Shown here piece after piece: positions 1-64,000 of a stretch of 64,000 nucleotides of DNA. Every line of letters starts with the position of its first letter. The first letter of the stretch is position 1. Below the pieces are notes generated by a model, which had not been told where the DNA came from, made no database searches, and worked only from the letters and a program-made list of their open reading frames with translations. Origin of the DNA: Geodermatophilus pulveris (GTDB lineage Bacteria > Actinomycetota > Actinomycetes > Mycobacteriales > Geodermatophilaceae); NCBI RefSeq assembly GCF_900188375.1, contig NZ_FZOO01000013.1, positions 43,031 through 107,030 of the forward strand, written 5' to 3'. The translations under genes were made by a program, and so were the position numbers.

Positions 1-133
1 CCGCTCCGCCGACGTGGCCCCCCATGCCGTCGGCGACCGCGAAGACCGGCGGGGCAGCCAGAAACCGGTCCTGGTTGTCCTCCCGCTGGCCGACTGCCGT
101 CGCCGCCCCCCACGCCAGCTCGACCTGCGGCAT
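1..133 (-). CDS. PP2C-family Ser/Thr phosphatase, N-terminal part only
   Basis: Only the first 44 codons lie in the window; the gene continues off the left edge. Reading leftward from an ATG at 133, the peptide contains QREDNQD and then VADGMGGH. These are the first two metal-binding motifs of PP2C (PPM) protein phosphatases, which remove phosphate from Ser/Thr using two Mn/Mg ions. A GTG at 139 is an alternative start, and an in-frame stop at 146-148 prevents a longer protein. In actinobacteria such enzymes counteract Ser/Thr kinases or anti-sigma switches; which one applies here cannot be seen. Confidence 0.8.
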   Translation of the reverse strand, partial: MPQVELAWGAATAVGQREDNQDRFLAAPPVFAVADGMGGHVGGA

Positions 134-337
134 CCACACTCCACATCACGCATCGACGACCGGACGACCCGCGGGGAAGGCAGGTGGGCTGAGCTTAGGA
201 GGTGGGCGGCGGACCGGCAGGTTGCGCACCGCCGAGCGCGCCGGCCTCCCGGCGCGCACCGGCCGGTCACACCACGGGGTACGCCCGATCGGGTGCGCCC
301 ACCTCGTGACGGCACGCGGCGCGACTACGGTCGGGCG

Positions 338-556
338 GTGCACATCAGGCTCGCCGCGCTCCTCGTCGCGGGGGTGCTCTCCGTCTTCGCCGTCCTCCTG
401 GTGACCGGCCGCTACGTCAACGAGGGCCCGGTGCTGCTCCAGATCGGCGCGGACCGCGGGGTCCACAGCGGCGACGTGCTCGTCGTCCTCGGCTGGGCGG
501 TCGCCGTCCTGTCGGTCGCCGGCCTGCTGCGGGGCACCGGCCGCCGGGACGGCTGA
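338..556 (+). CDS. Small two-helix membrane protein, function unknown
   Basis: A 72-residue protein beginning at a GTG. I see two hydrophobic segments, about residues 4-22 (LAALLVAGVLSVFAVLLV) and 47-63 (VLVVLGWAVAVLSVAGLL). They are joined by a polar loop, and the protein ends in a short basic tail, so it is probably an integral membrane protein. The start was chosen because residues further upstream in the same frame are Arg-rich and look non-coding. I do not recognise a family. Confidence 0.5.
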   Translation: MHIRLAALLVAGVLSVFAVLLVTGRYVNEGPVLLQIGADRGVHSGDVLVVLGWAVAVLSVAGLLRGTGRRDG

Positions 557-631
557 CCCGGGGGTCCACGGACGCCACCCGTGGGGGTGAGCCCGCTCCA
601 GCGGACCTGCCCCGGGGCCGATGAGCAAGCC

Positions 632-1129
632 ATGCCTCCCACGCACAACCCCTTCTCGGTCTCGCTGCCCGTCTCGCTGCTCCTCCCGCCCGAGGACGAC
701 GTCACCAGCCTGCTGCCGGGCCCCAACTCGGTCTCCGCCCACGTCGCCGAGCGGCTGTCCGCCGTGCCCGCCGTCCCGGCCGCACTGATCGTCCTGCGCC
801 TGTCCCAGGGGGACGGACGGCCGGCCGCCGACGCCCTCGCCGCCGCCACCTCGGTCGTGGCGCGCTCGCTCCGCGGCGACGACTGGCTGGGTCGCTCGGG
901 TCCCGACGAGTTCGCCGTCCTGCTGGGCGGCAGCGCCGCGGACGCCGAGGTCGCCGCCGCCCGCCTGACCGCCGCCATCGCCGCGCTGGACGTCCCCGGC
1001 CTCGGCGCGTGCGCCGGCGTCACCGACCTCGAGGCGGGCAGCACGGCCGCGGAGACGCTGCAGCGGGCAGCCCGGGCGCTGCACGCCGCGTGCGCCGGTG
1101 ACGTCGTGCGCCACCGCAGCACCAGCTGA
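632..1129 (+). CDS. Degenerate GGDEF-domain protein
   Basis: About 165 residues from an ATG; an in-frame ATG at 581 would add 17 residues. The middle (RGDDWLGRSGPDEFAVLLGG) matches the active-site hairpin of GGDEF diguanylate cyclases, including the preceding R-G-D-D-x-x-x-R. The signature itself is GPDEF instead of GG(D/E)EF. The domain is also short, lacking most of the N-terminal half of a usual 170-residue GGDEF domain. It could be a non-catalytic GTP or c-di-GMP sensor, or retain weak activity. No sensory or membrane domain is visible. A strong hairpin follows the stop codon. Confidence 0.6.
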   Translation: MPPTHNPFSVSLPVSLLLPPEDDVTSLLPGPNSVSAHVAERLSAVPAVPAALIVLRLSQGDGRPAADALAAATSVVARSLRGDDWLGRSGPDEFAVLLGGSAADAEVAAARLTAAIAALDVPGLGACAGVTDLEAGSTAAETLQRAARALHAACAGDVVRHRSTS

Positions 1130-1132
1130 GCC

Positions 1133-1166
1133 GGCGGGGCGTCCGCAACGGCGCGGACGTCCCGCC
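1133..1166. terminator. Bidirectional hairpin terminator between convergent genes
   Basis: A 14-bp stem (1133-1146 with 1153-1166, one G-T wobble) closes a 6-nt loop. It exactly fills the space between the convergent genes ending at 1129 and 1167. There is no clear T-tract, as is usual in high-GC actinobacteria. Confidence 0.7.
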
Positions 1167-1436
1167 TCAGCCCCTCCCCCGGCGCCGCCGGGCCTCGGCC
1201 CGGAGCTGCGCGGCGGCCGCATCGGCCGCCCGCCCGCGGGCCCGCCGCGCCCGGCGCCGCAGCCACCGCAGCGGCAGCCACGTCACCCCGACGAGCAGCG
1301 CCAGCCCGGTCAGCCAGCCGGCCACCTCCGGGTTCCCGCCGAGGCCGATCGCCACCCACGCTGAGTAACCGAGCGCATAGCCGAGGACGACGACCAGGAG
1401 CGCCGGCACCAGGAAGACGAAGATCCCCACGTCCAC
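1167..1436 (-). CDS. Small membrane protein with basic C-terminus
   Basis: An approximately 89-residue protein read from the GTG at 1436; the GTG at 1430 is equally possible. Two hydrophobic stretches are visible: IFVFLVPALLVVVLGYALGY, and WLTGLALLVGVTWLPLRWL. They are followed by a long Arg/Ala-rich cytoplasmic tail. No family is recognised. Longer in-frame extensions upstream look non-coding. It converges on the GGDEF-like gene and shares a terminator with it. Confidence 0.5.
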   Translation of the reverse strand: MDVGIFVFLVPALLVVVLGYALGYSAWVAIGLGGNPEVAGWLTGLALLVGVTWLPLRWLRRRARRARGRAADAAAAQLRAEARRRRGRG

Positions 1437-1669
1437 CCCTTCACGGTCGTTGGCCACGATGGACGCATACGGTGCCGTCCCATCTGATCGAGGTCGGAGT
1501 CGGCACACGACCGGTACAGCTGCTCACCCTCCGTGAGACACGGCCGGAGCGCGCGATGGCCGCTCCACAAGTACTTGTCCCGCGCGATAACGACGCCGGA
1601 GGGTTCCGCCACCACAACGTCTGAGACGTGCAGCTCCCATCGCTGAGTCGTGGCCTGAGGAGAGTTGCG

Positions 1670-4093
1670 TTGACCGAAGGCGACCTCACACGGTTGTCCG
1701 GCAGGGGGCTGGTGCCTCGGCCGCACCGGATGTGGCGTCGCTTCGTGCTCGCCGGCCTCCTCGTCGGCGCATGGATCCTGCTGGTGCGCCTGGCCGGGCC
1801 GGCGCACGCAGCTCCGGACCAGTCGAGTGCCGAGCCGTCCTCCGCCGGCGACGCCGGGGCGAGCGAGTCCTCGGGGGCAACGGCCTCGGCAGGATCGAGT
1901 GGCACGTCCTCGAGCTCCGAGTCCGAGGACCCTGGAACCGACTCCACTGTCGACGAACCAGGCTCGCTCCCGACCACGTCGGCGTCCGCCGCCTCCACCT
2001 CCACCTCCGGGACTCCCGGCTCCCCCTCCGGATCCGAGGGCACCAGCTCGGGAGCCACCCCGAGCGACCCGACCCCGACCCTGCCGGACGCCAGCGACGG
2101 CGTCTCCTCCTCCGGGGACACCACGTCGGCCTCGGGAGCCCCTGGGGACGGCTCAGCGGCTGCTCCGGGGGACTCCGCCACCGAGGACTCCGCCAGCGAG
2201 GACTCCGCCAGCGAGGACTCCGCCAGCGAGGACTCCGCCACCGAGGACTCGTCCACCAGCACCCCAGCCGGCGGGCGCGGATCCGGCGAACCCACCGCAC
2301 ACCCTCCCGCAACCGGTGGCGGACCACCCGCGGAGGCCGCACCACAGCAGACGGACGCCGAGGATGACGGCGACACCGTTCCGGCCGCGCCAGGGACGGA
2401 GTCCACGCTGCCGACCGAGGACCTGGCACCCGAGCCCGAGGACCCCGGTGACCCCGGACCGCCCGCTGGGAACGGATCCTCCGGCCCGCCCACCGAGAAG
2501 TCGGAGCCACCTCGTCGGGCCTCCGACATGCGCCCCGATCCGCCGGGGGTGGTGCCCCCCGGGTCCGCACCGGCAGGCCCCCCGCCGAGCGACGTCCTGC
2601 CGACTGGCGACGTACCAGCCGTCCCCGATGCCCGGCCCGTCGCGGTCCCTCGACCCGGATCGCCTCCAGCCGGCACTCCACCCGCCGAGACGCCGACGAA
2701 GGACCCAGCTCTCCCGCCCGAGCCCTCGTCGCCTCAGGCGGACCCACCGGAGTCCGCATCGTCCGACCCCCCGCTGACCGAGACTCCTGCACCTGGAACA
2801 CCCCCGGTCGGCGCCGCGCCCCCCGGCGCACCGGTCGCTCCACCTCTCCCGGCTGGACCACCGCTGGAAGAGATGCCCGCGGCCGGTCCGCCATCGCCCG
2901 TGCCATCCCCCACGGAGGACGCGCCGGCCGGTGCGAGCGGGCGGAGCGGCACACCGGCAGTCACTCCGCCGATCGACGCACTCCCGGCCACCGACCTCGA
3001 GGCACCGTCGCACCACGAGCCATTCCCGGACCCGGCCGAGACGTCCGCCCTACGGACACAGTCAACGCCGCTACGGACCGCGCCACCGGCTGGAGCACCG
3101 GACGTCCCGGAGGGCACCACACGTCGGGCCGGGGACGGCCCGACCACGACGCGACCCGCGTCGGACGATCAGGTTGCGCCCGTGGAAACCGCACCGGCCC
3201 GAGGTGGTCGGTCGATGTCCACCGCCGACGCCGGAACCGACAGCGCCTCGACCCACTCCTCCGCCACGGCGCACGAGCGGCCTGCCGACAGGTCACTCCA
3301 ACGCCCGATCCTCCAGCCCGGTCCGGCACCCAGTGTCCGCTCCGCGGCCCCGCACACCCCCCGGCCCGGTCCGGCACCCACCACCCGCTCCGCGGACGCG
3401 CACCCATCCCGGCCTGACGCAGGCTCCGGTCCAGTGGGGGCCGCGGCGCCGAGTCCGGGAGGGGCGGACACCGGTCCGGGGGGAGGTCCGGCGCCGAGTC
3501 CCGGGGGGACGGGGCCCGGTCCGGTGGAGGCTCCGACGCCGAGTCCGGGAGGGGGGGACTCCGACCAGCGGGCAGCGCCCGGCGACGCGACGTTGCAGCC
3601 GGCCTCCGAGGTGCCCGGTTCCGAGTACTCGTCGCGGTCGGGACGTACCGCCGCTGACGTGGGCGACCCGGTCCGTGGGGAGTCCCCGCCATCCCTGACC
3701 CGGCCCCCCGGACCTCGACCGTTCACCACAACTGCGGCCTTCACTCCCTCCCTCGGCTGCGCCGCTGCACCGTCGAGAACCGACGGCCATGACTCGGCGG
3801 CGTCGTACCCCGGCGCGGGCGCTGAGGGACCTCTCGGACCCAGAACAGGGGGCGGCCCGCTGCCCCTGCCCGTCCCCCTCGCCCCGCCCGCGCCCGTCGG
3901 GCTGGCATCAGCCGTCTGCCTCGGCCACCCCGGAGGCGGTTCCTCGGGGCAGGGTCAGGACCGCGACCCCGTGCTCGCCGTCCAGCTCGCACACGCCGCG
4001 GCCGCCCTCGGCCCGGCTTCCACCCGCGTCTCCTCGACTGCCGACGACCGCGTCGTCCAGGGCGTCTACGACCTCCTGGACCACCCCGACTGA
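1670..4093 (+). CDS. Secreted Ser/Thr/Pro/Gly-rich low-complexity protein
   Basis: About 807 residues from a TTG preceded by AGGAGA six bases upstream; ATG 1730 is an alternative. The N-terminus has basic residues, then a hydrophobic core (FVLAGLLVGAWILLVRLAG) ending in AHA, a good signal peptidase I site. The rest is almost entirely disordered. It is rich in Ser, Asp, Glu, Pro and Gly, with tandem DSASE repeats near residues 168-192 and Pro-Gly runs later. No folded domain is visible except perhaps the last 40 residues, which include VQGVYDLLD. It precedes the initiating sugar transferase of the polysaccharide locus. A role as a surface or matrix spacer protein is my inference; Ser/Thr richness could support O-glycosylation. 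Confidence 0.65.
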   Translation: MTEGDLTRLSGRGLVPRPHRMWRRFVLAGLLVGAWILLVRLAGPAHAAPDQSSAEPSSAGDAGASESSGATASAGSSGTSSSSESEDPGTDSTVDEPGSLPTTSASAASTSTSGTPGSPSGSEGTSSGATPSDPTPTLPDASDGVSSSGDTTSASGAPGDGSAAAPGDSATEDSASEDSASEDSASEDSATEDSSTSTPAGGRGSGEPTAHPPATGGGPPAEAAPQQTDAEDDGDTVPAAPGTESTLPTEDLAPEPEDPGDPGPPAGNGSSGPPTEKSEPPRRASDMRPDPPGVVPPGSAPAGPPPSDVLPTGDVPAVPDARPVAVPRPGSPPAGTPPAETPTKDPALPPEPSSPQADPPESASSDPPLTETPAPGTPPVGAAPPGAPVAPPLPAGPPLEEMPAAGPPSPVPSPTEDAPAGASGRSGTPAVTPPIDALPATDLEAPSHHEPFPDPAETSALRTQSTPLRTAPPAGAPDVPEGTTRRAGDGPTTTRPASDDQVAPVETAPARGGRSMSTADAGTDSASTHSSATAHERPADRSLQRPILQPGPAPSVRSAAPHTPRPGPAPTTRSADAHPSRPDAGSGPVGAAAPSPGGADTGPGGGPAPSPGGTGPGPVEAPTPSPGGGDSDQRAAPGDATLQPASEVPGSEYSSRSGRTAADVGDPVRGESPPSLTRPPGPRPFTTTAAFTPSLGCAAAPSRTDGHDSAASYPGAGAEGPLGPRTGGGPLPLPVPLAPPAPVGLASAVCLGHPGGGSSGQGQDRDPVLAVQLAHAAAALGPASTRVSSTADDRVVQGVYDLLDHPD
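2171..2245 (+). repeat. Five tandem 15-bp units inside the secreted protein gene
   Basis: Five consecutive 15-bp units, gactccgccaNcgag, encode DSA(S/T)E repeats in frame. The three middle copies are identical, which suggests recent slippage or unequal crossover. Because the unit is a multiple of three, copy-number changes would keep the frame. Confidence 0.9.
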
Positions 4094-4336
4094 TCCAGGT
4101 CCCGGGGTCGGTGTCGCACGCCCACCTTCCGCTCCTCCCACGCGTCAGCCCACCGGCCGGCCGGTGAGCACCAACAGCCCCGTCACCGGGAGCCACACCC
4201 ACTGAGACCGTCCGACAGCGCCTGCTGACCGCCTGCGCGCATCGAGGTACAGACCCATGTCCCGCACGACCTGCCCTGACCACGCTTCGACGGACGGACC
4301 GCCCGGTCCGTCGTCGGTCCACCACCAGCAGGACCG

Positions 4337-5941
4337 ATGACCGACACGTCCGCGGAGCGACTGGACGACGACCTGGCCCCCGAGCCGCGCACCGCCACCA
4401 GCCCCGCACTGATGCCGCCCCCGTCTCCCGCGGACGACAGCCGGGAGATCCGCCATCTGGCTGAGGCGAACACGGTCCCTGCCCTGTCCAGGACGCCGGT
4501 CCTCCCGACGCGCGGCCGACCGGTGTACGACCCGTTCACCGCGCGCCGCCGGCAGACCCCTGAGTGGCTGGTCGCGTACACCGCCACGCTGGTGATGGGG
4601 GACGTCGTCGCCGCCATCGCCGCGGCGTGCGCGCTGATGCCCTTCACCGGCTCCATCTCGGCACACGGACTCAGGCTGGCGGCCATCGGCGCACTGGCCT
4701 GGCCGGCACTGCTGATGTCGCTGAGCACCTACGCCGAGCGACTGCACGGCACGGGCGCCGTCGAATACCGGCGGGTGGCCATCGGCGGGGTCGTCGCCGT
4801 TGCCGCGGCCGGCTACGCCGCCCAGGTGCCCGCCTTCGTCGGGCTCACTCGACTGCTGCTCATCGGCGTCCCGGTGGCCACCGTGCTCACCCTCCTCAAC
4901 CATGCGCTCAACCGCCGGCGGCTGCACGCGGCCAGGCGCCGGGGGCTCATGACGAAGCGAGTCGTGCTGGTGGGGCGCGACAGCGCCGTCCTGGACCTGG
5001 CGCACCGACTCCGCCGGGACCCCGCATGCGGCCTGGAGGTCGTCGGCGCATGCGTGCCCCAGCCGCCCACGACGCAGTCTCTCGAGCGGTCCCAGATCGC
5101 AGTGCTGGGCGACCTCACCCAGGTCGTCCGCGTCGTGGACGAGGTCGGGGCAGACGCCGTCGTGGTGGCCTCTGCCAGCGAGACGGCCGGAAAGTACCTG
5201 CGCGACCTGTCCTGGCGCCTGGAGGGGACGAGGATCGACGTCCTCGCGGCACCAGGACTGCTGGAGGTGGCACCCCACCGACTGCAGATCCGCCCGACGA
5301 CGAGCGCCCCGCTGCTCCAGATCCGGGAGCCGGAGTTCCGCGGCCACCGGCGAGTGGTCAAGGGGGTGCTCGACCGGGTCGCCGCGACCGCGTTACTCAC
5401 CCTCGGTCTGCCCCTCCTCGTGGTGATCGGGGCGGTGGTCCGCTTCTCCAGCCCGGGTCCAGCGCTCTACCGCCAGCGCCGGGTCGGGAAGCGCGGCGTC
5501 TGCTTCGACGTCCTGAAGTTCCGCAGCATGGTCGTCGACGCAGACCGCCAACTGGATGGACTGCTGCCGCAGAACGAGGCCACCGTGCTCTTCAAGATGC
5601 GCCGGGACCCACGGGTGACCCCAGTCGGACGGTTCCTACGCCGCTTCTCACTCGACGAACTCCCCCAACTGGTCAACGTGCTGAAGGGCCAGATGTCCTT
5701 CGTCGGTCCGCGGCCCGCTCTCGAACGCGAGGTCGCGCGGTACGGACCGGACATGCACCGCAGACTGCTCGTGAAGCCCGGCATCACGGGTCTCTGGCAG
5801 GTGAGCGGCCGGTCGAACCTCAGCTGGGACGAGGCCGTGGAGCTCGACATCCGGTACGTCGAGAACTGGTCGCTCGGACTCGACCTGGCCATCCTGCTGC
5901 GGACGATCCGCGCCGTCGTGCGGAGAGCCGGCGCCTACTGA
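4337..5941 (+). CDS. Polyprenyl-phosphate sugar phosphotransferase (exopolysaccharide initiation)
   Basis: A 534-residue protein of the WcaJ/WbaP type. The N-terminal half has about four membrane segments (residues 75-190) and then a Rossmann-like soluble domain (about 205-330) that begins VVLVGRDSAV. The C-terminal third is the bacterial sugar transferase domain. It has a membrane re-entrant helix followed by LKFRSM, DELPQLVNVLKG, SFVGPRP and GITGLWQVSGRS. The family moves a sugar-1-phosphate from a nucleotide sugar to undecaprenyl phosphate at the inner face of the membrane, the first step of polymer assembly. The exact sugar cannot be told from sequence. It is the natural first enzyme for the Wzx/Wzy genes further right. 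Confidence 0.93.
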   Translation: MTDTSAERLDDDLAPEPRTATSPALMPPPSPADDSREIRHLAEANTVPALSRTPVLPTRGRPVYDPFTARRRQTPEWLVAYTATLVMGDVVAAIAAACALMPFTGSISAHGLRLAAIGALAWPALLMSLSTYAERLHGTGAVEYRRVAIGGVVAVAAAGYAAQVPAFVGLTRLLLIGVPVATVLTLLNHALNRRRLHAARRRGLMTKRVVLVGRDSAVLDLAHRLRRDPACGLEVVGACVPQPPTTQSLERSQIAVLGDLTQVVRVVDEVGADAVVVASASETAGKYLRDLSWRLEGTRIDVLAAPGLLEVAPHRLQIRPTTSAPLLQIREPEFRGHRRVVKGVLDRVAATALLTLGLPLLVVIGAVVRFSSPGPALYRQRRVGKRGVCFDVLKFRSMVVDADRQLDGLLPQNEATVLFKMRRDPRVTPVGRFLRRFSLDELPQLVNVLKGQMSFVGPRPALEREVARYGPDMHRRLLVKPGITGLWQVSGRSNLSWDEAVELDIRYVENWSLGLDLAILLRTIRAVVRRAGAY

Positions 5942-6208
5942 CCGCCGAGCAGCCCGGCGCCCCGCTGTTCCCGTCGAGGGAGGAGAACGGGCAGCTGTCG
6001 AGGGTGCCCGGCCGCGCGGATCGTCCGACCCTGCGGCCACGTGCGCGACAGGCCCGGCAGGCGCTCCCGACACGCTCCAGGCGTCGTCGCCTGCGGGCGA
6101 CTCGTGTGATGGCAGGACCGTGATCTGCTCGACGGCTGGTGGTGCAGGACGGCCTTCCTCTCCGTGCGGACGCAGTCGAGCAGCAGCGGGCCCGGTTCGG
6201 GCGCCGGA

Positions 6209-7531
6209 CTACCGTGCAGGCGTCAGCAACCCGGCGGTCGCGAGGTGGCTGGCGGCACTGCGCAGACGTGCGAAGTCCGCGTCGGCCGTCACGGCGATGT
6301 CCAGCAACGACGTGGACCCATCGGAGTAGCCGAGCACCCAGAGCATCGCCATGACTGCGTCGGTGGCCTGACGACCCCCTGTCGTCGGATAGAGGCCCCG
6401 CTTGCCCAGCTGGGGCTCGCCGTGGGGACTGAGGTTCTCGTAGCACTCGTCGTTCTCCAGGACGTCGACGACCTCCAGGACGGCGAGGTAGGACTCCGCC
6501 AGCTCGGCAGGCTCCACGAACGACAGGTCGTCCGCGGAGGTGTGGTACTCGGGGTACTCCCCGTGCGGCGTGCGCGACAGCCGCCCGAAGGGCAGGTCGA
6601 AGCCGACGGCGTTGTACTGACGTTCGTCGTAGCCGTAGGGCGAGTAGCCGCGGACCTCACCGCCACGACGTGCGACGACGTGCGCGGCAGCACGGTCGAT
6701 GTCCCGATCGCCGCGCCGGGACCGCTTGTAGACGAGGCTGCCGGGTCCGCCCAGACCGGTGAGGACGAGCCCGTGCCGGATCCGGTCCAGCACGTCGGCA
6801 TTGCGGCTGAGCCAGGTGATCGACCCGATGGTCCCCGGCGCGAAGAGGAACCGGTACGTGTAGCGCCGGGACTCCAGGGACGCCAGGGTACGGGCCACCT
6901 CCGCGGCCACGGCGATGCCGGCGAGGTTGTCGTTCGCCAGGGACGGATGGCACACATGGGCACTGACCACGACCTCCTCGGCGCTCTCGCCCGGCACCAC
7001 CAGCTCGCCGTACGTCAGCTCTCCCGGCTCGATCGTCGTGTCGACGACCACGTCGTACGGACCCTCGTCCATCGAGCGGAGTTGGCTGTCGGGCAGGCAG
7101 AACCCCCAGTCCCGGTGGTAGTACGTCGTCCGGTAGGGGATCCACTCCGGCCGGTCGGGTAGCGAGTGGAGATGGGGACGCAGCTCGTCCAGCGTCATCG
7201 TGGCGCGCACCGCGACGCTGTAGCTGACCAGGTGCAGGTTGTGTCGCCGGAAGTCGACGACCCGCCGCCCCTGCGGGTCGGCGATGTAGGCGTCCCGCAC
7301 GTTCCACTCGTCGGGGACCGTCCAGTCGAACGCCTGCGTGCCGGACGGGACAGCGCGCCGCTCGACGTCGAGGGACTCCGCGAGGACGTCCAAGGTCGCC
7401 CGCACGCCGTCCCCCGTGATGCTGCGGCAGATCGGGTAGAGCCGGCTCATGGCCGAGTACATGGCCTCGCCCCGCGCGTAGAGGTCCCGCTCCCCCGACC
7501 GCAGCGCGTCCACCTGACGCGCGAGGGTCAC
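6209..7531 (-). CDS. DUF4910-type aminopeptidase-like hydrolase in sugar operon
   Basis: About 440 residues from the GTG at 7531, four bases past the upstream stop; an ATG-type start at 7570 would overlap that gene. The protein shows SAHVCHP followed by ANDNLAG, YDERQYNAVGFDLP and EYHTSADD. This looks like the His/Asp/Glu metal-ligand pattern of M28-like zinc peptidases, as in the DUF4910/DUF2172 family. Members recur in surface-polysaccharide gene clusters, where they may act on an amide or acyl substituent of a sugar rather than on a peptide; the true reaction is not known to me. It is the last gene of a six-gene leftward operon. Confidence 0.75.
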   Translation of the reverse strand: MTLARQVDALRSGERDLYARGEAMYSAMSRLYPICRSITGDGVRATLDVLAESLDVERRAVPSGTQAFDWTVPDEWNVRDAYIADPQGRRVVDFRRHNLHLVSYSVAVRATMTLDELRPHLHSLPDRPEWIPYRTTYYHRDWGFCLPDSQLRSMDEGPYDVVVDTTIEPGELTYGELVVPGESAEEVVVSAHVCHPSLANDNLAGIAVAAEVARTLASLESRRYTYRFLFAPGTIGSITWLSRNADVLDRIRHGLVLTGLGGPGSLVYKRSRRGDRDIDRAAAHVVARRGGEVRGYSPYGYDERQYNAVGFDLPFGRLSRTPHGEYPEYHTSADDLSFVEPAELAESYLAVLEVVDVLENDECYENLSPHGEPQLGKRGLYPTTGGRQATDAVMAMLWVLGYSDGSTSLLDIAVTADADFARLRSAASHLATAGLLTPAR

Positions 7532-7535
7532 CGGG

Positions 7536-8558
7536 TCACGACCTCGAGCGGAGCAGGTCGTCGAGGACACCGGTGGCCATCAGCCGATTCACCCGGTGCA
7601 GCCGGACGTACCGCTCACCCTCGAAGTCCTCGGCCGTCAGACCGATCCGGTCCATGTCCGCTGCCAGCTCCTTGATGCCGTCCAGCACGGTCCACTCCGG
7701 GCGGAACGAGGGCAGCGTCTGCTCGATCTTGGTGAAGTCCACGCGGTAGTCCCGCTTGTCCGCACCCGCGCCCTCGGCGAAGGTCACCGGTGCGTCGAAG
7801 ACGTCGGCGACCGCGGTGGCGATCTGCCGGATCTGCACCACGTCCTCGTCGCGCCCGACGTTGAACGCCTGGTCGTGCACCTGGTCGCGGGGCGCCTCGA
7901 GCACCGCCAGGAACGCCCGGGAGATGTCCTGCACGTGCACGAGCGGGCGCCAGGGGCTGCCGTCGCTCTGCAGCCGCACCTCACCACGGGTGAACGCCGT
8001 GCCGGTCAAGTTGTTGACGACGATGTCGGCACGGAGCCGCGGGGAGGACCCGTACGCGGTCGCGTTCCGCAGGTGGGTCGGGCTGAAGGTGTCGTCGGCC
8101 AGGGTGCTGATCTCCCGCTCGGCCCGCACCTTGCTCTCGCCGTAGGGCGTGACCGGGTGGAAGGGACTGCTCTCGGAGACCGGGGCGTCCCCGGCCGCCC
8201 CGTAGAGCGAGCAGGAGGAGGAGAACAGGAACCGCTCGACCCCGGCGGCCTTGGCCACGCGCGCCACGTGGGCCGCGCCGTCGGCGTTGACGGAGTAGGT
8301 CGCCTCCGGATTCAGGTGCCCGACCGGGTCGTTGGAGATGGCGGCGAGGTGGACGACGGCGTCGAAACCGGACAGGTCGTCGGGCGTGAGGTCACGGATG
8401 TCGCCGGTGCGGGAGGTGTACCCCCGCGGCTGGTCCCCGAAGTCGCAGCCGTCGTACCAGCCTGCGTCGAGCCCCTCGACCTCGTGGCCCGACTCCAGCA
8501 GGAACGGCACGAGAACCGCTCCGATGTAGCCGCGGTCACCGTCTACGAGAACACGCAC
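7536..8558 (-). CDS. NAD-dependent epimerase/dehydratase (extended SDR)
   Basis: A 340-residue short-chain dehydrogenase. The nucleotide-binding motif near the N-terminus is GDRGYIG, and a Ser/Tyr/Lys-type active site follows: SSSCSLYG, then PYGESK. Extended SDRs of this size epimerise, dehydrate or reduce nucleotide-linked sugars. Its partners are a glucose-1-phosphate cytidylyltransferase and a PLP enzyme, so it may work on a CDP-sugar. It does not look like a textbook CDP-glucose 4,6-dehydratase. It lies 7 bp downstream of the PLP-enzyme gene and so is probably co-translated in the same operon. Confidence 0.85.
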
Positions 8559-8565
8559 TGAGCAC

Positions 8566-9972
8566 CTACTCCTGGGTCGTCGACAACAGATGGCCCTGCA
8601 GCTGGTCCGTCGCCGCCCCCGGGATCCGGCGGGGGGCCGCGAACCTCCGCAGCGCCGGTGCCACGGGGCGGCCGCGCAGGAGCCCGTCGCAGGAGCCGGC
8701 GTCCAGCGCCTCGGCGTAGACCGTCAGCGCCTCACCGACGGCCTCGACCGTCCGGGCGACGTCGTCGTCGGTGTGTGCGGCCGAGATGACGAACGACTGG
8801 CCCAGGATCCCCCGGTGCAGCATCTCCTGGAGGAAGAGCGTCCGGAACTCCTGCGAGGGCTGCCCGAGGTGGTCACGCGTCACGAAGACCAGACACGACG
8901 GCCGCCCCACGACGGCGAAGTGGTCGGCGACGCCCAGCGCGGCGGCAGCCGCGTTCGCTCCCTCGGCCAGCTTGCGGCCCTGCTCCTCCATGACCCCCAC
9001 GACGTCGCGCTGCCGGTAGGCCTCGGCCACGGCGAGGTAGGCCGCGAGGCCCGTGGTCTCGGGACCGTGCGTCGTGGAGAGGAGGAAGGTCCGCGGGACG
9101 TCCGTGCGCAGGCCCCCGAGTTCCATGAGCTCCCGTCTGCCCGCGAGGGCCGAGACCGCGAAGCCGTTGCCGAGCGCCTTGCCCCACGTGGACAGGTCGG
9201 GCGTCGTGCCGTACACGCCCTGGGCCCCACCGCGGGACCAGCGCATGCCCGTGATGATCTCGTCGAAGACCAGGACGAAGCCGTGGCGGTCGGCCAGGGT
9301 CCGCAGGCCCGCCAGGAAGCCCGGTGCCGGATCGGTCGTGCCCGTGGCGGCCTCGAGGAGCACGCACGCGACCCGGCCGGGGTGACGCTCGAGCAGGCGC
9401 TCCACGGAGCCGAGGTCGTTGTAGTCGAAGCCCAGCGTGAGGTCGCGCTGGGAGTCCGGGATCCCCGTGTCCATCTCGGTGGTACCGATGAACCAGTCGT
9501 CGGTCGAGAAGAACGGCTGCGACCGGCACAGGGCCACGAGGTCCCTGCCCGTCGCTGCGCGCGCCAGCTTGACGGCAGCGGTCGTCGCGTCGGAGCCGTT
9601 CTTGGCGAACTTGACCATGTCCGCCCCGGGTACCTGCTCGAGGAACGTCTCCGCCGCGCGCAGTTCGTGGACCGACGGCCGGCTGAAGCTGACCCCCGTC
9701 CGCGCCGCCGCCGTCACGGCCTCGACGACCGGCGCGTGGGCGTGCCCGAGCGTCACCGACCGGAGCCCCATCCCGTACTCGACGTACCAGTTGCCGTCGA
9801 CGTCCTGGACCCGCGCACCCTCACCGCGCGCGATCACCGGTGCCATGCCCTCGGGGTACTGGTCCGAGCCGCGGGCGTACGTGTGCGCTCCTCCCGGGAC
9901 CAGCTCGTGCAGCCTCCGCTGCATGGCGGTCGACGCCGCGAACGTCCGGCCGACTGCCGAGGAGGACGTCAT
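8566..9972 (-). CDS. Glutamate-1-semialdehyde aminomutase-like PLP enzyme
   Basis: A 468-residue class III aminotransferase. Start ATG 9972 gives an ATGA overlap with the upstream PIG-L gene. VFDEI (Asp237) should bind the pyridine nitrogen and TWGKALGNG (Lys265) should form the Schiff base. The N-terminal [10 protein letters not shown] and [14 protein letters not shown] match the aminomutase (HemL) subgroup. HemL makes 5-aminolevulinate, but this gene sits inside a polysaccharide operon. A role in aminating or rearranging a sugar or a small substituent is therefore likelier. The C-terminal 35 residues are an unusual basic extension. Confidence 0.85.
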
Positions 9973-10619
9973 CCGGTGCTCCCCGCATCGAGGTCGAGGA
10001 GCAGCTTGTCGCACACGAACCCCTCGGCGTAACGGGATCTGCTCTCCATGCCCCGCAGCCGCATGACGCCGGAGAACAGCTCATCGTCCCACCACTCCCG
10101 CGCGACCTGCGAGGGGAAGCACCGGGAGAGCAGCTCGACCTTGCGTCGCGCATCGCTCTCGGTCAGCCGGACGTAGACGTTCGGCGAGCGGAAGTCGCCG
10201 TCCCACTTGGGGATCTCGTAGTGGAGGATCAGCGCGTCGCGCCAGACGGTGCTCACCAACTCCCCGAGCAGGCGGTGGTCCTGGTGCGCGTCATCGGCCC
10301 GGGGCGCCATCACGACGGTCGGCCGACGTTCGGCCGCGCACTCCTCGAGGGCGTCCTTGACGGCGTCCCAGTGCGCGGGCAGCCGCCCGTCCGGGAGGTC
10401 GAGCGCACGGACCGTGGCGTCGGGGAAGAACTCCGGCAGCGCCGCTCCGGCTTCCTCCCTGCGCTCCGGACTGCCGGTCAGGACCAGGCCGGCGACCGTC
10501 GTCGCGGGCCGGCCGACGAGTCCCAGGAGGGTGCCACCACAGCCGATCTCGATGTCGTCCGGATGCGCACCGACACACAGGATGTCGAGCCGAGCGCCCG
10601 GCGGAGCCAGACCGATCAC
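9969..10619 (-). CDS. PIG-L/LmbE family deacetylase
   Basis: A 216-residue protein with the PIG-L signature AHPDD at residues 18-22 and a second ligand cluster DDAHQDH near residue 110. The family uses a Zn ion to remove N-acetyl groups from GlcNAc-type sugars (mycothiol and GPI pathways, or antibiotic sugars). In this operon it probably unmasks an amino group on a sugar intermediate, though the substrate is not identifiable. It overlaps the next gene by ATGA, which points to translational coupling with the PLP enzyme. Confidence 0.88.
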   Translation of the reverse strand: MIGLAPPGARLDILCVGAHPDDIEIGCGGTLLGLVGRPATTVAGLVLTGSPERREEAGAALPEFFPDATVRALDLPDGRLPAHWDAVKDALEECAAERRPTVVMAPRADDAHQDHRLLGELVSTVWRDALILHYEIPKWDGDFRSPNVYVRLTESDARRKVELLSRCFPSQVAREWWDDELFSGVMRLRGMESRSRYAEGFVCDKLLLDLDAGSTG

Positions 10620-10664
10620 GAGGCGACCGTGCTCCGCCCGGTGCGACCGGGCGTCCCCGATGAG

Positions 10665-11510
10665 CTACCTGGCAGCGACGACACTGGGCTCAGCCACCAT
10701 GACGGGGACGACCGCGGGGCCCGGTTCCACGGGCCGGTCGCGCCACACGGCCCACGGACTGATCCCGGTCCGGTACTGCTCCTCGAGGGCCGTCCGTTCC
10801 TTCAGCGTGTCCATGGGCGCCCAGAAGCCGTCGTAGGGGGTGGCGCAGAGCTTGCCGTCGGCCGCAGCCCGCACGAACCCGTCCATGACGAGGTCGTCCC
10901 CCTCGTCGAGGTAGTCGAAGATGCCCTGCCGGAGCACGAAGTACCCGCCGTTGATCCGCATGGACATGTCCACGACCGGCACGAGACCGGTCACCCGGTC
11001 ACCCCCGGAGATCTCCACGACGTGGAAGGAGTCCTGAGGCCGCACTGCCAGGAGGTTCGCCACCGCGTCCTTGGACTCGAACTCGGCGATCAGGTCGTTC
11101 ATGGGGGCATCGGTCAGCACGTCTCCGTAGTTGGCGAGGAAGATCTCGTCGCACTCGAGGTATGGCCGCACCCGGCGCAGTCGCTCGCCGATCGCCGTCG
11201 AGATCCCCGTGTCGATGAAGGTGATGGTCCAGTTGCTGATGTCGGTGGCGAGCATCTCCACGTGCTTGCCGCCCTTGGTGAGGACGAAGTCGTTCGAGCT
11301 CGTCTCCCGGTAGTCGAGGAAGTAGTCCTTGACCGCGGAGGCGCCGTAGCCGAGGCAGAGGATGAACTCCGTGTGGCCGAAGTGCGCGTAGTAGCGCATG
11401 ACGTGCCAGAGCACCGGACGGCTGCCGATGGGCATCATCGGTTTGGGCAGGGACTCCGGTCCGGTCCGGATCCGCATGCCCAGTCCGCCGCAGAAGATGA
11501 CGACCTTCAT
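10665..11510 (-). CDS. rfbF: Glucose-1-phosphate cytidylyltransferase
   Basis: A 281-residue nucleotidyltransferase. The N-terminus VVIFCGGLGMRIR is the nucleotide-binding loop, and LPKPMMPIG supplies the substrate Lys. NWTITFIDTG and DAPMNDLI are typical of the RfbF subfamily (CTP + glucose-1-phosphate to CDP-glucose) rather than of RmlA or GalU. It starts the CDP-sugar route. The usual next enzyme, CDP-glucose 4,6-dehydratase, is not evident nearby. It lies 20 bp downstream of the C-methyltransferase gene in the same operon. Confidence 0.9.
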   Translation of the reverse strand: MKVVIFCGGLGMRIRTGPESLPKPMMPIGSRPVLWHVMRYYAHFGHTEFILCLGYGASAVKDYFLDYRETSSNDFVLTKGGKHVEMLATDISNWTITFIDTGISTAIGERLRRVRPYLECDEIFLANYGDVLTDAPMNDLIAEFESKDAVANLLAVRPQDSFHVVEISGGDRVTGLVPVVDMSMRINGGYFVLRQGIFDYLDEGDDLVMDGFVRAAADGKLCATPYDGFWAPMDTLKERTALEEQYRTGISPWAVWRDRPVEPGPAVVPVMVAEPSVVAAR

Positions 11511-11530
11511 GGATGACTCCCTCCGATGAC

Positions 11531-12760
11531 TCAGAAGACCTCGAGCCGGGGCAGCGCCACGACGAGCTTCCCGCCCCAGGAGCGGACCGGGTGGAGTTGC
11601 TCGGAGATCTCGTCCCTGAGGTTCCAGGGCATGATCAGGACGTAGTCCGGCCGCACGTCCGCCAGCTTCTCCGGCGGGTGGATGGGGATGTGGGTGCCGG
11701 GCAGGAACCTGCCCTGCTTGAACGGGTTGCGGTCGACGGCGAACGCGATCTGGTCGGCACGGACACCGCAGTGGTTGAGCAGCGTGTTGCCCTTCCCGGG
11801 CGCGCCGTAGGCGACGACCGTCTCCCCCCGGCGGGAGCGCTCGACGAGGAACTCCACGAGGTCGTTACGCACCCGCGCGACCGCGATCGCGAAACCGGCG
11901 TGGCCCTCGAGGGAGTGCAAGCCCGCCGCCGACTCGGCGGCCAGCACGGAGGCGACGGCATCACTCGGTCGTGCCGCCCGCTCGGCCGGCATCGACCAGG
12001 TGCGGAGAGAACCCCCGTGCGTCGACAGCTCCTCGACGTCGACGACGACCAGGCCCGCCTCGGCCAGGACCCGCTGCGTCGTCAGCAGCGAGAGGTACGA
12101 GTAGTGCTCGTGGTAGATCGTGTCGTACTCGTTGCCCTCGATGAGCCGCATGAGGTGCGGGATCTCGATGGTGACCGTGCCGTCGTCGACCACCAGCTCC
12201 CGCAGGCCCTTCGCGAAGTCGATGATGTCGGGCACGTGGGCGAACACGTTGTTCGCCACGACGAGATCGGCCGCTCCGTGCCGGGCCGCGACGTCCCGAC
12301 CGGTCTGCTCCCCCAGGAAGGTCACCTCGGTCGGGACACCGCGCTCCACCGCAGCCTCGGCCACGTTCGCCGCGGGCTCGATGCCGAGGGCACGGATCCC
12401 TCGTTGGACGACGTGCTGCAGGAGGTACCCGTCATTGCTGGCGACCTCGACGACGAAGGAGCCGGAGTCCAGCGACAGCCTGTCGACGGCCTCCTCGACG
12501 TAGGCCTTGGCGTGCGCGACCCAGGAGTCGCTGTAGGAGGAGAAGTAGGCGTAGTGGCTGAAGATCTCCCCCGCGTCGATGTAGGCGGGGAGCTGGACCA
12601 GCAGGCAACGGGCGCAGATGCGCACGTGGAGCGGGTAGAACACCTCTCCCGAGTCGAGCTGGTCGGCGGTCAGGTAGCTCTCGCAGGGCGGGGACATCCC
12701 CAGGTCCACGAAGGTGTGGACGAGCTCCGCCTGACAGAGCCGGCAGTGCGGTGCGCTCAT
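11531..12760 (-). CDS. Sugar C-methyltransferase (TylC3/EvaC-like)
   Basis: A 409-residue protein. The start ATG at 12760 was chosen because CRLC follows at residues 6-9. The N-terminal Cys-rich zinc domain (CRLC ... CARCLL) leads into a SAM-binding domain (VVEVASNDGYLL). A C-terminal domain containing AYGAPGKGNTLLNHCG follows. This three-part layout matches C-methyltransferases that methylate C3 of 4-keto nucleotide-deoxysugars. It is the first gene of the leftward operon and is divergent from the 3,5-epimerase, another enzyme acting on 4-keto sugars. A branched deoxysugar product is an inference. Confidence 0.88.
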   Translation of the reverse strand: MSAPHCRLCQAELVHTFVDLGMSPPCESYLTADQLDSGEVFYPLHVRICARCLLVQLPAYIDAGEIFSHYAYFSSYSDSWVAHAKAYVEEAVDRLSLDSGSFVVEVASNDGYLLQHVVQRGIRALGIEPAANVAEAAVERGVPTEVTFLGEQTGRDVAARHGAADLVVANNVFAHVPDIIDFAKGLRELVVDDGTVTIEIPHLMRLIEGNEYDTIYHEHYSYLSLLTTQRVLAEAGLVVVDVEELSTHGGSLRTWSMPAERAARPSDAVASVLAAESAAGLHSLEGHAGFAIAVARVRNDLVEFLVERSRRGETVVAYGAPGKGNTLLNHCGVRADQIAFAVDRNPFKQGRFLPGTHIPIHPPEKLADVRPDYVLIMPWNLRDEISEQLHPVRSWGGKLVVALPRLEVF

Positions 12761-12882
12761 GACCGTGACCTCGACCCCGGAGGGGAGTGGTGACATGCTC
12801 GCCGCAGCCGCCCCGGCTGGGCGTCGCGGGCTCGCCCCGGATGGCTGCGGCCGGTCGTGACACGCACCCGGGGAGGGGAGAC

Positions 12883-13470
12883 GTGCGCTGGAGCTCCACC
12901 CGCATCGTCGGCGTCGTCGAGTTCACGCCCTCGCCGCACGTCGACGACCGGGGGTTCTTCAGCAGGACCTTCGACGCCGACGTCGCGCGGGAGGCGGGGA
13001 TCGATCCCGACTCCTTCGTCCAGGACAGCATGTCCCGCTCGCGCCGAGGGGTGGTCCGCGGCCTGCACGTCCGGCTGGGTGAGGGGGAGAGCAAGCTCGT
13101 GCGCTGCTCCTCCGGCCAGGTCTTCGACGTCGTCGTGGACCTGCGCCCGAACTCCCCGACCCACCTCGAGTGGCTCTCCGTCATCCTCGACGGCGAGAAG
13201 CAGAACTCGGTCTTCATCCCGGCCGGGTGCGCCCACGGCTTCCAGGCGCTCACCGAGCCGGCGGACACGGCCTATCGCATCGACCGGCGGCACGACCCGC
13301 AGGAGGACCTCACGATCGCTCACGACGACCCCCGGCTCGCTGTCCCATGGCCTCTCCCCGTCCATGCCATGTCACGGTCCGACGCCGCCGCGCTGCCACT
13401 GGCGGAGCTGTCGACCGAGCTGGCGTCCATCCGGAGCCGAGCGCGCACGGGCGGGAAGCCAGTCGACTGA
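12883..13470 (+). CDS. dTDP-4-dehydrorhamnose 3,5-epimerase-like protein
   Basis: A 195-residue cupin of the RmlC family. GTG 12883 follows a strong GGGGAGGGGAG ribosome site, so upstream in-frame codons are not used. Visible family features are DDRGFFSRTFD, then QDSMSRSRRGVVRGLH (the active-site His), DVVVDLR and FIPAGCAHGF. RmlC-type enzymes invert C3 and/or C5 of 4-keto-6-deoxysugars. Here it probably acts with the divergently transcribed C-methyltransferase and RfbF, on a CDP- rather than dTDP-sugar. Its 3' end overlaps the convergent glycosyltransferase gene by 99 bp. Confidence 0.87.
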   Translation: MRWSSTRIVGVVEFTPSPHVDDRGFFSRTFDADVAREAGIDPDSFVQDSMSRSRRGVVRGLHVRLGEGESKLVRCSSGQVFDVVVDLRPNSPTHLEWLSVILDGEKQNSVFIPAGCAHGFQALTEPADTAYRIDRRHDPQEDLTIAHDDPRLAVPWPLPVHAMSRSDAAALPLAELSTELASIRSRARTGGKPVD

Positions 13471-14487
13471 CCCCCAGCCGAGGATGCGCTGCCGGGCACC
13501 ATGGCCTCTCTCGGCCAGCTGCTGCTTCAGCGGGTGGACGCGAGTGAGCAGCCGGGGGGACAGCTCCAACAGCACCACGATCACGCAGGCCCGCAGGGTG
13601 GCCCGCTGAGCGCGCGCCTCCCGGGCCGACCGGCGAGCAGTCTCGATGTCCCCATCGACGAATGCCCATCGCGCACGCCGCAGGGCCTGGTGATAACGCA
13701 GGCGCCGCATCGGGGACTGCGCGATGGCGAGATGGCGCGGGTCACCCGACTCCTCGGCGAACGTCTGGAACGTCCGCACCAGAGAGTCCTCGAACTGCTC
13801 GACCCTCTCGGGATGCCGGGACTGGGACTGTTCGCGTACCCGGTACCGACCCAGCTTCTGCGGGAGCAGGCGGACCTCGAATCGGCTGGCGAGCCGCAGC
13901 CAGGTGAGCACGTCACTCTCCAGGCCGGGCTCGTAGCCACCGACGGCCCGCCACGCTCTCCTGCTGATGGCGCCCGTGTAGTAGGGCACCCGGCCGGCCA
14001 GCACCTCCTCCACGGTGAGGAGGTCCCCGCCCTTGCCCGGCGGACGGCTACCGATCGACCGGAGATAGCTCTGACGGGAGGGCCGTTCGTCCCCATCGCG
14101 CACCATGTGGGCGTCGCACCCGACCGCGTCCACGGAGGGGTGGCCGTCGAGGAAGTCGAGCACCGTGGCCGTGAACTCGGGCACGATCTCGTCGTCGCTG
14201 TCGAGGACGGCGAAGTGGTCGCCCCGCGCCACCGCGGCCGCGGCCATCACCCCGCCCGCGTAGCCCCGGTTCTCCTGACGGACCAGGCGCACCCGCGGGT
14301 CGTCGGCGAAGGACCGGACGATGGAGGCGATCTCGTCCGAGTTCCCGTTGTCCACGACGACCAGCTCCCAGGCCGGGCTGGTCTGGGACAGGACCGACGA
14401 GATGGTGTCGGCGAGGTACGCCTCAGTCCGGTAGGCCGTCGTCAGGAAGCTGAGACGAGGTCGGTCCAGCGGCGCGCTCGTCGTCAC
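13372..14487 (-). CDS. Family 2 glycosyltransferase
   Basis: A 371-residue GT-A enzyme. The N-terminus has the GT2 pattern: LSFLTTAYRTEAYL, VVVDNGNSD, then the metal-binding VLDSDDEIVP. These enzymes move a sugar from a nucleotide donor onto a lipid-linked acceptor at the cytoplasmic membrane face. No membrane segments are seen. The GTG start at 14487 overlaps the stop of the dehydrogenase gene (GTGA), so the two are translationally coupled. The last 33 codons are antisense to the epimerase gene. Confidence 0.88.
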   Translation of the reverse strand: MTTSAPLDRPRLSFLTTAYRTEAYLADTISSVLSQTSPAWELVVVDNGNSDEIASIVRSFADDPRVRLVRQENRGYAGGVMAAAAVARGDHFAVLDSDDEIVPEFTATVLDFLDGHPSVDAVGCDAHMVRDGDERPSRQSYLRSIGSRPPGKGGDLLTVEEVLAGRVPYYTGAISRRAWRAVGGYEPGLESDVLTWLRLASRFEVRLLPQKLGRYRVREQSQSRHPERVEQFEDSLVRTFQTFAEESGDPRHLAIAQSPMRRLRYHQALRRARWAFVDGDIETARRSAREARAQRATLRACVIVVLLELSPRLLTRVHPLKQQLAERGHGARQRILGWGSVDWLPARARSAPDGRQLGRQLRQWQRGGVGP

Positions 14488-15824
14488 CAGGACAGCCCCA
14501 GGTACTGGTTGCCGGCGCGCGCGGCACGCAACCGCGGGACGTGGACGAGGTCGAGCACGACCGTGCCGACGGGAGCACGCTCCACCGCAGCGACCGTGGC
14601 GTCGTCACCGGCCGCGACCACGAGCACCTCCCCGTGCTGGGCGACGGCGTCCCGGTCCCGGGCGAGGTGCTCGGCGAGGTGGGGCAGCCGATCGTCGATG
14701 TGCGCCTTGTTCGAGCCGGTGAGGCGGGAGAGGGCGACGTTCTCGTCGTGGATCAGGACGTCGCAGCCCTTTCCGATCAGGCGTTCGGCGAGCTCCACCA
14801 TCGGGCTCTCGCGCAGGTCGTCGGTCCCCGACTTGAACGAGAGGCCGAACAGCCCGACCTTGCGCTTCCCGAGCGCGAGGATGCTGTCCAGCGCCCGGCG
14901 CAGGTGCGCCTCGTTGGACGCCAGGATGTTGGCGAGGACGGGTACCTCGACGTCGTGCTGGCGGGCGGTGTGCGCCAAGGCGCGGACGTCCTTGGGCAGG
15001 CACGACCCGCCGAAGGCGAAGCCCGGCCGCAGGTACGCCGCGCTGAGGTTCAACTTCGTGTCGGACAGGAAGACGTCCATCACCTCGTGCGAGTCCAGTC
15101 CCAGGGCAGCGCAGATCGCCCCGATCTCGTTGGCGAAGTCGACCTTGAGCGCGTGGAAGCAGTTGTCCACGTACTTGGCCATCTCCGCGACACCGATCGG
15201 GACGACGAACCGCGGCCCGGGGATCCCGTCGTAGAGGCCGACCACCAGTGCGGCGGATCTCTCCTCGGTCTGACCGACGACCGTCTTCGGTGGCGCGGAG
15301 AAGTCCTGGACGCTCGTCCCCTCGCGGAGGAACTCCGGGTTGACGCAGACGCCGAAGTCGACACCGACCTGCTTCCCGGACAGTTGCTCGAGCAGTGGGA
15401 TCAGCCGGCCCTCGCAGGTCCCCGGGAGCATCGTGCTGCGGTACACCACCGTGTGCCAGCCGGCTTTGGCTGCCAGGACGGCGCCGATCTGCGTCGTCAC
15501 GGCCTCGAGGTAGGCGGTGGACAGACCTCCGCCGGGCAGCGAGGGCGTGGCCACGCAGACCAGGGACACGTCGCTGTCGAGCACCGCCTCCGTGGCGCTG
15601 TCGGTGACGGAGAGGAGACCCGACGTCACCGCGTCGCGGACCAGCTCCGTCAGTCCCGCCTCGATGACGGGCGGGAGCCCCCGGCGGAGCAACTCCAGCT
15701 TGCGCGGGTCGACGTCGACCCCGACGACACGGTGCCCCCGGGCAGCGAAACACGCGGCCGAGATCGAGCCGACGTACCCGAGTCCGAAGACGCTGATCGC
15801 GGGCAGCGTCCCACTCGCGTCCAT
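14484..15824 (-). CDS. UDP-glucose/GDP-mannose 6-dehydrogenase
   Basis: A 446-residue nucleotide-sugar dehydrogenase; an in-frame ATG at 15863 is an alternative start. The NAD site is VFGLGYVG, and the catalytic Cys lies in FGGSCLPKD (about residue 275). The C-terminal domain includes GLSFKSGTDDLRESP. The family oxidises C6 twice to give a uronic acid. Overall wording is closer to GDP-mannose dehydrogenase (AlgD) than to Ugd, but substrate calls from sequence alone are unsafe. A uronic acid in the polymer would fit the heparinase-like lyase encoded nearby. Confidence 0.9.
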   Translation of the reverse strand: MDASGTLPAISVFGLGYVGSISAACFAARGHRVVGVDVDPRKLELLRRGLPPVIEAGLTELVRDAVTSGLLSVTDSATEAVLDSDVSLVCVATPSLPGGGLSTAYLEAVTTQIGAVLAAKAGWHTVVYRSTMLPGTCEGRLIPLLEQLSGKQVGVDFGVCVNPEFLREGTSVQDFSAPPKTVVGQTEERSAALVVGLYDGIPGPRFVVPIGVAEMAKYVDNCFHALKVDFANEIGAICAALGLDSHEVMDVFLSDTKLNLSAAYLRPGFAFGGSCLPKDVRALAHTARQHDVEVPVLANILASNEAHLRRALDSILALGKRKVGLFGLSFKSGTDDLRESPMVELAERLIGKGCDVLIHDENVALSRLTGSNKAHIDDRLPHLAEHLARDRDAVAQHGEVLVVAAGDDATVAAVERAPVGTVVLDLVHVPRLRAARAGNQYLGLSW

Positions 15825-16089
15825 CCGAGTCCGCCCTGTCTCGGGTGACGCAGCGCGATGCATTGCGGCAGGTTAGGAGTGCGCCGACCCACGGCAATCC
15901 GAGGTCCACGCCCCCTGAGGGCGCCGTGGCGCGTCGGCACTCACCGCGACGGCACAACGACTTCGTCCCCGGGACGCCCGGGGAGCGGCGGCCACGGGAG
16001 TCCGGCGGGCGTAGCGACGCCGACGGAGATGTCGTAACCTGCCGGGCCCGAGTTCACGCTCCTGCTCGAAGGCGTTGGAGCGATCGCAG

Positions 16090-17565
16090 ATGACACCAGC
16101 GAGCCCGACCACGGCGCGGCATCCCGCACGTCTCCTGACGGGAGGCGCGCTGGTGCTGCTGCTGTGCTTGGTGGCCGCCTCCGGTGGGTGGCTCCTCCGC
16201 CGGGGAGGCCCCCAGGGACAGGCCATGCACATCACCGGTGCGAGCACCTACCGCGACGCCCCCTGGCCCGAGGCCACGCCGAGGGTGGGATCGACCGGAC
16301 GGCCCTTCGTCACGTCGATCAGCCCCGATCGCCGCTTCTTCCTGGACCAGTACGGGGAGCCCATCCGGCTCAAGGGCGACACCCCCTGGTCGTTGATGAC
16401 GGACCTGTCCCCGGACGAGGCCGCGCTCTACTTCTCGACACGGGCAGGCCAGGGGTTCAACGCGGTGATCGTCTCCCTGCTCGGCGCACTGGGCAACGGA
16501 GGTCCCTTCGACGACGGCCGGACCCACGACGGGCTGGCGCCGTTCGTCGGGGGGGACGTGCTGCGGTTCGACGAGCCCTACTGGGACCGCGTGGTGTCCT
16601 ACCTGCAGATGGCGGCCGAGCGCGGCGTGACCGTGCTGCTCTACCCCGTCGACGGCTGGAGCATCGGGCACTCCTTCGTACCGACGTCGATCCAACAGTG
16701 CCGCGACTTCGGCCGCCTGGTCGCCGAGCGGCTCGCCGGCCTCCCCAACATCGTGTGGGTGATCGGCGGGGACTACGTGCCGGCCACCGACGACCTCGCC
16801 GGAGGCAGTGACGTCGACCGGTGCTGGGACGCCATGATGCGTGGCGTGCGGGAGGCCGGCGACGGCCGACCGTTCTCCATCCAGTTGACCTTCGACAGGT
16901 CGATCTCCAGTGACAACCCGTTCTGGGCCCGGCGGATCGACTGGAACTTCGTCTACACCTACCACCCCACCTACGCCGCCGTCCTGGACGCGTACGGGCG
17001 CACCCCGACGATGCCGGCCGTGCTCGGCGAGGCCAACTACGAGGGCGAGAACAACCAGTCCGAGTCGGCGCCCACCTCCGATGAGACGCTGCGCCGCCAG
17101 GTGCTGTGGAGCCTGACCTCCGGCGCCGCCGGCGAGTTCATGGGCACCCACGACTGGGACTTCCACCCCGGTTGGCGGACGCGGCTGTCCAGCCCGGCCA
17201 CGACCCAGATCGCAGGCCTGCGCGACCTGTTCGACGGCCTGCGGTGGTGGCAGCTCGTGCCCGACACAGCAGGCACGCTGGTGACGGCAGGGCGCGGCAC
17301 CCCGCTGGACGACGCCCCCGTCGACGTCCTCGACAACGACTACGTGACGGCGGCGCGCACGCCCGACGGCCGGCAGGCCGTCGTCTACGTGCCCACCGCC
17401 CGCACCATCACCGTCGATCCCGCGGTCCTGCCCACCGGCACCTCCGCCGTCTGGGTCGACCCGACGTCCGGGCGCAGGATCCCGGCGCCGGTCTCGAGCA
17501 CCTTCACCACCCCGGGACCGAACGACGCCGGCGACCACGACTGGGTCCTCCTGCTCACCTCGTGA
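16090..17565 (+). CDS. Secreted apiosidase-like glycoside hydrolase (DUF4038)
   Basis: A 491-residue protein from ATG 16090, with GGAG nine bases upstream. A single N-terminal hydrophobic segment (LVLLLCLVAASGGWLL) acts as signal peptide or anchor. The body resembles the DUF4038/GH140 TIM barrel: FFLDQYGEPIRLKGDTPW, GFNAVIVSLLG, NIVWVIGGDYVP, then PAVLGEANYEG with a likely catalytic Glu. A C-terminal beta-domain follows. The family cleaves side-chain sugars such as apiose from acidic polysaccharides. Inside an export locus it more likely trims the organism's own polymer, which is an inference. Confidence 0.82.
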   Translation: MTPASPTTARHPARLLTGGALVLLLCLVAASGGWLLRRGGPQGQAMHITGASTYRDAPWPEATPRVGSTGRPFVTSISPDRRFFLDQYGEPIRLKGDTPWSLMTDLSPDEAALYFSTRAGQGFNAVIVSLLGALGNGGPFDDGRTHDGLAPFVGGDVLRFDEPYWDRVVSYLQMAAERGVTVLLYPVDGWSIGHSFVPTSIQQCRDFGRLVAERLAGLPNIVWVIGGDYVPATDDLAGGSDVDRCWDAMMRGVREAGDGRPFSIQLTFDRSISSDNPFWARRIDWNFVYTYHPTYAAVLDAYGRTPTMPAVLGEANYEGENNQSESAPTSDETLRRQVLWSLTSGAAGEFMGTHDWDFHPGWRTRLSSPATTQIAGLRDLFDGLRWWQLVPDTAGTLVTAGRGTPLDDAPVDVLDNDYVTAARTPDGRQAVVYVPTARTITVDPAVLPTGTSAVWVDPTSGRRIPAPVSSTFTTPGPNDAGDHDWVLLLTS

Positions 17566-17719
17566 AGGACGCGTGCTGCCGGGTCCGGCGCGGACGAGCC
17601 CGCCGTCCTCCGGGACCGTGGGTGGTTAGCTCCTCCCCGGTCGGGCTGACCTGCCTGCGTCCCGTCGAGACCCGTGCCGAGGGAGCTGCCGCGCCGGTGG
17701 ACCGAGGAGCAGACGTCTG

Positions 17720-19876
17720 GTGAACGGTCGGTCGACGACACGGGTGCAGCGGCTGGAGTGGTACCTCCGCAGGCTGCACGCCATGACCCCCGGCGAGGTG
17801 GGCTGGCGTGCTGGGCGCCTGGTGGAGCAGCGCCTTCCGCGGCGCTCCCTGGGGGCGGCATCGCGCGCCCGGCTCCTCGGCCGTGCGAACGCCGGCTGGG
17901 AGCCCGTCCTGCACGACTTCCGGAACGGTGTCGGCAGGCCCGTACTGCTCGACCGCTCCCGTGCCCGGGAGATCGCCGGCCGCCACCCCGACCAGGTGGC
18001 CGCACTGGTCGAAGCGGCTGACCGGATCCGCGCCGGCGTCGTCACCTACTTCGGTCACCCCGGAGCGCGACTCGGGTGGCCGATCGACTGGAACCACGAC
18101 CCGGTCAGCGACGTCCGGTGGCCCCTCGTGGACGCCGCCCGCATCGACCACCGGACGGCGGCGGCGGATCCCAAGTGGATCTGGGAGCTCAACCGGCTCC
18201 AGCACCTCCCGTGGCTCGCCGAGGCATGGCTGTTCACGGGGAGGGACGAGTTCGCGGAGCTGGCGCTGGTACACCTGGACTCCTGGCTGGACCAGAACCG
18301 GGTGGGGCAGGGGATCGCCTGGCGCGGTGCGTTCGAGGCCGGGGTCCGCGCGGTGTCGGTGGCCGTCGCCCTGCAGGGGCTGCGGGACTTCGACAGGCTC
18401 ACCGACGCCCGCTTCGAGCGGGTCGTCCGCATGCTCGCGAGCAGCGCCGAGCTCTGCTGGCGGCACCGGTCGCGCTACAGCTCGGCGAACAACCACCTCG
18501 TCGGCGAGCTCGCCGGTCTCGCAACGGTCGCGATCCTCTTCCCGGAGCTCGCCCCCTCGCCGAGGTGGGAGCGGCAGGCGGTCCACGGCCTGGCGGACGA
18601 GGCCTCCCGGCAGATCCTTCCCGACGGCGCCGGCGCCGAGCAGGCCGTGGGCTACCAGGTGTTCACCGTCGAGCTGCTGATGGTCGTGGCCGTCCTCCTC
18701 TCGGCGCGTGGGGACGTCATCCCGGCTCCGCTCACCGCGGCCATCGACCGCAGCGCGGACTACCTGGCCGCCGTCGTCGGCGACACCGATCCCGATCCGC
18801 GGTACGGCGACGACGACGAGGGCTTCGCCCTCCGGCTGGGACCCGAGCCGCGCCGCACCGTCCGGGACCACCTGGGGCTGGTCGCCGCCTTCACGGACAA
18901 CGCGCGAGCTCGCGAGGCAGGCACCAGCACGCTGGCCGCCGGCTGGGTCCGCGCCGTCCGGGGGACGGTGGAGGCGTCGCCCGACGTGCCGGCTGCCCGG
19001 CGCGAGAGCGGCTTCGTGGCTCCGCAGGGAGGGCTCGTGGTCCTGCGCTCACCCGGCCGCCGGATCACCGTGGACGTCGGCCCGCTGGGTTACCTCGCCA
19101 TCGCGGCGCACGGGCACGCCGATGCCCTGGCGGTGACCGTGAGCCTGGACGGCCACGACGTCGTCGGCCAGCCGGGAGCCGCGAGCTACTACGGGCACCC
19201 GGAGTGGCGGTCGGTCCATCGCAGCACCCGTGCCCATCCCACGGTGACGGTGGACGGGCAGAGCTCGTCGGTCCCCGGCGGCCCCTTCCTGTGGACCCGG
19301 CACGCCCGGGTCCGTGTCCGGTCCGTCGATCTCGACCGGGGCATCGTCGACGCAGAGCACGACGGGTACCAGCGGCTCGCCGCGCCGGTCACGCACCGCC
19401 GGTGGCTGTCCGCTCCGCGGGGCGAGCCGGTGGTCCTCGTCATCGACGAGGTCACCGGGGCCGGCGTCCACGAGATGCGCACGTCGTGGCCTCTGCACCC
19501 TGACCTCGACGTGGAGCGGGTGCCCCAGGGACACCTGGTCACCCGGAACGGAACCACCGTCCTGCAGATCCTCGCCGCCGCGGTGCCCGGCGCGACCCTC
19601 GACGAGGTCCGCGGTGACGAGGAGACCCACCTGGGGTGGTGGTCGGACCGGCTCGAGAGCCGGGTGCCGTCCTGGCTCGTCGGGGGGTCCACGCGCGGGG
19701 CGACCCCGCTCGTGGCGGCGACGCTGCTCTGCCCGCCGGGACACGTGCCCGTCGACGAGTTCACGGTGGCCCGGAGGAGCGACCTCATCACTGTCGCCTG
19801 GCGCTGCGGGGCAGAGCGCTGGGAAGCCGTCGTCGACCGATCGCGCCCGGGGGCGGTGACCCGCCGGACACGGTGA
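17720..19876 (+). CDS. Heparinase II/III-like polysaccharide lyase
   Basis: A 718-residue protein from GTG 17720 with GAGGAG upstream. The N-terminal two thirds is an alpha/alpha toroid containing NRLQHLPWLAEAW, then SSANNHLVGELAGL and GAGAEQAVGYQVF (Asn/His and Tyr typical of the active site). The C-terminal heparinase II/III domain contains IAAHGHADALA and GAASYYGHPEWR. The family breaks uronic-acid-containing polymers by beta-elimination. I see no clear signal peptide, as in many family members from actinobacterial exopolysaccharide clusters. It probably edits or degrades the local polymer. Confidence 0.87.
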   Translation: MNGRSTTRVQRLEWYLRRLHAMTPGEVGWRAGRLVEQRLPRRSLGAASRARLLGRANAGWEPVLHDFRNGVGRPVLLDRSRAREIAGRHPDQVAALVEAADRIRAGVVTYFGHPGARLGWPIDWNHDPVSDVRWPLVDAARIDHRTAAADPKWIWELNRLQHLPWLAEAWLFTGRDEFAELALVHLDSWLDQNRVGQGIAWRGAFEAGVRAVSVAVALQGLRDFDRLTDARFERVVRMLASSAELCWRHRSRYSSANNHLVGELAGLATVAILFPELAPSPRWERQAVHGLADEASRQILPDGAGAEQAVGYQVFTVELLMVVAVLLSARGDVIPAPLTAAIDRSADYLAAVVGDTDPDPRYGDDDEGFALRLGPEPRRTVRDHLGLVAAFTDNARAREAGTSTLAAGWVRAVRGTVEASPDVPAARRESGFVAPQGGLVVLRSPGRRITVDVGPLGYLAIAAHGHADALAVTVSLDGHDVVGQPGAASYYGHPEWRSVHRSTRAHPTVTVDGQSSSVPGGPFLWTRHARVRVRSVDLDRGIVDAEHDGYQRLAAPVTHRRWLSAPRGEPVVLVIDEVTGAGVHEMRTSWPLHPDLDVERVPQGHLVTRNGTTVLQILAAAVPGATLDEVRGDEETHLGWWSDRLESRVPSWLVGGSTRGATPLVAATLLCPPGHVPVDEFTVARRSDLITVAWRCGAERWEAVVDRSRPGAVTRRTR

Positions 19877-19985
19877 GGTGACTGCCGGACACGGTCGGCC
19901 GGCGGTGCCGCCCCGCCCCGCAGCGACGAGTCCCCGGTCGCCGGAGTCATGGACACCCCTGCCGGCGCGCCCCTACGGTGCGCCG

Positions 19986-20741
19986 ATGGATGACGTGTCC
20001 ACTGCACGGAACGATCCTCCGCTGGACGAGCAGATCCGCTTCTGGGGCGAGTGGAACCTGGCCCATCACGCCTACTCCGAGCGAGGACTCCTCCAACTGC
20101 GGCAGATCGACTGGGTACGCCGGGCCGCCCGGCGCCTCGCCGCGTCGCCCGGCCAGGAGGGGCCGCTCCGCATCCTGGACCTCGGGTGCGGGACGGGGTG
20201 GCTCGGCGCCTCGCTCACGGATCTCGGCGACGTCACGGGGATCGATCTCGCCCCGGCGGCCGTGGAACACGCAGAGCGCGAGTTCCCCGAGGTCCACTTC
20301 ATGGCCGGCAGCTTCGACGAGGCGTCCCTCACCGGTCCGTTCGACCTGGTCATCAGTTCCGAGGTCATCGCGCACGTCGCCGACCAGGCGGGGTACGTCC
20401 GGCGCGTCGCGGACCTGCTGCGCCCCGGAGGGGTGTTCCTCCTGATGACCCAGAACGGCTTCGTGTGGCGCCGGTGGAGCCAGCTGAAGCCGACGAGCCG
20501 GGGGATGATCCGCAACTGGCCCCGGTTGAGGGAGCTCCGGGCCATGCTGGCGTCCAGCAGCTTCTCGGACGTCCGCGTCCGGTCCCTGCAGCCGGCAGGG
20601 GACCGCGGGGTCCTCCGCGTGCTGAACAGCCGGACCCTCCGGGGCGGCTTCACGCTCCTGCACCTGGGAGAGGCGTGGAGGTCGGCACTCGAGCGGGTCC
20701 TCGTAGGGCGTGACCTCGCCATCTCCGCACGTCGTCGTTGA
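19986..20741 (+). CDS. Class I SAM-dependent methyltransferase
   Basis: A 251-residue protein, start ATG 19986; upstream in-frame codons are Pro/Arg-rich and look non-coding. SAM motif I is ILDLGCGTGWLG, followed by GIDLAPAAVEHAE, FDLVISSEVIAHV and LRPGGVFLL, the UbiG/Coq3-like layout. It most likely O-methylates a sugar or a lipid-linked intermediate of the polysaccharide. It sits between the lyase and the CapK-like ligase in the same rightward run of genes. Confidence 0.85.
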   Translation: MDDVSTARNDPPLDEQIRFWGEWNLAHHAYSERGLLQLRQIDWVRRAARRLAASPGQEGPLRILDLGCGTGWLGASLTDLGDVTGIDLAPAAVEHAEREFPEVHFMAGSFDEASLTGPFDLVISSEVIAHVADQAGYVRRVADLLRPGGVFLLMTQNGFVWRRWSQLKPTSRGMIRNWPRLRELRAMLASSSFSDVRVRSLQPAGDRGVLRVLNSRTLRGGFTLLHLGEAWRSALERVLVGRDLAISARRR

Positions 20742-20822
20742 CCCGGCCGACCGGTCGGCCGACCGGAGCGAGCCACGCGTCGGGCCGTACGAGCCAGGGC
20801 GGATTCGTGTCAGACTCCGCCG

Positions 20823-22139
20823 GTGGCGCCGCCCCTGAGGTCGCCGAGCCTCCAACACCGGCTGCGGCACGCCTTTCCGTTGCGGGGCGGGATGCGCTCG
20901 TCGTTGGGGCGGATGGAGCGGGCCACGGCCGACGAGATCGTCGCCTACCAGGAGCGTCGGTTGCGGGATCTGGTCCGGCTGGCGGCACGCCGATCGCCGT
21001 TCTATCGCGAGTGGTTCGCCGCCTCCGGGATCGATCCGGCCTCGATCCGCAGCCTGGCCGACCTAGGCCGGCTGCCGCTGCTCGACCGCGACCACCTGGT
21101 CCACGCGCCCGAGCGGTTCCTGGCCTATCCCCGCGCGTTGACCTGGCCGGCGCACTCCAGTGGCACCTCCGGGCGGGTGGTGACCGTGTACCGCACGCCG
21201 GGCTCCTCGGCGTTCGAGCTCTCGGCGCTGCAGCGCCAGTGGGGCTGGTTCGGTGTGCCGCCCCGGCCGCGCAGCCTGCTGCTGCGCAACCACGACCCTG
21301 ATCCCCACGGCAACGGAGCGCTGACCCGGGAGGTGCCCGGCGCCCGGAAGCTGGTGGTCTCCAGCTACCGGCTCGACCGCGACCGGCTGGCCGACCTCCT
21401 CGCGCAGATCCGGGCCTTCGATCCGCAGGTGGTCGAGGGGTGGCCCTCCAGCCTCACGCTGCTCGCCGGACTGCTGCGCGAGCGCGGCGAGAAGCTGCCG
21501 GTGGGAGCGGTCATCACCTCCTCCGAGGTCATGACCGCGCCCCAGCTGGCGCTGATGGCCGAGGGCTTCGGCGGCCCGGTGGTGGACCACTACGGGCAGA
21601 CCGAGCGGGTCGCCATGGCCGGCAACTGCGAGGCCGGCGGCTACCACTCCTTCCCCGACTACGGGATCACCGAACTGCTGCCGGTGCCCGGGCGCACCGA
21701 CTGCTGGGAGATCGTCGGCACCCCACTGCACAACTGGGGCTTCCCGCTGTTCCGCTACCGCACCGGCGACGAGGTCGGCCCCGCCCCACCCCGCCCCTGC
21801 ACGTGCGGACGGGCATTCCCCCTGCTCGGCCGCATCGACGGCCGCGTCGAGGACGCGTTCACCGCCGCCGACGGACGCCCCTTGCCCCTCCCGTCCCAGG
21901 TGGTCGACGACCTCGTCGGGCTGCGCGAGGTGCAGGTCGCCCAGCTCGCCCCCGGCTGCTTCGAGTTCCGCATGGTCCCCACCCCGAACTCCGACATCCC
22001 GGCCACCCAGGCGCAGGCCCGCGCCAACGTCGACACGTACTTCGGTCCCGGCCAGACCGTCACCTTCCGCGTCCTCGACCACATCCCCCGCGCGTCCAGC
22101 GGCAAGCTGCGGCCCGCCATCCGAGTCGCCACCGAATGA
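20823..22139 (+). CDS. Phenylacetate-CoA ligase-like (CapK family) adenylate-forming enzyme
   Basis: A 438-residue protein from GTG 20823. The ATP-binding motif is HSSGTSGRVV. Later motifs are DHYGQTERV and RYRTGDEV, then a short C-terminal domain ending near ASSGKLRPAIR. This is the CapK subgroup of the ANL superfamily, found in many polysaccharide clusters. It probably activates an acid by adenylation, perhaps to decorate a sugar, but its true substrate is unknown. It overlaps the next gene by ATGA. A decayed copy of its 3' end lies at 25117-25217. Confidence 0.87.
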   Translation: MAPPLRSPSLQHRLRHAFPLRGGMRSSLGRMERATADEIVAYQERRLRDLVRLAARRSPFYREWFAASGIDPASIRSLADLGRLPLLDRDHLVHAPERFLAYPRALTWPAHSSGTSGRVVTVYRTPGSSAFELSALQRQWGWFGVPPRPRSLLLRNHDPDPHGNGALTREVPGARKLVVSSYRLDRDRLADLLAQIRAFDPQVVEGWPSSLTLLAGLLRERGEKLPVGAVITSSEVMTAPQLALMAEGFGGPVVDHYGQTERVAMAGNCEAGGYHSFPDYGITELLPVPGRTDCWEIVGTPLHNWGFPLFRYRTGDEVGPAPPRPCTCGRAFPLLGRIDGRVEDAFTAADGRPLPLPSQVVDDLVGLREVQVAQLAPGCFEFRMVPTPNSDIPATQAQARANVDTYFGPGQTVTFRVLDHIPRASSGKLRPAIRVATE

Positions 22140-23503
22140 CCCTGCGGGAGGACGACGCCGTGACCAACCCCTCCGTGGCAGAGCCATCACCCGACGGACC
22201 CCGGATCCTCGTCGAGAACGGCGAGTACTGGCTGCTGAACATGGGCGACCTCGCCATGCTGGACGTCACCATCCGGCGGCTGCGGGCGAGGTGGCCGCGA
22301 GCCCGCGTCGGCGTGCTCACCGAGACCCCCGCGCTGTTGGGGGCCTACTTCCCGGGAGTCGACCCGATCGTGCCGTGGGGCCGGTCGGCCTGGTCCCCCG
22401 CCGGTCCGCTCGTCCGGCTGTCCCAGGCGGCGGCGCCGCGGATCGTCGGTCCGTACGACGTCACCCGCCTGCGGGTGGGCGCCTGGATGAGAGGCACTGG
22501 GCGGCGGGCCGAGCGCCTGCTCCGGCGCGGCCGGCCCGCACCGGCTGGCGGAGAGGGGCGCCCGCTGGACCCGGTCGGCCAGGCGAGCGCGGGACCGGCG
22601 CCGAACACGGCGGCGGCCCTGGCCTCGTCGTCCCTGGTGGTGGCCCTGGGCGGCGGCTACCTCACCGACGTGGACCCCGGGCAGACGACCCGCGTCCTCG
22701 GCCTGCTCGAGTACGCGTCTTCCCGCGGGGTCCCCACGGCCATGCTCGGGCAGGGGCTCGGACCGCTCGAGAACCCAGCGCTGATGTCCCGGGCGGCCGA
22801 GGTGCTGCCGCGCGTCGACGTCATCGCGTTGCGTGAGAGGCGCTGCGGGCCGGCGCTGTTGGAGCGGGTGGGCGTGGCGTCGTCCCGGGTGACGGTCACC
22901 GGCGACGACGCGATCGAGCTGGCGCTCGCGCAGTGCCCGGAGGTGCTGGGACGCGACCTCGGCGTGTGCCTGCGCATCGCCGGCTACTCACCGGTCAGCA
23001 CGCGTGCGAGAGAGATCGTGACCACCGGGCTGCGCCTGCTCGCGCAGGCCCTCGGCGCCGGTCTGACACCGGTGATCATCAGCGAGTTCCGGTCCGAGGA
23101 CCGCCGGTCGACACTGCCCCTGGTCGCGGGGTCCGACCACGCGAGGCGCCCCCTCGGCCGGTTCGCCCGTCCTCAGGACGTCGCCGCGCAGGTGGGCCGC
23201 TGCCGGGTCCTGGTCACGGGCGCCTACCACGCGGCGGTGTTCGCGCTGTCCCAGGGCGTCCCGGTGGTCGCACTCACCTCGTCGCGGTACTACGACGACA
23301 AGTTCCTCGGCCTGGCCGGGATGTTCGGCGCCGGCCTGGAGCTGGTCCGACTGGACCGCGACGATCTCGCCGAACGGTTGACGGCGGCCATCCGCTCGGC
23401 GTGGGAACGGGCCCCGGAGGAGAGGGCGGCCCTGCTGGCGAGCGCGGAGGAGCAGATCGCCACCAGCCGCAGGACCTTCGACCGGGTCTGCGACCTTGTC
23501 TGA
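22136..23503 (+). CDS. Polysaccharide pyruvyl transferase family protein
   Basis: A 455-residue protein; ATG 22136 overlaps the CapK stop (ATGA), and GTG 22160 is an alternative. Typical features of the WcaK/CsaB family are NMGDLAMLDVTIRRL at the N-terminus, ALGGGYL and MLGQGLGPL in the middle, and LVTGAYHAAVFALSQGVPVV near the C-terminus. The family transfers pyruvate from phosphoenolpyruvate to a sugar to form a ketal, adding negative charge. A linker of about 40 residues rich in Arg, Gly and Pro (about residues 125-160) is unusual. Confidence 0.87.
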   Translation: MTLREDDAVTNPSVAEPSPDGPRILVENGEYWLLNMGDLAMLDVTIRRLRARWPRARVGVLTETPALLGAYFPGVDPIVPWGRSAWSPAGPLVRLSQAAAPRIVGPYDVTRLRVGAWMRGTGRRAERLLRRGRPAPAGGEGRPLDPVGQASAGPAPNTAAALASSSLVVALGGGYLTDVDPGQTTRVLGLLEYASSRGVPTAMLGQGLGPLENPALMSRAAEVLPRVDVIALRERRCGPALLERVGVASSRVTVTGDDAIELALAQCPEVLGRDLGVCLRIAGYSPVSTRAREIVTTGLRLLAQALGAGLTPVIISEFRSEDRRSTLPLVAGSDHARRPLGRFARPQDVAAQVGRCRVLVTGAYHAAVFALSQGVPVVALTSSRYYDDKFLGLAGMFGAGLELVRLDRDDLAERLTAAIRSAWERAPEERAALLASAEEQIATSRRTFDRVCDLV

Positions 23504-25085
23504 GTCACCGACCGTGTCCCAGGACCAACGGCCCGCGGCTCCCGCGACCAGGGCCGGTTCGCTGCGCGCCAGGATCGGCAAGGTGGCGGCCGCGTCAGCA
23601 GTTGCGCTCGTCATCGGCGAGCTCATCACCCTCGGTCAGACGGTCGCACTGGCCCGGTTGCTCACACCCGCGCAGGTGGGCCTCTTCGTAGCCGGTGGCG
23701 TCCTGACCACGTTCATCGGGAACTTCATGGGGGGTGGTCTCCGGTCTGGGCTGGTCCACCGGGACCGCGACCTCGACGACGCGGCGGCGACGGTCTTCTG
23801 GGCGACCCTCGGCACGGGTGTCCTGATGACTCTGCTCGCCCTCGCCGTGGCCCCGCTGATCGGGCACGTCTTCCGCAGCCACACCGCCGGGCTGGTGGCG
23901 GCCGCCATGTCCGGGGGGCTGATCCTGTACTCCCTGACCAACGTCCCGGAGGCCCTGCTGCAGCGCCAGTTCAGTGTGCGGCGGCGCCTCGTGGTGGGCC
24001 CGGCGGTGGCGGCGTCGTACGCGGTCGTCGCCGTGGGCGCCGCCGCGCTGGGTCTCGGCGTCTGGAGCATGGTCCTGGGCAGCTACGCGTCCGCGTTGGT
24101 GTGGGTCGTGACGCTGTGGCTCCTCTGCGACTGGCGCCCGTGGTGGGGGCGTCCGTCGTACCGGATCTGGCGCGAGCTCGCCGGTTTCGGTTTCCCGCTC
24201 GTGCTCGGGATGATCGGCGACCGCGCCCAGAAGGCGGTTCAGGCGGTGGCCACCGGGCGGGTGCTGGGCGCCGGGGACCTCGGCCTGCTGCGGTACGGCG
24301 AGCGGATGGCCCGCATCCCCACCATGGTGCTCGTCGAGGGCGGCTCCATATCCCTGTTCCCGGCGTTCACGCGCCTTGCCGCTGACCCTCAGCGGTTCCG
24401 GAGCGGTTACCTGCGCGCTCTCCGGCTCGCCGTTGCCGTGGCCGCGGGGATGGCGGCGATGCTCGTCGCGGTCGGCGTTCCCCTCGTGGTCATCGTCCTC
24501 GGGGAGGAGTGGCGTGAAGCCGGGGTCGTCCTGGTCGCCATGACCGGCCTGGCCCTGGGCAAGTCGGTGATCACGGTCAGCGAGGAGGCGATCAAGGGGA
24601 GCGGGCGGACGCGGCTGCTCCACTGGTACACCCTGACGGAGACCAGCCTGAGCATCGTGCTGCTGCTCGTCCTGATCCGCCCCCTCGGTCTGGTGGGCGT
24701 GGGCCTGTCGATCTCGCTGACCGCCGTCGTGTGCGGGGTGCTGGTCGCGGCGCTCGCCGGCCCGGTCGTCGGCGTCTCGCCCCGTCAGGCGCTCGGCGCG
24801 ACCGTCCCGACCATCGCGAGTTCTCTGGTGGCGTGCGCGGTCGCGGCTCCGCTGGAGCACCTGCTCCTGCACTCCGAGCGCATGGGGGCATGGGGACTCG
24901 CGACCATTGCCCTCGACGGCACCGTCTTCCTCCTGGTGTACGTCGGGGCGCTCCGCGTGCTCGCCCCGACCGTGTTCCGGGAACTGGCCGTCCTGGTGTG
25001 CGTCCTGTGGCGACGGATGACGCCGAGCAGGGGGACGCCACAGCACGCCGCCGCGGCCCCCGGTGGGCCGGTCGGGAGCCGCTGA
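23496..25085 (+). CDS. Wzx-like oligosaccharide flippase (MOP superfamily)
   Basis: A 529-residue polytopic membrane protein with about 14 hydrophobic segments. The N-terminus has ALVIGELITLGQTVALARLLTP, typical of RfbX/Wzx and WzxC proteins. The TTG at 23496 overlaps the pyruvyl transferase by 8 bp; GTG 23514 is also possible. It would flip the undecaprenyl-linked repeat unit from cytoplasm to outer face for polymerisation by Wzy. It is the last gene of the rightward block and is followed by a decayed CapK relic. Confidence 0.9.
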   Translation: MSESPTVSQDQRPAAPATRAGSLRARIGKVAAASAVALVIGELITLGQTVALARLLTPAQVGLFVAGGVLTTFIGNFMGGGLRSGLVHRDRDLDDAAATVFWATLGTGVLMTLLALAVAPLIGHVFRSHTAGLVAAAMSGGLILYSLTNVPEALLQRQFSVRRRLVVGPAVAASYAVVAVGAAALGLGVWSMVLGSYASALVWVVTLWLLCDWRPWWGRPSYRIWRELAGFGFPLVLGMIGDRAQKAVQAVATGRVLGAGDLGLLRYGERMARIPTMVLVEGGSISLFPAFTRLAADPQRFRSGYLRALRLAVAVAAGMAAMLVAVGVPLVVIVLGEEWREAGVVLVAMTGLALGKSVITVSEEAIKGSGRTRLLHWYTLTETSLSIVLLLVLIRPLGLVGVGLSISLTAVVCGVLVAALAGPVVGVSPRQALGATVPTIASSLVACAVAAPLEHLLLHSERMGAWGLATIALDGTVFLLVYVGALRVLAPTVFRELAVLVCVLWRRMTPSRGTPQHAAAAPGGPVGSR

Positions 25086-25116
25086 GCCCGGTCGGCGGCA
25101 CGCCGGTCGCCGTTCT

Positions 25117-25217
25117 GCTTCTCCGGTCCGGCCTGACCGTCACCTCCGCGTCCTCGACCACATCCCCCGCTCGACCAGCAGGGAACGCCACGCTGGCGTC
25201 CGACTGCCGACCGCATG
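25117..25217 (+). pseudogene. Relic of the 3' end of a CapK-like ligase gene
   Basis: The sequence around 25133-25172 nearly matches the end of the intact CapK-like gene at about 22055-22092. It shares a gaccgtcacct stretch and then cgtcctcgaccacatccccc. One base is lost (cctt to cct), and downstream similarity fades. After the deletion the frame reads RVLDHIPRSTSRE and ends at a TGA near 25217, close to where the intact copy stops. It lies in the gap between two convergent blocks. Confidence 0.6.
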
Positions 25218-25240
25218 ACCGGTGGGCGCCGGCCGCGTTG

Positions 25241-26434
25241 TCACACAGGGGGCTCGAAGAACCGGTCGTAGAAGTCGATCAGTGCCTTCCGGGAGTTGTC
25301 CCACGACAGGTGGGACTCGATGCGCTGTCGCCCACGTCGGCCCATCGCGTTCCGCAGCTCCTCGTCGCGCAGCAGCTCGTCGATCCTCACCGCGAACTCG
25401 GCCTCGTCGTTGGCCGGCGCGTAGACAGCCGCGTCCGCGGCCGACACCCGTGCCTCCGCCAGGTCGAAGGACACCACCGGGCGGCCCATCGCCATGTACT
25501 CCAGCACCTTGTTCATGGTGGAGACGTCGTTGAGGGGGTTCTTGGGGTCGGGCGACAGGCAGACGTCGGCGGTGGAGAGACACCGTTGGACGAACTCGTC
25601 CGGGACCCGCCCCGTGAACTCCACCATGTCCTCGAGCCCGAGGTCCTGGCTGAGCGCGATCATGCGGTGCTGCATGTCGCCCGCGCCCATGAAGACACAG
25701 TGCAGGTCCTCACGCCCCAGGTCGCGTTTCAGGACGTGCAGGGCCCGCAGCGCGTAGTCGACGCCGTCCTGCGGACCCATGACGCCGAGGTATGCCGCCA
25801 GGTGGCGCTTACCCCTGCGTAGTCGCGGATCCGGCGGCTGCTGCTCGAAACGCGACAGGTCCGGTCCGCTGCGCACCACCACCACCTTGCCCGGATCCAC
25901 CCGTCCGCGTCCCGTGGCCACGGCCCGGTAGCTCTCGTTCGTCGCGATCACGCCGTCCGCACAGAGGAACGTGAGCCGTTCGAGCACCCGGGTGACCCAG
26001 TACAGCGCCCGGCCACCACCGGCGAACCGGGACAGGAAGAGCTCTGGGACGAGGTCGTGGTGGTCGAAGATGAACCGGACGCCTCGCGGCCGGAGCATCA
26101 GGGCAACGAGGAACAGCAGGTCGGGTGGGTTGCAGGCCTGCACGACGTCGACCGGGTGTGCGCGGTGCACCCGCAGCGCAAGCCTCGCCGTGTGGAACAT
26201 CGCGGCGGCGTACTCGCGCACGAACCCGAGCGGGCCGCCCTGCGCCGGACGCAGGGGATAGCGGAGGACGTGGACGCCCTCCAAGGTCGCCTCGGCCTCC
26301 TCCGCGTGGGTCCCCATCGGGCAGATGACCGTGACCGTGTACCCGGCGTCGACCAGCGCGCGGCTCTCCTGCCAGACGCGCCGGTCGAACGGCACGGGGA
26401 GGTTCTCGACCAGGATCAGGACGTGCCTGCTCAT
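25241..26434 (-). CDS. Family 4 glycosyltransferase
   Basis: A 397-residue GT-B enzyme. The N-terminal domain begins HVLILVENLPVPFDRRVWQE, typical of the WbuB-like GT4 subgroup, and includes FIFDHHDLVPELF. The C-terminal donor domain has AYLGVMGPQDGVD and then DVCLSPDPKNPLNDVSTMNK with VLEYMAMGRPVVSFD. It transfers a sugar to the growing lipid-linked repeat at the cytoplasmic membrane face. ATGA overlap with the upstream fused transferase indicates coupled translation. It is the last gene of the leftward Wzz-Wzy-GT operon. Confidence 0.9.
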   Translation of the reverse strand: MSRHVLILVENLPVPFDRRVWQESRALVDAGYTVTVICPMGTHAEEAEATLEGVHVLRYPLRPAQGGPLGFVREYAAAMFHTARLALRVHRAHPVDVVQACNPPDLLFLVALMLRPRGVRFIFDHHDLVPELFLSRFAGGGRALYWVTRVLERLTFLCADGVIATNESYRAVATGRGRVDPGKVVVVRSGPDLSRFEQQPPDPRLRRGKRHLAAYLGVMGPQDGVDYALRALHVLKRDLGREDLHCVFMGAGDMQHRMIALSQDLGLEDMVEFTGRVPDEFVQRCLSTADVCLSPDPKNPLNDVSTMNKVLEYMAMGRPVVSFDLAEARVSAADAAVYAPANDEAEFAVRIDELLRDEELRNAMGRRGRQRIESHLSWDNSRKALIDFYDRFFEPPV

Positions 26435-28719
26435 CGGGTAGTCATGAGGTCCACGAGCAGCTCCTCGTAGCCGTGCGCCGTCTGCTCGACCCGGTAGCGT
26501 TCCTCGACTCGTCGGCGTGCCGCCGTACCCATCCGCTGGCGACGTCGAGGGTCTTCGGCGAGCTCACCCAGTCTGTCGGCCAGCGCCTTGGCGTTCCCGA
26601 CCGGGACGAGGTGGCCGTGCTCCCCGTCGACCACGATGTCCCGCAGGGCACCGCAGTCGGTCGCCACCACGGGGATCCCGGACGCCATCGCCTCGATGAC
26701 CGCCATGGGGACGCCCTCGTGGACTGACGACAGGCAGGACACGTCGAAGGCGGGCAGCACGGTGGGGACGTCCCGGAGGATGCCGGTGAACTGGACGCTG
26801 TCGCCGAGCCCGAGACTCGTCGCGAGGGCGCGGAGCTCCCGCTCCCGCGGACCGCCGCCGACGACGACCAAGCGGGCTGCCGGGTGCGACCTGCGCAGGA
26901 TCGCGAAGGCCTCGAAGAGCACGTGATGGGCCTTCTGCGCGCTGAGCCGGGCCACGATCCCCACGACGAAGGCATCGACGGGGAGGCCGAGCCGTGCTCT
27001 CGCCGCTGCCCGGGCCGCCTCGTCGGGGAGCGGGCCCACCGTGACCCCGTTGGGGATCACGACCTCCCGCGTGCGACTCCACGGGCGACGACCGACCCCC
27101 TCCTCCCGGTGCAGGTACTCACCCTGGCTGGGAGCCAGCAGGATCAGCGCGTCGGTCTCGCGCAGCGTCGCGGCGGCCCACCTGGGCAGGACCCGCCCGC
27201 CGACGCCCGTGAGGTCCATGTCGTGCACCGCCACCAGGGTCACCGGGACGCGGGCCAACCGGGCGGCCAGTCGGCCCAGGGCCAGCGAGGCACGGTGGTG
27301 ATGGGTGACCAGCACGGCGTCCGTCCTCCCCCGGCGCAGGGTCCTCACCAGACGGGGCAGCGTCCGGAGGTCGAACTTCCCGCTGCGGCCCATCACATGC
27401 ACCGGGAACCCCGCCGCCCGGAACTCCTCGGCCAGCGGCCCGGGGGTTCGGAGGCTCACCAGGCAGGGTTCCACCACGGCGGGGTCGAAGGCGCGGAAGA
27501 CGTCGCGCATCAGCAGCTCCACCCCCCCGACGGAGGTCTCGTCCAGCACGAGGGCCAACCGGAGCGGCCTGCGGACGGCGTCTCCCGCCCGAGGAGGCGA
27601 CGCGATGCCCAGGAGTTGCCGTTGCGCCTCCCCGACACTGCGCTCGAGGGTGAACTCCGCCTCCACGCGCGCCCGCGCAGCGGCCCCGAACGCGAGCCGC
27701 TCGTCCTCCGCCCCCAGCAGCCCGATCAGCTTGTCCGCCAGCGCAGCAGGATCGCGGGGAGGGACCAGGTAGCCGGTGACCCCGTCCTCGAGCAACTCCG
27801 GGATGCCTCCCACGGCGGTGCAGACAGCAGGACGGGACGAGGCCATCGCCTCCAGGAGCGCCATCGGGAGGCACTCGATGGTGAAGGAGCTGAGAACGAA
27901 CACGTCGATCACGGAGAGCAGGGACGCCACGTCGCCGCGCGCGCCGGCGAAGACGACGCGGTCGGCGATGCCGAGCCGGCGAGCCGTCTCCTCGAGCCCT
28001 GCTCGCCGCTGCCCGTCGCCGACGACCAGGAAGCGTGCCCTCGCCTCGGTCTCGGCGACGAGCGCAGCCGCTCGCAGGAACGTCTCGTGGTCCTTCTCCG
28101 GTCGCAGCGCAGCGACGATGCCCACCACGAGGTCGTCCTCGAGCAACCCCAGACCGGCCTTCGTCACGGGGTCGGCCCGGCCGTCGAACTGGGACGGGTC
28201 CACCCCGTTGTGGATGATCCGCACCTTGCGGTGCGGGAGGCCCAGTTCCCGCACCAGGTAGGGGACCTGCGCCTGCGCGACGCCGAAGTACGCGTCGGTG
28301 ACCCGGTCGAGCACGGCATCCGCCAGCTGTCTGACCCGCCCTCGGCGCTCGAGGTCGCCGCAGTTGTGGACCCAGACGACCACGTGGGGTACGCGCGCCA
28401 GGACGGCGGCCAACCGGCCCAGCCCCTCGGCGTTGTACCCACGGAGGACGACCACGTCCGGCGCGAGTCTCCGCAACTCGCGCACGAGCTCCGCGAGGCA
28501 CTGCGGCGCTTCCCGCTTAGTCCGGTCCAGCGCAACGGCGGGCACACCGCTTGCCGCGAGGGACGGGAAGAGCTCTCCTTCACGGCCGAGGCAGATCACC
28601 GAGGGATCGACCAGCCGCTGGTCGAGCCGGCTGACCAGGGTCGTGACGTGCCGCTCGGCCCCACCGATGCCGAGGTCGGGGACGACGAAGGTCACCCGCA
28701 CCGGACGCGGAGGACTCAC
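26431..28719 (-). CDS. Fused double family 4 glycosyltransferase
   Basis: 762 residues containing two complete GT-B transferases in tandem. The first spans about residues 8-375 (VVPDLGIGGAERH; HNGVDPSQF; ALRPEKDHETFLRA; EAMASSRPAVCTAVGGIPEL). The second spans about 390-760 (LVLDETSVGGVELL; IPNGVTVG; RLSAQKAHHVLFEA; EAMASGIPVVATDCGALRD). Both keep the E-x7-E donor-site pattern. Ordinary GT4 proteins are about 370-400 residues, so this is a gene fusion or duplication. It may add two successive sugars. It is flanked by ATGA overlaps on both sides. Confidence 0.9.
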   Translation of the reverse strand: MSPPRPVRVTFVVPDLGIGGAERHVTTLVSRLDQRLVDPSVICLGREGELFPSLAASGVPAVALDRTKREAPQCLAELVRELRRLAPDVVVLRGYNAEGLGRLAAVLARVPHVVVWVHNCGDLERRGRVRQLADAVLDRVTDAYFGVAQAQVPYLVRELGLPHRKVRIIHNGVDPSQFDGRADPVTKAGLGLLEDDLVVGIVAALRPEKDHETFLRAAALVAETEARARFLVVGDGQRRAGLEETARRLGIADRVVFAGARGDVASLLSVIDVFVLSSFTIECLPMALLEAMASSRPAVCTAVGGIPELLEDGVTGYLVPPRDPAALADKLIGLLGAEDERLAFGAAARARVEAEFTLERSVGEAQRQLLGIASPPRAGDAVRRPLRLALVLDETSVGGVELLMRDVFRAFDPAVVEPCLVSLRTPGPLAEEFRAAGFPVHVMGRSGKFDLRTLPRLVRTLRRGRTDAVLVTHHHRASLALGRLAARLARVPVTLVAVHDMDLTGVGGRVLPRWAAATLRETDALILLAPSQGEYLHREEGVGRRPWSRTREVVIPNGVTVGPLPDEAARAAARARLGLPVDAFVVGIVARLSAQKAHHVLFEAFAILRRSHPAARLVVVGGGPRERELRALATSLGLGDSVQFTGILRDVPTVLPAFDVSCLSSVHEGVPMAVIEAMASGIPVVATDCGALRDIVVDGEHGHLVPVGNAKALADRLGELAEDPRRRQRMGTAARRRVEERYRVEQTAHGYEELLVDLMTTR

Positions 28720-29783
28720 CTCACCAGCTCCTCGTAGAGCGCGTCGAGCGTGCGCCAGGCCAGGGCCACGTCGAACCTCGCCCGCACCCGGGCCAACGCC
28801 AGCGCACCCAGCTCCGAGCGCTTCCCCGGGTCCGAGATGACGGTGCGCAGGGCCGCGACGAGAGCGTTCCCGTCATCCACCGGGACGAGTACGGCGCACT
28901 CGTCGTCGACGAGATCCGGGATGCCCCCCACCTCGGTGGCGACCACGCAGAGCCCGTGCGCCATCGCCTCCAGCACCGCCATCGGCTGCCCTTCGAAGCG
29001 GGAGGGGAGCACCAGCACGTGCGAGTGGCTCAGCAGGCGTTCCACCTCGGCGGACTCGACCCAACCCAGGACACGCACCTGCCCGGCGGGACCGAGTTCC
29101 TCGGTCTCCCGCCACGCCCGCTCCAGGTCCCCCGGACCGACCATGACCAGGTCGGCGCAGGGGAGGTGCGGCTCCTCGCGCAACTGTCGCCATGCCTCGA
29201 GGAGAGCGAAAGCGCCCTTGTCCTCGGTCATCTCCCCCACGAAGAGCACGTGCACGGGCTCTCCCGGACCGGGCTGGTCGACCAGCGTCCGCGGGCTGAC
29301 GGCGTTGGGGACGACGATGACGCGGGCGTCCGGAGCGATCCGCTGCAGGGCTGCCGCCCACCGGTCCCCCAGGCCGATGACCCGCTCCGCGCTGCTGAGC
29401 GTCCTGCGGATGTACCGCTGCAGCAGCCGTGGGGACCGTGCGTAGAAGTCCCCGAACGCACCCCCGTGCACGTGCATGACCACGGGGATGCCGGCGGCCC
29501 GGAACATCCACGCCAGTGCGGACTTACGGGCGAAGCTGCCGTAGCACGACGTGTGCAGGTGGACGAGTCCAGGCCGGCGGACGGCGAGCTCTCGCACGAC
29601 TCCGCCGACCCCCATGGCGAAGGTCCCCACCCGCGCGGTGCGCGAGCCGTTCCGGTGGGTCGCCACGTGACGGATCCGCCATCGCTCCCACAGCGGCGTC
29701 CCCTGCAGGGTCCGCACGTACGTCGCCACGCCACCCCGCGTGTCGGTGCGGGTCGACACCCACAGCACGCGCCGAGGCCTCAT
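28716..29783 (-). CDS. Family 4 glycosyltransferase
   Basis: 355 residues. The start is ATG 29783, which overlaps the Wzy stop (ATGA); longer in-frame reading upstream is antisense-like noise. N-terminal features are WVSTRTDTRGGVATYV and HLHTSCYGSFARKSAL, then HVHGGAFGDFY. The donor domain has PNAVSPRTL, FVGEMTEDKGAF and SRFEGQPMAVLEAMAHG. It is a standard GT4 retaining enzyme acting in repeat-unit assembly. Sugar specificity cannot be read from sequence. Confidence 0.9.
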   Translation of the reverse strand: MRPRRVLWVSTRTDTRGGVATYVRTLQGTPLWERWRIRHVATHRNGSRTARVGTFAMGVGGVVRELAVRRPGLVHLHTSCYGSFARKSALAWMFRAAGIPVVMHVHGGAFGDFYARSPRLLQRYIRRTLSSAERVIGLGDRWAAALQRIAPDARVIVVPNAVSPRTLVDQPGPGEPVHVLFVGEMTEDKGAFALLEAWRQLREEPHLPCADLVMVGPGDLERAWRETEELGPAGQVRVLGWVESAEVERLLSHSHVLVLPSRFEGQPMAVLEAMAHGLCVVATEVGGIPDLVDDECAVLVPVDDGNALVAALRTVISDPGKRSELGALALARVRARFDVALAWRTLDALYEELVR

Positions 29784-31318
29784 CGGACGACCAGGTCCCC
29801 GAGCGGCACGGTGTCCGCGGCGTGACGGCCCACCGAGCCACTGCACCCGGTCCTGCGAGCCTGCTCCCGCGAGTGACCCATCACCGCACCCGCGAGGACC
29901 ATCACCATGATGTTCGGGAAGTCGAAGAAGCGCAGGTCGACGGTCAGACCGGTCACCACGTGGGCGACCAGGCACAGCACGGCGGTCAGTCCCAGCGCAC
30001 GGCCGTAGATCTCGCCGGCCCGGAGGCGGCGGGTCGCCCGCACGAGCCCGGCGCCGATCAGGGCGAGGATCGCCAGCCAGAGGGCGAACCCGACGATGCC
30101 GAGCTCGACCAGGATCCCCAGGCTGTCGAGGTGGGAGGCGATCCCGTACCCGCGCTGCCAGGGAACCGCCGGTGACCACTGCTGGTGGTGATAGGTGTTC
30201 ACCGCGGTGAATCGGCCGATGCCCCACCCGAAGAGCGGCTCCCGGGAGAAGGCCCAGAGCGACGTCGCGATGTTGTTCAGCCGGTCGTGGATCTCGTCCG
30301 GCGACCCCACGCCGCCGGCGGTCCGGTCCGCACTGGTGAACGTCGACCAGTTCACGATCACTGCCCCGGTGATTGCCGTCCCGACGAGCACGAAGCCGGT
30401 GCGGAAGCCCTTGGCCGCAGCCGCGCCGAGCAGGACCACCACCCCGAAGGCCAGCCAAGCCACTCGGGTGTGCGTCAGGTACACCCCGTAGACGCTGACC
30501 GCGGCCACCACACCGGCGAGAGCCCGGAGCGCGGGTCTCTCGCCCCGGTTGCAGGCGATGAGCATCCCGACGAGGAACCCGACGACGAGCACCAGACCGT
30601 TCACCACCGGCTGGTTGAAGACACCGACGGCCCGATCAGGCCAGCTGGGGCTGTCGGCGATGTACCTGGGCCAGACGACCTGCGGCGCGGCGAACTGGAG
30701 GATGCTCACCATCGCGGAATATGCGGCCGCCGCCAGAACGGACCACAACAGGACCCGGACGGCTCGCTCGGTGACGAACAGCAGACGCCCCACCAGGAAC
30801 ATCGTCAACGGCATTGCGGTGCCGATGAGCACGAAGCGCAGCACGGAGAACGACCCCGGGTCCCGTTCGTCCCCTGCCGGGAGGGCATGCGGCATCACCA
30901 TGGAGAGGAGGTTCCAGGCGATGTACAACCCGATCAGGCACGTGAGGGGTTCGACCGGCACGTCGGTCACCCGTCGCTGCCAGGGCCTGCACCACAGCCA
31001 GACCGAAGCGATCACCCCGGCGAAGGCGAGGATGAACGGGTCGACCGGCAGGGTCCCGGACGGGACCGCCAGCCGGAAGAAGGTGGTGACGAAGAGGTAG
31101 GTGCAGGCCACCACCGGGCTCCCCAACCCCAGCGCGACAGCCAGCAGGCCGATGGCGCCCACGAGGAGCAACGCGCCCAGCTGGCCGGGAGCCTTCGCGA
31201 GGAGACCGAGCGTGACGAGGATGATCCCCACGAGGACTGCCGCCACGGCTGCGGTGACCCGCCCGTCCGCGCGGACGCCGACCAGCGGTCCGTGCGGAAG
31301 CCGGCTCAGCCCGGACAA
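29780..31318 (-). CDS. O-antigen ligase/Wzy-like polymerase
   Basis: About 512 residues from TTG 31318, which has GAGGG five bases upstream and lies 22 bases past the Wzz stop; codons further upstream look non-coding. There are roughly 11-12 membrane helices and one long outer loop (about residues 330-410). That loop contains GWGIGRFTAVNTYHHQ and HLDSLGILVELGIVG, the Wzy_C/RfaL signature region. The protein would join repeat units on the outer face of the membrane. Its operon places it with Wzz and three glycosyltransferases. Confidence 0.87.
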   Translation of the reverse strand: MSGLSRLPHGPLVGVRADGRVTAAVAAVLVGIILVTLGLLAKAPGQLGALLLVGAIGLLAVALGLGSPVVACTYLFVTTFFRLAVPSGTLPVDPFILAFAGVIASVWLWCRPWQRRVTDVPVEPLTCLIGLYIAWNLLSMVMPHALPAGDERDPGSFSVLRFVLIGTAMPLTMFLVGRLLFVTERAVRVLLWSVLAAAAYSAMVSILQFAAPQVVWPRYIADSPSWPDRAVGVFNQPVVNGLVLVVGFLVGMLIACNRGERPALRALAGVVAAVSVYGVYLTHTRVAWLAFGVVVLLGAAAAKGFRTGFVLVGTAITGAVIVNWSTFTSADRTAGGVGSPDEIHDRLNNIATSLWAFSREPLFGWGIGRFTAVNTYHHQQWSPAVPWQRGYGIASHLDSLGILVELGIVGFALWLAILALIGAGLVRATRRLRAGEIYGRALGLTAVLCLVAHVVTGLTVDLRFFDFPNIMVMVLAGAVMGHSREQARRTGCSGSVGRHAADTVPLGDLVVR

Positions 31319-31340
31319 GGCACCCTCGGCAGAACGGCGC

Positions 31341-32834
31341 TCATCCTCGGCCCGTCCGGGCGTTCGGACTGAAGACGCGCGTGGCGGCCACGTCGACAGG
31401 CGAGGGACCGACGCGTTCGGACCGGTCGGGGGGAAGGTGTTCGCGGCTCTCGGGGGATCGCCCATCCGGTTCTGGGGACGTCGGTCGGTCCACCTCCGCG
31501 TCCGCCTCCTCGCTCACCGCAGCCACCACTGCACCCATCAAGGTCGCGCCCATCTGTCGGAGGACGGCCACGGCCTCGCGAGCCGCGGCGACGCGGGTGA
31601 CCTCGGTGTCGACGACGAGGATGGTCTGATCAGCTGTCTGACACATGGCTTGAGCGAGCGCGCACTGCACCGCGGCGGGCGCCGCCATGACGACGTACTG
31701 CCCCGCGAGGGCCTCGTGATGGAGCAGCTCGCCGACCTCGCTGACCGGCAGGCCTTCGGCGTCCTCGGTCGACCGCAGGGCGAGCGGGAGGAGCGAGAGT
31801 CCCGGCAGGCGGCCGGGCCGCACCTGGGGCACCGCTGACTGGTCGACGATGGCGCTCTCCCCGCCCGTGTCGACCAGGACGGTCCGGAATCCCTGCCTCG
31901 CCCACTCACGTGCCAGCTCGCACGCGACGAGCGAGGCCGCGGAGCCCTCCTCGGGTTGGGCGACAGCCACCACCCTGGAACCGCCGAGCCGAGCTCTGGT
32001 GATGTTGGCCAGCTGACCCAGTCGTTGCTCCCTCCTGGCCCGCGTCCGCGGGAGTTCCACCAACGTGCCCAGCCCGACCTTGTCGGCGACGTCCTGCCCG
32101 GTGTGGAGACGTCCCGACAGGCTTGCCAGGAACAGCGCCGCCACCAGGCCCAGGAAGAGCCCGCCCGCGAGGGCGGGCAGGAGGTTGCCGAACAGCGAGG
32201 GAGACTGCGCCGACACGCCGCCCTGCGCCTGCAGCTCCTGCAGGACGTTGACCTGGTCGTCCTGGATCTGCTCGATCCGGTCCTGCAGACCGGCAACGAC
32301 CGCCTGGGCGGTCGGGCTGTTCGACCCCAGGGCCGTGTCCAACTGGTCCTGCAGCGTGACCAACTGCTGAGCCTGGCTCTGGGCGCGGACCCGGTTGATG
32401 TCGTCCATGAACGCCTTGGCCACCCGGATGGCGTACGACTGGGCGGTGTCGGGATCGGATGTGGTGGCGCTGATGACGAGTATGGGGCTGGCTGCCGCAG
32501 ACTCGGCGGAGACCGGGACGTCGCCGGGGATCTGCGCGTCCCGCAGCAGCTGCTCCTGGTAGGCGCCGTCGTCGAAGTAGACGGCGTACCCCTGCACGAG
32601 CACGGCGTCCTGGTCCGGGGACCTGTCGTTGGACGAGACGATCAACGAGGTCCGGCCCACGTAGGTGGTCGGGGTCGTCGCCGTCACTGCGAGGGCAGCC
32701 AGCACGGCCACTGCAGTGACCACCAGGACGACCGACCAGTAGCGACGCAGCCGCGCCAACAGTGCACCCACGGTGTTGCCGCCAACCGCCGCGCCTCCCG
32801 TACGCACGGCATTCGACGCCGCGTGTGTTGACAC
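31341..32834 (-). CDS. Wzz-type chain-length protein with degenerate BY-kinase domain
   Basis: 497 residues from GTG 32834 preceded by GGGGAGC. The N-terminal part is a Wzz domain: transmembrane helix WSVVLVVTAVAVLAALAVT, extracellular coiled-coil region (about residues 60-200) and second helix LLPALAGGLFLGLVAALFLA. The C-terminal part resembles a bacterial tyrosine kinase (CpsD/Wzc) fold but lacks function-defining residues. The Walker A position reads QPEEGSAASL with no Lys, Walker A' reads VLVDTGGE, and no tyrosine cluster ends the protein. Wzz proteins set polymer length. Here control by phosphorylation through this domain seems unlikely. Confidence 0.85.
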   Translation of the reverse strand: MSTHAASNAVRTGGAAVGGNTVGALLARLRRYWSVVLVVTAVAVLAALAVTATTPTTYVGRTSLIVSSNDRSPDQDAVLVQGYAVYFDDGAYQEQLLRDAQIPGDVPVSAESAAASPILVISATTSDPDTAQSYAIRVAKAFMDDINRVRAQSQAQQLVTLQDQLDTALGSNSPTAQAVVAGLQDRIEQIQDDQVNVLQELQAQGGVSAQSPSLFGNLLPALAGGLFLGLVAALFLASLSGRLHTGQDVADKVGLGTLVELPRTRARREQRLGQLANITRARLGGSRVVAVAQPEEGSAASLVACELAREWARQGFRTVLVDTGGESAIVDQSAVPQVRPGRLPGLSLLPLALRSTEDAEGLPVSEVGELLHHEALAGQYVVMAAPAAVQCALAQAMCQTADQTILVVDTEVTRVAAAREAVAVLRQMGATLMGAVVAAVSEEADAEVDRPTSPEPDGRSPESREHLPPDRSERVGPSPVDVAATRVFSPNARTGRG

Positions 32835-33010
32835 TGCCGCTCCCCTCGCCGGTAGCGCACGCGCGTTCCGGCGGCGGTTGAGTCCCATCGACCGGTGACG
32901 CAGCCGCGGCCACAGCCTGCGGCCGACCCACCATAGGTTCTTCGCGGCTCGTTTCGGTTCTCGATCGCACTGCTGTTCCAGACCGGATCCACGAGCAGTG
33001 GCGCGGCCGG

Positions 33011-34030
33011 TCACCCGACGCGCGAGGGGAGTCCAGTGGCGTGGAAGTCACCCCAGGGGGCCGTGCCGTTGTAGTCGGACTGCTGGTTGACATAGGCATA
33101 GCAGTGGGAGTCGAGGTACTCGCCCATGCCGGCGGCGGTCTCGGTCACCGCGAAGTTGATCGCCTCCCCCTTGGTGACCGAGGACTGCGCAGCCCACTGC
33201 GAGGAGCAGGCGTACGGCCCGAAGAAGTCGATCTCGCCGTCGTGGTACTCGACGAAGCCGCCGTCGGCGAGGGCGTTCCCGGACTTCGAGGGATTCGGGT
33301 AGCCGCCACCGTCGTTCGGCGACCAGGTGCCGTTCACGATGAAGACCAGTCCGTGCTCGTCGGCCACGCTGCGCAGTGTCTGGCTCAGCGCGATGGCGCC
33401 CTCCCGGTAGGCCGCCTTGTCCGGGAAGCTCGCCCAGTCGAAACCGGGGAACCACGAGCGGGACCCGAGGTCGTCGACGAACCAGCCGGCCATGTGCGGG
33501 TTCTCCGCGACCATCGTCTCCAGGACGCACCTGATCTTGTCCTGCAACACGGAACCGACCCGGAAATCGGTGAGGTGCCCACCCTGGTTGGCCCGGTGGT
33601 CCCCGGGCCACCGCGAGGTCGCCGGACCGCAGACCGACGGGTTGATCAGCATGTCGTGATAGCGGCCGTACGGGTTGTCGATGATCGGGTCGAGGTAGAT
33701 GAGGACGCTGCCGCCGCCGGCCGAGACGTCCTTGAACGCCTGGTCCTGGTAGTTGTCCCGGCCTGCCACCACGAGACCACCGGGATGCGCGTAGGCCACC
33801 GCGCCGGCCGAGGACCCGTAGAAGAGCGCCCCCGGCTGCGCAGGCAGGCTCGTGACGGTCGTGACCGCGGGCGGTGGATCGGGCGTCGGGGTGGCGGCGG
33901 TGGGCTCGGGCACCCCAGTGGTGGTGGCCAGGACGGCGACCAGGATCAGCACCGCAGCAGTCACCACCGCGAGCGCCCCGATCAGTCGCCGCGCTGCGGT
34001 GCCGGTCCAGCGTTGCCTGCCTGCGGCCAT
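33011..34030 (-). CDS. Secreted hydrolase-like protein, copy 1 of a tandem pair
   Basis: 339 residues with an N-terminal membrane anchor or signal (LIGALAVVTAAVLILVAVLA), a Pro/Thr-rich linker and one globular domain. The domain contains LIYLDPIIDNPYGRY, MAGWFVDDLGSR, LVFIVNGTWSPN and DGEIDFFGPYACSS. The spacing of Asp-rich strand ends suggests a TIM-barrel glycosidase-like fold, but I cannot place it in a numbered family. It sits at the end of the polysaccharide locus and is probably an exported polymer-processing enzyme. About 220 central residues are almost identical to the neighbouring copy. Confidence 0.75.
   Translation of the reverse strand: MAAGRQRWTGTAARRLIGALAVVTAAVLILVAVLATTTGVPEPTAATPTPDPPPAVTTVTSLPAQPGALFYGSSAGAVAYAHPGGLVVAGRDNYQDQAFKDVSAGGGSVLIYLDPIIDNPYGRYHDMLINPSVCGPATSRWPGDHRANQGGHLTDFRVGSVLQDKIRCVLETMVAENPHMAGWFVDDLGSRSWFPGFDWASFPDKAAYREGAIALSQTLRSVADEHGLVFIVNGTWSPNDGGGYPNPSKSGNALADGGFVEYHDGEIDFFGPYACSSQWAAQSSVTKGEAINFAVTETAAGMGEYLDSHCYAYVNQQSDYNGTAPWGDFHATGLPSRVG
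33141..33808 (-). repeat. Near-identical 668-bp block, copy 1
   Basis: This block matches 34232-34899 at a constant offset of 1091 bp with about four base differences seen by eye. Flanking parts of the two genes differ heavily, so the edges of identity are sharp and lie inside the coding regions. Confidence 0.9.
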
Positions 34031-34092
34031 GCTGGCCGCATCATAGGGACCGGGACGTCCGTCTCAGGGCCTCCGGGATCGCGCCTCGTGCG

Positions 34093-35070
34093 CTAGCACG
34101 AGACCCCGGGCGGGAGCCCGGTGATGCACGAGTTCCCCCAGGGAGCCACCCCGCCGAACTCGACCGTGGGCTGTCGGTTCACGTAGGCGTAGCAGCCCGA
34201 CTCGACGTACTCCGCCAGGCCCGCGGCGGTGTCGGTCACCGCGAAGTTGATCGCCTCCCCCTTGGTGACCGAGGACTGCGCAGCCCACTGCGAGGAGCAG
34301 GCGTACGGCCCGAAGAAGTCGATCTCGCCGTCGTGGTGCTCGACGAAGCCGCCGTCGGCGAGGGCGTTCCCGGACTTCGAGGGATTCGGGTAGCCGCCAC
34401 CGTCGTTCGGCGACCAGGTGCCGTTCACGATGAAGACCAGTCCGTGCTCGTCGGCCACGCTGCGCAGTGTCTGGCTCAGCGCGATGGCGCCCTCCCGGTA
34501 GGCCGCCTTGTCCGGGAAGTTCGCCCAGTCGAAACCGGGGAACCACGAGCGGGACCCGAGGTCGTCGACGAACCAGCCGGCCATGTGCGGGTTCTCCGCG
34601 ACCATCGTCTCCAGGACGCACCTGATCTTGTCCTGCAACACGGAACCGACCCGGAAATCGGTGAGGTGCCCCCACTGGTTGGCCCGGTGGTCCCCGGGCC
34701 ACCGCGAGGTCGCCGGACCGCAGACCGACGGGTTGATCAGCATGTCGTGATAGCGGCCGTACGGGTTGTCGATGATCGGGTCGAGGTAGATGAGGACGCT
34801 GCCGCCGCCGGCCGAGACGTCCTTGAACGCCTGGTCCTGGTAGTTGTCCCGGCCTGCCACCACGAGACCACCGGGATGCGCGTAGGCCACCGCGCCGGAC
34901 GGGGAGGACCCGTAGAACAGCCCGGCAGCCTGTGCCATGGTGGACGTCGGAGTGGACGAGGTCGCGGCCATGAGGGCGACCGAGGCCAGCACCGCACCGG
35001 TCACCACGGCGACCACGCCAGCCAGTCGCCGCCTCCCCGTGCCGGTCCAGCGCTTCCGGGGCACGGCCAA
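34093..35070 (-). CDS. Secreted hydrolase-like protein, copy 2 of a tandem pair
   Basis: 325 residues from TTG 35070 with GGAGGAG six to seven bases upstream. Architecture is the same as copy 1: membrane anchor (VVAVVTGAVLASVALMA), short linker, and globular domain with the same Asp-rich motifs. Within the shared core I see only about three residue changes (Ser/Asn, Gly/Trp, Tyr/His). The signal regions and C-termini have diverged strongly; this copy ends with an extra Cys. The function is unknown but probably matches copy 1. The pair lies downstream of a divergent fdh region and upstream of Wzz. Confidence 0.75.
   Translation of the reverse strand: MAVPRKRWTGTGRRRLAGVVAVVTGAVLASVALMAATSSTPTSTMAQAAGLFYGSSPSGAVAYAHPGGLVVAGRDNYQDQAFKDVSAGGGSVLIYLDPIIDNPYGRYHDMLINPSVCGPATSRWPGDHRANQWGHLTDFRVGSVLQDKIRCVLETMVAENPHMAGWFVDDLGSRSWFPGFDWANFPDKAAYREGAIALSQTLRSVADEHGLVFIVNGTWSPNDGGGYPNPSKSGNALADGGFVEHHDGEIDFFGPYACSSQWAAQSSVTKGEAINFAVTDTAAGLAEYVESGCYAYVNRQPTVEFGGVAPWGNSCITGLPPGVSC
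34232..34899 (-). repeat. Near-identical 668-bp block, copy 2
   Basis: Partner of 33141-33808 in the same orientation. Direct repeats of this length can recombine, which would delete one gene and leave a chimera. Confidence 0.9.
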
Positions 35071-35182
35071 GGTCGCTCCTCCGGTCTTCGAGGGCGGGTC
35101 GGTCCGAGTGGATGGGTCGAGTGCCGGTCAGTTCCTCACGCAGCTCGATGGGCAGACGGCTGCCCGCATCCTAGGGATCGGG

Positions 35183-35208
35183 ACGGCCATGTGGTGCCAC
35201 ATGGCCGT
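35183..35208. promoter_or_regulatory. Perfect 12-bp inverted repeat
   Basis: ACGGCCATGTGG and its exact complement are separated by two bases. It lies about 110 bp upstream of the copy-2 hydrolase gene and 110 bp downstream of the fdh operon. It could be an operator bound by a dimeric regulator or part of a transcription terminator. Confidence 0.45.
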
Positions 35209-35229
35209 CTCCGGGTGATCCGTGGGGGA

Positions 35230-35260
35230 GGTCCGGTGGCGTCGGGGACGTCACCGGACC
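35230..35260 (-). terminator. Probable terminator of the formate dehydrogenase operon
   Basis: A 9-bp perfect stem (35230-35238 with 35252-35260) is extended by flanking G/C runs and has a 13-nt loop. It starts 58 bases beyond the stop of the last fdh gene. Confidence 0.55.
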
Positions 35261-35317
35261 CCCAGCCGAGCAGCCAGTGAGCCCCTCGCTGGTGGTCGGC
35301 TCGGACCGACGCCGGCC

Positions 35318-36358
35318 TCAGCGGGTGACGGTCGACGCGTGCCCGTTCTCCCGGGCGGCGAGCCGCTCGCGCTGCGGGACGACGGTGTACTTCGGGTCCC
35401 GGGCGCTGGCCATGCCGGCCTCGAAGACGCCGAAACGGGTGAGCAGCGACCCGGCGCCGAGCAGCGTGCCCGCGACGACCGCCCCGGCCCGCCGGCGCCC
35501 GGCCACCACGGTGAGCGCCGCACCGGCCGCGGTGCAGGCCCGGGCCGCGCGCATGAAGCGTCCGGCTTTGCCCTCGTGGTAGGGCTCGCTGACGATCCCC
35601 ATGCCGTTCTCCACCCGGTGCAGGGTGGCCAGCTCGACGACCGCGCCGGTCACCGCCATCTTCCGGCAGGGCCCGGCCTCCCCGACCGGCGTCAGTGCCA
35701 TCGTGATCCCGCCACCGGCGGCCATCCCCGAGGCACCGAAGACGAACGGCAGCTCCCGGTACGCGGCGTGCCACGACGGGACGGCGGTGTTGGAGAACAG
35801 CACCCCGGTGTAGGTGGCCAGCGGACCGCCGAACAGCGCCGCGACCACCCCGCCGAACCGCTTGAGCCGCGGGAACCAGCCCAGCAGCTCGACCGCCGCG
35901 GTGGCGGACGCCGCCGCGCTGAACGGCGCCAGGATGTAGGAGCCCACCGACAGCGGCGACGTCGGCTTGAACACCCGCAGCATGTGCAGGAACCGCTCGG
36001 GCCGGCCGAGGTCGTGGATGAGGAAGACGACCGATGCGAGGGCCGCCCCGCCGGAGACGTACCGGGCGTTGCGGGTCAGCGTCGGCCGGTCGGTCACGTC
36101 GGCCAGCGATGCCAGGATCGACGAGGAGCCGGCGGCGCCGCCGAGGAACAGGTACAGCGGCACGTCCGGCGTCTTCCACACCGGCGGCTTGATGATCGGC
36201 CGGCCGTAGTAGGAGGTGAACTCGGCCTCCTCGACCATCGCCACCTCGCCACCGGGGCGGCCCCCGCCCCGCCGGCGGCGGCGCTTCTCCCGCTTGGCCG
36301 ACGGCGGGCCGTCCGCCCGCCGCCAGCCGGCCCCCGGCGTCGCCAGACCCTCGGTCAT
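35318..36358 (-). CDS. NrfD-like membrane subunit of formate dehydrogenase
   Basis: 346 residues from ATG 36358, overlapping the ferredoxin-subunit stop (ATGA). The N-terminus is soluble and very basic (KREKRRRRRGGGR), followed by YYGRPIIKPPVWK and about eight membrane helices. Family features include LYLFLGGAAGSSSILA and LIHDLGRPERFLHMLRVFKP, as in NrfD/PsrC proteins. These exchange electrons between iron-sulfur subunits and menaquinone. It is the third gene of the operon and would anchor the complex to the membrane. It has no heme-ligand pattern of the FdnI type. Confidence 0.88.
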   Translation of the reverse strand: MTEGLATPGAGWRRADGPPSAKREKRRRRRGGGRPGGEVAMVEEAEFTSYYGRPIIKPPVWKTPDVPLYLFLGGAAGSSSILASLADVTDRPTLTRNARYVSGGAALASVVFLIHDLGRPERFLHMLRVFKPTSPLSVGSYILAPFSAAASATAAVELLGWFPRLKRFGGVVAALFGGPLATYTGVLFSNTAVPSWHAAYRELPFVFGASGMAAGGGITMALTPVGEAGPCRKMAVTGAVVELATLHRVENGMGIVSEPYHEGKAGRFMRAARACTAAGAALTVVAGRRRAGAVVAGTLLGAGSLLTRFGVFEAGMASARDPKYTVVPQRERLAARENGHASTVTR

Positions 36359-37428
36359 CACGACCTCCGCGAGCCGAGGACGGCCGACAGCGCCACTCCG
36401 ACGATCATCGCCGCCGCGGCCCCGGCGGACTTCCACATGGCCGGCAGGTCCCGGGTGGTGACCACCGGGTCCGGCGGCAGCCCGTACACCTCCGGCTCGT
36501 CGAGCAGCAGGAAGAACGCCCCCGCGCCGCCGACGCCGTCGTCCTCGTCCCGGCCGTACAGCCGGGCGGTCTGCACACCCTGCGACTTCAGCGTGGCCAG
36601 CCGCGCGTCGGCGCGGGCCTGCAACTCGTCGAGGTTGCCGAACTGGATCGACTGGGTCGGGCACGCCGTCGCGCACGCCGGCTGCAACCCGTCGAGGGTC
36701 CGGTCGTAGCAGAGGGTGCACTTGAACACCCGGCCGTCGCCCTTGCGCTGGTCGATCACGCCGTACGGGCAGGCGGGCACGCAGTAGCCGCAGCCGTTGC
36801 AGATGTCCTGCTGCACGACCACGGTGCCGAACTCGGTGCGGAACAGCGCGCCGGTGGGGCAGACGTCGAGGCACCCGGCGTGCGTGCAGTGCTTGCACAC
36901 GTCCGAGCTCATCAGCCAGCGGATCTCCCGGTCGCCGGAGTGCCCGGTCTGGGGGTCGAACTGGGACAGCGACTCGGCGTTGAGCACGCTGGTCATCGCG
37001 CTCGTGACGCTGTCGCCCGGCGCGGTGTCGTCGGGGGCGTTCCCGGCGTCCTGCCGGGAGGTGGCGTCCGGCGCGGGCGGGAAGGACGGCATCGGCAGGT
37101 CGACGCTGCGGCTCTGCTCGATGAACGCCACGTGCCGCCAGCTGTTGGCGCCCAGCTGGCCGGTGTTGTCGTAGGACATGCCGGACAGCCCGATGACGTC
37201 GCGCGTGCCGTGCGCGTCGTCCATCGGCAGCAGGTTCCACTCCTTGCACGCCACCTCGCAGGCCTTGCAGCCGATGCACACCGAGGTGTCGGTGAAGAAG
37301 CCGACGCGGGCCGGGTGGTCGCTGTCGTAGCCGGCCTCCTCCTGCACGTCCGGCAGCGGCCCGTACAGCCGGTTCTTCGAGCGCCCGTCCCCGGACAGCC
37401 CGGGACTGGCCGAGCTGACCGTGGTCAC
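36358..37428 (-). CDS. Formate dehydrogenase iron-sulfur (beta) subunit
   Basis: 356 residues from a GTG. Four ferredoxin-like cysteine clusters are visible. They are CIGCKACEVAC (residues 51-61), CKHCTHAGCLDVCP, CNGCGYCVPACP, and CTLC with a later CATACP. Each should hold a [4Fe-4S] centre, giving a relay from the molybdenum subunit to the NrfD-like subunit. An insert of about 90 residues between clusters 1 and 2 contains Ser/Asp/Pro-rich sequence. The C-terminus has one hydrophobic segment (AAAAMIVGVALSAVLG) that may anchor it. It lies 25 bp downstream of the catalytic gene. Confidence 0.92.
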   Translation of the reverse strand: MTTVSSASPGLSGDGRSKNRLYGPLPDVQEEAGYDSDHPARVGFFTDTSVCIGCKACEVACKEWNLLPMDDAHGTRDVIGLSGMSYDNTGQLGANSWRHVAFIEQSRSVDLPMPSFPPAPDATSRQDAGNAPDDTAPGDSVTSAMTSVLNAESLSQFDPQTGHSGDREIRWLMSSDVCKHCTHAGCLDVCPTGALFRTEFGTVVVQQDICNGCGYCVPACPYGVIDQRKGDGRVFKCTLCYDRTLDGLQPACATACPTQSIQFGNLDELQARADARLATLKSQGVQTARLYGRDEDDGVGGAGAFFLLLDEPEVYGLPPDPVVTTRDLPAMWKSAGAAAAMIVGVALSAVLGSRRS

Positions 37429-37453
37429 TCGCGTTCCTCTCTCGTGCGTGCGC

Positions 37454-40400
37454 TCATCCCTCGACCGTCCCGCGGGCGCCCACCGGCACCAGCCCCGTGG
37501 GCAGGCCGGCGCGCTGCCGGTACTCCTCGAGGAAGGTGACCAGTCCCGGGCCCCGCGGCCGGCGGCCGGGGCGGATGTCGCAGGTCGCGGCCTTGCTCTC
37601 CTGGATGTGGGTGTTCGGGTCCATGACCACCGGCAGCAGGTCGTTGGCCGAGTCGCCGGTGGAGATGCCCCGCTCGCCCCAGTGGTAGGGGACGCCGATC
37701 TGGTGCACCACGCCGCTGGCGGTGCGGATGGGCCGCATCCGCTCGGTGACCAGCACCCGCGCCTCGATCGCCGCCCGCGCGGTGACCAGCGTGGCCCACC
37801 CGGCGTTGACCAGCCCGCGTTCGGCGGCCAGCTGGGGGCTGACCTCGACGAAGAACTCCGGCTGCAGCTCCGACAGGTAGGGCAGCGTGCGGCTCATCCC
37901 GCCGGCGGTGTGGTGCTCGGTGAGCCGGTAGGTGGTGAACACGTACGGGAAGACGTCGGACGCCGACCCGTGCTCCCGGTTCCAGGGGCCCTTGATGTGC
38001 TCCATGGTCGGGTTGGACTGCACGCCGTCGTAGAGCGCGTTCTTGACCGGGGACTCGGCCGGCTCGTAGTGCGTCGGCAGCGGCCCGTCGGTCACGCCCT
38101 TGGGCGCGAACAGCCAGGCCTTGCCGTCGCCCTGCATGACGAACGGGTCCCGGCCGGACAGCGCGTCCTGCGCCTTGGCGCCGGGCGGCGGCTCGTAGCT
38201 CGGCGGCTTGGTGGCCTCGAAGTCCGGGTTGTCCCCGGTGGAGACCCACCGGCCGGCCTGCTCGTCCCACCACACGTACTTCTTGCGGTCGCTCCACGGC
38301 TTGCCGTCCGGGTCGGCCGAGGCGCGGTTGTAGAGGATCCGCCGGTTGTACGGCCAGGCCCAGCCCCACTCGGCGGCCACCGGGCCCTGCTCGCGGCCGG
38401 GCTTGCGCCGGGCGGCCTGGTTGACCTCGTCGGCGTAGACGCCGGAGTAGATCCAGCAGCCCGACGACGTGGAGCCGTCGTCCTTGAGCTCCAGGTAGCC
38501 GGAGAGCGCGCGGCCGTCGGGGCCGACGCCGTTGATCTCCCGTAGCACCGCCGCCGCGCTGGGGTCCCGCGTCTCGCCCTCCAGCGGGTAGTCCCACGTG
38601 AGGTCGAGCAGCGGGCGGTCCCGCGGGTCGGTGGAGTCCTTGAGCCGGTCGCGCAGGATGCGGCCGAGGTGGTAGTAGAACCACAGGTCGCTGCGGGCGT
38701 CGGCCGGCGGCTCGACCGCCTTGTGCCGCCACTGCAGCAGCCGCTGGGTCTGGGTGAACGTGCCGTCCTTCTCCGCGTGGCTCGCAGCCGGCATGAAGAA
38801 GACCTCGGTGGCGATCTGCTCGGTGACCATCTCACCGGTCTCGATCTCCGGCCCGTCCTTCCAGAACGTGGCCGACTCGATCATCTGCAGGTCGCGGACG
38901 ACGAGCCACTCCAGGTTGGCCAGGCCGAAGCGCTGCATGCGCCCGTTGGCGTGCCCGACCGTCGGGTTCTCCCCCACCAGGAAGTAGCCGCCGACCTTGC
39001 CCTGGATCATGTCCGCGACCGAGCGGTAGGAGCTGTGGTCGCCGTTGATCCTCGGCATGTAGTCGAACGCGAAGTCGTTCTCCGGCGTCGCGGCGTCGCC
39101 CCACCAGGCCTTGAGCAGGCTGACCATGTAGGCCCGCTTGTTGCCCCAGAACCCGGCGACGCCGGCGGCGTCGGCCACGTAGTCGTCCAGCGTCTCGTGC
39201 TGGGCCGCGTGCGGCATGGCCAGGTAGCCGGGCAGCAGGTTGAACAGCGTCGGGATGTCGGTGCTGCCCTGGATCGACGCGTGCCCGCGCAGCGCGAGGA
39301 TCCCGCCGCCGGGGCGGCCCATGTTGCCCAGCAGCGCCTGCAGGATCGCCGCCGTCCGGATGTACTGCGCGCCGACGGTGTGCTGCGTCCAGCCGACCGA
39401 GTACACCCACGCCGTCGTCCGGTCGCGGCCGCTGTTCGCGGTGACCCACTCGGCGACCTTGAGGAACACCTCGGGCTCGATGCCGCAGACCTCGGCGACC
39501 TTCTCCGGGGTGTACCGGGCGAAGTGCCGCTTGAGGATCTGGAAGACGCTCCGCGGGTGCTGCAGCGTCTCGTCGCGCTTGGGCTTGCCGTGGATCGGCG
39601 GCCCGCCGGAGCCGGAGGTCTGCGCCTGGTCGGCCTGCTTGACGGAGTACTCCTGGGAGAGCTCCTCCTGCCGGTCGGCGCGGGCCGGGTCGTCCTCGGA
39701 GACGCCGTCCCGGCCCTCCTCGCGCTCGTACTGCCAGCTGGCCTGGTCGTAGGTGTTCGTGTCCGGGTCGAAGCCGGAGAACAGGCCGTCGAGGTCCTCG
39801 GCGTCGCGGAAGCGCTCCTGCACGAGCGCGGCCGCGTTCGTGTAGGCGACGACGTAGTCCCGGAAGTACAGGTCGTTGGCCAGCACGAAGTTGATCAGCC
39901 CGCCGAGGAAGGCGATGTCACTGCCCGCGCGCAGCGGCACGTGCAGGTCGGCGATCGCGCTGGTCCGGGTGAACCGCGGGTCGATGTGCACGACCTTCGC
40001 GCCGCGCGCCTTGGCCTCGGTCACCCACTGGAAGGCGACCGGGTGGCACTCGGCCATGTTGGAACCCTCGATGACGATGCAGTCGGAGTTCACCAGGTCC
40101 TGCTGGGAGTTCGTGGCACCGCCACGACCGAACGTGGCGCCCAGACCGGGCACCGTGGCGGAGTGCTATATGCGGGCCTGGTTCTCGATCTGGATCGCGC
40201 CCATGGCGCTGTAGAGCTTCTTCATGAGGTAGTTCTCCTCGTTGTCGAGGGCTGCCCCTCCGAGGCTCGCTATCCCCATGGTGCGGTTGACCCGCTTGCC
40301 GCCGTCCTCGTCCTGCCAGTACGTGCGGCGGGCGTCCAGGACGCGGTCGGCGATCATCTCCATCGCCGTGTCGAGCTCCAGGTCCTCCCACTCCGTCCCG

Positions 40401-40726
40401 TACGGACGGCGGTACTTGACCGTGGTGACCCGGGTCGGGCTGGTGACCAGCTGCTTGCTCGCGCTGCCCTTCGGGCACAGCCGCCCGCGGCTGACCGGCG
40501 AGTCCGGGTCGCCCTCGATCTGGACGATCTGCTCGTCCTTCACGTAGATCCGCTGGCCGCAGCCCACCGAGCAGTAGGGGCAGATGCTCTGCACCACCCG
40601 GTCGGCGGTGGCCGTGCGGCTCACCACGTCCTCCGTCGCCTTGCTGCGCGCGGCGCTGCCACGACCCAGGGGGTCGGGGCCGGTCAGCTGCCGGAACACC
40701 GGCCAGGCTTCGAGCCAGGTCTTCAC
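37454..40726 (-). CDS. fdhA: Formate dehydrogenase catalytic subunit with in-frame TAG at the selenocysteine site
   Basis: 1090 residues if the in-frame TAG at 40166-40168 is read through; GTG 40726 is the likely start. Cys49, 52, 56 and 84 (CPYCSVGC, GRLCPKG) bind a [4Fe-4S] cluster. Molybdopterin domains follow. The TAG is codon 187, between ENQARI and HSATVPGLG. That is exactly where family members have selenocysteine (normally UGA) or Cys as Mo ligand; the phase is unbroken on both sides. The downstream segment continues as a full FDH alpha subunit. No Tat signal is visible, so it is probably cytoplasmic. It oxidises formate to CO2 and passes electrons to the next two gene products. Automatic callers would split the gene at GTG 40153. 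The alternative is an amber-inactivated pseudogene. Confidence 0.9.
40136..40168 (-). promoter_or_regulatory. SECIS-like hairpin following the TAG selenocysteine codon
   Basis: On the coding strand the TAG (40168-40166) is followed by an 11-nt spacer. A 7-bp stem comes next (40154-40148 with 40142-40136, one G-U pair), closing a GGTCT loop (40147-40143). The spacer length and the GGUCU loop closely resemble the enterobacterial fdhF SECIS as I remember it, where loop G and U contact SelB. A lower stem is also possible, because CCGCCACG near the TAG can pair with CGTGGCGG further downstream. Confidence 0.75.
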
Positions 40727-40823
40727 GGCGCCAACTGTGCCACTCCCCTGTCGCGTCGGCTCCCCGGGACCCGCCGCGACCTGGGGCAACGGGCCGTTCC
40801 CGTGTCCGATCCGTGACCGGGGG

Positions 40824-41402
40824 CCAGTGGCGGACCAGGCTCTCCGGCCGGGACGCCGCCCGGCCGTCCAGCCGCGGGGCGCACTCGCGGGCACGGACGA
40901 CGCCCCGGACACGGTCGGCACGGTCCAGGCGCCGGGCCAGCGACCCGGCGTCCATCCGGCCGGTGCGCACGAGCGGGTCCCCGATGGGGACCAGCTCCGC
41001 GGCCGGCAGCGTGGCGGCGAGGTCGAGGGACGTCTGCGGGCCGGAGGTCACGGGCAGCCCGCCGGCGACCACGACGTCCTCGACGTCGAGGTGTCGCTCG
41101 TGGAGGGTCAGCCCGGCACGCCGCGGCAGCCGGCGTCGCGAGGGGATGACGACGTGGACGGTCGTCGGCTCCCCGACCGGCGCTCCGTGCAGCCGGGCCG
41201 CCGTCCCGTGGCCGAACGCCGCGTCACCGGGGAGGGCGAGCCGCCACGCGCGGCAGCGGGTCGCCAGGTCGGGCTCGGCCGCGGAGCAGAGGTACACACC
41301 GCGCCCGATCCGGACGCCGTCCCGGGCGACCTGCCCCCGCGTGGCACCCCGGCTGCGCGCGTCGCGCCACGTGTAGGCGGTGCCGAGTTCGATCTCCGAC
41401 AT
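40824..41402 (-). pseudogene. Truncated AbiEi-like (DUF559-type) protein gene
   Basis: From ATG 41402 about 193 residues look genuine: SRGATRGQVARDGVRIGRGVYL is the winged-helix start of AbiEi-like antitoxin or DUF559 proteins. FGHGTAARLHGAP, VHVVIPSRRRLPRRAGLTLH and TSGPQTSLDLAA follow. The usual protein has about 300 residues and a C-terminal endonuclease-like domain beginning near S-P-x-E-S. Here the similarity stops at SRPESLVRHW and the frame runs on as nonsense into the fdhA gene. The 3' third therefore seems deleted, probably when the fdh operon came to lie here. Residual function of the N-terminal part is doubtful. Confidence 0.5.
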
Positions 41403-42014
41403 GCCCGGGAGCCTGCTGGCGGGCCCGCTCGTGCGGTGGGGCCGACGTCCGTCTGTGGACTCCGGGCCGCCCTGTGGACGCCTGACCGGCCTGGACCTCC
41501 GGCCGTGATCATGGGGTTGGTATGGCCGCAGCCGGCGGGTCGGTGCGTGTCTGGTGCACCGATCCCATGATCGACTCGGCTGGCCGGTCGGGTGGTCGGG
41601 GACGACGGCGAGCCGGAGGAGTCCTCCCCGCCGGGAGCGCTCGCTGCCCGCCAGGCCCAGAGCACCAGCCAGGTCAGGACGATGAGCCGAGGGAGGTGTC
41701 GACGAGGTCGACGGACCAGTCGTCGTCGTCCGACCAGCCGGCGGGGACAGCAGTGCCCCGACCCCGGTGACGACCGCGGCCCACACCCCGGTCGCGGCGA
41801 GGACGACGACGCACGAGATCGGCTCGTCGCCGTGATCATGGGGTCGTCGCCAGCCACGTCGGCGTGTCGTCGCGCGTCGCCCGCACCGCCCTCTTGACCA
41901 ACGACGAGGGGCGGCGGAGGGCGGAGGCGGAGGGGCCGGCGGTCGCGGAGGGCCGGGCGCCCCGGAGGGGGACAACGGCCCCGTCGTGTCACCGGGCGGG
42001 TCGATACTGGCCCC
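41403..42014. other. Gene-poor 0.6-kb spacer with short repeats
   Basis: No convincing gene. Several overlapping open frames exist but none has protein-like composition; a minus-strand frame with one hydrophobic stretch (about 41760-41830) is the best, weak candidate. A GATCATGGG motif occurs at 41507-41515 and 41834-41842, and inverted at 41564-41572. The two direct copies share 13 bases. Confidence 0.5.
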
Positions 42015-42809
42015 GTGGGCGGTCCACAGCTGCACTTCCTCGGCCACTCGACGGTGCGCGTCGGGCTGGCCGGGCACACCGTGCTGACCGACCCCCTGCT
42101 CACCCGCCGCGTCGGGCCGCTGCGCCGCGTGGTGCCCGTGCCCGCGCCGGAGCACTCCGCGGGCGTCGACCTCGTGCTGATCAGCCACCTGCACGGCGAC
42201 CACCTGCACCTGCCTTCGCTGCGGCGGGTCGGGCGCGACGTGCGGGTGGTCGTCCCCAGGGGCGCCGGGGCGTGGCTGCGGGGCCGCGGCTTCCGGCACG
42301 TGACCGAGGTGTCGCCCGGCGAGACGGTGCGGCACGGGGCGCTGCGGGTCACCGCCGTCCCGGCCGCGCACTCCGGGCACCGCTGGGGGCCGCGGCTCAC
42401 CTCGGGGCCGGACTGCCGCGCGGTCGGCCACCTGGTCGAGGGCGGCGGCTGCCGCGTCTACGCCGCCGGCGACACGGCCCTCACCGGCGCGATGGCGCGG
42501 CTGCCGGACGTCGACGTCGCGCTGCTGCCCGTGTCGGGGTGGGGGCTCACGCTCGGCCCCGGCCACCTCGACCCCGCCGGTGCCGCCGAGGCGGTGGCGC
42601 GGGTGCGGCCGCGGGTCGCCGTCCCCGTGCACTGGGGCACCCTCGCGCTGCCCGGCACCGCCCGCACGCCCCGGATGCGCCGGCTGCTCACCGCCCCGCC
42701 GCGCGCCTTCGCCGCCGCCGTCGCCGCGCGGGGCCTGGACACCGCGGTGGTGGTCGCCGAGCCGGGGCAGCGGATCGGGCTGCCCGCCGGCGTCGGGACG
42801 GCGACGTGA
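42015..42809 (+). CDS. MBL-fold metal-dependent hydrolase (UlaG-like)
   Basis: 264 residues from GTG 42015. The metallo-beta-lactamase motif is ISHLHGDH (His58, His60, Asp62, His63). It is preceded by FLGHSTVRV, typical of the UlaG/RomA-like subgroup, and followed by VPAAHSGHR, YAAGDTAL and PVHWGT, giving the remaining ligands. The subgroup includes lactonases and phosphodiesterases; the substrate here is unknown. The stop overlaps the start of the DedA gene (GTGA), so this is the first gene of a three-gene coupled operon. Confidence 0.9.
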   Translation: MGGPQLHFLGHSTVRVGLAGHTVLTDPLLTRRVGPLRRVVPVPAPEHSAGVDLVLISHLHGDHLHLPSLRRVGRDVRVVVPRGAGAWLRGRGFRHVTEVSPGETVRHGALRVTAVPAAHSGHRWGPRLTSGPDCRAVGHLVEGGGCRVYAAGDTALTGAMARLPDVDVALLPVSGWGLTLGPGHLDPAGAAEAVARVRPRVAVPVHWGTLALPGTARTPRMRRLLTAPPRAFAAAVAARGLDTAVVVAEPGQRIGLPAGVGTAT

Positions 42810-43435
42810 CGGCCGGCGCGCTGGCCGCGGGCTGGGCCGACGGCAGCTCGATCGGCTACCCGCTGCTGTTCGCCGGGGTGCTGCTCGGGTCGGTCGTGCC
42901 GGTCGTGCCCACCGGGGCGGTCGTCGGCGCCGGGGCGGCGTTCGCCGTCACCGCCCACGAGCTGGACCTCGCCCTCGTCGTCCTGGTGGCCACGCTGGGC
43001 GCCTGGGCCGGGGACCTGGTCACCTTCGCGGTCTGCCGCTCCGGCGGGCCCGCGGCGGTGCGCTGGGTGGCCCGCGGCCAGCACGCCGACCGCATCGAGG
43101 AGGTCCGCGAGCAGTTCCGGCGGCACGGCTGGCAGATCGTCGTCGCCGGCCGGCTGCTGCCCGCCGGGCGCATCCCGGTGCTGCTGGCCGCCGGCGCGCT
43201 CACCTACCCGTGGCGCCGGCTGCTGCCGGCGTCGCTGCTGGCGGCGTTCCTGTGGGCGGTCGCCTACGCCTCCCTCGGCGTCCTCAGCGGCGGCGTCTTC
43301 GACTCGCCGCTGGTCGCCGTCCTGCTCGCGACGGTACTGGTGCTGCTGGTCGGCGCGGTGCTGAACGCGGTCTCCGCGCACCGCCGCAGCACCCCGGAGC
43401 CGGCGCGCGACGCCCCGGCCCGCGGCCGGCCGTGA
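42806..43435 (+). CDS. DedA/VTT-domain membrane protein
   Basis: 209 residues from GTG 42806. The VTT core is visible: VPVVPTGAVVGAGAAFAV, then LGAWAGDLVTFAVCR, FRRHGWQIVVAGRLLPAGRIPVLLAAG, and three terminal helices. DedA proteins are membrane proteins now linked to lipid-carrier (undecaprenyl phosphate or phosphatidylethanolamine) flipping and to envelope homeostasis. A Pro/Arg-rich tail ends the protein. GTGA overlaps on both sides indicate strict coupling with the hydrolase and phosphatase genes. Confidence 0.88.
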   Translation: MTAGALAAGWADGSSIGYPLLFAGVLLGSVVPVVPTGAVVGAGAAFAVTAHELDLALVVLVATLGAWAGDLVTFAVCRSGGPAAVRWVARGQHADRIEEVREQFRRHGWQIVVAGRLLPAGRIPVLLAAGALTYPWRRLLPASLLAAFLWAVAYASLGVLSGGVFDSPLVAVLLATVLVLLVGAVLNAVSAHRRSTPEPARDAPARGRP

Positions 43436-45576
43436 CCGCGGCGCCCGGCCGGGTCCTGCAGCGGGGCCGGACGCCGGCGCGCGTCCTGCTCACCTGGGCG
43501 GCCAGCACCGCGGCCCTCGTCGTCCTGGACCGCTGGCTCGGCGGGTTCGCCATGCCGTCGGGCTGGCAGCCGCCGCTCACCGCGCTGCTGCTCGGCCTGC
43601 TCACCGGCGTGGTCTGGCCGCTGGTCATGCGGGTGGTGCTGCCGCTGGCCTTCTTCACCCTCGGGCTGGGCAGCTTCCTGCTGCTGGGCGCCGCGGTGCT
43701 CGGCCTGTCCTTCCTGGTGCCCGGGGTGGTCGTTGCCGACCTGCGCACCGCCCTCGTGGTCGCCGTCGCCATGGCCGGCGTCTCCGGGCTGGTCAGCAGC
43801 GTGCTGGCGATCGACGAGGACGAGGTGTTCTTCCGCCGCGCCCGCCGCCGCGCCCGGGGGGCGGCGGACAGCGCGCCGCGGCCGCCCGGCGTGCTGTTCC
43901 TGCAGATCGACGCGCTGTCCCACGACACCGCCCGGCGGGCCGTCCGCGACGGCACGATGCCGCACCTGGCCTCCTGGCTGCGCTCGGGCAGCCACGTGCT
44001 GACCTCCTGGCACACCGACTGGAGCTCGCAGACCGGCGCCGCGGTGTGCGGCATCCTGCACGGCTCCAACGCGGAGATCCCCGGCTTCCGCTGGTACGAC
44101 AAGCGGCGTGACCGGGTCGTCCGGGTCTCCTCGCCGACCGACGCCGCGGACATCGAGCGGGCGCACTCCGACGGCCGCGGGCTGCTGGCCGGCGGCGGGG
44201 CAGGGCACGGCAACCTGTTCACCGGCGACGCCGACCACGTCAGCCTGACGATGAGCTCGCTCGCGCACGTGGTCCCGGTCGCCAGCCGGCGCGCCCGGCG
44301 GCGGCGCGAGCGGACGGGGGCGGGCTACTACGCCTACTTCGCCAACCCGGTCAACGCGCTGCGCACCCTCGCGGTCTCCCTCATCGACGTGTACCGGGAG
44401 CTGGCGGCCGCGGCCCGCGAGCGCCGCGACGACGTGCGGCCGCGGGTCCCGCGCGGCGGCGTCTACCCGCTGGCCCGCCCGGCGACGACGGTGATCTCCC
44501 GTGACGTCGTCGTCTTCGCGCTGCTGGAGGACATGCTGGCCGGCCGGCCGGTCGCCTACGCCGACTTCCTGGGCTACGACGAGGCCGCCCACCACGGCGG
44601 CCTGGAGCGGGCCGACAGCCTGGCTGTGCTGCGCAGCGTCGACCAGCAGGTCGGCCGGCTGCACCGCGCCGCCCAGCTCGCCCCGCGGGAGTACCACCTG
44701 GTGTGCCTGTCCGACCACGGGCAGACCCAGGGCGAGTGCTTCGCCACCCGCTTCGGGGAGACCGTCGAGCAGGTGGTCGGCCGGCTCTGCGGCGCCGGTG
44801 ACCTGCCCGACCGCGCCCTGACCGGCCCGCCGGACAGCCGGCGGCTCACCGAGGGGTGGCAGGTCGGGGCGGCGCTGGCCGAGGGCGGCGGGCCGATCGC
44901 GCGCCGGCTGCGCGAGCGGGTGGAGCGCGCGGAGGCGGTGCCGCACACCCACGCGCTGCCCGCCGGCCGCGCAGGGCGGGTGCCGCGGGTGGCCCCGGGT
45001 GTGGTGGTCGTCGTCTCCGGCCACACCGCGATGGTGTCCTTCCCCGACATCCCGGGGCGGGTGTCGCTGGAGGAGGTCGAGCGGCACTGGCCGGCGCTGC
45101 TGCCCGGCCTGGTCGACCACGACGGCGTCGGCTTCGTCCTGGTGCACTCCGAGGAGCACGGCCCGGTGGTGCTCGGCCGCGACGGGCTGCGCCGGCTGGC
45201 CACCGGGGAGGTGCTCGGCGAGGACCCGCTGGCCCCCTACGGGCCGCACGCCGCCCGCCTGGTGGCCCGCGGGTCGTCGTTCGCCAGCTGCGCGGACGTC
45301 GTCGTCAACAGCCGCTACGACCCGGACACCGACGAGGCCTCGGCCTTCGAGCCACACGTCGGCTCCCACGGCGGGCTCGGCGGGCCGCAGCAGCACGGCT
45401 TCCTGCTGCACCCGCGGGGGTTCCGGCCGCCGGGTGAGGTGGTCGGGGCCGAGGCGCTGCACCGGGTGCTGCGCGGCTGGCTCACCGACCTGGGCCACCC
45501 CGAGCCGACCGGTGACGGCGCGGTCATGGGCGAACTCAGCGCGACCGCCCGGCACTCCTCCGGCGTGCGGGTGTGA
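43432..45576 (+). CDS. Fusion of a four-helix phage-holin-like domain and an alkaline-phosphatase-superfamily enzyme
   Basis: 714 residues from GTG 43432. The first 125 residues form four hydrophobic segments with a WPLVMRVVLPLAFFTLG pattern like the 4-TMS holin (DUF360-type) family. From about residue 150 a type I phosphodiesterase/alkaline phosphatase fold follows. LFLQIDALSHDT gives the first metal Asp, WSSQTGAAVCGILHG the nucleophile region, FLGYDEAAHHGG and LSDHGQTQG further metal ligands. It is probably a membrane-tethered phosphodiesterase acting on a lipid or teichoic-type phosphate. Coupling to a DedA protein suggests a lipid-phosphate role (inference). Confidence 0.88.
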   Translation: MTAAPGRVLQRGRTPARVLLTWAASTAALVVLDRWLGGFAMPSGWQPPLTALLLGLLTGVVWPLVMRVVLPLAFFTLGLGSFLLLGAAVLGLSFLVPGVVVADLRTALVVAVAMAGVSGLVSSVLAIDEDEVFFRRARRRARGAADSAPRPPGVLFLQIDALSHDTARRAVRDGTMPHLASWLRSGSHVLTSWHTDWSSQTGAAVCGILHGSNAEIPGFRWYDKRRDRVVRVSSPTDAADIERAHSDGRGLLAGGGAGHGNLFTGDADHVSLTMSSLAHVVPVASRRARRRRERTGAGYYAYFANPVNALRTLAVSLIDVYRELAAAARERRDDVRPRVPRGGVYPLARPATTVISRDVVVFALLEDMLAGRPVAYADFLGYDEAAHHGGLERADSLAVLRSVDQQVGRLHRAAQLAPREYHLVCLSDHGQTQGECFATRFGETVEQVVGRLCGAGDLPDRALTGPPDSRRLTEGWQVGAALAEGGGPIARRLRERVERAEAVPHTHALPAGRAGRVPRVAPGVVVVVSGHTAMVSFPDIPGRVSLEEVERHWPALLPGLVDHDGVGFVLVHSEEHGPVVLGRDGLRRLATGEVLGEDPLAPYGPHAARLVARGSSFASCADVVVNSRYDPDTDEASAFEPHVGSHGGLGGPQQHGFLLHPRGFRPPGEVVGAEALHRVLRGWLTDLGHPEPTGDGAVMGELSATARHSSGVRV

Positions 45577-45661
45577 CGCCCGGCCGCACGGGCGGTGACG
45601 GCCAGGTGAACTCCCTCGCGCCTCGTGGCGCGCCGGTGATCGGCTCGCCGAGAGTGTGCCG

Positions 45662-46639
45662 ATGCGACCCGACGCCCGCGCCTGGTTCGAGCTGCGCACC
45701 ACCGTGGCGCGCACTCCGGACGCGCTCGACCTCGACGCCCTGCTCGCGGCCAAGCGCCGCGGGCAGCACCGGGTCAGCGTCGTCCTGCCCGCCCGGGACG
45801 AGGAGCCCACGGTCGGCGGCCTGGTCGCCGACCTGCACGAGTCGTGGGTGGCCGGCACCCCGCTGGTCGACGAGCTGCTCGTCGTGGACTCCGACTCGAC
45901 CGACGGGACGGCCGCGGCGGCCCGCGCCGCGGGCGCCGACGTCGTCGCCGCGGCCGACGTGCTGCCCGGGCACGGCACCCGCCCCGGCAAGGGCGAGGCG
46001 CTGTGGAAGTCGCTGGCAGCCACCACCGGGGACCTCGTCGTCTTCCTGGACGCCGACCTGCTCGGCGACGTGCGGCACTTCGTGCCCGGCCTGCTCGCGC
46101 CGCTGCTCACCGACCCGCAGGTCGACTACGTCAAGGGCTGCTACACCCGGCCGCTGGAGGTGGACGGCTCGTGGGCGCCGGCCGGCGGCGGGCGGGTCAC
46201 CGAGCTGACCGCGCGGCCGCTGCTCAACGCACTGTGGCCGGAGCTGGCCGGGTTCGTGCAGCCGCTGGGCGGCGAGTACGCCGGGCGGCGGTCGGCGCTG
46301 GAGCAGGTGCCGTTCGTGTCCGGCTACGGCGTGGAGGTCGGGCTGCTGGTCGACCTGCTGCGGCTGTCCGGGCTGGCCGGGCTGGCCCAGGTCGACCTCG
46401 GGGTGCGCCGGCACACCTCCCAGGGGCAGGAGGCCCTCGGCCGGATGGCGGGGCAGGTCGTGTCCACCGTGCTCGCCCGGGCCGGGACCGGGTCGGAGGC
46501 CGGCGGGCTGCTCACCCAGTTCCGGCAGGACGGCGGCGGGTTCGTCCCGGTCAGCACACCGGTCGCGGTCGACGAGCGGCCCCCGATGGTGACGGTGCCG
46601 GAGTACGTGGCGCTGCTGACCGACCAGGTGGTCGGGTGA
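45662..46639 (+). CDS. Glucosyl-3-phosphoglycerate synthase-like enzyme, copy A
   Basis: 325 residues from ATG 45662 (GTG 45656 possible). GT-A family 81 features are VSVVLPARDEEPTVGGL, VVDSDSTDGTAAAA, RPGKGEALWKSL, FLDADLLGD, then GGGRVTELTARPLLN, ELAGFVQPLGGEYAGRR and FVSGYGVEVGLLVD. GpgS makes glucosyl-3-phosphoglycerate from a nucleotide glucose and 3-phosphoglycerate. This is the precursor of glucosylglycerate and of mycobacterial methylglucose polysaccharides. A paralogue lies 174 bp downstream. Confidence 0.85.
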   Translation: MRPDARAWFELRTTVARTPDALDLDALLAAKRRGQHRVSVVLPARDEEPTVGGLVADLHESWVAGTPLVDELLVVDSDSTDGTAAAARAAGADVVAAADVLPGHGTRPGKGEALWKSLAATTGDLVVFLDADLLGDVRHFVPGLLAPLLTDPQVDYVKGCYTRPLEVDGSWAPAGGGRVTELTARPLLNALWPELAGFVQPLGGEYAGRRSALEQVPFVSGYGVEVGLLVDLLRLSGLAGLAQVDLGVRRHTSQGQEALGRMAGQVVSTVLARAGTGSEAGGLLTQFRQDGGGFVPVSTPVAVDERPPMVTVPEYVALLTDQVVG

Positions 46640-46813
46640 CGCCCGCGGTACCCGTCCCCCCGGTCGCCCGCGCGCTGCCCACACCGGTGGGCGGCGTCGG
46701 AGCGTCCCGGCGAGGACCGTCACACCGGACGCGAGGGCCCGTCGTCGTGCATCCTGTCGCCCGACGGGGACCACGTGCCGTCCCCCGCGGCGGCACCCGG
46801 CCTGGGGGTACAC

Positions 46814-47776
46814 GTGCGCCCTGACGTCCGACGCTGGCTCCACCACCGCACCTTCACCGCCGACACGTGGCGGGCCGCCGACCTGGTGGCCGCCAAGCGC
46901 GCCCGCGGCTCCACCGTCAGCGTGGTGCTGCCCGCACTCGACGAGGAGCGCACCGTGGGCGCCATCGTGGCCGCCATCCGCGGGACCCTGGTCGAGGCCT
47001 GCCCGCTGGTCGACGAGGTGGTCGTCATCGACAGCGGCTCCAGCGACCGGACGGCGGAGGTGGCGGCGGCCGCCGGCGCGCGCGTCGTCAGCGCGGACGC
47101 GGTGCTCCCCCGCTACGGCTGCCGGCCGGGCAAGGGCGAGGCGCTGTGGAAGTCGCTGCACGCCACCAGCGGCGACCTGCTGGTGTTCGTCGACTCCGAC
47201 CTCATCGCCTTCGACCCGGGGTTCGTCGTCGGCCTGCTCGGCCCGCTGCTGACCGACCCCGGCATCGGCTACGTCAAGGCCCTCTACGACCGGCCGCTGA
47301 CCACCACCGACGGCATCGTCCCCTCCGGTGGCGGCCGGGTCACCGAGTTGCTCGCCCGCCCGCTGCTCAACGCCTTCTGGCCGGAGCTGGCCGGGTTCGT
47401 GCAGCCACTGTCCGGCGAGTACGCCGGCCGCCGCGAGCTGCTCGAGCAGGTGCCGTTCGTCTCCGGCTACGGCGTGGAGCTCGGCCTGCTGGTCGACCTG
47501 GTGGCCCTGACCGGCCTCGACGCGCTGGCGCAGGTCGACCTGGGCACCCGCCAGCACAGCCACCAGGCCGACGCCGCGCTGGGCCGCATGGCCGGGCAGA
47601 TCCTGCAGACCGCGCTGGCCCGGCGCCCCGGCGGGGCGGAACCGGACCGCGAGCTGCTGCAGTTCCTGCGCACCGCCGACGGCCTGGAGGGCGTGAGCTG
47701 GGACGTCGGGGTGGTGGAGCGCCCGCCGATGCGGTCGGTCCGGGACGCCGAGCGCCGACCGGGGCGACGGTCGTGA
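46814..47776 (+). CDS. Glucosyl-3-phosphoglycerate synthase-like enzyme, copy B
   Basis: 320 residues from GTG 46814 with a G-rich ribosome site. It is closely similar to copy A through all signature blocks: VVLPALDEERTVGAI, IDSGSSDRTAEVAA, RPGKGEALWKSL, FVDSDLIAFD, RVTELLARPLLN, FVQPLSGEYAGRRELL and RQHSHQADAALGRMA. The donor-site DSDL keeps the metal-binding Asp pair. The stop overlaps the GT4 gene start (GTGA). The two paralogues may use different donors (for example UDP-glucose versus GDP-mannose) or one may be a stress-specific copy. Confidence 0.85.
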   Translation: MRPDVRRWLHHRTFTADTWRAADLVAAKRARGSTVSVVLPALDEERTVGAIVAAIRGTLVEACPLVDEVVVIDSGSSDRTAEVAAAAGARVVSADAVLPRYGCRPGKGEALWKSLHATSGDLLVFVDSDLIAFDPGFVVGLLGPLLTDPGIGYVKALYDRPLTTTDGIVPSGGGRVTELLARPLLNAFWPELAGFVQPLSGEYAGRRELLEQVPFVSGYGVELGLLVDLVALTGLDALAQVDLGTRQHSHQADAALGRMAGQILQTALARRPGGAEPDRELLQFLRTADGLEGVSWDVGVVERPPMRSVRDAERRPGRRS

Positions 47777-48969
47777 AGGTGCTCATGGACGCCGGCCCGT
47801 GGCTGCCGGTGCCGCCGCCGGGCTACGGCGGCCTGGAGAACGTCGTCGCCACCCTGACCACCGAGCTGCGGGCCCGCGGGCACACCGTCGTGCTGGCCTC
47901 GGTCGGCGACTCGACGCTGCCGGTCGACGGGCTGGTCACCGCCTTCCCCACCGGCCGGTTCGAGCAGCTGGGCGGCCCCTACCCGCAGGTGGTGGGCACC
48001 GCGCACGCGCACGAGCAGGTGGTGGTGTCGGCCATCGCCGAGCACGCCCTGGCCGGCGCGCCGTTCGACCTGGTGCACAGCCACGTCGAGGTGGTCGGCC
48101 CGGCGCTGCTCGCCGGCCTGGGGGACGCCGCGCCGCCCACGCTGGCCACGCTGCACTGGGACACCCGCCGCAACGCCGACTTCTGGGCCACCTTCGACGG
48201 CCGCGGGCGGGTCTGGTTCGCCGGCGTCTCCGACACCCAGGTGGCGCAGGCACCGGCCCGGCTGCGCGCGCAGGTGGCCGGCGTCGTCCCCCTGGCGGTG
48301 CCGGTGGACGACGTGCCGCCGGTGCCGCGGGCGGACCGGTCCGCCTCGGTGCTGGTGCTGGCCCGGCTCTGCGAGGCCAAGGGCATCGACACCGCGCTGA
48401 GGGCATGCCGGCTCGCCGGGGTGCCGCTGGTGCTCGCCGGCCCGGTCGGCGGGCTGCCCGACCGGGCGGCGCTGGAGCGCGCGCTGGCCACCCCCGGGCA
48501 CCCGGCCCGGTCGCACCCCGACGTCGCCTGGTTCACCGAGCACGTCGACCCGCACCTGGACGGCGTGCACGCCCGCTGGATCGGCAGCGTCGGCGGCGCG
48601 GCCAAGGACGAGCTGCTGCGCACGTCCCGCGCGGTGCTGTTCCCCATCCGCTGGGAGGAGCCCGGCGGCACCGCGGTGTGCGAGGCCCTGGCCGCCGGGA
48701 CGCCGGTGGTCGCCATGGCCCGCGGCTGCCTGCCCTCGCTGGTCGACGACGGCCGCACCGGCTTCCTGGCCACCGACGAGGAGGGGTTCACCGCGGCGCT
48801 GGGCAGGCTGGACGAGGTGGACCCGCGGGCCTGCACGGCCGAGGCCCGCCGCCGGTTCGCCCCGGCGGTCATGGCCGACGGCTACGAGCGGCTCTACGCC
48901 GCGACGCTGGCCCGCGCCGCCGGCCGCACGGGCACGCGGTTGCCCGCCGCCCGGCCGGTGCTGCGCTGA
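47773..48969 (+). CDS. Family 4 glycosyltransferase coupled to the GpgS genes
   Basis: 398 residues from GTG 47773. The N-terminus VLMDAGPWLPVPPPGYGGLE is the acceptor domain of the GT4 subgroup often annotated as family 1/4 transferases of actinobacteria. The donor domain has VLARLCEAKGIDTALRA, GSVGGAAKDELLR and PIRWEEPGGTAVCEALAAGTPVV. Its coupling to copy B suggests it may extend the glucosylglycerate product or act on a related sugar. Nothing in the sequence identifies the acceptor. Confidence 0.87.
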   Translation: MKVLMDAGPWLPVPPPGYGGLENVVATLTTELRARGHTVVLASVGDSTLPVDGLVTAFPTGRFEQLGGPYPQVVGTAHAHEQVVVSAIAEHALAGAPFDLVHSHVEVVGPALLAGLGDAAPPTLATLHWDTRRNADFWATFDGRGRVWFAGVSDTQVAQAPARLRAQVAGVVPLAVPVDDVPPVPRADRSASVLVLARLCEAKGIDTALRACRLAGVPLVLAGPVGGLPDRAALERALATPGHPARSHPDVAWFTEHVDPHLDGVHARWIGSVGGAAKDELLRTSRAVLFPIRWEEPGGTAVCEALAAGTPVVAMARGCLPSLVDDGRTGFLATDEEGFTAALGRLDEVDPRACTAEARRRFAPAVMADGYERLYAATLARAAGRTGTRLPAARPVLR

Positions 48970-48977
48970 GCGGCGGC

Positions 48978-49949
48978 TCAGGGGCGGACGGCGTCCCCCG
49001 ACCGGGCCGACTCGGCGATCGCGACGGCGACCCGGTGGGTGCGCAACGCCTCGGCGTAGTCGACCAGGCCCTCGGCGGGCGCCCCGCCGGCCAGCACGTC
49101 GACGAACGCCCGGTCGACGGCGGTGCGCCCGTCGACCCGGGGCTCGCTGCGGTCGGCGCCGTCGGCGGTGGTGACGGTCAGCGACGTCTCGGTGAGCTCG
49201 ACCGCGGCGCCGTCGCACACCACGTCGAGGCCGGCGCGCACCTTGCCGGGCAGCGAGCAGGCGGCCGTGACCGTGCCCACGGCGCCGGAGGCGAAGGCGA
49301 GCAGCGCGGCGGTCGCGTCGTCCACGTCCCGGCCGTCCGCGCTGGACGGCGCCGCGGTGGCGCGCACCTCGACCACCTCGCCGGCCAACAGCCGGGCGAG
49401 GTCCAGCACGTGGGTGAGCTGCTCGACCACCTGCCCCCCGGAGCGCTCGCGCCGGGACCACCAGGCCGGCGGCGGCACCTTGTCCAGCCAGGTGGCGTCG
49501 ACCAGCCGGGGCCGGTGCGCGGCGCACACGGCGCGGGCGGCGGCCACGGTGTCCAGGTGCCGCCAGTGGTAGCCGGTGGCGGTGGGCAGCCCGGCCACGG
49601 CGACGGCCCGCGCCACCTCCTCGGCGACCGCGACACCGGTGGCCAGCGGCTTCTCGACCAGGAACGGCACCCCGGCGCGGACGGCGGCCAGCTCCAGCTC
49701 CCCGTGGGCGAAGGGCGGCACGCAGAGCCAGACGCCGTCGAGGTCCCCGGTCAGCAGCCGGTCGACGTCGCCGGCGACCGGGACGCCCAGCTCGGCGGCC
49801 AGGGCGTCGGCGGCGCCGGGGACGGCGTCGGCCACGCCCACCAGCTCGACGTCGGGGAAGCCGGCGAGCGTGCGCGCGTGCCGGGCCCCCACACCCCCGG
49901 CGCCGACGAGCGCGACACGCAGGCGGTCCCCGGAGGAGTCGTGGCCCAT
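48978..49949 (-). CDS. Gfo/Idh/MocA-family oxidoreductase
   Basis: 323 residues from ATG 49949. The NAD(P)-binding N-terminus is VALVGAGGVGARHARTL, and the family signature FLVEKPLATG follows at about residue 98, with TATGYHWRHLD further on. The C-terminal domain has a QVVEQLTHVLDLARLLAG motif with the usual active-site His. Such enzymes oxidise or reduce sugars, inositols or related compounds. It converges tightly with the GT4 gene (8 bp between stops) and is divergent from a TetR gene. The substrate is unknown. Confidence 0.87.
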   Translation of the reverse strand: MGHDSSGDRLRVALVGAGGVGARHARTLAGFPDVELVGVADAVPGAADALAAELGVPVAGDVDRLLTGDLDGVWLCVPPFAHGELELAAVRAGVPFLVEKPLATGVAVAEEVARAVAVAGLPTATGYHWRHLDTVAAARAVCAAHRPRLVDATWLDKVPPPAWWSRRERSGGQVVEQLTHVLDLARLLAGEVVEVRATAAPSSADGRDVDDATAALLAFASGAVGTVTAACSLPGKVRAGLDVVCDGAAVELTETSLTVTTADGADRSEPRVDGRTAVDRAFVDVLAGGAPAEGLVDYAEALRTHRVAVAIAESARSGDAVRP

Positions 49950-50102
49950 GCCGACGTCCTGCCCCGGCTGCTGGTGGGGCAACCCCTCCCCCCGGGCGGC
50001 CCGGTGGAGGGGACCGTGGCCGGATGGCCGGTCGGGGCGCACAATGGCGGAAGGCACCGTGGCACATCGCCCACGCCAACGGAGCGGAGAGAACCCAGTA
50101 CC

Positions 50103-50789
50103 GTGAGTCAGGCAATCGACCAGCGCGCCCGGAAGAAGGCGCAGACCCGGACGCTCATCCGCGAGACCGCGCAGGCGCTGTTCGCCGAGCGCGGCTTCGA
50201 GGCCGTGACGATTGCCGACATCGCCGCAGCGGCGGACGTCGCCGTCCAGACCGTGTTCAACCACTTCCCGACGAAGGAGGACCTCTTCTTCGACGGGCAC
50301 ACCCCGTGGGTCGAGGGTGCCTCCGAGGCGATCCGCCACCGGGACGCGGGCGTCGCCCCCCTGAGGGCGCTGCAGGCCCACCTCATCGACCGGGTGGCCG
50401 CACACGTCCGCCAGCTCGGCACGCTGGAGGGCCGCTCCTTCGACACGACGCTGGAGGCCTCCCCCGCGCTGCGGTCCCGCGAGCGCGAGCTGCACCACGA
50501 GGCGGTCAACCGGGTCACCGACGCGCTGGTCGAGGCGTGGGCGGCCGAGGGCGGCGCCCCGCTGGTCCCGACCGACGCGCGCACCGCCGCCTCGGTGACC
50601 GCCGCGGTGTGGCTGGCCGCCGTCCGGACGCTCATCGTGCAGAACCGCCGGGCGCTCTCCGGTCAGGCCGGCCTGCCGGCCGACACCGCGGAGGGCGAGG
50701 CCGTCGCGCGCATGGTCGCCGACCAGGTCTTCACCGGCCTGGGCTCGGCGCTGGCCACACCGGCCGGCTCGCTGCAGCGCACCGGCTGA
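50103..50789 (+). CDS. TetR/AcrR-family transcriptional regulator
   Basis: 228 residues from GTG 50103. The N-terminal helix-turn-helix is typical: TLIRETAQALFAERGFEAVT, then IADIAAAADVAVQTVFNHFPTK. The C-terminal ligand-binding domain (about residues 80-225) is helical with no recognisable ligand class. It is divergent from the Gfo/Idh/MocA gene across 153 bp, making that gene and itself likely targets. It ends one base before the stop of the next, convergent TetR gene. Confidence 0.9.
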   Translation: MSQAIDQRARKKAQTRTLIRETAQALFAERGFEAVTIADIAAAADVAVQTVFNHFPTKEDLFFDGHTPWVEGASEAIRHRDAGVAPLRALQAHLIDRVAAHVRQLGTLEGRSFDTTLEASPALRSRERELHHEAVNRVTDALVEAWAAEGGAPLVPTDARTAASVTAAVWLAAVRTLIVQNRRALSGQAGLPADTAEGEAVARMVADQVFTGLGSALATPAGSLQRTG

Positions 50790-50790
50790 G

Positions 50791-51384
50791 TCAGACCGGG
50801 GTGCGCTCCTCGTCCGGGAGGACGACGGGCATGAGCACCTCGTCGAGCACGCGCTGCACGTCCTGCGTGCTCATGGGCGTGCGGTCGGTGGTCAGGCGCT
50901 GCCACCAGAAGGCCTCGATGACCGACCCGAGCAGCGCGAGGCGCGCCGGGGGGACCTCCTGGCCCCGCGCCGCGGCGCGCTCGCCGATGGTCTGGACGGC
51001 CCCGGCGAGCGGGCGGACCAGCGCGGCGTCCAGGCCGGCGCGGAGGTCCTCCTCGTGCCGGGCGGCACCGACCAGGCTGGCGGCGGCCCGCTCCTCGCGG
51101 TCGAGGGGCAGGCACCAGCGCTCGATCAGCGCCGCGAGGTCGTTGCGCAGCGAGCCGCGGTCGGCGGGGGTGCCCACGAGGGTGAACCGGCCCACCGCGG
51201 TGCGGGCCATGGCCGCCATCGACGGCCACCGGCGGTAGATCCCCGCCTTGCCGGCCCGGGCGCGCGAGGCCACCCGGTCGCTGTTGAGCTTGCCCCACCC
51301 CTCCTCGGCCAGGATGTCGACGGCGACGACGAGCAGCTGCTCGGACAGCTGGGGACTCAGCGGGCGCCCGGGCGTGCCGGTCAT
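50791..51384 (-). CDS. TetR/AcrR-family transcriptional regulator
   Basis: 197 residues. The helix-turn-helix is QLLVVAVDILAEEGWGKLNS followed by VASRARAGKAGIYRRWPS, a TetR signature with the RRW variant. The C-terminal half has ALLGSVIEAFWWQRL, as in the C-terminal domain found in many actinobacterial TetR proteins. The targets are not evident. It is convergent with the preceding TetR gene; the region upstream (51385-51528) is a short non-coding gap. Confidence 0.88.
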   Translation of the reverse strand: MTGTPGRPLSPQLSEQLLVVAVDILAEEGWGKLNSDRVASRARAGKAGIYRRWPSMAAMARTAVGRFTLVGTPADRGSLRNDLAALIERWCLPLDREERAAASLVGAARHEEDLRAGLDAALVRPLAGAVQTIGERAAARGQEVPPARLALLGSVIEAFWWQRLTTDRTPMSTQDVQRVLDEVLMPVVLPDEERTPV

Positions 51385-51528
51385 GCCGGGCCCCGGTGGG
51401 AGGTGTGCATCACGCGCACATGGTGACCTGCTGATGGAGTCGCCACAACGACAGCCCCGCTGGTCGGGCGTCCCGCGGCGGGCATGAGGGCCCGCGGCGG
51501 CCCGCGGCGGCCGGCCCGAACGGGCTGG

Positions 51529-51861
51529 TCAGGCGCCGGCGGCGCTCTGCACGGCGACGTGCAGGGTGGCGCCGTCGTCGGCCAGCCGGCCCTCCTGGCC
51601 CGCCTGCCGGACCATGCCGTCCCAGCGCCGCGCCCAGTCCCCGCCGGTCGCCTGCGGCTCGGCGGCCGCCCGGAGCGCGGCGACGTCGAGCAGGCCGGTG
51701 TCGGCGTCCTGCAGCCGGCCCAGGCCCGCGTCCCGGAGCGCCTGGTCGGCCTCCTCGTCGGTCACCGCCCCGAGGGCCAGCTGCAGCCCGGTCAGGTCGT
51801 CGACGTCGACCACCTGCACCCCGGGGCGCTCGTCCGCGCCCCCCACCACCTCGACGATCAC
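51529..51861 (-). CDS. Hypothetical 110-residue protein downstream of menB
   Basis: 110 residues, acidic, no membrane segment. Visible elements are VQVVDVDDLTGLQLALG and VTDEEADQALRDAGLGRL, then WARRWDGMVRQAGQEGRL. The protein-like composition and its place 22 bp downstream of menB on the same strand support a real gene. No family is recognised. The spacing suggests it is transcribed with menB. Confidence 0.6.
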   Translation of the reverse strand: MIVEVVGGADERPGVQVVDVDDLTGLQLALGAVTDEEADQALRDAGLGRLQDADTGLLDVAALRAAAEPQATGGDWARRWDGMVRQAGQEGRLADDGATLHVAVQSAAGA

Positions 51862-51883
51862 GGGCAGACCTCCGGGTCCTCGG

Positions 51884-52771
51884 TCAGACGTGCCAGGGGA
51901 ACCGGGAGAAGTCCGGCTCCCGCCTCTCCAGGAAGGCGTCGCGGCCCTCGACGGCCTCCTCGGCCATGTAGGCCAGCCGGGTCGTCTCGCCGGCGAACAG
52001 CTGCTGGCCCACCAGGCCGTCGTCGATCAGGTTGAACGAGTACTTGAGCATGCGCTGCGCGGTCGGGCTCTTGGCCACGATGCGCCGTCCCCACTCCAGC
52101 GCGGTGCGCTCCAGGTCGGCGTGCGGCACCACGCGGTTGACCATGCCCATGGCGTGCGCGTCCTCGGCGGAGTACTCCGCGCCGAGGAAGAACACCTCGC
52201 GCGCGAACTTCTGGCCGACCTGCCGGGCCAGGTAGGCCGAGCCGAAGCCGCCGTCGAAGCTCCCCACGTCGGCGTCGGTCTGCTTGAACCGGGCGTGCTC
52301 GGCCGATGCCAGGGTGAGGTCGGAGACGACGTGCAGGCTGTGCCCGCCGCCGGCCGCCCAGCCGGGGACGACGCAGACGACGACCTTGGGCATGAAGCGG
52401 ATCAGCCGCTGGGCCTCCAGCACGTGCAGCCGGCCGGAGCTGCCCTGGGCGTGCTCGTAGCCGTACCTGCCGCGCACCCGCTGGTCGCCACCGGAGCAGA
52501 ACGCCCAGCCGCCGTCCTTCGGGCTGGGGCCGTTGCCGGTGAGCAGCACGCAGCCGACGTCGGTGGACAGCCGGGCGTGGTCGAGGACGGCGATGAGCTC
52601 GTCGACGGTCTGGGGGCGGAAGGCGTTGCGCACCTCGGGCCGGTCGAAGGCGATGCGCACGACGCCGGCGTCGACGGCCCGGTGGTAGGTGAGGTCGGTG
52701 AGGTCGAACCCCTCGACCGGCCGCCACGCCGCGCGGTCGAAGATCTCGGAGACGTCCTCGCGCGCGCTCAT
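51884..52771 (-). CDS. menB: 1,4-dihydroxy-2-naphthoyl-CoA synthase
   Basis: 295 residues from ATG 52771. This is a crotonase-fold enzyme with MenB-specific blocks: FDRPEVRNAFRPQTVDEL, FCSGGDQRVRGRYGYE, VVCVVPGWAAGGGHSLHVV, then QTDADVGSFDGGFGSAYLAR and a C-terminal PDFSRFPWHV. It closes the naphthoquinone ring of o-succinylbenzoyl-CoA in menaquinone synthesis. Menaquinone is the expected acceptor for the formate dehydrogenase in this window. No other men genes are seen, apart from a possible tail reductase at 54.8 kb. Confidence 0.95.
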   Translation of the reverse strand: MSAREDVSEIFDRAAWRPVEGFDLTDLTYHRAVDAGVVRIAFDRPEVRNAFRPQTVDELIAVLDHARLSTDVGCVLLTGNGPSPKDGGWAFCSGGDQRVRGRYGYEHAQGSSGRLHVLEAQRLIRFMPKVVVCVVPGWAAGGGHSLHVVSDLTLASAEHARFKQTDADVGSFDGGFGSAYLARQVGQKFAREVFFLGAEYSAEDAHAMGMVNRVVPHADLERTALEWGRRIVAKSPTAQRMLKYSFNLIDDGLVGQQLFAGETTRLAYMAEEAVEGRDAFLERREPDFSRFPWHV

Positions 52772-52984
52772 GGCCGCGAACCTATCCCCGCCCGGGGGGC
52801 GCTCACGGGACCAGGCTGCCGGCCAGCTCGCCGGCGGCCGAGCAGTGGCGCGGGCGGGGGGACACTGCCGGCTCCTTCGGGGGACGACGGGGCGCACCCA
52901 CGGTAGGGGGCCGGGCGTGTCACGGCAGCTCGGGTGCCGGCACACCGGCCGCGGTGCCGCCGTCCGGGGCGTAGCGTCGCCGGG

Positions 52985-53791
52985 GTGCCCGGGGGACCCG
53001 CCGTGCGAGTCGGCACCGCGAACATCGCCTCGGGCCGCAGCCCGGCCGGTCCGGTGCTGGACGCGCACGGGCTCGGGCAGGCGGTCGCCGACCTGGACGT
53101 CGACGTGCTCGCCGTCCAGGAGGTCGACGCCGGGCAGCCGCGCTCGCACCGGGCCGACCAGGCCGCCGCCCTGGCCACCGGGCTGGGCGCGGAGGACTGG
53201 CGCGCCGCGGCCACGGTGGCCGGCACGCCGTCCCCGTTCCCCACCTGGACACCGGCCGACCCGGCGCTGCGCGGGCCGGGCCCGAGCCCCGACGGCCCGG
53301 CCTACGGCATCGCGCTGGTCAGCCGGCTGCCGGTGCTCGAGTGGTCGGTGCTGGGGCTGGGAGCCGGCCGGGCGCGGCTGCCGCTGCAGGGCCCCGACCC
53401 GCGCACCGGCCGGCTGCGCTGGTGGTGGATCCCCGACGAGCCAAGGGTCGCCGTCGCCGCGCGGTTGGCGCACCTCACCGTGGTGGCCACCCACCTGTCC
53501 TTCGCCCCGCACACCTCGGTGCGCCAGCTGTTCCGGCTGCGCCGCTGGATCGCCGGCATGGCCGGGCCGGTGGTGCTGGCCGGCGACCTCAACCTGCCCG
53601 GCGGCGTGCCCGCCCGGCTGCTCGGCGCCACCTCCCTGGTGCGGGCTCCCAGCTTCCCGGCGTCCGGCCCCCGGGTGCAGCTGGACCACCTGCTGGCGGT
53701 CGGCGACGGCCTGCGCGGGCGGGACGCGGCGACGACGGCGCTGCCGGTCGGCGACCACCGCGCGCTCACAGTCACCGTCTCGCCGCACTGA
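52985..53791 (+). CDS. Endonuclease/exonuclease/phosphatase family protein
   Basis: 268 residues from GTG 52985; GTG 53003 is possible. EEP-fold motifs in order are VRVGTANIASG, VDVLAVQEVD (metal Glu), YGIALVSRLPV, VVATHLSFAP (His), VVLAGDLNLPGG (Asp-x-Asn) and PVGDHRALTV (Asp-His). The superfamily cleaves phosphodiester or phosphomonoester bonds in nucleic acids, lipids or inositol phosphates. No signal peptide is visible. It is divergent from menB. Confidence 0.85.
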   Translation: MPGGPAVRVGTANIASGRSPAGPVLDAHGLGQAVADLDVDVLAVQEVDAGQPRSHRADQAAALATGLGAEDWRAAATVAGTPSPFPTWTPADPALRGPGPSPDGPAYGIALVSRLPVLEWSVLGLGAGRARLPLQGPDPRTGRLRWWWIPDEPRVAVAARLAHLTVVATHLSFAPHTSVRQLFRLRRWIAGMAGPVVLAGDLNLPGGVPARLLGATSLVRAPSFPASGPRVQLDHLLAVGDGLRGRDAATTALPVGDHRALTVTVSPH

Positions 53792-53809
53792 CGCAGCAGG
53801 CGCCCCGGG

Positions 53810-54277
53810 TCAAGGGACCAACAGGTCGTGCAGGCGGTACAGCGAGGCCTCGAAGCCCGGGTGCAGCGGCACGCTCACCAGGTCGCCGAGGGCGATCCAG
53901 GCGACGCCGTCGCTCTCGCCGTCCAGCCGCAGGTCGGCGGCCTCGATCCGGCGCACCGGGCGGGCGAGCACCGTCGTGTAGCTCCACCCGCCGTGGTCGT
54001 CGACCGAGGCGGGGCCGAGCTTCAGGTCCTGCGGGAGCAGGCCGAGCTCCTCCTGCACCTCGCGCAGCGCGCCGTGCTCCGCTGACTCGCCCACGTGCAG
54101 CGCGCCTCCCGGGGTCCCCCAGGTGCCGCCGTGGTGCGACCACACGGCCCGGTGCTGCAGCAGCAGCTCGGGGCCGTCGTCGCCGGCGCGGTGCACCAGC
54201 AGCCCCGCGGCGCCGGCCCGCCCCCAGTGCCGGTGGCCGAGGGCGCAGCTGGTCCAGCCGTCGGTGGAGGCGAGCAC
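53810..54277 (-). CDS. NUDIX hydrolase
   Basis: 155 residues from GTG 54277; an ATG at 54352 would add 25 Arg/Gly-rich residues. The NUDIX box is complete: GALHVGESAEHGAL leads directly into REVQEELGL. The preceding CALGHRHWGRAGAAGLL is typical of an actinobacterial subgroup that hydrolyses nucleoside diphosphate derivatives. The substrate is not assignable. It converges with the EEP gene (18 bp). Confidence 0.9.
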   Translation of the reverse strand: MLASTDGWTSCALGHRHWGRAGAAGLLVHRAGDDGPELLLQHRAVWSHHGGTWGTPGGALHVGESAEHGALREVQEELGLLPQDLKLGPASVDDHGGWSYTTVLARPVRRIEAADLRLDGESDGVAWIALGDLVSVPLHPGFEASLYRLHDLLVP

Positions 54278-54372
54278 GGCTCCCAGTGAACCGCGCGGGC
54301 GCGCCCGGCGCCCGTCCCGGTTGCCACCGGAACGACCGGGTAGAGCGGCCACACCGACGACGAGGAGGCGGC

Positions 54373-54729
54373 ATGGCCAGCGGAGTGGCGAGCGTGTGGG
54401 TCCCGGTGGACGACATGGACCGGGCCCTGGGGTTCTACCGGGACACCCTGGGCCTGCAGGAGAGGTCCACGTCGCCCGAGTGGAGCGAGCTCGACGCCGG
54501 CGGCCTGGTGATCGGGCTCAACGCCCGCGAGGGCACGGCCCGGCACGCCGACGGCGGCGCGGTCATCTCCTTCCGGCCCGACGGCGACCTGGACGCCGAG
54601 GTGCAGGCGCTGCGCGACAAGGGCGTGGAGTTCACCGGCGACATCTCCGAGTACGACTGGGGCCGGCTCGCCCCGTTCAAGGACACCGAGGGCAACGACC
54701 TGCAGCTGTTCGCCCCGCCCCGCTCCTGA
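54373..54729 (+). CDS. VOC (glyoxalase-like) family protein
   Basis: 118 residues from ATG 54373 with a strong GAGGAGG site 4 bases upstream. It is a single VOC module with VWVPVDDMDRALGFYRDTLG, EWSELDAGGLVIGL and DTEGNDLQLFAP. Proteins of this size dimerise to form a metal-binding cleft. They may be isomerases, dioxygenases or antibiotic-binding proteins. The likely metal ligands are near the C-terminal Gln and the central Glu; the function is not assignable. Confidence 0.87.
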   Translation: MASGVASVWVPVDDMDRALGFYRDTLGLQERSTSPEWSELDAGGLVIGLNAREGTARHADGGAVISFRPDGDLDAEVQALRDKGVEFTGDISEYDWGRLAPFKDTEGNDLQLFAPPRS

Positions 54730-54770
54730 CCGGGGCACGGGGCGGGCCGTCGGCATCTAACGTCGGGCGG

Positions 54771-55889
54771 GTGGAGCGCTGGGACGTCGTGGTCGTCGGG
54801 GCCGGCCCGGCCGGGTCGGCCGCGGCCCTGGCGGCGCGGCGCGACGGGGCCTCCGTGCTGGTGCTGGACCGCGCCGAGTTCCCCCGCGACAAGGTGTGCG
54901 GCGACGGCGTGGCCCCCGAGGCGCTCGACGTCCTCGCCGGTCTCGGCGTCGACCCCGCCGCGCTGGTCGCCGGGTACCCGCCGGTCCCCCGGCTCTCGCT
55001 GCGCTCCCCCGGCGGGGCGGTGGTCGAGCGGGACACCCACCGGCCGTCGTCCGTCGTCCCCCGGGCGGTGTTCGACGCCCGGCTGCTGGACGCGGCGCGC
55101 GCCGCCGGGGCGGAGGTCCGCCGCCGCACCGTGCGCACCGTGGCGGCCGGCGCGGACGGGGTGACCGTCGACGGCGACCTGCGGGCCGGGGTGCTGGTGG
55201 GGGCGGACGGCGCGGAGTCCGCCGTCCGCCGGGCGCTGGGGCTCGGCAGCAACCGGCCCGACCGGCTGGCGGTGGCCATCCGCGGCTACGCGCCGGCGTT
55301 GCCCGGGCAGGGCGCCACCCAGGTGCTGGTGACCACCGAGCAGCGCTGGCCGGCCTACGCCTGGTCCTTCCCGCTCGGCGACGGGCGGGCCAACGTCGGC
55401 TACGGGGAGCTGGTGTCCGGCGGGGCGACCCGCGCGGCGCTGGTCGAGGGGCTGCACCGGCTGCTGCCGGGGGTGGCGCCGGAGGGGCTGCGCGCGCACC
55501 GGCTGCCGCTGTCCACCGGCCGCCCGCGGCTGCCCGGCGGGCGGGTGCTGCTGGCCGGCGACGCCGCGTCGCTGGTCAACCCGCTCACCGGGGAGGGCAT
55601 CTTCTACGCCGTGCTGTCCGGCGCGCTGGCCGGCGGGGCGTGGTCCGCGGGCGCCGGGGCGGGCGCGCGGTACCGGGCGGCGCTGCGGCGGCGGCTCGGC
55701 GCGCACCTGCGCTCGACCCGGGCGGCCTCCGAGCTGTCCCGGTGGCCGCGGCTGATGGATGCCACGGTCCGCGCGGCGGCCGCCGACCAGCGGGTCTTCG
55801 ACGACGTGGTCGCCCTCGGCCTGGCCGAGGGGCGGCTGGGCGGGCGCACCCTGGCCGCCGCGGTCCGCCGGCTGCCGGCCGGGCGGTGA
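54771..55889 (+). CDS. Geranylgeranyl reductase-family flavoprotein
   Basis: 372 residues from GTG 54771. The FAD site is VVVGAGPAGSAAAL, followed by FPRDKVCGDGVAPEAL, the GXGXXG-linked DKVCGDG motif of the geranylgeranyl reductase family. The second FAD motif is LLAGDAASLVNPLTGEGI. The family reduces isoprenoid double bonds. Its nearness to menB makes menaquinone side-chain saturation (as by MenJ of mycobacteria) an attractive but unproven role; halogenase- or hydroxylase-like relatives exist. Confidence 0.82.
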   Translation: MERWDVVVVGAGPAGSAAALAARRDGASVLVLDRAEFPRDKVCGDGVAPEALDVLAGLGVDPAALVAGYPPVPRLSLRSPGGAVVERDTHRPSSVVPRAVFDARLLDAARAAGAEVRRRTVRTVAAGADGVTVDGDLRAGVLVGADGAESAVRRALGLGSNRPDRLAVAIRGYAPALPGQGATQVLVTTEQRWPAYAWSFPLGDGRANVGYGELVSGGATRAALVEGLHRLLPGVAPEGLRAHRLPLSTGRPRLPGGRVLLAGDAASLVNPLTGEGIFYAVLSGALAGGAWSAGAGAGARYRAALRRRLGAHLRSTRAASELSRWPRLMDATVRAAAADQRVFDDVVALGLAEGRLGGRTLAAAVRRLPAGR

Positions 55890-55959
55890 GCGTGCACCCG
55901 GGCCCGACGTGCGCGCCCCGGCCGGTGGCGGCCGGCCGGTTCGTCTCCCGGCCGCCGCG

Positions 55960-56559
55960 TCAGGACGGCGGGGCGGGCGGCGGTCCCGCCGCGTAGTCCG
56001 CGCGGGTCAGCGGCTCGGCGGTCAGCGCACCCGAGGGCAGCGGCGCCTCCACGCGCTCGCCGTCCAGGGTCAGGACGACGGCCACCACGCCCGGCACGCT
56101 GGTCGCGGTGAGCACGACCTGGGCCACCGCCGGCCGGCTGGCCTCTCCGGCGGGGGCGTCCGTCGCGACGGCGATGTCGACCGTCGCCGTCCCGTCGGTG
56201 AGCTCGACGGCGGACAGCTCGACCTTGGGGGGCAGCGCGGTGGACAGCTGCCGGTCCCGCTCGTCGGCGGTCGGGCCGGCCGCCAGCTCGTCCAGCAGCA
56301 CGTCGAGCCGCTCCTGCGCCGTCGCCCCGGCCACCTCGCGCGGCCGGGGCACGAGGGCGTCGGAGGCGTCCACCAGGTAGACCTCCCCGGGTCCGACCGT
56401 GGGGTCTGAAGCCGTCGAGGGGGCCGGGTCCGGCGCCGCGGAGGCCAGCCCGTAGGGGACCTCGGACGCCGGGATCGCCCTGGCCGCGCCGCCGGTGGGC
56501 ACCGCGCACCCGGCGAGCAGGACGAGCAGTCCCGCCGCCGCCCACCGCCCCGCGCTCAC
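55960..56559 (-). CDS. GerMN-domain lipoprotein
   Basis: 199 residues from GTG 56559. A type II signal peptide with lipobox LLAGC is followed by a Pro/Ser linker and a GerMN domain (about residues 65-180): VYLVDASDALVPRPREV, AQERLDVLLDELAAGP and TDGTATVDIAVA. Larger LpqB lipoproteins carrying GerMN domains work with the MtrAB system in actinobacteria. The GTGA overlap with the kinase gene suggests a comparable accessory, perhaps modulating the sensor at the membrane. Confidence 0.87.
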   Translation of the reverse strand: MSAGRWAAAGLLVLLAGCAVPTGGAARAIPASEVPYGLASAAPDPAPSTASDPTVGPGEVYLVDASDALVPRPREVAGATAQERLDVLLDELAAGPTADERDRQLSTALPPKVELSAVELTDGTATVDIAVATDAPAGEASRPAVAQVVLTATSVPGVVAVVLTLDGERVEAPLPSGALTAEPLTRADYAAGPPPAPPS

Positions 56560-57926
56560 CGGTGCACCGCGGGCAGGGAGACGCTGAACCGGGCGCCGCC
56601 GCCGGGGGCCGCGCTGCACCACGCCGCCCCGCCGTGCTGCCGGGCGGTCTCGGCCACGATGGCCAGGCCCAGACCGGCCCCGGGCAGGGACCGGCGGGCC
56701 GCGTTCGGCCCGCGGGCGAACCGCTCGAACACCCGCTCCCGGTCCTCGGCGGGCACGCCCGGCCCGTCGTCGTCCACGCTCACCACCACCGTCCCCTCGC
56801 GCCGGTGCACGTGCACCGCGCACGTCCCGCCCGCGTGCCGGTCGGCGTTGTCCAGCAGGTTGCGCACCGCCCGCTCCAGCCCCCGCTTGTCGCCCGCCAC
56901 CACCGTCTCCTCGTCGGGGTCGGCCACCAGCAGCCCGGGGTCCCGGCCGCAGGCGGCCAGCACCTCGCGCACCAGGGCGGCCAGCGGCACCTCCGTCGTG
57001 GCCGTCCCCGGCGCGCCGTCGATGCGGGCCAGCTCCAGCAGGTCGTCGAGCATGCGGCGGAACCGGCGCAGCTCGCCCTGCACCAGGGTGAGCGCCTGGT
57101 CGGCCCGCGGCGAGAGCTCGGTGCGCCGGGCGGCGAGCACCTCGACGCTGGTCACCACCCCGGTCAGCGGACTGCGCAGCTCGTGGCTGACGTCCCCGAC
57201 GAAGCGGGCGTCCCGGTCGATCCGTGCGGCCAGTGCGTCGACCATGCTGTTGAAGCCCGCCACGATCGCCAGCAGGTCGGGGTCGTCCGTGGACGGCAGC
57301 CGCGTGGTCAGCTCGCCGCCGGCGATCCGGGTGGCCGCCCCGGCCACCTGCTCCAGCGGCTGCACCGCGCGCCGGCTGGCCCACAGACCGAACGCGGCCC
57401 CGGCCGCGGTCGCCACGAGCGCCCCGGCCGCGAGGACGGCGGCCAGCGTGCGGAGCACCTGCTGCAGCTCGGTGAGCGGGGCGAGCTCGTAGAACTCCGC
57501 GTCCGCGCTGTCGACCGGCACCCCCACCAGGAGCGCCGGGCCGTCCGCGGTGTCGACCCGCAGCGTCCCCGCGGAGCCCCGGCCGACGACGGCGCGTAGC
57601 TCCGCCGGGACGTCGCGGGCGCCGGCGTCCAGGCCGGAGGAGTACCAGGAGTCGCCGCTGCGCACGATGACGTCCGCGCCGCCGGAGGGCACCAGCTCGG
57701 CGACGGCCTCGCCGACGTCGGCGCCCGCGGTCGACAGCCGGCCGGCCAGCACGTTGGCGTCGGCGAACGCCTGCCGGGTGAGCAGGGCCTCCCGCTGGTC
57801 GAGCAGGTAGCCGCGGGCGAGCAGCCAGGTGGTACCGGCCAGGACGACGGAGACCAGCAGCGCGCCCGCGGCGAACCCGAGGACGATCCGTGACCGCAGC
57901 CCCCGCGGTGCGAGGGCCCGCCTCAC
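56556..57926 (-). CDS. Sensor histidine kinase (MtrB-like architecture)
   Basis: 456 residues from GTG 57926, overlapping the regulator stop (GTGA). Order: TM helix (VLGFAAGALLVSVVLAGTTW), extracellular sensor region of about 120 residues, and second TM helix (LAAVLAAGALVATAAGAAFG). A HAMP domain follows, then the H-box FVGDVSHELRSPLTGV, the N-box VRNLLDNADRHAGG and ATP-lid motifs DDDGPGVP and GAGLGLAIV. It autophosphorylates on the His and passes phosphate to the coupled regulator. The signal is unknown; operon partners point to cell-envelope sensing. Confidence 0.93.
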   Translation of the reverse strand: MRRALAPRGLRSRIVLGFAAGALLVSVVLAGTTWLLARGYLLDQREALLTRQAFADANVLAGRLSTAGADVGEAVAELVPSGGADVIVRSGDSWYSSGLDAGARDVPAELRAVVGRGSAGTLRVDTADGPALLVGVPVDSADAEFYELAPLTELQQVLRTLAAVLAAGALVATAAGAAFGLWASRRAVQPLEQVAGAATRIAGGELTTRLPSTDDPDLLAIVAGFNSMVDALAARIDRDARFVGDVSHELRSPLTGVVTSVEVLAARRTELSPRADQALTLVQGELRRFRRMLDDLLELARIDGAPGTATTEVPLAALVREVLAACGRDPGLLVADPDEETVVAGDKRGLERAVRNLLDNADRHAGGTCAVHVHRREGTVVVSVDDDGPGVPAEDRERVFERFARGPNAARRSLPGAGLGLAIVAETARQHGGAAWCSAAPGGGARFSVSLPAVHR

Positions 57927-58636
57927 TGCGGGTCCAGCCGGTAGCCCAGCCCGCGGACGGTGACCACGGTGCGCGGGTTGGCGGGGTCCCGCTCGACCTT
58001 GGTGCGCAGCCGCCGGACGTGCACGTCGACGATCCGCTCGTCGCCGAAGAAACCGTGCTCCCACACCCGCTCGAGCAGCAACTGGCGGCTGAAGACCCGG
58101 CCCGGGGCGGAGGCCAGCTCGCACAGCAACCGGAACTCCGTCAGCGTGAGCGGCAGCTGCTGCTCGCCGCGGTGCACCGTGCCGGCCGCCTCGCGCAGCA
58201 CCAGCGGCGCGTCCGGGAACCGGTCGAGGACCACCTCCGCCGGTCCGCCGCCGCCGACGCCGGCCCCGGCCCGCCGTCGCAGGGCGCGCAGCCGGGCGGT
58301 GATCTCCTCGACCTCGAACGGCTTGGTCACGTAGTCGTCGGCGCCGGCCTCCAGCGCGGTGACGATGTCGTGGGTGTCGGCGCGGGCGCTGACCACGATG
58401 ATCGGCAGGTCGTGGCCGCGGCGGACCTCGCGGATGACGGCGAACCCGTCCATGGAGCCCAGCATCAGGTCGACCACCATCAGGTCGGGGGCCGCGGTCG
58501 CGACCACGGCGAGGGCCTCCTCCCCGCTCACCGCCTCGGCGACGTCGTAGCCCTCGTCCTCCAGCGCCCAGCGCAGTGCCGTGCGGATCGGGTCGTCGTC
58601 CTCGACGACCAGCAGACGCAGCGGCACCCCGGCCAT
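57923..58636 (-). CDS. OmpR-family response regulator
   Basis: 237 residues. The receiver domain has VVEDDDPIRTAL, phospho-acceptor Asp in MVVDLMLGSMDGF, IVVSARADTHD and ADDYVTKPFEVEE. A linker rich in Ala and Gly leads to a winged helix with LTLTEFRLLCELA and RIVDVHVRRLRTKVE, then VRGLGYRLDP. It is typical of PhoB/OmpR regulators such as MtrA or CseB. It heads the operon, with kinase and lipoprotein following by overlapping codons. The promoter should lie in 58637-58771, shared with the divergent STAS gene. Confidence 0.93.
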   Translation of the reverse strand: MAGVPLRLLVVEDDDPIRTALRWALEDEGYDVAEAVSGEEALAVVATAAPDLMVVDLMLGSMDGFAVIREVRRGHDLPIIVVSARADTHDIVTALEAGADDYVTKPFEVEEITARLRALRRRAGAGVGGGGPAEVVLDRFPDAPLVLREAAGTVHRGEQQLPLTLTEFRLLCELASAPGRVFSRQLLLERVWEHGFFGDERIVDVHVRRLRTKVERDPANPRTVVTVRGLGYRLDPQ

Positions 58637-58771
58637 GCTGCCACCGGCCCCCGCCCGGTCCGCCCGGCGTCACGCGATCGCAAAGCAACGCCCGGCCGGA
58701 TCGCAAACAACCCCGACGACCCTGTCAGGTGCAGGCGGCAGGACCGCCCCCACGGACCCAGGAGGACGACG

Positions 58772-59092
58772 ATGACGGCACTGGCGCCCACGGGGGCGGA
58801 CGTGGTGACGGTCCACCTGGACGACGCGCTGCTGGCCGACGGCCTGGCCGACGTGCGGTGGCTGCTGCACGACGCGCTGCTGGCCGGTGCCCGGCACCTG
58901 GTGGTGGACCTCTCCGGCGTGCGCTCCCTGTCGAGCTCGGCGGTCGCCAGCTTCCTCTCGGCGCACCGCACCTGCCGCGCCCGGGGCGGCGCCGTGGTGC
59001 TGCGCGGCGCCGACCGCCGCACCCGGGACCTGCTGCACCGCACCGGCCTGTGGCGGGTCCTGGCCGTCGAGCCCGCGCAGGCCGTGGCATGA
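58772..59092 (+). CDS. STAS-domain anti-sigma factor antagonist-like protein, first copy
   Basis: 106 residues from ATG 58772 with GGAGGA seven bases upstream. One STAS domain is present: VVTVHLDDALLADGLA, then HLVVDLSGVRSLSSSAVASFL. The Ser cluster lies at the position phosphorylated in SpoIIAA-type antagonists. Such proteins release sigma factors from anti-sigma kinases. No kinase or sigma gene is adjacent. It is the first of three short genes transcribed together. Confidence 0.8.
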   Translation: MTALAPTGADVVTVHLDDALLADGLADVRWLLHDALLAGARHLVVDLSGVRSLSSSAVASFLSAHRTCRARGGAVVLRGADRRTRDLLHRTGLWRVLAVEPAQAVA

Positions 59093-59122
59093 CCCGCTCC
59101 CCCCGTCCCCTGGAGGTGCACG

Positions 59123-59287
59123 ATGCCCGGACCGATCCTCGTGCTGTTGCTCGCCTGGCTGGCGGTCGTCGTGGTCGGCGCCGTCGTGACCGGCTGGTTC
59201 TGGCTGACCCTGGTCGGCCTGGCCATGGTGCTGACGACGGGCGCCCTCGGGGTGGCGGAGCACCTGGGGCGCTCCCCGCGGACGTGA
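59123..59287 (+). CDS. 54-residue membrane protein between two STAS genes
   Basis: Too short for many gene finders. ATG 59123 follows TGGAGG. The protein is almost all hydrophobic: LVLLLAWLAVVVVGAVVTG, then WLTLVGLAMVLTTGALGVA, giving two predicted helices, and a short charged tail. The stop overlaps the next STAS start (GTGA), so translation is coupled. The function is unknown; it may tether or modulate the STAS proteins. Confidence 0.6.
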   Translation: MPGPILVLLLAWLAVVVVGAVVTGWFWLTLVGLAMVLTTGALGVAEHLGRSPRT

Positions 59288-59577
59288 GGCGCACCGACCT
59301 CGTCGTCCGTCCCGACGGCGTCCTCGCGGCCAGCGGGTACCTCACCTGTCAGGGCGCCGACCTGGTCCGCGGCACGGCGGCCTCCCTGCGGAGCGGCGGG
59401 TGCACCCGGGTCGTGGTCGACCTGCGCGGCGTCCGCGCCGCCGACGCGGCCGGCCTGGCCGTCCTGCAGCAGCTGCGCCGGGAGTTGGCCGCGGACGGCT
59501 GCGAACTGGTCGTGCGGGGCGCACCGACGCGGGCGGAGGGCGTGGGATTCGAGCCCACGATGGGTGTCACCCCATAG
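59284..59577 (+). CDS. STAS-domain protein, second copy
   Basis: 97 residues from GTG 59284. It has a STAS core with LVVRPDGVLAASGYLTCQGA, RVVVDLRGVRAADAAGLAVL and GCELVVRGAP. The Ser usually phosphorylated is replaced (RAADAAG), so regulation by phosphorylation is doubtful. The last 15 residues are encoded across a tRNA-Ser fragment and probably are not part of the ancestral protein fold. It is coupled to the small membrane protein. Confidence 0.72.
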   Translation: MRRTDLVVRPDGVLAASGYLTCQGADLVRGTAASLRSGGCTRVVVDLRGVRAADAAGLAVLQQLRRELAADGCELVVRGAPTRAEGVGFEPTMGVTP

Positions 59578-59588
59578 CGGTTCTCAAG
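59532..59588 (-). tRNA. 3' fragment of tRNA-Ser (TGA anticodon), attachment-site remnant
   Basis: On the minus strand the sequence contains an anticodon loop CTTGAGA (anticodon TGA) and the 3' anticodon stem strand. A long variable arm follows (ATGGG and CCCAT around a short loop), then a complete T arm with CTCGAAT. Last come a 7-nt acceptor strand GCCCTCC and discriminator G followed by CC. The 5' half is absent: neither GGAGGGC nor a D arm occurs upstream. This is the pattern left when an element integrates into a tRNA 3' end. The intact tRNA may lie at the other end of the element, outside the window. Confidence 0.72.
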
Positions 59589-60459
59589 CCTGATACAGGC
59601 TCTTCGCGAACCAACGCCGATCAACCGTTTCCGGAGGTCAACCACGGTACTGCTGAGACCGGTGGCTACCGCCAATGACCCCTGCGTGCCCGTACTACGG
59701 GCACGCAGCGGGCACGGCCGTGGGTAGCAGAATGCTTTGCCGCCTATGGATCGAGGGGTCAGCCGGCCGGCACTGCTCGTCTGCGTCGCTCGGAGTCGGC
59801 TGGGTGATGCGGCACCTGATGACGGACACCGCATACCCGCTACCGCTGCCCCTGTCGCCGACGCTGACCGCAGCGGCAGAAGACGCGAGCGGGAACACGC
59901 AGAACAGGCACGCGGTGGCCCCTCGCACGCCACCACCTCGCCGACGAGCTCAGGATCTCCGACCAGCTACACCACTTCTTGGGACGTCACCCGGGGTTGT
60001 AGTGACCCGGCGCCGGGTCCTTGCCGTGGGAGCCTAGACGCGCAACAGCCCTGACCATTACGCGCGTTAGGGCACTATGTCGTGGTTGCTGCGTGCGTTA
60101 CAGCGTTCTCCTTGGTCTCGCCAATGGCAGGGCTACCGGCCTCGTGCTGCCGGTGCCCGGTCGGGTCGCCTTCAAGCTGCTGAGGGGTTCTTGCCCATGG
60201 CAGCTGCCCTGCTGGCCCGCGTGAACGTCAGTGCTCTAGCTGGGGTGCTGCTCGCCGCTGGGGCCGCTCCGCACGAACCGCGGCCCCTGTCGGACTCAGC
60301 CTTCCGCAACACGACGGGGTTGACGTCCGAGACCGCCAGCGCCAGGCGCTGACCCGTCGCCTCGGACCGGCAGGGTTGAGGCCTCCTCGACCAGGCGTAG
60401 CGACGTGTGTGGTGATCGGTCAGGGTGGGGCCAATCGAAGCCCCGCCTTCCGCGATTTC
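59589..60459. other. Non-coding or decayed island DNA
   Basis: No open frame in this stretch has convincing protein composition, and I see no integrase. Short frames in all directions are Arg/Pro-rich shadows. It contains the hairpin at 59684-59706. Confidence 0.5.
59684..59706. terminator. 9-bp hairpin just inside the island edge
   Basis: GCGTGCCCG (59684-59692) pairs perfectly with 59698-59706 around a 5-nt loop. It could be a terminator for the STAS operon or for an island gene, or part of an integrase binding region. No T-tract is seen. Confidence 0.35.
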
Positions 60460-60846
60460 TTACTCGACCGCGAGCTGCACCTGGCGTTTGACCTGCTCGG
60501 CAACTGCTACTTCATCGGCAGCGTTTTCAAGGGGCTGCATCCACGTCTTTTCGACTGCCTTGTGTGTCTCGATCAGAAAAACTGGGAGTCCGTGGTCCGG
60601 ATTGACGGACAGGCCTAGGTTGACGTTCAGGAGCTTGTATTGACCGGCGGGAGGACCGTCCAACTCGACCTCGTCCTCGAAGACCTCGGTGACGCCTTCC
60701 TCCGAATCCAACCGAGGGACGAGTCCTTGGGCGGTGATCCGCCTTCCCCGTCCCGGACCCACGCGACCAATGCGGCTACGCCGGCCTGGAAAGGAGTTGT
60801 CGGCGGAGTCCCTCGATGCGGGCAGGGTCCCCGAGATCCAGGACAT
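60460..60846 (-). CDS. Hypothetical 128-residue island protein
   Basis: From ATG 60846, with AAGGG immediately upstream. The C-terminal 80 residues look like a real protein: VTEVFEDEVELDG, QYKLLNVNLGLSV, GLPVFLIETHKAVEKTW and AEQVKRQVQLAVE. They have balanced charged and hydrophobic residues and codon use less GC-biased than the chromosome. The N-terminal 45 residues are Arg/Gly/Ser-rich and less convincing, so the true start may be internal. No family is recognised. The lower GC suits horizontal origin. Confidence 0.5.
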   Translation of the reverse strand: MSWISGTLPASRDSADNSFPGRRSRIGRVGPGRGRRITAQGLVPRLDSEEGVTEVFEDEVELDGPPAGQYKLLNVNLGLSVNPDHGLPVFLIETHKAVEKTWMQPLENAADEVAVAEQVKRQVQLAVE

Positions 60847-60975
60847 ATCCCTTTTTGACCAGCGCGAGTCACCCGGCGCCGTTGCAGATCCGCCTGCATC
60901 TAAGCGAACCTTGTCGGCTGTCCTCGCTGTGACACCGCCCTCAGCTCTGCTCCGAGAAGGGGGGACAGCCTCGTC

Positions 60976-61149
60976 ATGCAGCGACCGTCAAGCATCCTTA
61001 GGTCGCAAATGCTGCCTGAGGCGTTGCATGAGCGGCCGTGGGTTGAAGTGCTTGACTTCCGCTTGCATGAGTTGAGGCGCTTTCTCGAGCGTCAGCAGCT
61101 TCGCGTTAACATTCTTGACCGCGAGGACCTCGAGTCTTCCCTGTCATAA
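60976..61149 (+). CDS. Small 57-residue island protein or gene remnant
   Basis: From ATG 60976, preceded by a G-rich stretch 12 bases upstream. The peptide includes WVEVLDFRLHELRRFLERQQ and RVNILDREDLESSLS, charged and helical-looking. The same frame is open upstream to 60902 and contains CPRCDTAL, a possible zinc-knuckle residue pattern, but has no start codon there. It may therefore be the tail of a decayed longer gene. The function is unknown. Confidence 0.35.
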   Translation: MQRPSSILRSQMLPEALHERPWVEVLDFRLHELRRFLERQQLRVNILDREDLESSLS

Positions 61150-61650
61150 GAGCCTGGCGCCGACTCGGTGATCGGCGTGGCATCTCGCGCTTGCGAGTAG
61201 TCCGGTAGGAAATTGCACTGGCTCGTAATGCTGATTCGCCGGCGGTCGTTCGGGTGGGGATTGAACTATCCCCGCTCGAAGGGGGTGACCACCTATCGAT
61301 GGCAGCTCGGAAGCTGCCACGGTTCGCAGGCAGCAGACGATCGCCAAAAGTCCGTCGACGGACAGAAAGCGCTGGTCCGGGTCGCGGCTGCACCTGGCCA
61401 TCTCGGAGTATCTCAGCGTGGGCCACTGACATGCCCGAACGGGACGGACTGCCGTCCTGACCTGCGTGCACGAGCGAGCGAAGCGATTGGCCGTTGATGC
61501 CTCACCGTGGACATCTGCGGACTTTCTGCGGAATCTGTGCGGACTGCGAGTGCGCGACCGTCGCCCTGGGCCATTGAGCCTTTCCCAGTAGCGGGCGGCT
61601 GGCAGGTCGGACCAGGACACGCCGACGAGCGCGGCGTGACGGGAGGAAGC
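61150..61650. other. Island DNA without recognisable genes
   Basis: Open frames here do not look coding. A short direct-repeat cluster lies at 61516-61548. A tRNA-like stretch near 61252-61300 was considered and rejected. Confidence 0.45.
61516..61548. repeat. Three imperfect 11-bp direct repeats beginning TGCGGA
   Basis: Units TGCGGACTTTC, TGCGGAATCTG and TGCGGACTGCG follow each other directly. Such iterons can be binding sites for an excisionase or replication protein, but the match is short. Confidence 0.5.
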
Positions 61651-61710
61651 GCAGGACCTCCGTAGGAGGGACGTCTTCTCACAGATCGTTTTTCCCACCC
61701 GAGGTCCTGC
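61651..61710. repeat. 10-bp perfect inverted repeat upstream of transposase
   Basis: GCAGGACCTC (61651-61660) and its exact complement (61701-61710) flank a 40-bp spacer directly before the transposase start. They could be part of the left end of the insertion sequence or a regulatory hairpin. Confidence 0.45.
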
Positions 61711-61711
61711 T

Positions 61712-62563
61712 GTGTCCGATCCTGTCACCTACACCGCCGTGCTCCCGGTCGCCGAGGAGACCGTACGGTTCGTGTCGGGCCTGCTGGCCGCCGAGCGCCG
61801 TCGCCGCGGTACGCGTGGCCGGCGGCGGGCGCTGGGCTGCTACCGGCAGGCGGTGCTCGTGCTGCGCTGGTTTCTCGACGGGACCCGGTTGGCCCGGCTG
61901 ACCGCCGACAACCGGATCGGCTCCTCGACGGCCTACTGGTATCTGCACGAGGGCATCGACGTTCTCGCCGCGGCCGCACCCGGGCTGCGGGGTGCCCTGC
62001 TGGCCGCCCGCGCCGCCGGCCATCCGCATGTGACGGTGGACGGGACGCTGCTCCGTACCGTTCGCTGCCACGTTCCGGGCCCCGACCGCCCGGACCGACC
62101 GATGCGGCCGGCAAGTGGACCTGTGGTGGTCGGGCAAGCACGCCGCCCACGGCGGCAACGTCCAGGTCATCGCCGCCCCCGACGGCTGGCCGATCTGGAC
62201 CTCGCCGGTACGGCCCGGCCGCGAGCACGACACCACCGCGCTGCGCACCCAACCCGAGACACTGCCGCTGCTGGCCGAGTGGACCGACCAGGCCCATGCG
62301 GTGCTGGCCGGCCTGGGCTACGAGGGCGAGCGGGCGGCGCTGACCACGCCGATCGAGAAGACCACCGACGCGCCGCTGACCGACGATCAGCGCACCGTCA
62401 ACCTGCTGCACGCGGCCACCCGGGCTCCGGCCGAGCGCGGCAACTCGCTGCTCAAGACCACCTTCAAGGCGCTTCGCCGGGTCAGCCTCTGCCGTGGCGC
62501 ATCGGCGCGATCACCGCCGCCGCCCTCGTCCTCCTCCATCACGAGCACGGCCGGACGCCATGA
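61712..62563 (+). pseudogene. IS5-family-like (DDE_Tnp_4) transposase, frameshifted
   Basis: Frame 1 from GTG 61712 encodes GCYRQAVLVLRWFLDGTRLA, STAYWYLHEGIDVLA and HVTVDGTLLRT (first catalytic Asp). Near 62085-62110 the frame shifts at least once. The next frame reads VDLWWSGKHAAHGGNVQVIA, WTSPVRPGREHDTTAL and VLAGLGYEGE. Near 62490 it returns to frame 1 with PWRIGAITAAALVLLHHE before the stop. This order matches one intact transposase of about 280 residues from the IS5/HARBI1-like group. Single-base losses disrupt it, so it is presumably inactive. Confidence 0.75.
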
Positions 62564-62773
62564 TCATCGACCTGGCCCAGCCGTTACTGGGAATGGCTCA
62601 TTCCCATCGCCTCAATCTGACAACGCTGTGACGTCGTCGTGACGCAGCGGTGACGCCACCCAAGCTAGCTTGAGAAGTTGACGGACAAATTACAGGAGGT
62701 GTGGACTTATTCACAGTTGCCAGCAGATTGCGATGCTATTCCGTAACCAACCTCAATCGAAGGTGTGCATGTC

Positions 62774-63019
62774 ATGGCTGAGATAGAAGTAGGCAGTTAC
62801 TACAGTCGCTGGGATCTTGATACCCACGAGGGACGGATCCAGCTGTACGACACAAGCGATAACATCCTTCATTTCCACAACACCAATAGTCCTGAGGAAT
62901 TTTTAGTTCTTGTTGGTATGCTGAGAAATGAAAAACCTCTCTGGTTCGAAGACTCTCGCATTCAGTTGCGGACTGGAATAGGCGTACCACGCGAGCCAGT
63001 AGGAGAAGAAGAGACGTAG
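62774..63019 (+). CDS. Orphan 81-residue protein with low GC content
   Basis: From ATG 62774 with GAAGG nine bases upstream; GTG 62765 is possible. The peptide includes EVGSYYSRWDLDTHEGRIQL, NILHFHNTNSPEEFLVLVGM and PLWFEDSRIQLRTG, with an acidic tail. It looks like a compact soluble domain. By eye its GC is near 45%, far below the chromosome, so it was probably acquired recently. No family is recognised. It stands between two insertion-sequence remnants. Confidence 0.6.
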   Translation: MAEIEVGSYYSRWDLDTHEGRIQLYDTSDNILHFHNTNSPEEFLVLVGMLRNEKPLWFEDSRIQLRTGIGVPREPVGEEET

Positions 63020-63178
63020 TTCTTGCCAAACAGGACGCGGAGGTGTAAATCGGCTTCGTGCACATGGGCTTCCGCCCGGACCGATCACCGGTGCAGGCGT
63101 TTCTTCGCGTGCCGCAAAACGGTGACTGTTCAGGTCGTGGACGCTGACGTGTCGTAGTCAGGTGATCAGCGCCGGGGT

Positions 63179-63590
63179 GTGAAGGATCGGTTCATGACCG
63201 CTCCGTCCTACGAGCAGCTCGCGACGCTGGTCGCGGCCCAGGAGCGGATCATCGCCGAGCTGCAGGTCCGGATCGCCGAGCAGGACGCGCAGATCGCGGA
63301 GTTGAGGCGGCTGCCGGCCGCGTCTTCGCGGAACTCCTCCAGGCCGCCGTCGGCCGACGGGCCGGGCAAGCCGACGCCGAAGTCGCTGCGCGGCCGGTCC
63401 GGGCGCAAGCCGGGCGGGCAGCCGGGACGGGAGGGGCGCACACTGCGGCCGGCCGAAGCACCCGATGAGGTCGTGGTCCACGGCCGGACACCTGCGCCGG
63501 CTGCGGCGCTTGAGGGTGCGCCGCGGTGGTCCGGGCGACCGCGGACCCGACCGGACCGGCTGCTGGACGACGAGGCCTACTTCAACCGAA
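63179..63590 (+). pseudogene. IS66-family transposase, 5' remnant
   Basis: From about 63194 (ATG) the protein shows the IS66 N-terminus: LVAAQERIIAELQVRIAEQ (coiled coil), SSRNSSRPPSADGP and SGRKPGGQPGREGRTL. The expected zinc-finger CxxC region is present only in another frame (TCAGCGA), so a frameshift occurs near 63490. Similarity ends about 63590, where IS3-type sequence begins. The catalytic domain is missing, so the element is dead. Confidence 0.7.
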
Positions 63591-63659
63591 CAAGGGGACT
63601 GTTGCGACTTCAGTTGACACTCGTTCTGCGGGACCTTGTCCCGCGGGAAGGATGTCGCT

Positions 63660-63944
63660 GTGCCCAAGAAGTTCCCGCCGGAGTTCAAGCGCGACGTCGT
63701 CCGGGTCGCCCGACGAGGGGACCTGAGCCAGGCCGAGGTCGCTGCCGACTTCGACATCTCGGTCGAGTCGGTGCGCCGCTGGGTGCGCCAGGCCGACGTC
63801 GATGACGGCGTCGTCGACGGGCAGACCAGCGCCGAGCAGAACGAGCTGGTGCAGTTGCGCCGGGACAAGCGCCGGCTGGAGATGGATAACGAGATCCTGC
63901 GCCGGGCCGCGGCCTACTTCGCCGCCGGCAGCCTCCCAAAATGA
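63660..63944 (+). CDS. IS3-family transposase orfA
   Basis: 94 residues from GTG 63660. KKFPPEFKRDVVRVARRGDL and VESVRRWVRQADVDDG form the helix-turn-helix. NELVQLRRDKRRLEMDNEIL forms the leucine-zipper region, and the end AAAYFA ... SLPK is typical of OrfA. In IS3 elements OrfA overlaps OrfB and a slippery A-run before the stop allows frameshift to OrfAB; here AAAATGA is present. However, the next frame stops after about 20 codons, so OrfB appears interrupted within 63950-64000. Confidence 0.8.
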   Translation: MPKKFPPEFKRDVVRVARRGDLSQAEVAADFDISVESVRRWVRQADVDDGVVDGQTSAEQNELVQLRRDKRRLEMDNEILRRAAAYFAAGSLPK

Positions 63945-64000
63945 CGCTCCTATGCCTGTCAAGCGGCAGCGGGAATCGCCGTCTCATGTTCGAGTAGGCG

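Follow-up and report, generated by a model that had tools for sequence, protein, structure and literature searches.

The window analysed here, a 64,000-nucleotide stretch of DNA from Geodermatophilus pulveris, contains a gene for the catalytic subunit of a formate dehydrogenase (FDH) whose reading frame is interrupted by a TAG triplet. This raises the question of whether the triplet ends translation, marks a decayed gene or is read as an amino acid, and in the last case as which one. The features concerned are the following.

37454..40726, minus strand: formate dehydrogenase alpha (catalytic) gene, read through one TAG (NF041513)
40166..40168, minus strand: in-frame TAG, codon 187, predicted selenocysteine (Sec) codon (sequence and cross-species codon comparison)
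40136..40154, minus strand: SECIS-like hairpin of the FDH gene, with a 7-bp stem and a GGUCU loop at 40143-40147
36358..37428, minus strand: formate dehydrogenase beta (Fe-S) reading frame (TIGR01582 best match, PF13247)
35318..36358, minus strand: NrfD-like membrane (gamma) subunit gene (PF03916, PF14589)

An in-frame TAG in the formate dehydrogenase gene

The first-pass annotation had counted 186 open codons ahead of the TAG, which it placed at codon 187, and 903 behind it; these figures are exact. The triplet is flanked by the residues ENQARI on one side and HSATVPGLG on the other, and the gene ends in a TGA at 37454-37456. A GTG at 40724-40726 is assumed to be the start, within a frame that is open up to 40921. 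When the TAG is read as cysteine, the predicted protein scores 1930 bits against NF041513 (cut-off 1400) and covers model positions 2-1067 of 1067. The beta frame starts 25 bases downstream of the alpha gene, and its end overlaps the gamma gene by one base. The beta protein reaches 180 bits against TIGR01582, under the cut-off of 335, and its name is based on this sub-cut-off match together with the Fe-S domains, while NCBIfam profiles gave no match to the longer gamma frame. Elsewhere in the window (33011-35064, minus strand), two adjacent genes encode proteins of ~320-340 residues that appear by eye to be nearly identical over most of their length; to judge from this visual comparison, the pair looks like a recent tandem duplication.

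TAG is a normal stop which ends other genes in these genomes, and the triplet could in principle be a nonsense mutation or a sequencing error that turns the FDH gene into a pseudogene. However, the 903 codons past the TAG stay open, and the triplet is shared with other organisms. In a comparison restricted to the best 80 of 498 relatives, the same column holds TAG in 66 records, drawn from several genera, and TGA in the other 14, with no third codon, which upholds the earlier argument that a stop is unlikely to have fallen on this codon by chance. Moreover, three unrelated genes of the G. pulveris genome carry TAG at their own Sec or Cys sites. A pseudogene is consequently an extremely improbable explanation.

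A selenocysteine tRNA with a CUA anticodon

The genes selA, selB and selD together with tRNA-Sec form the standard set of the bacterial UGA selenocysteine system. The G. pulveris assembly (26 contigs, given as 99.99% complete) contains one identified tRNA-Sec (G000:C15:57962-58053), which scores 64.2 bits against RF01852 (cut-off 47) and has the anticodon CUA. It is adjoined by selA (TIGR00474), selB (TIGR00475) and selD (TIGR00476), each above its cut-off. The first-pass annotation had proposed a search for exactly this anticodon and for these three genes, and all of them are present side by side. The GCACK motif of selD, read by eye in the translation, contains Cys and not Sec. RF01852 has 14 matches in the genome, and the eight that rank above the six weakest (E 0.004 to 0.8) were examined. 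Apart from the tRNA-Sec, these eight comprise a second match above the cut-off, which is a tRNA-Ser(UGA), and six weaker ones which are Tyr, Ser, Ser, Leu, Thr and Met tRNAs; a UCA tRNA-Sec is absent among them. Within the 64-kb window itself, ARAGORN reported no tRNA gene and Rfam no match above its cut-offs.

Since the anticodon of the genome's tRNA-Sec matches UAG, codon 187 of the FDH gene is predicted, with little doubt on our part, to be read as selenocysteine by this tRNA. In the proposed mechanism, SelA would convert seryl-tRNA-Sec with selenophosphate supplied by SelD, and SelB would bind the hairpin and deliver the charged tRNA to the ribosome. There, the CUA anticodon would compete with release factor 1 by pairing with UAG, while UAGs that have no hairpin would still terminate translation.

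UAG is also the codon of the pyrrolysine system, where it occurs in methylamine methyltransferases and is read by a CUA tRNA. The two systems are alike in codon and anticodon but differ in tRNA family, enzymes and target genes. A reading of the FDH codon as pyrrolysine would agree with ARAGORN, which names the CUA tRNA tRNA-Pyl(cta), a label that we take to follow from the anticodon, and with a table row in PMC3639795, a paper about genes for pyrrolysine, in which Geodermatophilus obscurus is entered as 'Verified by Infernal*' above the footnote '* No UAG-anticodon'. However, the G. pulveris tRNA matches the Rfam tRNA-Sec model above its cut-off and no other Rfam family, and it sits beside selA, selB and selD. 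Furthermore, the codon corresponds to TGA in FDH relatives outside Geodermatophilaceae and to Cys in relatives of the UGSC proteins described below, and we give pyrrolysine next to no credence as compared with selenocysteine. In practice, a tRNA finder assigns this tRNA to pyrrolysine, and under the standard code the proteins are truncated.

Other genes with a UAG at a Sec/Cys site

Searches of the G. pulveris genome by protein family identified two UGSC proteins, in both of which TAG stands for the U of the UGSC motif, and one AhpC/TSA-type (AhpC-like) protein with TAG in the context W-TAG-PYC. A search for the CMD family gave four matches, none of which has an internal stop. The UAG genes known in this genome are therefore four including FDH, a count limited to the families searched. 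The AhpC-like gene contains two TAGs, separated by 192 codons:

L222:1162-1821 (G000:C9), minus strand: AhpC-like gene with TAG at the Sec site (codon 27) and TAG as stop

These genes place G. pulveris close to a system that is already published. PMC5330540 (section 17) describes UAG in FDH and UGSC proteins of Geodermatophilaceae, citing Mukai 2016, and an AhpC of Blastococcus saxobsidens with a Sec-TAG followed by a hairpin. The first-pass annotation had named Geodermatophilus and Blastococcus as organisms with this recoding, which agrees with that account. The likeness extends to the family, the CUA tRNA-Sec, the UAG in FDH and UGSC genes, and the AhpC with its Sec-TAG and hairpin, and no essential difference from the system is known; the G. 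pulveris genome has two UGSC genes. The FDH gene of G. pulveris is a natural example of this published recoding. More broadly, a review (PMC10778597) states that in some species the codons recoded to Sec by the SECIS are UAG, UAA or sense codons. G. pulveris adds a genome-wide case to the published evidence for a natural shift of the Sec codon from UGA to UAG.

A hairpin downstream of the codon

The FDH hairpin starts 11 nt past the TAG. The hairpins of both UGSC genes start at the same distance from the codon and likewise have a 7-bp stem, with five-base loops AGUGU and AGUCU. In the AhpC-like gene, the stem is 6 bp long, the loop is GGUCC, and the hairpin lies two bases further on than those of FDH and UGSC. 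For counting, a hairpin was defined by an RGUNY loop, a stem of at least 6 bp and a set spacing, a definition drawn up after the hairpins had been seen. Among the best 80 of 498 FDH relatives, it is present at 65 of the 66 TAG loci, the exception being L099, and at all 14 TGA loci. As a background, 96 of 159,762 positions carry such a hairpin in 80 kb of G. pulveris DNA (both strands). Within those 80 kb it follows one of 363 TAG triplets, which is FDH's own, and one of 1244 TGA triplets.

The stem also shows covariation. In a set of 38 chosen rows of 81 (26 of them distinct), 98.9% of cells are paired and three of the seven pairs have changed on both sides, giving a covariation score that was reached by none of 500 shuffles. 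For the glycine in the loop, 66 of 67 TAG rows use the codon GGT (the remaining row has AGT), as do 14 of 14 TGA rows, compared with a share of 10.9% for GGT among the 6567 glycine codons of the TAG FDH genes. Cysteine-containing UGSC genes served as a control: from 32 loci examined, four of which gave no motif, the hairpin was found at 19 of 20 TAG loci and at none of eight TGC loci. The value of this control is limited: to judge by their flanks, the Cys copies seem to form a subgroup of their own, and the sole TAG member with such flanks (L231) is also without a hairpin as defined.

UAG remains in use as a stop codon

If UAG had been reassigned to Sec throughout the genome, the hairpin would be unneeded. 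The lack of a UGA-reading tRNA-Sec among the eight RF01852 matches examined (of 14) would fit such a change, but several groups of genes still end in TAG. Among UGSC genes with a Sec-site TAG, four of 20 also have TAG as their stop, as does one of 66 FDH loci in the best 80 of 498, in both cases with no hairpin there. In 79 family loci read around the CUA tRNA, the stop is TAG for selB in 20 of 70, at 580-587 codons from the match start, for selD in two of 71 and for selA in one of 74. Among rough gene calls in the window, 27 have TGA as their stop and five have TAG, namely FDH itself and four others.

The AhpC-like gene brings both uses together. A relative in another genome of the family (G024, L254) is 76% identical and has two equally spaced TAGs, and a hairpin was sought after the second TAG in G. 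pulveris and in G024 and found in neither. The use of TAG by one gene at a Sec site as well as for termination indicates that recoding follows the hairpin. Taken together with the UAGs that end genes of conserved length, this points to context-dependent recoding, and reassignment across the whole genome is very improbable. The explanation given in the first-pass annotation, a reassignment of Sec from UGA to UAG, accordingly stands for Sec sites that have a hairpin and does not extend throughout the genome, where UAG still stops genes. The AhpC-like gene, which is short and has both meanings of UAG, is a convenient system in which to test how the choice between them is made.

Distribution of codons and tRNAs among relatives

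A comparison of the codon across related species, also proposed in the first-pass annotation, separates the families: TAG in Geodermatophilaceae, TGA in others. Among the best 80 of 498 relatives, the TAG records belong to Geodermatophilus, Blastococcus, Modestobacter, Klenkia, Goekera and further Geodermatophilaceae, as well as to one metagenome-assembled genome (MAG) labelled Frankiales, and the TGA records to Amycolatopsis, Streptomyces, Gandjariella, Actinopolymorpha, Actinosynnema, Kibdelosporangium and a Nocardioidaceae MAG. The UGA system, as seen in the FDH genes of Amycolatopsis and Streptomyces, is like that of G. pulveris in the site, the position of the hairpin and the GGUCU loop; it differs in that G. 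pulveris pairs UAG with CUA whereas ordinary bacteria pair UGA with UCA. In Geodermatophilaceae, Sec appears to have left UGA, which is the most frequent stop among the gene calls of the window, for the less frequent UAG, with the hairpin signal unchanged. A record labelled Bacillus sp. AZ43 (L057, unverified organism) has an FDH gene with TAG which is placed among those of Blastococcus, and is probably a mislabelled genome.

A tRNA-Sec match was obtained in 108 of 112 Geodermatophilaceae genomes, with 110 tRNAs altogether, of which 102 have the anticodon CUA (101 genomes) and eight UCA. Seven genomes from three genera (g5, g6 and g7) have the UCA tRNA only, and one genome (G058) has both. Four of the 112 are without a match, including two incomplete genomes (G097 and G098, 72% and 80% complete) which carry TAG FDH genes and in which we put the absence of the tRNA down to missing sequence. 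The 31-39 pair of the anticodon stem is C-G in all 102 CUA tRNAs and U-A in all eight UCA tRNAs of the family, although this association with the anticodon may trace to a single event and does not count as independent evidence. Because seven genomes are UCA-only, against 101 others with CUA, the distribution suggests that the codon shift from UGA to UAG took place inside Geodermatophilaceae.

Searches for genes that the UCA tRNAs might serve covered the same families. Across 108 family genomes, UGSC gave 94 matches, spread over 53 genomes; 72 of them contain one TAG, 22 contain no stop, and TGA occurs in none. The nine genomes of g5-g7, seven of them UCA carriers, gave no match to FDH (E 1e-40) and lack the AhpC-like protein. 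The UGSC matches in two UCA genomes are stop-free. Hence, the searches for FDH, UGSC and AhpC-like genes revealed no partner with UGA in the genera that carry the UCA tRNA.

In the FDH tree, the TAG gene of Modestobacter sp. DSM 44400 (TAG at L116:6559-6561) is placed among the TGA genes of other families with a support of 98-99, and an AU test on this placement (32 of 81 rows) gave a p value of 0.057. A second change from TGA to TAG after gene transfer is a possible explanation. The loop of the hairpin in this gene is AGUCU.

A second selenocysteine tRNA in Geodermatophilus marinus LHW52908

Over 6480 bases, the genome with both anticodons (G058) agrees letter for letter with the FDH region of Geodermatophilus sp. 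LHW52908, which PMC12453565 lists as the G. marinus type strain. Its FDH and UGSC genes have TAG, and its CUA tRNA-Sec adjoins selB and selD. The additional elements lie together on one contig:

L122:1173-1263, minus strand: second tRNA-Sec, anticodon UCA, 81.8 bits
L122:1579-2157, plus strand: peroxidase-related CMD/AhpD-type gene with an in-frame TGA, 192 codons, TIGR01926 above cut-off

The two adjoin in a low-GC island (~61% GC) near transposase genes, on a contig assigned to LHW52908 by the public assembly alone. The TGA stands in CFY-TGA-MESH, a CxxU-like site, and is followed by a hairpin of 6 bp with an AGUUU loop. The CMD protein matches NF041238, an AhpD-related (seleno)protein family, under its cut-off. 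In 120 listed of 223 homologues, the TGA column is occupied by Cys 60 times, by Trp 59 times and by Leu once; the Trp entries (e.g. P0002, P0003, P0005, P0009) are likely to be UGA selenoproteins that were mistranslated in metagenome annotation. The tRNA and CMD pair has no relative among viral contigs, and among plasmids (327 records) only matches of <60% identity. Its tRNA part alone is matched in 16 of 394 genomes of the class.

On balance, we favour the view that G. marinus LHW52908 uses two stop codons for Sec, with an inherited CUA tRNA for the UAG of FDH and UGSC and an imported UCA tRNA for the UGA of the CMD gene. If this is true, a mobile pair of tRNA and selenoprotein genes would have restored the ancestral Sec code to a lineage that had left it, and a single SelA/SelB set would serve both tRNA-Secs. 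Whether one such set can handle two Sec codons is a question that G. marinus makes testable. The use of UAG and UGA for selenocysteine in one genome was not reported in the titles and abstract openings searched, a scope outside which most subscription papers lie. On the contig of the UCA tRNA, Rfam also identifies an ALIL pseudoknot at L122:9125-9253 (65.8 bits, cut-off 50).
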